Notes under the pieces: generated by a model
Database searches by the model: none
Seen by the model: the letters and a program-made list of their open reading frames with translations, nothing else
Told to the model about the DNA's origin: nothing
NCBI GenBank assembly: GCA_004369045.1
Contig: ML213503.1
Coordinates: 3,276,083 to 3,321,135, forward strand
Reading direction: 5' to 3'
From: Heliocybe sulcata
Lineage: Eukaryota; Basidiomycota; Agaricomycetes; Gloeophyllales; Gloeophyllaceae
DNA: 45,053 nt
Position numbers and translations under genes: made by a program
Shown here: piece by piece, positions 1 to 45,053 of the stretch
How positions within the stretch are numbered: the first letter of the stretch is position 1
Layout: every line of letters begins with the position of its first letter

Positions 1-1838
1 GATATGATGGGGTACCCATTTGCTTTGCAATGGGTCGAGTTTCTGTCGTCCGAGAAGGGTATCCAGACGGGCAAGGTGAGTAAGGTGGAGAGCAATCCGG
101 ATCAGTCGAAGCATCTCGAGACCGGCAAGACGAAGGTCTTTGATATCGAGCTCGAGTTTGTGAATCTGAGAAGCGAAGAGTACACGGGGGATAGTCGGAT
201 ACCGACCAAAATCGTGAGTGGTGTCTCCGGAAGTCTCCAGCAGGCATTCACGCTGCGGTGGTTCAAGAGGTTCGGAACGCCGCTGGAGGATGCGCTCCGG
301 AGAGATCTTACCGTCAACTCTCTCTTCTACAACGTCCACACGCGCAAAGTCGAGGACCACACAGGCAAAGTACGTTCAAATGTTCACTCTGGTTTCCCAC
401 ACAGCATGGATGACCGTCTAGGGGCTGCAAGACTTGAAGGATGGCATCGTCCGCACACCTCTCCCTCCAAGAACGACGTTCCTGGACGACCCTCTCCGCG
501 TCATCCGGTCCGTCCGTTTTGCGAGTCGCTTCGGGTACGACATGGTCTCCGAGTTGCAAGATGCGGCGCGGGACCCCGAGATTCAGGTTTGTCCATGCAC
601 GCTGCTACCCAGCGTTGTCAGGCGCGGACTGACAGAAGGATATTTGGCTGATATACAAAGTCTGCTATCGTCTCTAAAATAAGCCGCGAACGCGTGGGGG
701 AAGAGCTTGACAAGATGATGAAGGGTGCGCCACCATGTGGATAGCGGCGCTCTTGCTTTTATTGACTATACTCAGGCCGCGATCCTCTCTACGCGATCCA
801 GCTCATCGACAGCCTATCCCTGCACAACGCCATATTCTGCATCCCGCCCTCCATCACCCCCACATTCTCCCAACAGCCCTCCCACCCCTCCAGCTCCCTC
901 GCCGCAGCATCCATCCTCCGCACCCTCCTCTCCCCCTTACCCTCCCCCCTCCCTCCCTTACACCCCCTCTTCACCTCCATCACTTACGACACCTCAACGA
1001 CAGCGCGGCTGTACCTCGCCTGCGCGCTGACGCCCTTCCGCGGGCTCACCTACACGGACGCGAAAGGCAAGCCCCACCCCGTCGTCGAGGCCGCCATCCG
1101 GGAGTGCCTGAAGCTCGGCGCGCAGAACCATTATCTGGACGGGATACCCGCGCTGTTCGCGGCGGCTGCGGTGCTGAGGCACCCCGTGTTTGGTGGGCCG
1201 TTGCAGAGGGTGGCTATTGGTGAGCAGCCTGCGACGGGTGTATGGGAAGAGGCTGACGGGTATGGATGTAGGGCTGGTGTTGAGGGATAAGTGTGTGCAT
1301 AATGTGAATACGGGCGCGCATTGGGTGACGTCGACGCTGTTCGCGTTGGTCCAGGAACTGGCGTCGATATGGGATCCCGAGACGGATTCTCTGGACGGTA
1401 CGTGGCTCCCGTGCTTTGGCAGCACGCTCTAACATTCCCCAGTCGAACGAGGTGCTCGGCTGGTCACCACGTACAACGACTTCATGGCGAAGATCGACGA
1501 GCTCGATCTGACGTCTGCAGCGGATATGAAGCCTGTCCTGACGGTAGGCGCGCCCTTTGTTTTCTGGAGTCCGCTGCTCACCGCATGCGCAGGGCCGAGA
1601 CGTCGTCGCCGAGCTGGGCGCGAAACCCGGGCCGTGGACGGGGCACGCCCTCGCGCGCGTCGTGGAATGGCAGCTCGCGCACCCGGCGGGCACGAAGGCC
1701 GAGTGCGCTGCGTGGTTGAAGGCTGAGCACGGCGCGGGTAGGATTGGGGTCGGCGACGCCCACGCGGGTGGTCCGACGGCTGGCAAGAGGCGGGAGGGGG
1801 GCGGGGAGAAGGCGAAGCGGGAGGGTGGGATTGCATGA
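1..1838 (+). CDS. CCA1: CCA-adding tRNA nucleotidyltransferase (3' part, 5' end outside the window)
   Basis: Adds the 3' CCA end to tRNAs in nucleus, cytosol and mitochondria. The reading frame is open from the left edge and carries hallmarks of class II poly(A) polymerase/CCA enzymes: SKHLETGKTKVFDIELEFVN (nucleotidyltransferase core), GTPLEDALRRDLTVNSLFYN, DDPLRVIRSVRFASRFGY (the template-like arginine region) and the C-terminal helical part with HPAGTKAECAAWLK. Introns inferred at 214-267, 370-421, 587-660 (approximate end), 725-775, 1220-1271, 1398-1442 and 1544-1592. The first intron is 54 nt and free of stops, so its retention would insert 18 residues. The stop is TGA at 1836-1838 after a Lys/Arg/Gly-rich tail. 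The N-terminus with the catalytic Asp pair lies upstream of the window. The gene converges on the HMG-box gene with a 140 bp gap. Family identity is very secure; the exact exon after 587 is less so. Confidence 0.93.
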
Positions 1839-1978
1839 GGAGCGTAGTTCTACATGAAAGTACACTCTAGGGTTGTACAGCATATGGAGACGAGAAGGCG
1901 GGCATAGGGGATACATCGGGACAGCGTGTGCTATATTGAGATAAATGACGAATACAGATGGAATGATACGGACCAGGC

Positions 1979-3169
1979 CTACGCGTCTCGCGGGTACTCG
2001 AAATACGCCTGCATCTCCGCCTCCAGGGCCTTGTCCAGCTCGCCAAAGGGGTACGCGGTTGTGAAAATGTCCGCGTCCATGGGCGGGTAGTGCACCCCGA
2101 GCTTGGCCCACGTGTCCTGCAGCGGGTCGGCGTATTGCTGGTCGTAGTCGAAGGTGGTGGGGGCCGGCCCCCAGTGCGGGGAGAGGTAGACGTCGCCGGC
2201 GGGGGCGTGTGCGACGGGGTAGGCGCGGGTGTCTAGCAGGCCGGCTGAGGCGTACATCTGGGAGGGGGTCAGTGGGGGAAGGGGGGGAGAAGGGGGCACG
2301 TACGCGGGGCGCGAAGCCGGGGATGGAGAGGTCGAGCGCGGGGATGTCTTGCGTGGGGACGAAGACGGGTGTGGGCGGGGACGGGGGCGAGGGCGCGAAG
2401 GTCAGGTCGGGGGTGTGCGGGGACTCGGGCTTGACCGGGGCGGGCGGGCTAGGGGCGTACGCGACGAACCGGGTCGGGGTGGGCGCGGGCTTGCGGCGGG
2501 TGCGGGGCTTCCGGGCGGACTTTGTCGGGACGCGAGGCTGCACCTCGTCCTCCCTGAGCCGGCGCTCGAGCGCGTCGCCCTGTATGCCCTGCAGAACGAG
2601 CGCGGCCATCCTGGCGCACCTTGCCTGGTCCTCCGCGCCGTCCCTGCTGACCTTCCGCTTCGCGGCCCTGGGCTTGGCGCCGGCGGGGGCGTACTTGTAG
2701 TTGGGATGGAGGAAGGCGTGCTGGGCCTTGACCTCGCGGGCGCGGGCGAGGAAGGGGGCGCGGTCGGCGGGGGGCATGCTGTTCCAGACGTGGCCGGCGA
2801 TGCGGCTGATGTGGCGGTGGTCGCGCTCGACGGTGGAGGTGACGATTTGGGTGGCGCAGAAGTGGGAGCGGAAGATCATGAAGGCGTTGGAGGGGCGGGG
2901 GATGTGGCCGGGCTTGCGCTTGCGGGCGTGCGAGCCGGGCGGGAGGATTGGGGCGGGGGAGGAGCGGTAGGAGCTGGCGGGGGAGGCATCTGTGGGCGAC
3001 GGCGCTTGGTATTCACCCAAGTCTAGGGTTTCGACCTCCCATTCACCGTAGGCTGCGGGGACCAGTAAGAACGTCGGGGACCCACACGCGCAAATAAACA
3101 ATACTCACCGCTGAGAGGGGACTGGTTCGTCAAGCGGCGGGATCGTCTGACAGGGCGGAGAGCGGGCAT
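1979..3169 (-). CDS. HMG-box DNA-binding protein, probable transcription factor
   Basis: Exons 3109-3169, 2304-3052 and 1979-2257 give 362 aa. One HMG box lies near residues 55-130: IPRPSNAFMIFRSHF, then the HISRIAGHVWNSM helix and EVKAQHAFLHPNYKYAP, the layout of MATA/SOX-type single boxes in fungal regulators. After the box comes a basic stretch (AKPRAAKRK, KSARKPRTRRKPAP), then a Pro/Ser-rich linker and an acidic, aromatic C-terminus ending in EAEMQAYFEYPRDA. Start chosen at 3169 because only this frame joins across the 3053-3108 intron to the AYGEWEVETLDLGEY segment; starting at the downstream ATG would begin inside the intron. Such proteins act in mating, pheromone response or general development in basidiomycetes. 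The sequence does not show which, and no homeodomain or pheromone-receptor genes lie nearby to suggest a mating locus. Confidence 0.85.
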
Positions 3170-3874
3170 GTTTGTGGGCGAGGGTACGGTGTGCAGCCAT
3201 TATGGTCTGCTTTTAAATGGTCGGTATAAAGTGACCCTTCACGCTGAGGGAAAGTAACCCTGTCGTATAATCACAGTTCAGACCTTGCGGGAGAAACGAG
3301 GCCTCTCTCCCAACTTTATCGCCCATCTCGATAGGAACCGCGGTCCTCTCCAGAGACGCCGGAAGCATTTGCCGTCGGTCACCAGTCCTAGCTCTGTGCG
3401 TCGTTTCACCTGGCAAGTTGTAGGCCGTTATATTGCTCTATTTTTCTACTGATTTGTGGTGAAAGAATGGAATTTTTTGAGCGAACACAGCGGTGAAAAA
3501 TCGTCAAGACGTCGTTGAAGGGCAAGCATGAGAGACCGAGCCAAGGGAGAGGTTGCCTGATATGGATGTGATCTCTGAAATGTTGATGCCTCGAGATGAT
3601 TATACGAAGGGGCTATCTTCCCATGGATCTCGCCATGAATCATACTCCACCGTTGATTTTCGGGTGCCTGTAGCATTACCCTTGTACTCAGTCTCGAGGG
3701 GCGTGTCATATAGACATTTAGTGCGACATGTTACAGACCAGGGAATAACAAGGTACTTCTCCTTACAGCCAAGGTACTCCTTACAGCCAAGGTACAGACG
3801 CTAAATCCTTCAACCACCAGATTTGCTTCCGACTGGCCAGCACAATGGTCACATCCAGTAACATGTAACAACCC
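3170..3874. other. Intergenic, 705 bp
   Basis: Lies between the start of the HMG-box gene and the stop of the ROK1 gene. Short open frames here have no recognisable domain or splice support. The only visible structure is a small tandem repeat at 3750-3795. It should hold the HMG-box promoter (right side of that gene, minus strand) and the ROK1 3' UTR. Confidence 0.6.
3750..3795. repeat. Short imperfect tandem repeat
   Basis: A unit beginning AAGGTACT and ending CTTACAGCC occurs as 21 nt (3750-3770), then 18 nt (3771-3788), then a 7 nt partial copy. The units differ by a 3 nt insertion. Function unknown. Confidence 0.7.
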
Positions 3875-5936
3875 CTACTCGTCTTCCATTCCCTCCCCCT
3901 TCTCTTGACGCCCACCGCGCTCCGCCTTCTCCTTCCGGCGCTTCGACCCAGCTATCATATCCCTATTCACGTCCCAAAAACAGCGAATCAGTCATCCGCC
4001 CATTGTCTCTAATCTTTGCCTACCTTTTCCTGATCGCATCGCCCCGCCCAATCGTCCTCGCCTTATCGACAAACTCCCCGCGCTGCACCTTGCCCATCGC
4101 CTTGCGCTTCATTTTCGACGCCTTTGGGAGCTTCAGTATCCATTCCGGGACTGTGCTCCCAGACTGCAGGATCACATTGGCGATCCTAGGACGCGTCAGT
4201 ATACTCGGGACTGTAAATAATAAAAACGACGCACGACTTCAAGAATGGCGCGTCGTCGTTTGTGAAATACGTCACCGCTTTCCCTTCGCGGCCAGCACGG
4301 CCAGTACGACCTATCACCCATTAGAACACAATAGAACAAACATAATCATAGCCTCACCGATCCGATGGATATAACTCTGCACGCTCGTCGGGAAATCATA
4401 GTTGATCACCTCCCGGACGCCCTTAAAGTCCATCCCACGCGCCATCACCTCCGTGCTCACCATCACCCAGCTCTCGCCCCGGCGCATCCGCGCCACCGCG
4501 TCCTCGCGCTCCTTTTTCGTCAGCCCCGCGTGCAGGCAGTCGACGTTCGGTATGCTGTTGATGATCAGCTCTTCCGCGAGCGAGGTCGCGCGCGGCTGGC
4601 TGGATACGAATATCACCACGGGTGGGTTGTATGGCTGGGAGAGGTATTGGAGTAGGGTTGGCAGCTTGGACGACTCGTCCGAGACGTAGGTTAGTGTTTG
4701 TGCGATTAACGGCAAGGGGGTGTCTCTGTAGCGGCCAGTTGGTTAGAAATACAAAAGTGATAGAATAAAAACGTGCTTGAGTCCGACTACTATACGTATG
4801 GGATCTCGCAACATCCCCATTGCGATCTTCTCAGCGCCGGCGGGAAGGGTCGCGCTAAAGACCGCTTTCTGCACTTCCGGATGCGTACACGCTGCCACGA
4901 TTTCTTGCACCTGCGTCAGAAATTCCGCGTCCAACATCCGATCGGCCTCGTCTAGAACAAGGTGTCTGACGCTTTACACAGTTCAGATCTCAGAATCCTC
5001 ATGACCAAAGGACCTCACTTGTTCAAATCCAGAGTACCGCTCTGCAAAGCCGCGACCAAACGCAAGGGCGTGCTGACAATAACATCTACAAACCCAATCA
5101 GCCTCTAGACAATACGATCACCAACCACCAACCGACTGACCTACTTTATCCCGCGCATTCTTGTCCTTCAGACTCGCCGCAGTCGCCTTGCTGAACAACA
5201 CGACGCGCCACTTGCGCCCGTGCGCCATCCGGAGGCACTCGTTGTGGATCTGGTGCGCGAGTTCTTTCGTGGGCGCGAGGATGACGGCGCGCGCGCCCCC
5301 TGGGGTGGGCGCGCGGAGGGCGTGGAGGAGGGGGAGGACGTAGGCGAGGGTTTTGCCCGTGCCGGTGGGGGATATGGCGGCGAGGTCGCGGCCCTGGGGA
5401 GTCAAAGTTAGAAGTCAGATTGGTTGGGAGGGCAGGGGAGGTTAGAAGTACCTCGAGGAGGATGGGGATACCGTGGGATTGGATGCCTGTGGGGTGCTTG
5501 AAGCCGTTGGAGGAGAGGTTGGAGAGGATGTGAGAGGAGAGGTGGTACCGCTCCTTCAGGGCCCCAAAGGAGTCGGCGGGAGAGGGGACGTTGGAGCCTT
5601 TGGCTGTGACGCGATGGCGCGGCGGAGGTGGATCGCTTGAGGACTCGGCGTCGCTCTCCTCTTCGTCGTCCACCTTTCTTCTCTTCTCGTCGTGTGCGTG
5701 TCCACTGGCATCTGCTTTGCGCTTCGCCGGCGCACCGCCTCTCGCGTACTTGAAAAAGTCGAGCTCTGCGGGCAGCTCCTTGGCTTTGGATGGGCGCTTG
5801 GTGGCTTTCTGCTTGATGTTAGGGAGGTGCCGAGCTGTGGAAGGCGAGGACGTACGGTGAAGAGGCGGACATCGTCTTTGAAGCGGTTCTTGTCGAATTT
5901 GACGCCTCCTCGGGAGAGAAGTTGGAAGGTCTCCAT
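3875..5936 (-). CDS. ROK1: DEAD-box ATP-dependent RNA helicase, ROK1/DDX52 type
   Basis: Nucleolar helicase for 18S rRNA processing and small-subunit assembly. Nine exons: 5856-5936, 5452-5808, 5141-5393, 5019-5085, 4777-4965, 4726 side begins at 4725 (4358-4725), 4235-4310, 4024-4185, 3875-3962; 546 aa. The N-terminus [19 protein letters not shown] is typical of ROK1. Motifs in order: Q motif with THGIQSH-like [12 protein letters not shown], motif I SPTGTGKT, Ia APTKELAHQ, Ib STPLRLV, II LDEADRM, III SATLP, then [22 protein letters not shown]. The C-terminus is Lys/Arg-rich. The intron at 4726-4776 needs a GC donor (GCACGT) to keep frame; a GT donor three bases further would break the frame. 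The first intron could end three bases earlier, adding one residue. Divergent from the GH43 gene. Identity very secure. Confidence 0.95.
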
Positions 5937-6206
5937 TAATGATGCTAATGTCGGAAGATATGAAGACTTGGTACTTTAGCGCGACAGTAATGGTCGAAAT
6001 TTCGATCACTGCCCAGAAGGGAATCCCACGCGACGCCATGTGGCACAGCCGATCACATGCGTCCGCTGCGACCAGAGTACCTGGGCGGACCGTGTCGATT
6101 GCGAAGGCGAATATCACCCTGCAGAAGACTCTCTCTCTGACTAGTCTCCTGACCGTCAAACGCAGTGAAGCCCCAGTTGACGGACCGCTCTCGCTGCGCA
6201 CGGCGT

Positions 6207-6244
6207 CTCCGACCTTCCCTCAGGGCTCCGACCTTCCCTCAGGG
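6207..6244. repeat. 19 bp exact tandem duplication in the ROK1/GH43 intergenic region
   Basis: The unit CTCCGACCTTCCCTCAGGG occurs twice head to tail (6207-6225 and 6226-6244) with no mismatch, about 215 bp upstream of the GH43 start. Confidence 0.85.
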
Positions 6245-6413
6245 AGCACGATCTCACGTGTAGCCATGGTGCAGATGAGGTTATGCTTCCCTCGGGGCCG
6301 TATGGCTGAAGGACAAAGCAAATTCGAAATTGCTCATGGGTCTGAACGCTCTCACCCGTTGCACATGGCGATTATCGTCCCGGTGCGACGCACCGAGCCT
6401 TCTATTCACCTCG

Positions 6414-6420
6414 TATAAAG
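6414..6420 (+). promoter_or_regulatory. Candidate TATA box of the GH43 gene
   Basis: TATAAAG, 41-47 bp upstream of the inferred ATG at 6461. This spacing would leave a very short 5' UTR. Motif match only. Confidence 0.45.
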
Positions 6421-6460
6421 TAAAGCCAGGTAGGACGCACCGACGGAACCAGCTGCTACG

Positions 6461-8549
6461 ATGTTTCCTCTCCTCCTCGCCGTGATAGCATCGCTAGTGC
6501 TGCTCGTGCGCGCCGAGAGCGTCATAGTGCCCGGCGCCACCTGGACCGACACATCCGGCAATGCCATCCAAGCCCACGGAGGCGGGATCCTGAAGGTACG
6601 GGGTTCGCAAGAGACGCTGGTGTCGATGTTATATACTTACCCCGCAAGGTTGGAAGCACGTATTATTGGTTTGGGGAAGACAAGGCGGCGAATAGCGCGC
6701 TGTTCAGCGCGGTGGCGTGTTACTCTGTTCGTCTGGATAAGTGAGAGATGGGTTCCAGACAGGACTGACTGACGTCTGAATAGTCTTCTGATTTGGTCAA
6801 CTGGGCGCGTCAGAATGATGCGCTGACGCCTGTCAGTGGGACTATGATTTCGAGTTCAGATATCGTAGAGCGGCCCAAAGGTCTGTCCATGCGGTTTAAT
6901 GGTACCTCACTCCTCTGATCATCGTTTTCCTCAGTTTTATACAACTCAGAGGTGAATCGTAATCCATTCCTATATCACGCTGATACCAATTATTCCCGAC
7001 ACATAGAACGAGGAATATGTCATGTGGTTCCATTCAGACACATCCAAGTATACGTCATGATTCGACATTTGTTCAGTGATTGACGGGTGTTTTATTCCAG
7101 CTATGGAGCAGCTATGGTTGGAGTGGCGACGGCGTCTAGTCCATGCGGACCTTACTCGTACAAGGCCAGCTGGAAGCCTCTAGGAAACGACTCTCGCGAT
7201 ATGGGATTGTACCAGGACGGTAAGCTCAATCCACCGTCTTCATCCGACGTACGCTTACATCAATCCCGATTTCAGATGATGGTAAGAGTGTTTGGACTCT
7301 GATTTTGAATAGTGCGGCTCAGATTGAGATAGGGACTGCTTATCTCCTGTACGCCTCGGACAACAATCAGAACTTTAAGATCACGCAGCTGGACAGCAAC
7401 TACTACAATGTCACCACTCAAGTGGCACAGCTGACCGGTGCGTATCTTCCATTCAGGAACTTGACGTCTGTACTGACATGGTTTTCAGGCGCTACGCTGG
7501 AGGCTCCAGGAATCGTCAAGAGGGACGGGGTACGCTCAACCCACCTCCATGATTCATATCGTCTCACGCGGTGCCTCTAGGTCTACTACCTCTTCGCCTC
7601 GCACACCTCCGGCTGGGCGCCCAACCCAAACAAATGGTTCTCCGCACCGGCACGTCTTTTCCCCCCTTCGCGCTTCCTCCGCTGACACAGGCGCCTCAGT
7701 CCCTCTCAGGCACCTGGACATCCCAAGCCGACATCGCCCCCGAGCCCGTGCGCACCTACTTCTCGCAGAACAACTACGACCTCCCGCTCGGCTCCGACGC
7801 TATCTACATGGGCGACCGCTGGCGGCCCGCGCTTCTCGGGAGCTCCAGGTATATCTGGTTGCCGCTGAGCTGGAGCAGCGGGAGCCCGCAGTTGGTCTGG
7901 GCGGACGTGTGGAGTGTGGATTTGGCTGCGGGTGGGTTGTTTTCTGTGGGGTTATGGTGTGGATAGGAGCTGAGGGGTCGTAGGCACGTATAGCGTCGCG
8001 AGCGGGACGACGTACGAGGCGGAGTCTGGGACGCGCGGCGGGAGCTCGACTGTCATCAGCAACTCCGCTTTTTCAGGCGGGGAGGCGGTGGGGTATCTAG
8101 GTGTGCTATTTTCCCAAGATCCTGACGTACGGTTTCGGGACTCGAATGTTTACAGGTGATGGCGGGACGGTGACGATCAACAATGTTCAAGGCAATGGCA
8201 ATGGACAATGGGTGTCCTTGTATTACGCGAATGGCGACTCGACGTGGAGGAACGTCACGGTCAGGTACGTACCCCCATCACGCTCGCACTGCCTGGTCTG
8301 CAGCTCGCTCGCACAGCGTTAACGGCGGCGCGACTACCCTTGTCGACCAGCCCGACACCGGAGGAGGCTCCGTCGTCTTGAGCGTTCCCGTCAAGCTCAA
8401 CCTGAGGAGTGGGTCGAACACGATTACCTTCGGGTCGAACCAGAACAGTGAGTGGTGCACACATGTGCTGTAGGAGCGCTGTTTATTGATTGCTATACGT
8501 AGACTATGCTGGGGACCTGGACAAGATCATTGTCTACAATGTAGGGTAA
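6461..8549 (+). CDS. Secreted GH43 exo-beta-1,3-galactanase with C-terminal CBM35-like module
   Basis: Releases galactose from the beta-1,3-galactan core of plant arabinogalactan proteins outside the cell. Fifteen exons sum to 1344 nt (447 aa), about the length of the Phanerochaete GH43_24 enzyme. Exons: 6461-6595, 6649-6726, 6784-6880, 6935-6951, 7007-7047, 7101-7219, 7276-7281, 7333-7437, 7489-7529, 7581-7649, 7700-7931, 7984-8100, 8156-8264, 8317-8447, 8503-8549. A signal peptide (MFPLLLAVIASLVLLVRA) is followed by the five-bladed propeller: YYWFGEDK, IVERPKV, YVMWFHSDTSNYGAAM, QDDDGTAYLLYASDNNQNFK, TLEAPGIVK, YFSQNNYDLPLGS, MGDRWRP. From recollection of that enzyme, the Glu of ERPK, the Glu of LEAPG and the Gln of SQN are active-site residues; all are kept. 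The CBM35-like part runs from YEAESGTRGGSST to LDKIIVY. The 6 nt exon and a GC-AG intron (7650-7699) are inferred. Confidence 0.93.
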
Positions 8550-8724
8550 GATAGTCTGAGCAACCAGTAGGGTGGCCACTGCCGAGCGCTGTAGTCCACG
8601 AACGCCCTTCCCAAGGAATATGTGATAAGTTACGAGTGTAAAGTATCCAAGGAGTCTAGCACGATGTCTAAATCTCTAGGAATATATAATCCTGAAAGAC
8701 ATCTATCCTGCGGAGCGGGTGCGC

Positions 8725-10211
8725 TTAGGAGGTGGTGAAGTGCCTCCACTGCTTCTTCAGTTGCTGCGATGAATGGTCAGCGTCGACTCCTCGGTAAGGG
8801 GTCCCTCTCCTACCTCGAAGAAGACAAACATGAGGATCGTGTTGGGCACTAGACGGATGAAAGCCGGTGTCCAGCCCTTGAATAGGAATACGGGGCCTTC
8901 GTTCCGCAAGGACTCTTTGAGCACGTCTATGGGGCTCACTTTGCCGGACTATGTGTTCCAGGTTTGGTCAGTATACTGGTAGCGTTACGTGCGGACGGAC
9001 GTCGGACGTACCATGGCCATCAGTCTCGATTTAATAACGTCCGCGGGGGAACAGACAGCTACTCAGAGTCAGTAACGCCGTATGCATTAGCACCTTGAGT
9101 GACCGACGACGTACTCGTGGCAACGGTACCAGCCAGGGTGCTTGCGGTGAAGTGGCATAGGAGGTTGTCGCGCATTTGGTAATTGACTACGGGGATACGG
9201 TGGGACAAGAGTGCGGATTTGAAAAAGTCATAGCTGGGCCGGTACGATTACTGGCATGGCTCTGGCATTTATTGAAGAGACACTCACGAGCCAACTTGAG
9301 ACACCTGTGATTACGGTCAGTGGGGTTACCTGAGGCACGGAAGATACATACATTCATCAAGACTGCTCTCGTCTGATGTGGTCATTATACTTCGGTTGGG
9401 TAAGCTGTGCATTTGGTCAACTTACTACATTCGGGACCAATCCTCTGGCTAACCCAGGGATGCCCTCGTCCCCGACGAGCCTAACAAGGCCCTGGAGAGC
9501 ATTACGGTAGCCGTATCGCTTCTCAGGCGGTCGAACAGAGTCAGAGGTCATTCGAACCAGTAGAATATCTACGCGAGATAGATTCTGTGTTTTGAGTATA
9601 GACTCGGATTTCACGCAGGCGATGAGTATTCACCGGCCGGGTTCCCCGCGATTCCACCCAATCCGCCGGCCAGCGCTGCTGCAGCTACCAGCTTCGTGGC
9701 GGAAGCCGTGCCATCGCTGGCTAGAGCATACTTGATCTTCTCATAGCTCCCTAGTCTGACGAGGGAATAGGACATCTGCCGCATTAAGGATGCGGTCAAG
9801 CCTGTGTAGAGGCTGCGGAAGCCAGATTCTGCAATTGAATAGCGTAGGACTGCAAATGTCGATGGTCGCTTGGGTCCTCCGGAGTGGGATAGTGTCTGCA
9901 TCCGACTTCCGGGGAGAGAGATAAGCAAGTAGGCCCATGCTAGAGTTCGTCCCGCTCACACTTTCGTCAAGTCCAGTGGGTGTGTACAGCACGCTGCCAC
10001 TGTCCAAATCCGTGAGTTCTGACGTACTTGCACATAGCAGACCGACATACTGGAGGCAGCTACACCTGCAGATCCATGGAATCCCGTCAGCGTCTATGTA
10101 TAGCGTGCCGAGAAGCTTGCTCAGACTGACCTCCTAGCCTAGGTTACGGTAAGTGTATGCACATTTAAGGAGGAGGGCGGGATCTGCTCACCAAAACGGA
10201 TAGTTAGACAT
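8725..10211 (-). CDS. DIC1: Mitochondrial carrier, dicarboxylate transporter (DIC1) type
   Basis: Inner-membrane exchanger, by family expected to swap malate/succinate for phosphate. Twelve exons sum to 876 nt (291 aa), the usual size: 10192-10211, 10131-10138, 10051-10065, 9960-9999, 9634-9905, 9426-9568, 9352-9372, 9288-9304, 9115-9233, 9012-9058, 8814-8948, 8725-8763. Joined, they begin MSNYPFWLGGVAASMAACC and give the three carrier signatures: HPLDLTKVRMQ, NPADILLVRM and SPADVIKSRLM. Other family pieces are YTGLTASLMRQMSYSLVRLG, RGLVPNVTRAVLMNASQ-like RAVLMNVSQVGSYDFFKS, and FKGWTPAFIRLVPNTILMF near the end. The first four exons are only 20, 8, 15 and 40 nt, and exons seven and eight are 21 and 17 nt; each is needed to rebuild conserved residues. 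Convergent with the GH43 gene (175 bp gap). Substrate is inferred from family resemblance. Confidence 0.92.
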
Positions 10212-10778
10212 ATTCTAGACGTTTATGGTTTTGCAAGGCGTGTCTGTAACCACTGCAGCTCATGGAAGTCCCAGATGCTGGAAGCCTCACGACCGGTCGG
10301 ATTATAAGGACCTATGAATAAGACGGAACTCCGAAAGACTGCCGGCTGTAAGTAAGCTCAGAGAGCCCAAGAAGCATGCAGGGGACACGACGGTCGACGA
10401 TAACCTGCAAGCCTCCGGCAAAGGTATTCGCGTGCATTTCGCCGATAAACAAGCAGCTGCAGTCGGCATCACCCGTCACGCCCGTCACAGAGCTCATAGC
10501 CGCACAAGTCAGGCAGACGCATATATTGCTCAGGACCGCGTCCTCGAGAGACAGCAGGTCGGTGCAACAGAGTTTATGCCACAGCGTGAAGTGCGAACGG
10601 AAGGTGGAATAAGCAACACCATATTGTCTGAACACGAGGACCGTGAGCGTGAGCAAGTGTCACGCCGCGATTGCCAGTTGACGCGGCGTTTGTTTTTGCT
10701 CTTGACCAACACCAGCTCGCGTCGTCCCTTGTTCTTCTTCTGCTTTTTTGTATCAACTCTTTCTGAAACTTTTTCAAA
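10212..10778. other. Divergent intergenic region between DIC1 and SUB2, 567 bp
   Basis: Expected to carry both promoters and 5' UTRs. A pyrimidine-rich tract (about 10715-10770) lies just before the SUB2 start. Minus-strand open frames across 10312-10973 overlap the SUB2 first exon and have no recognisable content. Confidence 0.6.
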
Positions 10779-12914
10779 ATGAGCGCTAACGACAACGAGG
10801 AACTCATCGACTACGAGGACGAGCAGGATGTTGTCACCAACGGCGTTGCTGTGACTGGCGCTGCTGCCGCCACGGCAGGCGCAGTTGCGGATGGCGAGGG
10901 TAAAGAGGAAAAGAAAAACTTCTCTGGGATACACTCTACGGGTTTCAGGTATGTTAACGGCATCGAACAGCACGTTGGCATTTGCTTTTACTGACCGCTC
11001 CTTTGTTCAGGGATTTCCTATTGAAACCCGAACTTCTGCGAGCGATTAGTGACCTTGGGTTCGAGCACCCGTCAGAAGGTGCGCACTACAGATATCCTTT
11101 TGAAATCAGTAGCTAATGTAGAGCGCATCTCCAGTGCAACAAGAGTGTATCCCTCAAGCCGTGCTTGGGATGGACGTTTTGTGCCAGGCCAAGTCTGGTC
11201 ACGGAAAAACCGCCGTCTTTGTGCTGGCGACCCTGCAACAACTCGAACCCGTCAACGGCGAAGTGTCTGTTATCGTCCTTTGCCACACTCGGGAACTGGC
11301 CTTCCAGATCAAGAACGAGTACACGCGTTTCGCCAAGTACATGCCCGACGTGCGCGTCAGCACCTTCTACGGAGGTATCCCGATCGCCAAGGACGCCGAA
11401 ACCCTGCGAGACAAGACCAAGTGCCCGCACATTGTAGTCGCAACACCAGGACGCCTCAACGCCCTTGTGAGGGACAAGATTTTGGACGCGAAACACGTCA
11501 AGCACTTTGTTCTCGACGAGTGCGATAAAATGCTTGAGCAGCTTGGTTAGTCATGCGCATTTCGCCCTCCGCCGTGCATCATCCTTTGTATTGGTTCATC
11601 GGCCGCCTGATTACGCGACCTTGTCTCGCCATGTCCACGTCCCTCGCAGCGCGCCACGCGTTTGTGTCTCCGTCGATCTGGAATTGGGTCGGTAGGAAGT
11701 AGGGTCCGGGGTGGCGTTGATGCGGAATGCCGGACGTTGATGCGGTCGTGGTTCTGGTCTCCGTCATGAAGAGCAAATGATCGAATACGACGAGTCGGAG
11801 GAAGGCTGTCGGCAGGAAATCCAACGCAGCGCTGGTGCCGAAGACCAGGCGCTCTTCTTCTTGGCTGCGATCCTTCCTCTTTCCTTCGCTTTCCGCCCGC
11901 GGTTTATACGTTCTTTCTTTTCTCGCTAATGTGTCGACATGTCATCTTACTGGCATACGCATCCGTTAGACATGCGCCGCGACGTGCAAGAAATCTTCCG
12001 CGCCACGCCTCATCACAAGCAAGTCATGATGTTCAGCGCCACGTTGGCTAAGGACATCCGGGTTACGTGTAAGAAGTTCATGGCGAACGTAAGTTTCATC
12101 GTGGCGTCCTTGACCAAGTCTGACGTTATGAATGTAGCCGCTGGAAATCTTTGTGGACGACGAGACGAAACTGACCCTGCACGGTCTTCAACAACACTAT
12201 GTCAAGCTGGAAGAAGTTCAGAAGAACAGGAAACTGAATGAGCTCCTGGACACGTTGGAATTTAACCAGGTATGTTCACAGTCAATGGCCGTCCTTGTGG
12301 TCCATTCCGATCCCACTCCTTCGCAGGTCGTGATCTTCGTAAAGTCGGTGGCACGGTGCATTGAATTAGACAAGCTTCTGGTGTCCTGCAACTTCCCGAG
12401 CATCAGCATCCATTCGGGGCTGGCGCAGGAGGAACGGTATGGGTTTCGTCATCGACAGGGTTGTTTGGCAATAACCTTACGTGTTTGGTCAGCATTAATC
12501 GGTACACGTCGTTCAAGGCCTTCGAGAAACGCATCCTAGTGGCTACCGATATTTTCGGGCGTGGGATCGATGTGGAGCGGGTCAACATCGTGATCAACTA
12601 TGATTGTCCCCCTGATGCTGACAGCTATTTGCATCGTGTCGGGTGAGTGGCATGTATTAATGAATGAGACGACCCGTGAGACTGAGAGGAACTTTCAGTC
12701 GTGCTGGACGCTTCGGCACCAAGGGTCTTGCGATCACCTTCTTGTCCTCCGAAGCGGACCAGCAAGTCATGTCGGCGGTCCAGTCAAGATTCGAGGTCGC
12801 CGTGCCTGAGTTACCCGACCACATTGATCCGGCAAGCTACAGTAAGCCTTCAGCTGATTCCATTCTTTATCAAATGCTGATTTCGCGAAATTTGTTCCCG
12901 TAGTGACGTCTTGA
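10779..12914 (+). CDS. SUB2: DECD-box RNA helicase SUB2/UAP56 (spliceosome and TREX mRNA export)
   Basis: Acts in spliceosome assembly and recruits the export machinery to nascent mRNA in the nucleus. Nine exons sum to 1314 nt (437 aa): 10779-10948, 11011-11078, 11135-11545, 11970-12088, 12138-12269, 12327-12436, 12493-12642, 12699-12841, 12904-12914. N-terminus is acidic ([10 protein letters not shown]), as in UAP56. Motifs: [15 protein letters not shown] with Q motif, SGHGKTAVF (motif I, His where human has Met and yeast Leu), [24 protein letters not shown] (the diagnostic DECD), [36 protein letters not shown]. It ends DPASYMTS; a later acceptor at 12942 would instead give a different short tail. 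The third intron (11546-11969) is 424 nt while the other seven are 49-62 nt. Identity very secure; the last exon is less so. Confidence 0.95.
11546..11969 (+). other. Unusually long (424 nt) intron of SUB2
   Basis: Begins GTTAGT and ends CCGTTAG, directly after the [10 protein letters not shown] segment. If it is retained, the frame stops at once (TAG at 11548-11550), truncating the helicase after motif II. Inside are two copies of CGTTGATGCGG (11715-11725, 11735-11745) and a long pyrimidine-rich tract (about 11850-11930) before a CGCTAAT branch-like site. No clear snoRNA boxes were found by eye. Confidence 0.75.
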
Positions 12915-13397
12915 TTGTTGTTTTTTTCCTCAATATTTCTAGGCCGTGGTGCCGTTAAGCTTTCGTCGATGACCCTTATAAGCTGAGCTCTTGTAATGTA
13001 TAATATGATGCCGCCTGTGTCTTATTATTGGCCGAAGAGTCGCTGAGTGTGAAACAAACATAGACCGATGATAGGATCGCCGGAACGGGGACCCCGCAAC
13101 GGGCAAATGGGATGACGTCGGCAAACGTCAGGGTCTGGACCGTTCGGGGAAGCATGTCGGCCTTTTACGCACGCGGCCAATCAGCGGCCTTCCTGGCTTG
13201 TCTCTTGACAGCTTCCCACGCTCGCAAAGGCTAAGACTCAGCGGGTAACTCTGCCAGGCCTGTGGGGATCACTGTACTGCTCTTCGCCGCCGGCTTCGCT
13301 CCCCCATACGCGTTCAGCTCTCTGCTCAGGCGGCCGCCAGCGCCTTTGACAGTCCTTGGTGCACTTGCAGTCCTCCGCGTCGCCCAGGACGTCCGCC
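12915..13397. other. Intergenic, 483 bp
   Basis: SUB2 3' UTR and the histidine kinase promoter. The plus-strand open frame starting at 13262 has no ATG at its head and shows no domain. No other structure noticed. Confidence 0.5.
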
Positions 13398-16300
13398 ATG
13401 CGCAGAAAGTATGCTCAACCGTCGTTGCCCAACCTTTACTTCCGCGACGGCATTCTCTCGGTGCCAGGCTACACGTTCGAAAAGGTCGGTTACTACGAAA
13501 TAGGCGGAACCTGGAATTGACTTTTGGTCAGGCTGTACCATGGGCAGACACCGGGAGTTTAACGTTGTTAGCGGAAGGAAACAGTCTGAAGGATGGGTCC
13601 GCCGTGCTCGCCAAAATTGCCCCTGCACACACAAATGGGTCAATGTGTCTTGAGCGCGAGGCGCACATGTGAGTCATTGTTAGGCCTCATATTCCACCCG
13701 CCATCGTCTGACATCGCGTTGGTAGTCTCGGACGGCTCGCTGCCGCCCCCGAGGCCTCAAGCACATGCCTAAACCTCATTGATTACTTTAGCGTACCCCG
13801 CGATAAGGGCGACTGTGTTGTATTGCTTCTGGTCCACCCAGGTTTCAACGTCCTAGGCCGTTATTTCCCGCCTTCCAGAGTCAATGACCTCCTCCTTGCC
13901 GAACAAAAGCGGCCGCGCCCCTCTACTTCCCAGGGCGATATATACATGATGGGAATGGAAGAACCGGAGTTAGAGGAGATGGAGGCGTTCGATGTAATGG
14001 ACTTGGCTTCTTTCCTTGAGTGAGCTTGATACCAAAGCCATCTTGAAATCGCCTCACATCGCCATCAGATTCGCTGTTCAGGCAACTCATTGCCTTGAAA
14101 TTCTCCACAAGTGAGTCATACGTCCCCATTTCGAGTAATTCGCTAATCGTTCCGGGAAGAACGGGTCTAATCCACCGTGAAGGTAGTGCAAATGCCTCTC
14201 GTAGTTGTTTGCTCGTCCCTAACTCGATCATATAGTGCGTGCGAATGCCTTCCACCTCAACGCACACTCTGGTCTGGTCCGTTTTGTTCACTTTGGGAAC
14301 CGCGCAATCTCGTTGGAGCAGTTTGGTGGCCCGTCTGCGCTCGTCATCCGCGCAGCGGATGCCTTCGAAGAAGTCGAGAAGCACAAGGTCAAGGAAGCAC
14401 TATGCTATCTCGCGCCTGAGCAAACAGGTGGTATGGATACGACGATTGAGGATCACAGGACGGATTTGTACGCAGTCGGGATCATGTTTTGGACGCTTCT
14501 TGTCGGTCGAGGGATCATGCCCTTCGAAGGTGGTCCTCTAGAGCTATTGCACGCCATTGTGCAGAAGCGCCCGATGCCAGTGCATGAAGTCCGTCGTGAC
14601 GTCCCGCAAGTGCTGGCACTTGTGATAGATAAGGTTTGTACGGAATTTCACACGCATCCCACCTCCCTGCACGGATGCTGACACGGTAACACAGCTATTG
14701 GCTAAGAGCCCGGATTTGCGATATCAGAGCGCGGAGGGTTTGAAGGCTGACCTCCTTGAATGTCAGCGACGGCTTTTGGTGGCGGTCTCATCCGCCTCCG
14801 ACCAGTCCATGGAGCTTATCCCGACTTTCGAGATAGGAACTCAAGATCGATATGCAGTACGTCCTTGTGTTGGTCTCGCGTCACCTGTGTTGACATTCGT
14901 CAGGAGTTCACGATCCCTACCAGCTTGGTAAACGCGCTATTCGTCCGCCGGAATCATGTGTAGGTCACTGACGAGTTGGATTTGCAGTTTGGCCGGGAAC
15001 GAGAGCTGGAATTGATCCGGAACGTAATCCGGAATGTCTCGACCTCGTACGCGCGTCATGGAGGCGGCAAAGGATACATTACCTTGTCTGCCTCGGGGTC
15101 GGGCAGCGATCAGCATACCAGGGCCAGTCGGAGCGACCATGAGGAGACGTCGTCTACGAAGAGCGAGTCTTCGCGGAGCCATACGCCTGGCGACCAGGAC
15201 ACAAGTCCAAAGATCAGCCCCAAGCTGACGCCACCAGTGTCGTCGTACATGACTGGGTCGCAGACACATATGGAGCAGAGTACTGGCACGTCGTCGATGT
15301 CGGGTCCATCGAGTATTTTTAGTCCCACTACGGTGAGTGCAAGTGATGGCCTGAGGAGGGTCGCCCTGGCTCCTTCGAAGAAGACCGCCAGGTCGCATGC
15401 GGTCATTCTTATCGGGCCTCCTGGAGCGGGAAAGAGCTCCTTGGTGCTGGCCAATCAGGCTAAGTGGAGATGTAGGTCTTGAAGGTGACGTGCATTTCCG
15501 CTGGACTAACCTCTTTGTTTAGCGCATGGCCTGTGGGGTCAAGCCAAGTTCCAAAATGCGGATACTGCCCCGTTTTCTGCTCTGGTGAGTTGTTTTGAAG
15601 GCAGCGGATAACTTACGACTGACAGAGAAATAGCTGTCGTGTCTATCTTCTGTCTTGAGACAGCTGATGGTTTTCCACACGGACCTGCATAGGTTCGTGG
15701 CCGCGTTGAAGGCGCGCTTGGGGCCCCAACTGCAGAACGTTCCTCTGCTGTACCAAGGGGCGGAAGAGCTGCGGGATGTTTTAAGCTTGTTTGACATCAA
15801 CATCGAGTCTCCTCGCGAGTCACTGTCGACGCGGGAGCTCCGCGCACGGTTCCAGTCACTCGTGGAGAATGTCTTCGTTGTATTGGCGGAAACTCGGCTC
15901 TTTGCTCTGTTCCTGGATGACCTGCACGAGGCTGACGAGTCGTCGCTGGATCTTATCGGCACCCTCATGAACTCAAGGAGTCGCATGCTCATGTTCATTA
16001 CACTGCGGAACGACAAGACGTATCACACGACTGTCGATAGGGTCAAGGCGTTGGCTCCTCATGGCTCGCGGACCACTTGGATCAACTTGGAACCGCTAGC
16101 TTTCTCTGCCATCTCCACTATGGTATCCCGCACGTTGCACCGAGGTAAGGAGGAATGCACGCCTCTTTCTAGGGTTGTCTACGCTGTGTCTGGAGGGAAC
16201 GCCTTTTCTGCGAGGAATGTTCTGACGACGCTCCACCGCCAACGGCACGTCACTTTCGACTGGGAGCGGAATTACTGGCAGTTCAATATGCCTGCCATCG

Positions 16301-19300
16301 AAGCAATGTATTTGGATCAGCAGGCTGTGTCTGATCCTAGTGACCCGATGTTCTTGACCCAGCATCTACGAGAGTTCCCAGAAGAAGCCCGTAGATTCAT
16401 CATTTGGGCATCGTTCTTCGGTGCGAGGTGAGTCTCCGTTCTGCAGCCGATCCCAACACCATGTTAAATTAACGGCCTGGATGCACAGTTTCAAGGTCAC
16501 CGAGGTTGCTCTCCTGATGGATTGGGAAGACCCCAGTACAAGTAGTGGCAGTGGTAGCGAGGAGGACCCAGGCGATGAATTTACTGCCATACCGAAGCGC
16601 AGGCGAGACGCTAGTACCGGTCCTGCCAGTCATAGCTCCGTACGCGGTCTGCAAAGGGCTATTCAGGAAGGGTGGCTCGTCCAGCGCGGTCGCGATATGT
16701 GCGCATTCACGCATGATCGCTATCGACAGGCTGCAGAAACAGAGGTCGAGAGTATGGCTGATGAGGTCAAGGCGAAGATGTCTTTTAGAGTGAGTGGTGC
16801 TGCGACTATTGACGTGCTGGTTGTTGAAGAGCTGGTTATAGATCGTGCTCATGATGCTGATGGAGCCGTCGCCCGACGTCTACCGCATATCAGAGCATGC
16901 CAAGCGCTGTCTACCTTTGCTACGAGAGCATGCTAAACGAGAGGAATTGCTGAATCTCATGATCGAATCTGGGGACGCTGCATGGGCGCGTGGAGCACAC
17001 GAGGTACGGGTTGTGTTTATCTGCCGTGACGACAAGTCCCTCTTATTCAGTTCTGTCGTAGTTGGCACTTCAGTCATTGATCAGCGCTAGGTCACTCTTG
17101 ACCGACGACGCTTGGGAAAGAGACCCTACGCGTACATTACTCCTCTTTACGAGACTCGCTGCGTAAGTGCTTACAATGATATGCGCTTGGTCCAAATCAT
17201 TAATCTGGACTTTACAGTTTATCAAACTGGAAAGGTATGACTGGACGTCCTTTCCTATCAGGTACACTCACCCTTTGTTAGGCGACTTCATTGAATCCGA
17301 CTCGCTTGTGGAGGAGTGCTTGGCCAAAGCCGACCATCCGGAAGATAAAGCCAGGCTCCTCCGTCTACGCTCGCGCAATCATTGGATGCGTAATAACTTT
17401 AAGGACGCTCTGAAGGATAATCTGTTGGCTCTGCACATTCTTGGCGTCGACGTGAATGCGGCTCCTTCGCGGCGCGAGGCCGATGCAATGTTTGAGCAAG
17501 TCAAGAACGAGATTCTGGCCGTCGGATTTGATGATATACTCGCAATCCCGAGGGCCACGGATCCGCGGACGGATCTAGCTGTGGCGTTGCTGAACGACGC
17601 TGGTTGGTCGGTCGCTCGTTATGCGATGCAATGCCGCTAATAAGCTGTAGGTACCCATGCGTATTGGAGTAACGGCGAAGGCTTCTCCGACGTGATTGGG
17701 TTGACTGTGAGCTCTTCCTATTATAACTAATTGCAGCCAGACTAACTCGTTCAACAAGACCATCCAACTCGCTCTCAGGTAGGGAATCGGGCTCACTGTA
17801 CTTGACTCCAGGTCAAAAGGCTCACAGGGTTAAAATATTTGCTTAGGTCGGGTATCTCTCCTGGCACATCACTAGGATTCTTCTTCGCCCTCGCTGGTAG
17901 GAGAATTTGATACGAAGCCCAAGTCGACCTGTCTGAAAACTGATATTAGCCGCAGCCGAACGACGAGACCTTTATCGGTTTTCGGCCGATTTGGGTAAAT
18001 TGGCCCTCCGCATCGCCGACCGTTATGGGGGCAGCTTCGAGAAATGGTAACTATCCCAGTTATCCGGGGGGGCAAGTCTAACTTATATTACAGTCGAGCT
18101 CAAGTCTTGTTTTGCGCGATGGTGGCCGGCTACGACAATGTTCACATACGGACGAACATATCACGTCTGGATCAGGCCGTGAAATTTGGGAACAGTTCTG
18201 GAGATCGGTAAGCATTTCTCAGCTAAACTAGCGCCTTGCCTCACTCGTATCTCGCTTAGAGTCTACACGGGTTTTGCCAGCCTGCACGGTATTGGGACCC
18301 GCATATATATCTGTGACCATCGTGAGTAATATGTCAGCTTAGCATGATGAAGAGTCTGATTTTTCTTCAGTGACTGAACTCGTCCCCGCGGCTGAGGAGG
18401 TGAGTGCTCGTGCCATGCTTATGATTGATCCATCTTCACGTCCATGGCAGTCCGTCAACGACATCAAGCTTTGGACTCCTGGAGCTGACGCTATTGTACT
18501 TGCAATGGGTACGTATACCCTGCGAGTCTTCTAGCAAATCTATGACAGCGTCCCACAGGTCATCTCAATTTGGTGCGAGCCCTTGGCGGGTATACATACG
18601 CGAGCTCCCCCGAGACGTGTTTCGACACGGACAACTTCAAAGAAAGCGAATATGCTGAATCAGTTCCGGCTACCTCGGGAAACATCCCATTGGCTATGAA
18701 CTGGTATGCATCTTCTTCTTTTTGCGGGGAGACTATTTCACTGAGACATCCTAGGTACAACGCTTTCAAGGTAAGCATCGGTCGTAGACCGACTGAAGGC
18801 ATGACCCTGACCCACTCTAAGGTCGTAGCCTTTTACTGTCTGGGTTTTGCAGATCGGGCAGCCGAGCTAGGCTTCTTCGTATATCAAACCCGTGACAAAC
18901 ATCCAAAGTAGGTTGCGTGTGTCTATAACGGATTTCAGTGCTGATCAATGTACGAAGTCATCGGCATGTTCGATACTCGCTCTTCTTCCATTCCCTGGCG
19001 TTGATCGCTTCCATGCGTGATATAAACTTGCCCCGGGAAACTCGAGAACGGTATATGAAGCAGGTGGACGCAAACCACAGCTTCCTTCGGAAGTACGTCG
19101 GGAATCTATCACTGCGTCTGCAGGACTAAGTTTGCTGTAGATGGCTGTCTCCGAGTCCGGTGAACAACAGCGCATGGGTGGCTCTAATCGTAGGCCGGTC
19201 CCTGAGATTTGGAATAACATTGGCTGATGAACACCGCAGGATGCTGAGTTGGCGTCACTTCTCAATCGCCCCGATGCGTTCAAGCTCTACGATATAGCCG

Positions 19301-22300
19301 TCAAGTGAGCTAGGTGGTTGGACGGGTCCCGCACAGAATACTGAGAAAGAAAATTAACAGGTTGGCGGTGAATAACGACTGGCTAATGGAAGAGGCCTGG
19401 GCTCTGTACCTGGTTCGTACACCATCTGCCGTGCATATACTCGTCAGTCTCACCAATTTCGCACTACAGGAAGGCAGTCATTATGTGCGCTGCGGAGTGG
19501 AAGGTCTTGGTGGTGAATTGCAGCGACGCGGCATATCACGCCACTCCCAGTGGGGCGCACAGGGCGTCGTGTAAGCAGCAGCGGGGTTCATGATGGTAGA
19601 TCTTGTACTGACCTAACAATCCTCCAGCAACTATCTATCCTCGACGGTCGGAACCAAGATCAGCGCTCCGCCGAAACGCAATGTGTTCACCGCCGACGTC
19701 GCAGTACAGACTGACAACATCATGATTGGGTACAACAATCAGGCGGCAGTGTCCATTTACGAGCCCATTAAGGAGGATCCGTCAGAAGACGATGATATGA
19801 CGACGTTGTCAGCGTCTGACTTGGCATCTATCCTCAAGTGGAGTAAAGAGATATCCAGCGACATCAACTTGACCGCAGGTACGCCTTGGAGATGCGACTA
19901 CAAGACATGCTTACTTATCCCACATAGCTCTGCAACGCCTGACAGAAATCGCAACCGGTGAGCTGTCTGTATGTCATGTAAGGTTTTACTAAGCATTTAT
20001 TTGCAGATGCCTCGGGCGCGCAGACGGCCTGCGTTGTGATAGCACGGGAAGCCGGTGATTATACCGTGGCCACGAGCATGGTGCCACCAGGTCGTTGCCA
20101 AGTATACGAGTAAGCCCCTCAGTCTGAAACAACGGGATGACAATTAACTATCCCACAGGAATCCAAAGCCGATCCGCAATATTACCGATCCGCTCCAGAA
20201 AGCTATAACTCAACAAGGTATTTCTCTTGCCCGCTTGAAGTGGTAGCCGCTCAGTATATATCCCTGCACAGCTCTCAATGCTAAGGAAAATATATATTAC
20301 GACGATATCACAGTGGACTCCCGCTATACGTCTGAGGCGGAGGAGAGCCCTCACAAATCCGTAATCTGCATACCTATTTTCAGCAATCGAGGTCAAACCT
20401 TTGGGGCCGTGTACCTTGCTTCCAAGTACACGTTCTCGCGGAATACCTTCACGATGTTAACCCTGCTGTGCCAGCAGGCAAGCATCAGCATTGCGAACGC
20501 CTTACTGTTCCGCTCTGTGCAGGCAGGCACCCGGGAGAACTTGAAAATGATCGCAGCGCAAAGAGATGCTTTGGAGGCTGCCCGAAAGAGCAGGGAAGAT
20601 GCTTTGAAAGCCACCAAGGTATGTGCGGCTTCTGTTGGACACCGCGCAAACTCAATCTTTGTGCCATATAGATCAAGAGCAATTTCTTGGCTTCCATGAG
20701 CCATGAGCTCCGTACCCCTTTCAGGTCTGTGGCCACATTGGATGTGATCGATAGTCGAAGCTCACAGGCGTTGTCTAGTTCATTCTATGGTCTTCTAGAC
20801 ATCCTGAGTGGAACTGAGCTCAACGCAGGACAGCGAGAGATAGGTACGTGTCATAGAAAGCCGGCTGGGTTCTGCACTGTCTCACCTGCTTATCTTAGTG
20901 CAAACCGCTAAGCAATCCTGTGAATTATTGCTCAAGGTGAGGGGTAACTTGTCCGCGTGTGTGTATAAAATAATTGATATGTATTCGACCAGATTATCGA
21001 CTCCATTCTCGACTATAGCAAGCTGGAAGCTTCCGGTATGAGTGAAGCTCTCAGAGTGGTCCTCCATGCTGACGATATGTACAGCCGTGAAATTAGAATA
21101 CACCGGATTCCTAGTCGAGGACATCATCGCCGTAAGATCTGCCTAACTGTGGCTATATGCTGGTTAAATCTCGATGCAGGACTGCATGGAGTTGCTCCTA
21201 CCGATGGCTGCGAAGAAACTGGATCTATCATTCAATATTGAACCGGATGTTCCCGAATGTAAGTGCACGAGCTTCCGGTGGGCTCATGTTCCTGATCCGA
21301 CTTATACTTAGCTGTTGTGGCGGACTACGCACGCATCCGTCAAGGTATGTCATTCCTTTCCTCGTCGATGCAGATACCGTTCCGACGCCTTCGTAGTATT
21401 GATGAATCTGATCGGGAATGCGGTGAAATTCACGTCTACTGGGTCTGTCAAGGTTGTTTGCTCCGTGGATCGCACCGTCGTCCCTCCACCAGGCGAAGTG
21501 CAGCTAAAATTTGTCATTCAGTATGTGTTGGTCTTCTGCCGTACAGCTAGTCTTATTCACTCCGCGATAGAGATACTGGTATCGGGCTGTCCTCCAGCGA
21601 TGTCGACCTTCTCTTTGTACCCTTCCAGCAAGCTGACAATTCTTCCACTCGCCGATTCGGTGGAACAGGCCTCGGTTTATCAATCTCGCGAGGCTTGGTG
21701 AAGCTCATGGGTGGAGCCATAGGGGTCCAATCTGAATTAGGTGTTGGTTCTATATTCTGGTTCACCGTTCCTGTTAAGCTCTTCGAGTCTCCTGAATCGC
21801 GGAAGGTAACGAATACTGCAACCTGTTCACATCATGAGCTTGAGCTTACATTCGTTTGCCCCAAGGTGCTTTCCGAAATCGATCACCTTCGAAGTCAGCT
21901 TGTGAAGCCCAGGACGCTTCGCGTGCTACTCAGTTCTCCCTCGGACATCACTCTAATCCTTCTAAGCAATATGCTGGACGGGTTTGAGATTGCCACGTCG
22001 TCATCCCTTTCTGAGACTGAGGCCTATATACGAAACGAACAGAGTCAAACCAGGCCCCTGGACTTCGTCATACTCGATGACCAATCGGAGTCGCACGCGG
22101 ACGAGCTGGCACGCCTTATAGAGTCGCTGCAATATTCCAGTCTAAAGGAGACCAAAGTGGTACACTTGTATACCCCCACGACGGACTCCTTAACCGGCCA
22201 CACCATCTTCAGCAGCAACATCCCTGGTGTCGTGAGGATGACTAAGCCCCCAAGGAGGGCACGACTTCTGCAAACCCTAGCAGGCCTGAAGAATCTTCTA

Positions 22301-23073
22301 GGCTCGACAGGTGGTCAAAACCAACTGTCAGCGGCGAGTGCAGCAGAGGATGCTGCATTGGCCAAACGGACTCTGTACGGAAATGTCCTGATCGCCGAAG
22401 GTACGTTGCACTGGGTTTACATACCATGCTACGTCCGAAGGACTTATTTTTTTTTTTCCAGATAATCCGGTTGCACAGAAACTTCTGGTTAAGCAATTGG
22501 AGCGATATGATCTGAAAGTAACTCCAACAAGCAACGGTGAACAAGCCATCAGCGGTACGATCCTTACGCTTTCGGTATCCGCTGGAGCTGATATTCTTCC
22601 GAGCAGAATGGGAAGCACATGAGCCTGGTTATTTCAGTGTGGCCCTCTTTGATCATCGTACGTGTTCTCTGAACTTGTGCATATCAAGGTCCTGATTGGT
22701 ATTGGTAGACATGCCTGTTTGTGATGGTGTTGAAGCTGCGAAGCGACTACGACTGCTTGAGAGTAAGCGTAGAGTCGCAACGATCCTGCCCAGTAAGAAA
22801 TCCGGCCTTGACACCCTTACTGCCATCGATTAATTGTTTACCGTATAGTCGTGGCTTTGAGCGCTGATTGTCAAGAATCCACGAAGCAGTTATGCCTGAG
22901 TGCTGGCATGAATTTGTTCTTGAGCAAACCACTCAGAAAAGGTGCGTCGCCTTGTTCCATTATTTCTTGCTTTCAGGCTGAATGGTGGTTACTCAGGTGA
23001 TCTTATGTCTCTCATATCGACTTTTGGGGGTCCACAGCCGCTGGCCGACATGCAAGAGGCTCCCATCCCATAA
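13398..23073 (+). CDS. Group X hybrid histidine kinase (kinase-like domain, AAA-type ATPase, GAF, HisKA, HATPase, receiver)
   Basis: Cytoplasmic two-component sensor of the fungal CHK1/Mak2-Mak3 class, which feeds a phosphorelay in oxidative stress, cell-cycle and morphology control. Roughly 2,300 aa by estimate, in about 52 exons. Order: start [15 protein letters not shown]; kinase-like domain 13.5-14.8 kb with [11 protein letters not shown] in place of HRD and no DFG; ATPase with Walker [11 protein letters not shown] (15411-15440) and Walker [14 protein letters not shown] (about 15898); a long helical region; GAF (about 19.9-20.5 kb); H box [10 protein letters not shown] (His codon 20702-20704); N box [18 protein letters not shown] and FGGTGLGLS; receiver NVLIAEDNPVAQ with phospho-acceptor Asp at 22651-22653, then VALSAD and FLSKPL. 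All residues for autokinase and receiver function are present. Stop TAA at 23071-23073. Individual exon edges in 16.9-19.7 kb are less secure, and a further 5' exon cannot be excluded. Confidence 0.9.
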
Positions 23074-23616
23074 CAAACGATCATCTGTAATTTCTAGCCG
23101 GCTTCATACCTTTTCTCGTCCGTACGTCGGCTGTAGCATTTCATCATTGTTCTCCTAGTCATGCATACACGACGTCTACCAGAGGAAGCCCAGCCCATTC
23201 CATAATACCCTACTTGTACAGTTACCGTCCATGCAAGCTGCTCCTCCCGCAATACCTGTATCATTTACATTATCTGACACCATGATTTATTGCATCGCAT
23301 CTATAAACGTTCACAATCTTCGCTGCTTTCACCATCGATGTTCGCTCTATAGTCACTTCTAGATATTATGTTTTGATAGGAGAATATAATGGATGTATGA
23401 CTACCTCGCGTTGACTTGGCTCGCAGCGCTTCCTAAGGCACTCGTCAGAGACCGAACTCCCTGGCGAATTATGCGTCAGGCAACTGGAGATGCGACATGT
23501 TTCCTTGCAGATGCTTTTCCAGCAAAGATTCGCTCGGCCTACGGGATAGATGGGCGATTAACCGTTGACAACCAAATCATCTATTATATATTATACCGCA
23601 TATTGCTATACATCCT
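23074..23616. other. Convergent intergenic region, 543 bp
   Basis: 3' flanks of the histidine kinase and the ADAM-type protease. An AT-rich stretch sits at about 23578-23610. Open frames at 23393-23929 overlap the last ADAM exons on the other strand and are not credible genes. Confidence 0.55.
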
Positions 23617-26600
23617 CTATCGACCATTCCACGGGCTTGGATCAACCCAGTGCGTCGGAGCTTGCGCGACAACCCTCCCACTCCCGATCGATGGTAGGGG
23701 CGGCACGAGCCCACGTGAATTGGATCGTCCATGCCCATCACGAGACGCGAGCGATCCGGTTCGGGACATCGACGGCGCTTGTCCTCGGGAAACGCTGCAT
23801 GTATGTTCCACGTCAGCGACAAATTTACGAGCGGTGTACTACTGCAGGACTGACCTTGAGCCGGGCTGGAGCACAGCAGGGACACCTGCCATAGGTGGTG
23901 CCCAGCTACTGATCCTTTCAGGCCTCTGATCTTTAAGTGTAGGTTCCGAAGATTTGAGTCTATCCCTAGTGCGGCCACAACAACGCCGCTTGATACCTGT
24001 GTGATTATGAGCATTGGTACACTCACCAGCAGGATCGAGAGTCATACACAGCAGCGTCAGGCCTACCACGAACACAAACAAAATCCCACCGGCTACTGAC
24101 ACGGGGACAGCAATTGTGAGATTCTTCTTATACCATGCCTACAGAAGGAATAAGATCAGGATGAGGACAGCGACTGACTTCGCCTCGTACAATTGCCGTC
24201 GCTATGATAGGTCCTGCGTGACATGTGCCTTCCATGCATGTGCCGGCATAACCTAAAGAGCGCTCAGTTGGAGGCCATACCCCGCGGGAACAGGAGCTTA
24301 CCACATGGCGAACCGTCAACAAGTTGAGTCTGCAGGGTAATACATTGGCTTGCCGATGTAGGATCTTGGCAAGAAACCAGGCAGGTTTTGTCGTTTGTGG
24401 CCGGACATGCTTCCTGTAAGTTCATGGACGCCCCTAACTGCTGGCATTGCTCTGTCAGAATTGTCAGTCCCGAGGCAGCCTGGAATGAATTAGGGTACGA
24501 CATACGATTTAGAGACGTGCACTGCCCGCTAGCGCATGCCAATCCACTGCCACAACTCTTGCCTAAGATACAATGAGCATCACGACAATCACGAGGTCCG
24601 TGGAGGAGAACTTGCCATTCGGTGCAAAAACGTCCTCAGGGCACGTGGCGTTGTTGCCCGTGCAAACCTCAGCCGTATCACAAGTCGCATCCTTCGCAGG
24701 CCGGCAAACTTGCGTCGACGGAGCATATTGGCACGAATCCGTGCAGCACTGGCTATTGGTTGGATCGCAGACCGACCCAGAGGTGAACTTGCATGTGGTC
24801 GGGTTGCAGCAAGTCGAGTTCACGCCAGGTCCTGGATCGCAATCTTCTCCAGCCTCGACTATTCCGTTCCCGCACATTTGCAGAGAGATGATTTTCTGCG
24901 ATGGGCTCGGGGCCACCAGACAGGACGTATTCGTCTGCCACCCGGTATTTCCTTGCATCAAGGAACCTAAAAAAGGTACCGCTCACGCTTAGCAACATCA
25001 ACGACAATAACAGAGCACCGGATCTTACAAATATTGCCAAGTGAACAAGGGGAGAATGTGGTCTCTGAAGCGGCAGTTGTTGGGTTCATAACGAATTTCC
25101 CACTGGCGTCGCACTGGTTGGCGGAAAATGGACAGCAGTTGCTAGTTGAGTTGCATCCACTGGTACACTGATCCCTTATGAGGACAAGGACGACGATATC
25201 CGAGATTCTTGAGAGGACTCACATCATGCTGTAATAAAACATAAGCACGACGCCGAGCAAAGCACTGTGAATACTTACGAGGGCACCAAAATTATGTCCA
25301 ATCTCGTGCGAGACGACTTGCCATTCCGTGCGGCCAGCAGTAGACACCGCCGTGCCCGAAACAATGCTTGGAGCATTACCAGATGCTTGCTGCTGGCATC
25401 TGCATACCGTCAAAATGAATCATGTATATCCTAGGAATGCGCTTAAACCGAGGTGGACGTATGACTCACAGTGTTGTTAGCCAAGCAATACCCACTTCGC
25501 TTCCGGTAGGACACCCGCTCATCAGATGCCAGAGTCCTACTCCGTCGTTCGGCCTGTTCCCTCTCCATTGCGAAAAGACAGAGAGTCGATCATTCAACGT
25601 GAGGTTGCCCGGGCCTGTACAATCAACGTTCCAAGGATTGGCTGGATCGGCAACAGTTGGACACCTTCATCAGGATATGGGGTTAGCTAAACACCAGGCC
25701 TTCTGCACAGAATGGCAAGTCAAGCTTACGTCGCGTTGTGCACCTGCAGTTCTACTATTCCGAGACTAACGTTGAAGGTCGTCTGGAAGAAGCGGTCAAT
25801 GCATCGTCGGTGTTTCAGTTACGATATTGATCACCTTATACAACGAGCTGGCCATGTTCCAGTTGTTTAAGATCTGGGTGGTCGCATTCGACGTCGTCCC
25901 GTACATAGCCGTGTAAGCGCAATCGGCTGCGACGCCCATATAAAGCTGGACGGAGTGAGAGGAGTGCACTATACAGACTTGGACTCGGCACATACCACTT
26001 TTTGACTCTGCGGACAACCTGCGTTCTGCCCGATATTATTGATGAAACTAAGAACCTTTAAGTATCTTGCGAACAGCACTGAGAGGAGAGGTGCCTAGCT
26101 CACTTGGTGGTAGTTGTACCGCCGGCGACGTCGTCTCGCTTGGATAGAGCAAATGGATTGAACACGCCTAATGGATCATACCAAGGGCTAGTATCATCCT
26201 GTCGCAGACTAGGGTTGAGACGAGGATCCGTGTTGTATGGTAGTGAATCATGTCCACATGTCCGAGGTGGCGGCGGTAGTTCGGACTCCTCGATAACAAC
26301 ACCTGTGCGTAGGACGTGCTCTTCCAGGTGGGTCATCTCGTCGGAATCGCGGAAGACGACAAGCGGAGAGTCGGGCTCGTCCTGAAGAGCGGTGATAGGC
26401 GAGTCGAATTCGTGCTTGTGGCGGAGATAGTTATCCTTGGTCATGATGTGGTGTATCTGGCCTTGCACGGAGAAAGCGCCTTCGTAGACCGGCGGCGTGC
26501 CCTTCTTGATGTCACCCTGATCGTGGACAATGATACGCGCCCATCCGAGGGTGCGTTGCTGGGACGGACGAGGCAAGGCGCCAGCAGCATCCTCTCTCAT

Positions 26601-27076
26601 GCGCGAAGGGGACTCTTCCTCCGGGACAACCTCTCCCCAGTAGACCTTGACAGCTTCCCGGAGCAAGGGCTCGGTATGGTCGAGGACAGTACGGCCGTCA
26701 GTAGTCGTATGGTAGTAGTTCACCCTGGCTGCAGGGTGGATGAGGTGGTCATTGGGCCGGAGGTGGAGGTGGTAAGTGTGGTCAAAGGCAGAGAGAGTGA
26801 GGCGGAATGTGTCGGAGTGGCGGAGGATGGGAGAGCGGGAGGTGGTGGAACGGGGCTCGTGGGCATTCGGTCGACGGGGAAGGATCTCGAGAGCGAGAGT
26901 GGAAGGGTTGGTGATCCTCTTCAACGGTCGTGCTGGACCAAAAGACGCTAGACAGACATGTGAAGCTCAGCTGGCTGAGACACGTCGCATCATAAGCCGG
27001 ACATACCTGAAACGGCGACAGCATAAATTATGAATACAACGACCAGCGTATGAATTGCATGACCGGGAAAGAGCAT
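23617..27076 (-). CDS. ADAM-family (disintegrin and metalloprotease) membrane zinc protease
   Basis: Type I membrane zinc endopeptidase of the reprolysin (M12B) class; fungal members are known but their substrates are mostly not. Fifteen exons sum to 2673 nt (890 aa): 27007-27076, 26104-26947, 25996-26047, 25835-25945, 25730-25782, 25470-25664, 25279-25399, 25223-25228, 25029-25167, 24616-24966, 24506-24562, 24302-24451, 24191-24252, 23855-24138, 23617-23794. Order: signal peptide (MLFPGHAIHTLVVVFIIYAV), long prodomain with a basic site SKRDD before the catalytic domain, HEIGHNFGALHD, cysteine-rich disintegrin domain (MCGNGIVEAGEDCDPG, CCTDSC, CRPAKDATCDTAEVC), cysteine-rich region, a TM helix (VAGGILFVFVVGLTLL), basic CCGRTR and a Ser/Pro/Arg-rich tail ending WVDPSPWNGR. 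The HD of the zinc motif comes from a 6 nt exon. The intron 24563-24615 uses a GC donor. Confidence 0.92.
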
Positions 27077-27577
27077 CAAGTCGTCAGATTAATAGTCCAC
27101 CTTACCGTCGTCAATCTCCCATCTATGATCCCATGGCCGGCATCGACACACCTTGATTAACAGCAATTCGGACGAGCACCCAACAGCTCTGCCACACTCA
27201 AGAGAACGAAATCAAATGAATGTAGAGAAAGCTCTCAGAGCAGACGGACCCAAGCCGTCGTGAAGGCCAAGTAGACGCGTCGAAACCGAGGCGAAACACC
27301 AGAGCACCAATAACACAAACCACTGAAGCCTGAAGAACCTGGAGGTGAGAAGATGCCTCAAATTAACCTCCCTGGCGACCACAGTCCGCGACCTCCGCAA
27401 TCACTGAGCGTTGCGGTTACAAGGTGCAACGACTTGCATAGCCTCTAATTAGCGCGGTCTATGATTGGCTCCCGGGATGCTATAGCGAGTCAAGTCACAG
27501 CCAAGTGCTCGGGTACAATCAAGGCGTAAATACAACTTTATAAATGCAATGACGATCCTTCTTGAGCACGCCCAAGC
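27077..27577. other. Intergenic, 501 bp
   Basis: Promoter side of the ADAM gene and 3' side of the DUF7704-like gene, both on the minus strand. No supported gene or repeat seen. Confidence 0.55.
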
Positions 27578-28392
27578 TTATAATTGCTTGGGTTTGGGTT
27601 CCTGTCCACCCGGCTTTCCATAGTAATGCGTCTTACGACCTATTCCCTTAAACCATGCCAGTCTGAGGCATTGGGGTGTGCATCAATGATCACAGCTCAT
27701 GAGAATGAAGTACGCACCTTGAGCAGAGAAGGAAGACAGTGAAGGTGATATTTCCATGGGTCATGGGGTTCCATGTACCCGGAGAAAGTTGTATTTCGCG
27801 GGGCAATGCTATGAAAGAGGCAACAACGCTTCGGCAGATGTGAGCAATCAGATACATCAATCCGGTAGATGACACAAGACTTACTGGGTTAGCTGCAAGA
27901 GGGGATCAGCATGGACGGCGCAGTCGCCACATCAAGGAGACACTCACGTCAGCAATGGCCAGCGCAGTAAAGCTGGCTCCCATGATACGCTCCTGAGACA
28001 CGGGATCCCCGCGCAGCGTGTCTCTCACAGCTCTGAATACTATGGAAGAAATGAGGCCCAATAACAAATAACCTGCATAACTACTACTCAGCATCCATCT
28101 GCGCAGTTAAAGCAGGCAGTACTCACAGTTGCCCAACTGCCAGACTGCCATTTGTGACCTAGGATCCAGGACAGCGGGGGCAGAGGTCGGGATGAGTTCT
28201 CTGTGGAACCACGCTGCGCCCGGGTACGTCCAGGCCATGACCGCGGGGAGCATAGTAGAGACTTCGTGGGGGACAAAGTCAGATAAGTATTACAGACGGC
28301 TTGAGAGTGCGAAACGTACAAGGCTCAATGTATAGGAACAATGCCTTGTAGAAACCGGGCAGGGCGGGGAAATCCTCCATGGTGGTCAGCAT
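27578..28392 (-). CDS. Small multi-pass membrane protein, DUF7704-like
   Basis: Exons 28320-28392, 28127-28261, 27948-28072, 27885-27892, 27718-27828, 27578-27662 give 178 aa (174 aa if the second in-frame ATG at 28380 is used). Four hydrophobic segments are visible: FYKALFLYIEPFSTMLPAVM, NCYLLLGLISSIVFRAV, IMGASFTALAIADLTHV and FTVFLLCSRLAWF. The LPGFYKALFLYIEP opening, QLGNCYLLL and ALAIAD pieces match my recollection of the DUF7704 family of fungal membrane proteins, whose function is unknown. The C-terminus is polar and Lys-rich. Exon four is only 8 nt and supplies the LTH after AD. Divergent from the ribosomal protein gene. Confidence 0.75.
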
Positions 28393-29147
28393 GAAGTTGG
28401 GGATGTGGGTCCCGGCTTCTCGGTGGACATTATTAGCGCAGCCTGCCACAATCCATGGGAACTTCTAGCGAGAATGCGATTCGAAGTCTGGCATGACTAC
28501 TGGGAAATGTGGTTGGTGGTGCGCCTGTTGTGTCCTTGGTGGCGACAATGAAGAGGCTGGCAGCAGCTCTGGACCTTTGTGGGCACGCGTTTGTGCACAA
28601 CTCGCGAACAGAAAGGTCCGTATACTGGTATAGTAGCAGTAACCAGTAGCATATATGCACGATCATGAGCACGGATTAATCGCACTTCATCTTATCCTCA
28701 GGCGAGCGAACATTCAACAGAAAACGATTCCCTGTCGTGGCCCAATCGCCGTCTGATAGGAGGGGAGTATCAACAGGTCATCCATTTTGCAGCACTTTTA
28801 TCCCGCCGAAATTACCTCCGATTTCCTGCAATTCATGTTTTGGCGCCAGAGCCGATTATTCCCAAGAAAGCTAAAATCCAGTGGGAAGTACACATCCCGA
28901 CGAAATAATTGTGGCTCAGTTGTGGCGATGTGGCAACGACGCGACTGTCGGCACGACGGCAATCGTGTCATGTACAGTTACAGGAGGGAAGTTGCCGGTG
29001 GCGGTCCTACGTAATCTCGAAGGCGCCGCCAGTCAGCTTATCGCCTCGCTCCCCACCGACCTCGCTCCTCAAGAACAAGGTGAGAAGAGTGCTTGCTCGT
29101 TGTTTGATTCGACGCTGACAGCAAGCTTTTGATGACAGACACCGGCC
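28393..29147. other. Divergent intergenic region before RPL19, 755 bp
   Basis: Holds the promoters of the DUF7704-like gene and RPL19. No supported coding sequence; minus-strand open frames at 28433-28685 have no domain and no splice logic. The right end contains the RPL19 5' UTR and its probable leader intron. Confidence 0.55.
29080..29138 (+). other. Probable 5' UTR intron of RPL19
   Basis: GTGAGA donor and GATGACAG acceptor, 59 nt, ending nine bases before the ATG. It has the window's normal intron size, and leader introns are common in fungal ribosomal protein genes. Confidence 0.5.
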
Positions 29148-29849
29148 ATGGTCAACCTTCGCTCGCAAAAGCGGCTCGCCGCGTCCGTCGCTGGCGTCGG
29201 CAAGCGCAAAATCTGGCTCGACCCCGCCGAGCAGGCGGAGATTGGCAACGCCAACTCGCGCACGCACGTCAAGAAGTTGATCAAGGATGGTCGCGTTATC
29301 ATCAAGCCCACCGTCGTCCACTCTCGCGCACGCACCAAGGCCCTCTTAGCCGCCAAGCGAAAGGGGCGCCATATGGGCCCTGGTAAGAGAAAGGGTACGG
29401 CAGAGGCGCGTATGCCGACGAAGGTGGTGTGGATGCGAAGACAGCGGGTTTTGCGCCGCTTGTTAAGAAAGTACAGAGAGGCGGGCAAGATTGACAAGCA
29501 CCTGTGCGTACCGGCGTTACTTTCTTGGAGTTGCAGACATCTCATTAGCGACGGAATCAATCAGCTATCACTCGCTTTACCAGAAGTCGAAGGGTAACGT
29601 CTTCAAGAACAAGCGTGTGTTGATGGAGTACATTCACAAGGCGAAGGCCGAGAAGACCCGTACCAAGGTCCTCACCGACCAGATGGAGGCCCGCCGCACC
29701 AAGAACAAGGTATGCACTGTTGTGCAGTCTCGCTTACCTTCTGTTCTTACTCCTTTGAACAGGCTGCTCGTGAGCGTCGTGCTGCCCGCACGGCCGAGAA
29801 GCGGCAGGCAATCTTGGCTGTCGAGCACGAGGCCCCCGTTCAGGAGTAA
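29148..29849 (+). CDS. RPL19: 60S ribosomal protein L19e (eL19)
   Basis: Structural protein of the large ribosomal subunit with a long C-terminal helix that reaches the small subunit. Exons 29148-29503, 29565-29709, 29763-29849 sum to 588 nt (195 aa), the usual family length. It begins [19 protein letters not shown] and includes [42 protein letters not shown] and [17 protein letters not shown], then the Arg/Ala-rich tail ending EHEAPVQE. The ATG at 29148 is in a good context (GGCCATGG) and matches the conserved N-terminus. Identity certain. Confidence 0.98.
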
Positions 29850-30146
29850 ACGTTGGAGTTTTCACCCGCACTACCCACCCCAACCCTTCAGCTATTACTG
29901 CTTGTATCCTACGCTATGCATGCATGCCCACTACATACGGTTTCACGATCATATGCGCTCATGTTTCGTTCTGCTTTCTCAGTGCTGCAGTGAGATGTGC
30001 TGAAATGTGTACAGTAATTCGATGTGCGCTGCAGGTCATAAGCGGATGCACGTCATCTTTGACAAAGAGGAAGTCATTCATGAGCTCATGATAAGGTAAA
30101 TATGTCTGAGCTGTGTTAGGGTATACGATACATATCACAAGATACG
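29850..30146. other. Convergent 3' flanks of RPL19 and the MYST gene, 297 bp
   Basis: Pyrimidine-rich just after the RPL19 stop; no gene or repeat seen. Confidence 0.5.
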
Positions 30147-32281
<2,135 letters not shown>

Positions 32282-32402
32282 AGCGGTCCGCGGGATGAAT
32301 TATGCGTATGCTACTGTTTCGATTGAACGGGGCATGCGTGATCGTGACCTCCGTGACTCTGTGCATAGTCGCGTTGTGGCGTTTGCGGTCTTTACCTCCG
32401 CG
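32282..32402. promoter_or_regulatory. 121 bp shared promoter between MYST acetyltransferase and MED9-like gene
   Basis: The two inferred start codons face away from each other across 121 bp, so both core promoters and 5' UTRs must overlap here or extend into each other's first exons. No TATA box was seen. Confidence 0.6.
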
Positions 32403-32885
32403 ATGGCGAGCACTACTGCTGAATATGCTTTGCCAGTAGCAGCATTTGAATCTTTGATTCTCAAACTTCTGAATGTGCTGGAAATGACCCAGCGTCCAGA
32501 AGGCACATCTACTCATCAAGCCAAGCAAACTCTGCTCCAGGCCGTTTGTATCTTCTGAGTTGCAGCCTAGTTACGAGTCTGATGATTTCCCTGGTACACA
32601 GACGAACGAGTTCAAAGAGAGCTTGTCCCATGCGAAGGAACTTGCACATGGCCTGCCTGGTGGGGAGCTCCTCATACAAGAGCAAGACGAGCTGATCAAC
32701 ATGCTGGAACAGCTGAAGGAACGGAAACGGTGCGCCGCCTTCATATGCGCTACATGTAGCACATAGGTAACAATCAGCGAGTTAGAGAAGAACTCGCTGC
32801 ATTCTCAGAGAGGGTCTTCGCGAGTCCAAGGTCGGGCGATACAAAAGCAGACTATGACTCCACGGCATCGACACCGCTCTTCTAA
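32403..32885 (+). CDS. MED9: Mediator complex subunit 9-like protein
   Basis: Small subunit of the Mediator middle module, which links regulators to RNA polymerase II. Exons 32403-32543, 32602-32729, 32786-32885 sum to 369 nt (122 aa). It begins MASTTAEYALPVAAFESLIL. The diagnostic part is the second half: EFKESLSHAKELAHGLPGG, then a helix with LIQEQDELINMLEQLKERKR and REELAAFSERVF, the Med9 pattern of a LPG turn before a coiled coil. The last exon was chosen from frame: only the acceptor ending at 32785 continues the helix. Divergent from the MYST acetyltransferase gene, another transcription factor of the general kind. Small, weakly conserved family, so identity is probable, not certain. 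Confidence 0.75.
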
Positions 32886-33209
32886 GCTGCCCAGATAACG
32901 CAGACCATTTTCCGACTACGTGTACACTCAATAGCCTAGGGATACTCGATCCTATGCAACACCCTGGAGTTTACGGCGAGCTGTCTCGGTCAGAATCGAT
33001 ATCGAGACCATGACGCCGTCAGCCGCCCTCCTCATAAATGTCGGTGTAGGCCATATCACGACGGTCGACTCCCTCCCTCTCCACCCTCTTCTCCCCTAGT
33101 TACTACCTTTATCGTCCTTCTCGGCCTTGACGGCCTTTTCTCCTTCCTCAGGCTGGCCCTCCTCTTTTGTACCTTCAAATAAGCGTCTGTCGGATCCGGT
33201 CTACACGTC
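32886..33209. other. Intergenic, 324 bp
   Basis: 3' flank of the MED9-like gene and promoter of the Kre9-like gene, pyrimidine-rich at about 33065-33160. No gene seen. Confidence 0.5.
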
Positions 33210-34949
33210 ATGTCCTCCACTCGGCTTCACGATACTTTCAAGAGCAATGCTGCTGTCTTCCTCCTGCTAGCGTCTCTGGCCCTCGCCTCAAGCTCGGACA
33301 GTGCACCAAGCATCGAATGGACAAAGCCCGTTCGAGATGACGTTTTCGGTTCTGGGGATACGATAACTGGTCAATGGACTGTTAGTGATGGCTCTCCCGT
33401 TAATGCTCCCTCGTTCAAGTTATGCTCTGCGGGAGACTCTGGAGGTTCGGAGGGAAACCAAGGGACCGATGATAATGGGGGGACTGATAGCAAGAGCGGT
33501 TCGGCTGATGGGGAAGGCGGGACCGATGATAATCCTGGAGATGGAAGCAAAGGCGGTGGCAGTGGGAACAGCAGTAACAGTAGTAGGCGACGTAGGAGTG
33601 ATGGAGGAGAAGGAGGAAGCGATGCTAGCTGCGGCGAAACCGTATGGCCCACTGTTCAGGACAATTCTGGGTCTTACTCTGTGTCCCTGTAAGCTATTAC
33701 ATTTAATCTTATCTAGGCTTGTTGAACTAAGATGATATAGCGCTGTCCCGAATGTCACATCCGCCTCAGGCTACTACCTCCAAATGATCGACGACTTCGG
33801 CAACAAGATGAACTCTCCATCTTTCTCTCTCAGTCGTGCGTTCTTCCTTTCCCGATCCTAAGTATCAATATAAAAACTGACATTCCATCAGCCACGCCAC
33901 CTAGCTCTTCCTCCTCTCTCCCGTTGTCAGCCTCTGACTCGGCCTCTGCTTCAGCTTCGTCATCAAAACCGTCTCACACCCAAGCTCTGGACTCCCCAGC
34001 GTCCACTGCCCCTCCCTCCACATCCTCAGTCGCCAGCTCTAACTCGTACCCGGATCTCGCAGCAGCACACGGCCCGCCGCCAGTTGCAGCGTTCGCCATC
34101 CCGCTCTCCATCGTCGGCGCGATCCTCGTCGCTGCGCTCGTCCTCGGGGTCGTGCACTACCGCAAGCTCAAGCGAGAGCGGGCAAAGGATGCTGAGAGCG
34201 TCAAAAGCATTAGCATCAAGGACGACGAGGAATATTTATCGAGGCGGAGCAGTCTGCTGAGCGATGCCAGTAGGCGGAGTGGAGAGAAGATGTGGGATCC
34301 GGATTGCGTCGGGACGACGTATGGTGAACCTGCCCGTGTGTGGGATGGATACGCGTGGGGAGGGAGGAGGGAGCCTGAGAGGAGGTATGCGACAAGGCAG
34401 GCGTTTCCAGAGGACCATTACACAGCGCCAAGCTACAGCCGCTCCGTTCGAGCGAGTACGCCATCGAGCAGAAGCGTCCGAGTGCCCACAGCACAGTACG
34501 CTCCTTCTGTCCAGCCAACTTTCCCCTCTAGCAGGAGCTATCCCATGCCAAACTATAGCGCCTCGAGCATCCCATCCAGCAGAAGTGTCCCGGCAAGCGC
34601 GTTCCGCGTATCGCGCATGGAGCAGTACCCGTCCATGCACCATATATCCCGTGCGCCAGATCTCTCCGTACAGGATCCATGCTACGGTTCATACGACGGT
34701 CACGGATTGATCGGCCACCATTCGCGATCACCGAACTACCAACATCCTGGATTCTCGATCTATAACCGCGACCATGTGCAGCCACCCGCCCCGCCCATTC
34801 CGGGTTCGCTCTTGCCGTCCAGTCCGGAACTGCGCATGGGGTCACCGGGCGTTGTGCAGCCGGAGAGGGTGTTTGTGAGGAGGGGTGCGCCGGGTGGGGC
34901 GGAGGGGGATGTGTATGATAGGGTAACTAGGATGTTGTATCCGAGATAA
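33210..34949 (+). CDS. Kre9/KNH-like cell-surface protein with one transmembrane helix
   Basis: Exons 33210-33688, 33741-33835, 33892-34949 sum to 1632 nt (543 aa). A signal peptide (AAVFLLLASLALASS) leads to a Kre9/Knh1-like Ig fold: IEWTKPVRDDVFGSGDTI, GQWTVSDGSPV, SFKLCSAG, then CGETVWPTVQDNSGSYSVSL, GYYLQMIDDFGN and SPSFSLS. A Gly/Ser/Asp/Asn-rich run of about 55 residues is inserted in one loop of that fold. Next are a Ser/Thr/Pro-rich stalk (likely O-glycosylated), a TM helix (FAIPLSIVGAILVAALVLGV), a basic stop-transfer YRKLKRER, and a long disordered cytosolic tail with repeated SSRS elements ending TRMLYPR. Family members bind or help build beta-glucan; a sensor or scaffold role for this single-pass form is inference. 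Its last few codons were carried into the duplication at 42.5 kb. Confidence 0.82.
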
Positions 34950-35341
34950 GGGATGGGTATTATGGTCGTGTTGGTGCATAAATGGCTTCGTGCTGTAGTG
35001 CCATATTCCAAGACACCTGATTCAGCATCCGTCTATCGCACTCACTGTGGTTCCGACGCAAGCGTTTACTGAAGGCGAGGTAGGGCGGTTGATGAAGCCT
35101 GCAGCGCGCGACTACGACCAACGTCTGCCCATCCGGTGGCATGGCCATGACCATCTGAGCTCGTTCCATGATCGCTGCTTTATTCAGGGCTCTGAACATA
35201 CCATGAAAGGAATATCGGCTGGCATCTGCGTAAAATTGGAGCTTGACAACATTCATAATTGGTGTGCTATAGTGGCAGCGAGGATATCTGGTGTACACAC
35301 AGCGACGTAGGTCCCGGTTCAGGCTCTATCATTGAGAGCTA
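34950..35341. other. Intergenic part of duplication copy A, 392 bp
   Basis: 3' flanks of the Kre9-like gene (+) and the APH-like kinase (-). No credible gene; it is conserved in order and orientation in copy B. Confidence 0.6.
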
Positions 35342-36313
35342 CTATAGCGGCCGAAACACCGGAGTTTTAGTGAGCTTGTATATACTGCTCTGTTCAGCAT
35401 CGTAGGCGTCGTCCCAGCCGAGTATCTTCTGCTCAAGAGGATAGCAGCCAGTGATCAAGGGTATGTGTTTGAACCAACTTTTCGGTACAGCATCCCTATA
35501 GGCAGCACTCATCGTCCCGATGTATTCGTACCAGGCGGGATAGAAACCTGACATGCCCCAGTCCACGAGCCACAATCTCCCATCTTCCCCAACGACGATA
35601 TTGCGTGCGGTCAGATCGCAGTGCGTGAGAACAAGGTCTTCCGTAGGATTGAACAATCCTAGACCTCTTTTCCCGCATATGCTGTTGAGCTCGTCGCAGA
35701 ACTCTGCCCAGGTGTTGTATGGACCCGTGAACCTGTCACCGAATACCCACAATGGTGTACCGAACTTCTGCAGGGAATCACTCATGGGACCCGGGACTGT
35801 ACACCGCTCATACGCCGTGGACGCAACGCGTAGCTGGCGAATATAAGTGCGCAAGGTCCAAGCCACAATGAATCTTTGCCAGGATGTCATGGACAGCCAT
35901 AGCCGGGCCAAGGGTCTCCCCTTGATGTATTCCATGAGGACATAGGTTCTTCCAGTTTCGCTGGTCAAAACTCGCCGCACTTGGGGCACGGGGATCGATG
36001 TATGTGCACGCACAAATCTGAGTGCGTTCACTTCCGGAAGAATCCAGGGGGCTAAGCCTGCAGCTTTGCAAACAGTGTCGTCGCTGAGGATGCGGACCCT
36101 TCCAGGCCGCCCGAATATATCAGGGCAGTCTGGGTGTGGCGTCGCATTTCTGTACCGTTCTATAATCTCTTCATCCGACCAACTGTCAGTTACGGATACC
36201 TTCTCAACGTCAATGAAAGGCCTTCCTGGAGCCCCATCTGCACGCACCGTGCTGATGCCATTTCCATCTTTAGGCTTCGACTGGTTCAGAACTTCGTCCA
36301 GAAGGTCGGTCAT
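35342..36313 (-). CDS. APH-like small-molecule kinase (aminoglycoside phosphotransferase fold), copy A
   Basis: Single-exon 323 aa protein with the APH/choline-kinase fold common in large families in Agaricomycetes; natural substrates are unknown. It begins MTDLLDEVLNQSKPKDGNG. Visible parts: VRILSDDTVCKA (the ATP-binding strand), PEVNALRFVRAHTSIPVPQV, YVLMEYIKGRPLARLW hinge, the catalytic loop LTHCDLTARNIVV (Asp and Asn kept, Cys in the HxD middle position) and the metal-binding LVDWGMSGFYPAWYEY in place of DFG. The end is EQKILGWDDAY...FRPL. Being intronless is notable among intron-rich neighbours. A copy with about three-quarters or more identical residues by eye lies at 42918-43799. Antibiotic resistance should not be inferred. 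Confidence 0.88.
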   Translation of the reverse strand: MTDLLDEVLNQSKPKDGNGISTVRADGAPGRPFIDVEKVSVTDSWSDEEIIERYRNATPHPDCPDIFGRPGRVRILSDDTVCKAAGLAPWILPEVNALRFVRAHTSIPVPQVRRVLTSETGRTYVLMEYIKGRPLARLWLSMTSWQRFIVAWTLRTYIRQLRVASTAYERCTVPGPMSDSLQKFGTPLWVFGDRFTGPYNTWAEFCDELNSICGKRGLGLFNPTEDLVLTHCDLTARNIVVGEDGRLWLVDWGMSGFYPAWYEYIGTMSAAYRDAVPKSWFKHIPLITGCYPLEQKILGWDDAYDAEQSSIYKLTKTPVFRPL

Positions 36314-37911
36314 TGTGGCGAGGAGCGTGCGTTACGACGCTGTCCTAATCTTTTGGGAGAGGCAATAAGATGTAAACGGGAAGGTTTACACTGATTAGCA
36401 CGAGAAAATACTGGCCGTTTACACAGGATCTCCAGTTCCAATTGCGATCGGGAAAAGCCGGTCCCATCAAGCCCCGTGAAAACAAGCATCTCGGGTCATC
36501 CATGTTGCTCAGGAAGTCTTTGACAGGTCAGAATCTCCTTCAAAACTAATTGTTATACTATAAGTGCTGGAACATTCATGTCTTATAGTGTCCTTATCGC
36601 ACCTCATCAGGCTCTCCCGTCCACGGACCAGTTTCCTTTCCTCACTCAACTTGAAAGTCAACATTCCAGTACACTACTCTAGAACGGTGTCCATTGAAGT
36701 TAAGTTTGATAGCTTCCGCCACTCCCTAATCGCTTTTGGCGTAATGTGCTGTAGCAGGCTAACCCTCGTTGCTAGCAATAGAGCCGCCGGAGCGATAGTA
36801 TTTCTACCCGGGCGCGGGCCTATTCGGAAAGACCGCCGTCTCCTTGAAAGGACCCAACTGATGCTTGCAAGTATAGCTCGGCACCGTTTTGAAACCGATG
36901 TGATTTTCCTCGACAGTATCCGGGACTGCGACCAATCGGCGAAGGCCTAACTACGTTGAGCATCGCAATGTCTCCTGAAACATGCGTAATCTGGCTGTGG
37001 CAGACCAATGGCGAAAGTAGAGCTGGCCACCGGATTCCCAACTGTTTCTCCAGGGCTCCCTTTATCTACTCCACGTCCTCTTCGTGATGCAGGGTCGTGA
37101 TTCGTATTTCTTCAAACATCAGACGAGTTCGCCATCGCTCCGTCATGAACGTGTCTGCTCATGTCTTCCGCGCGCCTCCCGGATGACGATCCGAAGTAGG
37201 CGCGTAGTACGCGACGCAGGAATAATGATCTCGCCGGAAGAGAGCCGTAACAGCGCCAATCCGAGAGGAGGCTGGTCACCCGCTTCTATCAGATGCTTTA
37301 GGCAGTCAGGCGGACCGCGAGCCTCGAGGACGGTCGTCAGGACTGCATTTGCTTATCCAGGACTCGTTGCCGAAGCTGACTGATGCTAATATCAACTCGC
37401 TTGAGTTCACCGATACGACCGAGCCGTTTGCTGAGGACGTACAGTGAGGGACGTGTTCCCCAGCGACGAGGGTACTTAGCGTCAACGTTGACGGCGAGCG
37501 CTGGGTTGCCACAAGAGTCGGGAACGCCACCGGCCGGCAAGGGACCGGCACATCCGGAGCATGCCTTATGTAAGAGAGTCCCAAAGAGTTTTGCAGGCCA
37601 CCAAAGCCCGACCGCCTCCTTTGAACCGTCCGCTTCCCACTGCCCTCGTCAGTTTCTGTGCTGTTCTTTCAGCTCCCAGCGAATTTCTAAGGCTCCAGGC
37701 GAGGGGGTCTTTTGACCCGTTTGCCTCCTCGCTCGCCGCGCTCTCCGACTCGTTCTACACCGCATAACGTGTCTGCCGTCATGATATCCCTACTATAAAC
37801 ACGACCACGCAGCTCCACCTAGTTCACGACTACGCACATATACCTGTACCAGCAACTGTTACAAAGCATTTCGAATCTTCCGCTAATTCGTCCTCAAAAC
37901 CACTCAACACC
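36314..37911. other. Gene-poor stretch, 1.6 kb
   Basis: Lies between the divergent APH-like kinase copy A and HAL4-type kinase. Open frames at 36564-36950, 37084-37383, 37306-37584 and 37383-37767 overlap each other in several frames with no domain and no convincing splice pattern. Segment 37340-37520 can be read as SLPKLTDANINSLEFTDTTE and on through a possible splice to VNVDGERWVATRVGN, which looks protein-like but stops soon after. This may be a decayed gene. A TATAAAC at 37794-37800 could serve the HAL4-type gene. Confidence 0.45.
37794..37800 (+). promoter_or_regulatory. Candidate TATA box of the HAL4-type kinase gene
   Basis: TATAAAC about 112 bp upstream of the ATG at 37912. Motif match only. 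Confidence 0.35.
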
Positions 37912-39783
37912 ATGGCAGTCCAGGATTCTACTGAATCCGCTCAAGCTGGCGAGGCGGAGGGGACTGACGGTTCCGACAAACCACCGCATGGGGACAGCAG
38001 CAAGCACCGTCTCTCTATCAAGAACTTGACTGCCCACAACAAAGTCTCTTCCAAGGTTCACAGCGCCCTGCCTACCCCTTCTACGCCGAATCCTCCGCCT
38101 GTTCAACAGAAGAAGCCCGCAGTCGCCGCCACTAACGGTCTGCAGAAGGCGAATAGCAACGGCTCTACTCCTCATGCTGTGCCGATGCCGCCACCCGACG
38201 CATACTCGCATGATAAGCAGCCAGGCTTGACTCGGGAGACTCTCAAGCAACTTCAATTCCATCAAAAGCAGGAGTCTACCTCGACCCCTAGCTCAGATAG
38301 TCCGACTACCTTGTCGCCGACTGTCTCGGAAAGCGAGGCTTGGAGTGTTCCATCCAGTCGTGCTCCCAGCCGACCTGGTAGTAGAGCGCCGAGCTTCTCG
38401 AGTGGGAAGGCGGGCGGCAAGGTAGATGCTGTATCATCCAAGACACCGACCCCCAAGCAAGGGAACAAGCCAACCTCAGCGCCCGTATCCAAGACTCCAT
38501 CGAGAGCTGCATCCGTGGCTTCTGACGGCGCCGAGAAGAAGTCTACTAGTCTCAAGGAATTCCTTTCCGGCGCTGGCCCGAAACTCACTCGCCGTTCATC
38601 ACAGCGATCAAATGCCAGCAGCAGGAAGTCGGACTCTGACGCCCGATCAGTTGGCGAGAGTACCACCAGCCTGCTGAAGAAATACGGCGTGTGTGAGAGG
38701 GTAGCAATTGGGAAAGGAGCGACTTCCGTCGTCCGTCTTGCTCATAAATGGGACCGAAGTGAGGAGAAGCTTTACGCTGTCAAGGTTCGCTATAATAGGG
38801 CGTCTAACTGGTCGAGTATCCGCTGACGTATGCAATCCTCAGGAGTTCAGGAAGAGACGAAAGAACGAGACAGAGAAGGAGTACGTCAAGAAGCTCACTG
38901 CCGAGTTCTGTATTTCCTCGACGTTGCACCATGTCAACATTGTCGAGACGGTGGACCTTGTACAAGATGAGAATCAGCGCTGGTGTGAAGTGATGGAATT
39001 CTGTCCTGGAGGAGATCTCTACGCCGCGATCAAGAGAGGAGGGATGTCGCCCAGTGAAGTCGAATGCTGTTTTAAGCAAATCCTCACTGGCGTAGCATAC
39101 CTGCACAGTCAAGGTGTTGCTCATCGTGATATTAAGCCCGAGAACTTGTTCTTCGATACCAAAGGCCACCTGAAGGTTCGTTGTTAACTGCTTCGTGCCT
39201 AAGCGTCTCTAATCCGTTATCATGGTAGATCGGGGACTACGGTGCTTCGACTGTCTACCGATTACCATGGGAGACGTCGATACACATGTCGACGGGGCTT
39301 TGTGGCAGTGAACCGTACATCGCCCCTGAACAGTTCTTGGGCAAACGTAAGCATGGCTTGCCTTTATCCTGGGCGGTCGCCTGACTGTCTTGCATGTCGC
39401 TATGATCAATAGCTTACGATGCTCGACTCGTCGACATTTGGGCATGCGGTATCGTCTACTATTGCCTGCACTTCCAAGAGTTGCCGTGGCCCTCCGCTCA
39501 GCTCTCGAATCCTCTGTATGCGGCATACGCTGCGGCGTGCGTTTCGTCTAAAGCTGAGCAGTCGGCCTGCCCGCCGACGATCAACAACCTGTCGCCGAGA
39601 GCTTGCAGACCGGTCATCCGCAAGATGCTCGAACCTGATCCCAAGCTGCGATCGCCTATCGAGGATATCATCGCGCACCAGTGGGTGCAGAGCATCGATG
39701 TGTGCCACACGATGACGAAGCCCACTCATGTGCACGTTTACGCGCAGCAGCAAGCTCAGGCCCAGGCCCAGCTGCTTAGCTGA
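37912..39783 (+). CDS. Serine/threonine protein kinase, HAL4/SAT4 (NPR/HAL) type
   Basis: Fungal-specific kinases of this family control plasma-membrane potassium and nutrient transporters. Exons 37912-38784, 38843-39175, 39229-39346, 39413-39783 sum to 1695 nt (564 aa). The N-terminal half (to about residue 260) is Ser/Pro/Lys-rich and disordered, as usual. Kinase domain: VAIGKGATSVVRLAHK (Gly loop), LYAVKEFRKRRKNETEKEY with the ATP-binding Lys, CEVMEFCPGGDLYAAI, HRDIKPENLFF catalytic loop, IGDYGASTVYR where DFG is replaced by DYG, CGSEPYIAPEQF (activation segment and APE), and VDIWACGIVYY. The EFRxR after the VAVK lysine is a family signature. It ends in a Gln/Ala run (QQQAQAQAQLLS). Start at 37912 follows an AACACC-ATGG context. 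Confident family call; the exact orthologue is uncertain. Confidence 0.9.
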
Positions 39784-40391
39784 CCGTTGGTAGTCTCCTT
39801 CCATTGCTTCTCCACCTGTATTACTTGGGCTGATTCCTTTATACTTATGACCTTTTGTCCTTCTTGTACAAGCATTCCTCGCCATAATTTCACGCAGAAC
39901 ATTTGGCTATGATCTCTTGACGTTAACGATTCCGGGTTCCTTCTCTGTTGCTCTCTCCGTGTCGAGGTCCGGGTTTTGCATCGTCTCGCTGTCTCACTGT
40001 AATTGACCTTAGTTCAGGGCTTCTTGGTAGAGAAGCGGCTGTTATTACTACATGGAATGTCACCTTGTGGTTGTTATAATAGGGGAGAGCCGACAGCGAG
40101 AGGAACCCAAGCAATGTAGTTATAGTAATATGTTGGTTGTATTAATTATCCTGCGACCAGATCCTGCGACCAGCAAGGTCTCTGGTATGTCAGAATAGGG
40201 TGTTTCTCGAGTAATGTAATTGATGTCAGAACGAGACTAATAAGTGGCACTTGAAGCGAAGCTTGTTCAAGTCAGAAAGAAGTGTAGTAGGTTTATAAGA
40301 AAGTAAGTAACGGCGAGCACGCAGCGGCTGTGCCTGACCGTCCTTGCAAGCTTCAGTGTTTTCCATATTCTAGTCGAATCCTACCTGGCCA
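39784..40391. other. Intergenic, 608 bp
   Basis: HAL4-type 3' UTR and VPS4 promoter. Contains an exact 13 bp tandem duplication at 40148-40173. No gene seen. Confidence 0.55.
40148..40173. repeat. 13 bp exact tandem duplication
   Basis: ATCCTGCGACCAG occurs twice head to tail (40148-40160, 40161-40173), about 220 bp upstream of the VPS4 start. Confidence 0.8.
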
Positions 40392-42077
40392 ATGTCGCAG
40401 AATCTGGACGTATGTATGTCTTCGGGACTACTCTACTGTGCTGATATCTCCGCTACAGAGAGCGATCGAGCTCGTGCAGCGTGCCATAGAGGAAGATCAG
40501 AAACAGAACTATGCTGAGGCATACAAGCAGTATAACAATGCACTCGATTATTTCATGCTGGCCCTGAAATGTACGTGCGTGCATTCCGAGAGTCGTGGTC
40601 TTGGGCGATCTTTGAGTACGCACCCTTAGATGAGAAGAACCCTTCATCGAAAAACCTGATACGAACGAAGGTCGAGGAGTACTTGGCGCGCGCGGAAGTC
40701 CTCAAGAAGCATCTCGAGGAGATAGAAACGCGGAAGTCTAAACGGGCTGTGGGTGCAAACGGCGTTACGAATGGGAAGAAGTGAGTGCTCCGTCTTCTGG
40801 AGATGACGCTGTGTTCTGCAACTCGGGTGTATTAGGAAGGAAGGTGAAGAGGACGACGGTGACCCTGAGGTCAAGAAGCTACGATCTGGCCTTGCAAGCG
40901 CGATCTTGATGGAGAAGCCCAACGTCAAGTGGGATGATGTTGCGGGTCTTGAAGGCGCTAAGGCTGCGCTGAAGGAAGCGGTTATCCTACCCATCAAGTT
41001 CCCCCATCTGTTCACTGGCAAACGAACACCGTGGAAAGGTATCCTTCTGTATGGACCTCCAGGTACCGGAAAGTCGTACCTTGCGAAGGCTGTAGCGACC
41101 GAAGCGAACAGCACTTTCTTCAGCGTCAGTTCTAGTGACCTTGTAAGTAAGTGGCAGGGTGACTCCGAAAGGTACTGTCTATCCTCGTAGTGGCATCGAT
41201 TTCCTCGGGTGCTAATCCGTCTGTATCATAGATTGGTTCGACAACTCTTTGAGATGGCGCGCGAGCAGAAGCCTTCGATCATCTTCATTGACGAGATCGA
41301 CTCTCTCGCTGGAACTCGAAACGAAGGGCAGTCGGAAGGCTCGCGTCGTATAATGACGGAGTTCCTGGTGCAGATGAACGGTGTCGGCCATGATGACACT
41401 GGCGTGCTGGTGCTTGGTGCCACCAATATCCCCTGGCATCTTGACAACGCTATCAAGCGAAGGTATGTTCCGACAGTCTTTTTGTATTGTCTCCTCTGAT
41501 GCCTGTGCAGATTCGAGAAGCGAGTTCATATACCCTTACCTGGTCCAGATGCGCGGAAACGTATGTTCGAACTGCACATAGGCACGACACCATGCGAGCT
41601 TTCACAGAAAGACTATCGGTACCTTGCCGAGCGAACAGATGGGTACGTTGCCTGCTTTCCTATCTTCTGTGCGATAACCGACATTCTCATTCCGGCTCCC
41701 AGCTACTCTGGCTCTGATATCTCCATCGTCGTCCGCGACGCTCTCATGCAGCCGGTCCGGAAAGTTCTCTCCGCGACTCACTTCAAGCAAGTAGAAACTG
41801 AGTCCGGTGTGAAATGGACACCGTGCTCCCCGGGAGATCCTGAGGCCGTTGAGAAGGCCTGGTCCGAGCTTGGCAGTGAGGACCTACAGGAGCCTCCGCT
41901 CAAGCTCTCGGACTTCTTGAAGAGTCTGGACAGTGTCAAGCCGAGTGTGACCGAGGCCGATATCAAGCGTCACGATGATTGGACTAAGGAGTCTGGTGCG
42001 TTTGCATTGCAACTTTTCTGTATTGCGAGTGCCGCTGATGCTAATGCCTAAAATCTGCAGGTGATTCTGGGGCATGA
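40392..42077 (+). CDS. VPS4: Vacuolar protein sorting ATPase VPS4 (ESCRT-III disassembly)
   Basis: AAA ATPase that dismantles ESCRT-III filaments at endosomes. Eight exons sum to 1290 nt (429 aa; yeast and human are near 437): 40392-40409, 40459-40570, 40630-40780, 40836-41171, 41232-41462, 41511-41642, 41703-41995, 42061-42077. N-terminal MIT domain: [40 protein letters not shown]. ATPase: [13 protein letters not shown], Walker [15 protein letters not shown], pore loop [15 protein letters not shown], Walker [18 protein letters not shown] sensor region, double Arg finger segment [16 protein letters not shown], and the C-terminal helix [18 protein letters not shown]. The first exon is 18 nt (MSQNLD). 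Pore loop 1 has Gln where yeast and human have Met. Identity certain. Confidence 0.97.
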
Positions 42078-42485
42078 CATGGATATGGATATCCTAAATA
42101 TATGCTATCGCTATGTATGATTGTATTTTTTTTGTTCTGTAGAAGATATTGATCCCGGTGGACGGCGGGATTTCATCCTTGGAAAGATGCTAGTTGAGCT
42201 GATGACACATTCCGCAACATCCCACAGATTGCTTCGATCTCTCTGCATACAGCCCTCCTACGCTGTTAATGTTTCATCCTAGGCGGAACGTGCTCACCAA
42301 TTCACTGGCATGGCAGTTGCCTAGATGGAACGCCAGCAGCGTCGCTCCTGCAAACGTTTTCGCCTCTACTGGTTTGGTTGACTAGCGAGTCCCTGCGGGT
42401 TCGTTGGCACGGAGATTGGCTTCATGGCTGGGCCCGCAAGGTAATGAGTCGATGATACTCGCCCAGTCTTCCAACTGAAAACAGG
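42078..42485. other. Intergenic, 408 bp, left of duplication copy B
   Basis: VPS4 3' flank. A T-rich run at 42127-42134. No gene and no match to the region left of copy A, so the duplication ends near 42486. Confidence 0.55.
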
Positions 42486-42917
42486 AATGTTGTATCCGAG
42501 ACAGGGAATGAATACTATGGTCGTGTTGGTGCGTAAATGGCTTCACACTGTGTCTGTTCCAAGCTCAACACCTGAACCAATATCCGTCAATCGCGTTCAC
42601 TGTGGTTCTTATGCGAGCATTTCACGAAGGGCGAGGTAGGGCGGGCGGTGAAACCTGCGGTGCGCGACTACGACCGATGTCGGCCATACAGTGGTATGGA
42701 CATGATCTTGTGCATCCGAGGTCGTCCCATGCTGGCTGGTTTTTATATTCAGGGCCCCGAATATAACAAGAAATTTCCAAAGGAATATCGGCTGGCATGT
42801 GCATGAAGCTGGGGATTGACAGCACTTACGACTGGTACGTGCTACGGAAACACCGAGAATATTGAAGTATACGCACAGCGACATGTGTCCAATTTCAAGC
42901 CCTAGCAATAAGACCAA
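42486..42917. other. Duplicated 3' flank and relic of Kre9-like gene end
   Basis: About 430 bp without a gene of its own. The first 15 bp match the last MLYPR codons of the gene ending at 34949, and the rest aligns with 34950-35341 with many substitutions and small indels. Confidence 0.7.
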
Positions 42918-43799
42918 CTACAGCGGCCGAAACGCCGGAGGTTCGGCCAGCTCGTACGTACGTCCCCGCTCGACGATATCACGTGGGTTTCCCCAGCCCA
43001 GTATCTTCTGCTCAACAGGATAATAGCCAGTAAACAAAGGTGTGTGTTTGAACCAGCTTTTCGGAGCAGCATCTCTAAACGCGGCACTCATTGTCGCGAT
43101 GTATTCAAACCAGGGTGGATAGAAGCCCGACATCCCCCAGTCCACGAGCCACAATCTCCCATCTTCTCCGACGACGATATTGCGTGCGGTCAGATCTCCG
43201 TGTGTGAGAACGAGGTCTTCCGTCGGATTGAACAATCCTAGACCCCGTTTCCCGTATCTCCTGTTGAGCTCGTCGCAGAATTCTGCCCAGGTGTTGTATG
43301 GACCCTTGAACCTGTCGCCGAACATCCACAACGGTGTAAAGAACCCTTGTGGAGAATCACCCATGGGACCCGGGACGGTACGCCGCTCATACGCCGCTGA
43401 CGCGACGCGTAGCTGGCGAATATAACTGCGCAAGGTCCAAGCCACAATAAATCTTTGCCAGAGTGTCATGCACAGCCATAGCCGGGCCAAGGGCCTGCCC
43501 TTGATATATTCCATGAGGAACCGGCTTCTAGTTGGACCAGTCAGGACTCGCCGCACTTGGGGCACGGGGATCGATGTGTGTGCGCGCACAAATTCGAGTG
43601 CATTCACTTCTGCGAGGATCAAGGAAGCTGAGCCTGAAGCTTTGCAAACAGTGTCGTCGCTGAGGATGCGCACACTTCCAGGGTACCCGAATATGTCAGG
43701 GCAATCTGGGTGTGGCGCGGCATTGTCGTACCGTTCTATAATCTCTTCGTCCGACCAATCGTCGGTCACGGATACCTTCTCCAGGTCAGTACGACACAT
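42918..43799 (-). CDS. APH-like small-molecule kinase, copy B, with disrupted N-terminus
   Basis: 293 aa open frame matching copy A from KVSVTDDWSDEEIIERY to the shared end FRPL. Catalytic loop LTHGDLTARNIVV keeps the usual HGD form, and LVDWGMSGFYPPWFEY is intact. The original start codon region is still visible at 43893 (MADLLDEVLDRLKPKDPND) but a net one-base length change before 43800 puts it out of frame, ending in a TGA after NVSY. The usable start is then the internal ATG at 43797-43799 (MCRTDLEKVSV), which would drop about 35 residues that lie before the ATP-binding core. It may be a functional shortened enzyme or a young pseudogene. A TATA-like box at 43930-43937 sits at normal distance from the old start. 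Confidence 0.75.
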   Translation of the reverse strand: MCRTDLEKVSVTDDWSDEEIIERYDNAAPHPDCPDIFGYPGSVRILSDDTVCKASGSASLILAEVNALEFVRAHTSIPVPQVRRVLTGPTRSRFLMEYIKGRPLARLWLCMTLWQRFIVAWTLRSYIRQLRVASAAYERRTVPGPMGDSPQGFFTPLWMFGDRFKGPYNTWAEFCDELNRRYGKRGLGLFNPTEDLVLTHGDLTARNIVVGEDGRLWLVDWGMSGFYPPWFEYIATMSAAFRDAAPKSWFKHTPLFTGYYPVEQKILGWGNPRDIVERGRTYELAEPPAFRPL

Positions 43800-43893
43800 T
43801 TAAGCCTAGAGTCATGTCTACGCGCACCGTGTTAACGTCATTCGGATCTTTGGGCTTTAGTCGATCCAGAACTTCATCCAATAGGTCTGCCAT

Positions 43894-44366
43894 TATAATA
43901 AGAACTGCACGTTTAACAAGTGAGACGAGCTTTTATAGATACCTTCCGCCCTGGTGAAGAATAAAGGATCGGAATTGCAGCCGGGTGTTAATGACCACGG
44001 GAATTTCGGGATACATGAGACTGATGGGCCGAGCTCCCCGAGCCAGTCAGCGCGGAGAAATATTCGAAAGCTCCCTTCCTGGTGCGCTCATTCGTTGGTT
44101 ATTTTCCTTAGCGAATGCACTATGCATAGTGCTCCAGTTGGGAACAGTCTGCATGGTGAGGGTTGCCATCGCATCGGAGGGCAAACCCGGGCGGAGCCGA
44201 CCCCTTGCTGCATCTAAAGACATTGAGTACTATTGTGTCTTCAAAAAAGCCTCTTGCAAGAAGACCGCGTAATGACATAGCCAAACAAAAGAAAGCGTAT
44301 GTATATATAATATCGGGCATTGAAGCTCAGGCCTCATCACTCATTTCGCAAGCAGCGGGACTCAGT
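43894..44366. other. Intergenic, 473 bp
   Basis: Right flank of duplication copy B up to the third kinase-like relic. No similarity to the region right of copy A was seen. Short open frames only. Confidence 0.5.
43930..43937 (-). promoter_or_regulatory. Candidate TATA box of kinase copy B
   Basis: TATAAAAG on the minus strand, 37-44 bp upstream of the ancestral ATG at 43893. Copy A has no equivalent at this distance. Confidence 0.45.
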
Positions 44367-44640
44367 ATGGCGTGTATTCTCGACGCCGTATTCGAGCAGC
44401 ATGCACCAGCAGCTTCTGCTACGGCTGAGGGGGTGAGTCCGGCCGGCCCTTTCGTCGCTTACACCGCTGATTAATTGTGGTGCTCTAGCGGTCCGTGGTT
44501 GATGATTGGAGCGACGCCGTGCTCCTCCAGCGCATCAAGGCAGCACCAGTACTGCCAGAAGCGGTGTTCACAATGTTTCAGATTGAAAACTGTTGCATCG
44601 TGCATATCTTATCAGAGGATAGTATTGTGAAGGAGGTCCG
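44367..44640 (+). pseudogene. Diverged APH-like kinase, N-terminal fragment
   Basis: ATG at 44367 opens MACILDAVFEQHAPAAS (compare MTDLLDEVLNQSKPKD in copy A). After an intron at 44433-44488 comes VVDDWSDAVLLQRI and then CIVHILSEDSIVKE, matching VTDSWSDEEIIERY and VRILSDDTVCKA. So it is a third, much more diverged member in the opposite orientation, with an intron the other two lack. Downstream I cannot find the hinge, catalytic loop or DWG part. It is either truncated by rearrangement or continues beyond the window through introns I cannot place. Confidence 0.55.
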
Positions 44641-45053
44641 TGCCAGTCCCGGTGATACGCCTCTACGTGGTTCTGGTCTCCAAAAATGCATTTTTAGGCT
44701 ATTTGCGCAGATTCCCACGCTCTGTGCGAGAGTGAGCGTATCCGCGGCGTCGCGCTACGAGCAAAACTCGAGTTTCTGTGGACTTTTCACCATTTCCGGC
44801 AATTCCTGACGACTCCTGATCTCATTCGACAACCGCTCCGCCACATTACGTAAGCGCATGTGCTCATCCCAGCCATCACGACGGTGTGGCGATACCCTCC
44901 CGACAGCGGCGGTGTTGCACGGCGGTGCTGCGCTGCCTCGGCGGTGCCTTTGCATGTGCTGTCCATCAAGTTTCGAGTCAATTCCGAGGCTGTGCGTGCC
45001 TTGCGGGCACCGGCGCGGCCTCCACACGGCCCATCAGCGCTTTTTGATGCGGC
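44641..45053. other. Unassigned right edge, GC-rich
   Basis: No recognisable gene. From about 44760 the composition changes and the minus strand has open frames without domain content. Could be a repeat or mobile-element fragment running off the window; nothing diagnostic is visible. Confidence 0.35.

Follow-up and report, generated by a model that had tools for sequence, protein, structure and literature searches.

Is the zinc site of the ADAM-type protease of Heliocybe sulcata completed by an exon of only six nucleotides, and, if so, does inclusion of that exon turn the enzyme on and off? The question arises on contig ML213503.1, within a window of 45,053 nucleotides (the whole stretch of DNA that was analysed), where the original prediction placed CATGAT, the codons for His-Asp, as a separate exon in the middle of the zinc motif. 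The features concerned are as follows.

23617 to 27076, minus strand: ADAM-type (M12B) metalloprotease-disintegrin gene; spliced model of 16 coding exons and 880 aa
25279 to 25399, minus strand: exon 7, ending in ...SHEIGHNFGAL
25229 to 25278, minus strand: intron 7, 50 nt, phase 0, GTAAGT..TTATTACAG; branch-like CTTAT with its A at -14
25223 to 25228, minus strand: exon 8, a 6-nt microexon; CATGAT for His-Asp, the third zinc ligand
25168 to 25222, minus strand: intron 8, 55 nt, phase 0, GTGAGT..GGATCAG (GGGATCAG); branch-like CTCAT with its A at -12; the weakest acceptor of the gene
25029 to 25167, minus strand: exon 9, beginning CTSGCNSTSNCC; holds FVMNP with the conserved Met

The 880-aa model matched the Pfam families Reprolysin_5 (E 6.3e-43), Disintegrin (3.1e-16) and Pep_M12B_propep (1.3e-6), the propeptide and disintegrin domains (PF01562 and PF00200) scoring above the cut-off, and inspection of the translation by eye showed a start resembling a signal peptide and a hydrophobic segment, VSVAGGILFVFVVGLTLL. 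A propeptide, a reprolysin domain with HExxHxxGxxHD, and a disintegrin domain are shared with the ADAM/M12B reprolysins of known structure (ADAM10, 8esv and 6be6; ADAM33, 1r54); unlike these solved animal ADAMs, the H. sulcata protein is a distant fungal member (best E 1e-5) with its zinc site split over exons 7 and 8. The HEIGH of exon 7 presumably supplies the first two zinc-binding His and the catalytic Glu, and the Met of FVMNP, which corresponds to M507 of P0002 and does not vary among 21 aligned relatives, is taken by us to be the Met-turn after the zinc site. The nearest solved structures are those of ADAM10, and the HEVGHNFGSPHD of its chains aligns with HEIGHNFGALHD of the H. sulcata ADAM, in agreement with the assignment of the third zinc ligand to the 6-nt exon. 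An AlphaFold2 model of the Heterobasidion relative P0008, built on a 30-row alignment (mean pLDDT, 61.9; residues 152-236, including His-Asp, below 50), was too poor to show the zinc site. The whole genome was searched by protein family and by protein sequence, with scoring of the best candidates only; both searches found this one ADAM locus and no second, and a second locus was rejected as an alternative.

The coordinates and lengths originally proposed for this region were all correct on the minus-strand sequence. Exon 7 ends at 25279 after HEIGHNFGAL, exon 9 starts at 25167 with TGT ACC AGT GGA TGC (CTSGC), and CATGAT lies at 25228-25223 between introns of 50 and 55 nt, both in phase 0, with a canonical acceptor and donor on its two sides (TTATTACAG-CATGAT-GTGAGT). 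The zinc site HEIGHNFGALHDC (HExxHxxGxxHD) is complete only with the 6-nt exon in place, and skipping of the exon keeps the frame and removes the third zinc ligand, as had been predicted. The two outcomes would be told apart by the junction sequences, GGTGCCCTCCATGATTGTACC for inclusion and GGTGCCCTCTGTACC for skipping.

The possibility raised with the prediction, that a different splice path supplies HD, was examined by enumerating GT/GC-AG paths from the HEIGH codons on, with a minimum intron length of 25 nt; these came to 148 with one intron and 1467 with two, 1615 altogether. HEIGHxxGxxH appeared in 40 paths, all via the same first intron, and a single one of these 40 continued into HDCTSGCNSTSNCC, so that one path remains with HExxHxxGxxHD followed by CTSGC. 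A chance match as the source of the CATGAT exon was rejected by shuffles and by genome pattern counts. When the 111-nt stretch was shuffled 200000 times with its dinucleotides preserved, AG-CAYGAY-GT occurred in 101 shuffles and AG-CAYGAY-GTRAGT in one; in the 31.6-Mb genome the latter pattern gave four matches on both strands, including the exon 8 site, while the backwards control gave one.

The best database match to the ADAM model was P0001, the public model of the gene itself (Heliocybe sulcata OE88DRAFT_1709856), which is identical to the 16-exon model save in three places: it lacks HD, exon 8 being skipped; exon 11 and the preceding GC-AG donor are modelled differently; and the donor of intron 13 lies 12 nt later. 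The omission of exon 8 makes the enzyme look dead. Since P0001 differs at two other places as well, and since the relatives P0002 and P0003 agree at exon 11 with the 16-exon model and not with P0001, the latter looks like an uncorrected prediction. Two details of the gene model may be added here. The GC-AG intron, 24615-24563 on the minus strand (GCAAGT..TCTTAG), is absent from the public model, together with the loss of the next 57-nt exon. A candidate 30-nt intron, 24026-23997 on the minus strand (GTGAGT..ACACAG), is spliced in the public model; it would be very short if real, but its sequence also reads through in frame (ECTNAHNHTG), which makes it uncertain.

Relatives were collected by three protein searches, of which the second and third used an HD-less query chosen so that skipped forms rank high. 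The best 120 of 1136 matches of the first search, the best 120 of 217 of the second, and all 92 of the third gave 176 distinct proteins, 141 from annotated records and 35 from contigs only (lgn, jgi). All 35 contig-derived relatives among the matches listed carry HExGHxxGAxHDC. The closest of them, P0002 (89% identical over residues 330-680 and 77% overall), has HD. In 24 of the 35, all with HD, the contig exceeds the coding sequence by 700 nt or less; because the introns of the H. sulcata gene sum to about 817 nt, these 24 contigs probably represent spliced mRNA, with less certainty for partial proteins.

Among the 141 annotated relatives in the matches listed, 118 have HDC (including P0158, HEIGHGFGAIHDC), two have HD with an insert, 16 lack exactly HD, and five are otherwise odd. 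The 21 that lack HD at the zinc site (the 16 exact and the five odd ones) are without exception gene models from annotated genomes in databases. Six species with skip models represent as many orders, Gloeophyllales, Gomphales, Geastrales, Hysterangiales, Russulales and Agaricales; H. sulcata itself belongs to Gloeophyllales within the Agaricomycetes. Five genera include both an exact-skip model and congeners that carry HD: Psilocybe cyanescens lacks HD and P. cubensis has it; Amanita muscaria lacks it, unlike four other Amanita; one Termitomyces lacks it and two others have it; Mycena latifolia lacks it and both Mycena compared have it; two Russula lack it and R. compacta has it. The pair of P0054, from a contig of 3092 nt, and P0097, an Armillaria luteobubalina model, is 91% identical with the same flanking residues, and HD is found in P0054 only; it offers a convenient second test case.

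The nature of the omission is informative about the underlying genes. CAYGAY neither starts with GT nor ends with AG, and therefore a one-site shift of a single intron cannot drop it; both introns are needed. An omission of HD alone thus requires an exon skip between two introns, so that the 16 genes should share this 6-nt exon, barring a true loss of HD. True loss in these species is unlikely because congeners keep HD, and was rejected on that ground; the exon in these species is a deduction from proteins. Two kinds of model may hold relics of such introns: GAI-VS, in P0096, P0104 and P0173, looks like the translated GTRAGT donor of intron 7, and HD-V, in P0058 and P0113 (one from Polyporales), looks like the donor of intron 8.

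The contrast between the annotated and the contig-derived sets is weak in statistical terms. By two-sided Fisher tests it gave 0.34 for exact skips in the first search and 0.076 in the first plus second, and 0.062 and 0.026, respectively, for aberrant forms, the second set being enriched for skips by design. The relatives are representatives of 90% clusters, and with this clustering and the restriction to the best 120 of 1136 and the best 120 of 217 matches, skipped isoforms could be missed. A scan of viral contigs for fungal ADAM relatives, seeded by peptides of the disintegrin part only, gave 47 pattern matches and no relative; the same scan of bacterial and archaeal contigs gave 224 pattern matches and 17 loci, all prokaryote-titled and matching downstream of the zinc site.

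Splice signals were scored with a leave-one-out matrix made from the 15 introns of this one gene. The donor of intron 7 scored 9.2 (second best of 15) and that of intron 8 scored 8.4 (fifth). The acceptor of intron 7 was middling at 4.0, and that of intron 8, at -1.6, was the lowest of the 15; among minus-strand AGs of the window, 1.4% scored as well as the former and 20% as well as the latter. Both introns contain the branch-like YTNAY, a loose pattern that is missing from 2 of the 15 introns. Skipping of exon 8 would create an intron of 111 nt ending in the weakest acceptor, while the longest other intron of the gene is 70 nt. By these scores the signals favour inclusion over skipping, and the weak acceptor could slow the removal of intron 8.

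Fungal introns of 50-55 nt are of a size recognized across the intron (intron definition). Because introns 7 and 8 are both this short and come with separate donors and branch-like sequences, each may be recognized in this way, and no exon definition would be needed. A report on plant microexons states that the two splice sites of so small an exon cannot both be occupied by the splicing machinery simultaneously (PMC8831610). Six bases being too few for two splice complexes at once, removal of the two introns is probably sequential: intron 7 would leave first, CATGAT would then lie within a long exon of the usual kind, and the removal of intron 8 could follow normally.

These observations altogether make it very probable that exon 8, a 6-nt microexon, is constitutively included and gives His-Asp to the HExxHxxGxxHD zinc site of the only ADAM locus found. 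Direct observation covers the anatomy, the single splice path, HD in the contig-derived relatives and the gap in the public model, whereas we infer constitutive inclusion in H. sulcata, the order of splicing just described and the presence of this exon in the 16 skip species. The best reading is that exon 8 would be widely conserved and missed by gene finders.

The original prediction went further and regarded inclusion as an on/off switch for activity. In its fullest form, inclusion and skipping would depend on conditions, yielding either an active protease or a form without the zinc site that keeps the disintegrin part. This is very unlikely, even though a skip of exon 8 is frame-neutral, the weak acceptor could delay removal of intron 8, the public model P0001 is itself the skipped form, and a microexon switch has been described for Xlr2 of Trichoderma virens (PMC11121469). 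The switch found no support among the relatives, since none of the 35 contig-derived ones in the matches listed is skipped; the skipped forms are all annotated models and stand among congeners with HD, and P0001, contradicted by P0002 and P0003 at exon 11, differs elsewhere too. The signals also speak against it, the acceptor adjoining exon 8 being stronger than the one that skipping must use, which is the very weak acceptor of intron 8. A scheme in which exon 8 is kept in place across Agaricomycetes and sometimes skipped, so that a membrane-bound dead ADAM would serve as a decoy or dominant negative, is decidedly unlikely. That the only ADAM product of H. sulcata is catalytically dead for want of HD, CATGAT being a leftover that no transcript includes, is highly improbable: HD is absent from the public models of both H. 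sulcata and Neolentinus lepideus, but the splice sites around CATGAT are intact, HD is present in P0002, the closest contig-derived relative among the matches listed, and the two genome searches, with best candidates scored, gave no second ADAM locus. Barely credible is the supply of HD by another splice path, for instance with intron 8 retained, which likewise yields HEIGHNFGALHD, because 39 of the 40 third-His paths lose the conserved CTSGC continuation, the products with intron 7, intron 8 or both retained all run into a stop within the stretch translated, and the candidate was rejected with no other enumerated path continuing into CTSGC.

A constitutive exon 8 fits a kind of exon that is already in print. 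In plants, microexons of 1-15 nt are reported to be missed by annotation, with pervasive misannotation of the small ones (PMC8831610). Exon 8 resembles the plant microexons described there as a very short, apparently conserved internal exon that is often missed or mis-modelled, and differs from them in being fungal, in having introns of 50-55 nt on both sides, and in falling on a metal ligand. Small exons of the same size class are reported from fungi: the shortest exon of Phanerochaete P450 genes is 6 bp (PMC1184071), exons of Cryptococcus go down to 1 bp (PMC3990503), and CYP621A of Fusarium has an exon of 1 nt (PMC12940212). In CYP621A, as here, a conserved motif is split by two introns and was missed by automatic models; the Phanerochaete, Cryptococcus and Fusarium exons belong to other gene families and, in the passages considered, carry no protease metal ligand. 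For Xlr2, two isoforms at different glucose levels are reported (PMC11121469); exon 8 is like it a fungal microexon whose presence alters the capability of the protein, but the skipped form of the H. sulcata ADAM is known from annotation only. Given the fungal exons of 6 bp, 1 bp and 1 nt, the Trichoderma switch and the plant misannotation, exons so small are already known, and what is new here is the catalytically decisive site. Among the best matches considered in the open-licence literature, no published microexon in a fungal ADAM was found.

The ADAM models from 16 mushroom-forming species probably have a zinc site that is broken on paper only, and motif-based sorting of active and inactive proteases would misfile these 16. 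A 6-nt exon required for the predicted activity, apparently class-wide, provides a clean natural test of intron definition and of gene finders; if skipping were ever regulated, it would be an activity switch of two residues.

Other features were noted in the same window. Beside the ADAM gene, 21551-22833 on the plus strand encodes a histidine-kinase ATPase domain (PF02518, E 1.2e-15) followed by a stretch that by eye is response-regulator-like, and is perhaps a hybrid histidine kinase. Among the open frames 35348-36331, 42924-43799 and 1584-3104, all on the minus strand, two match the phosphotransferase family APH (PF01636) and one an HMG box.
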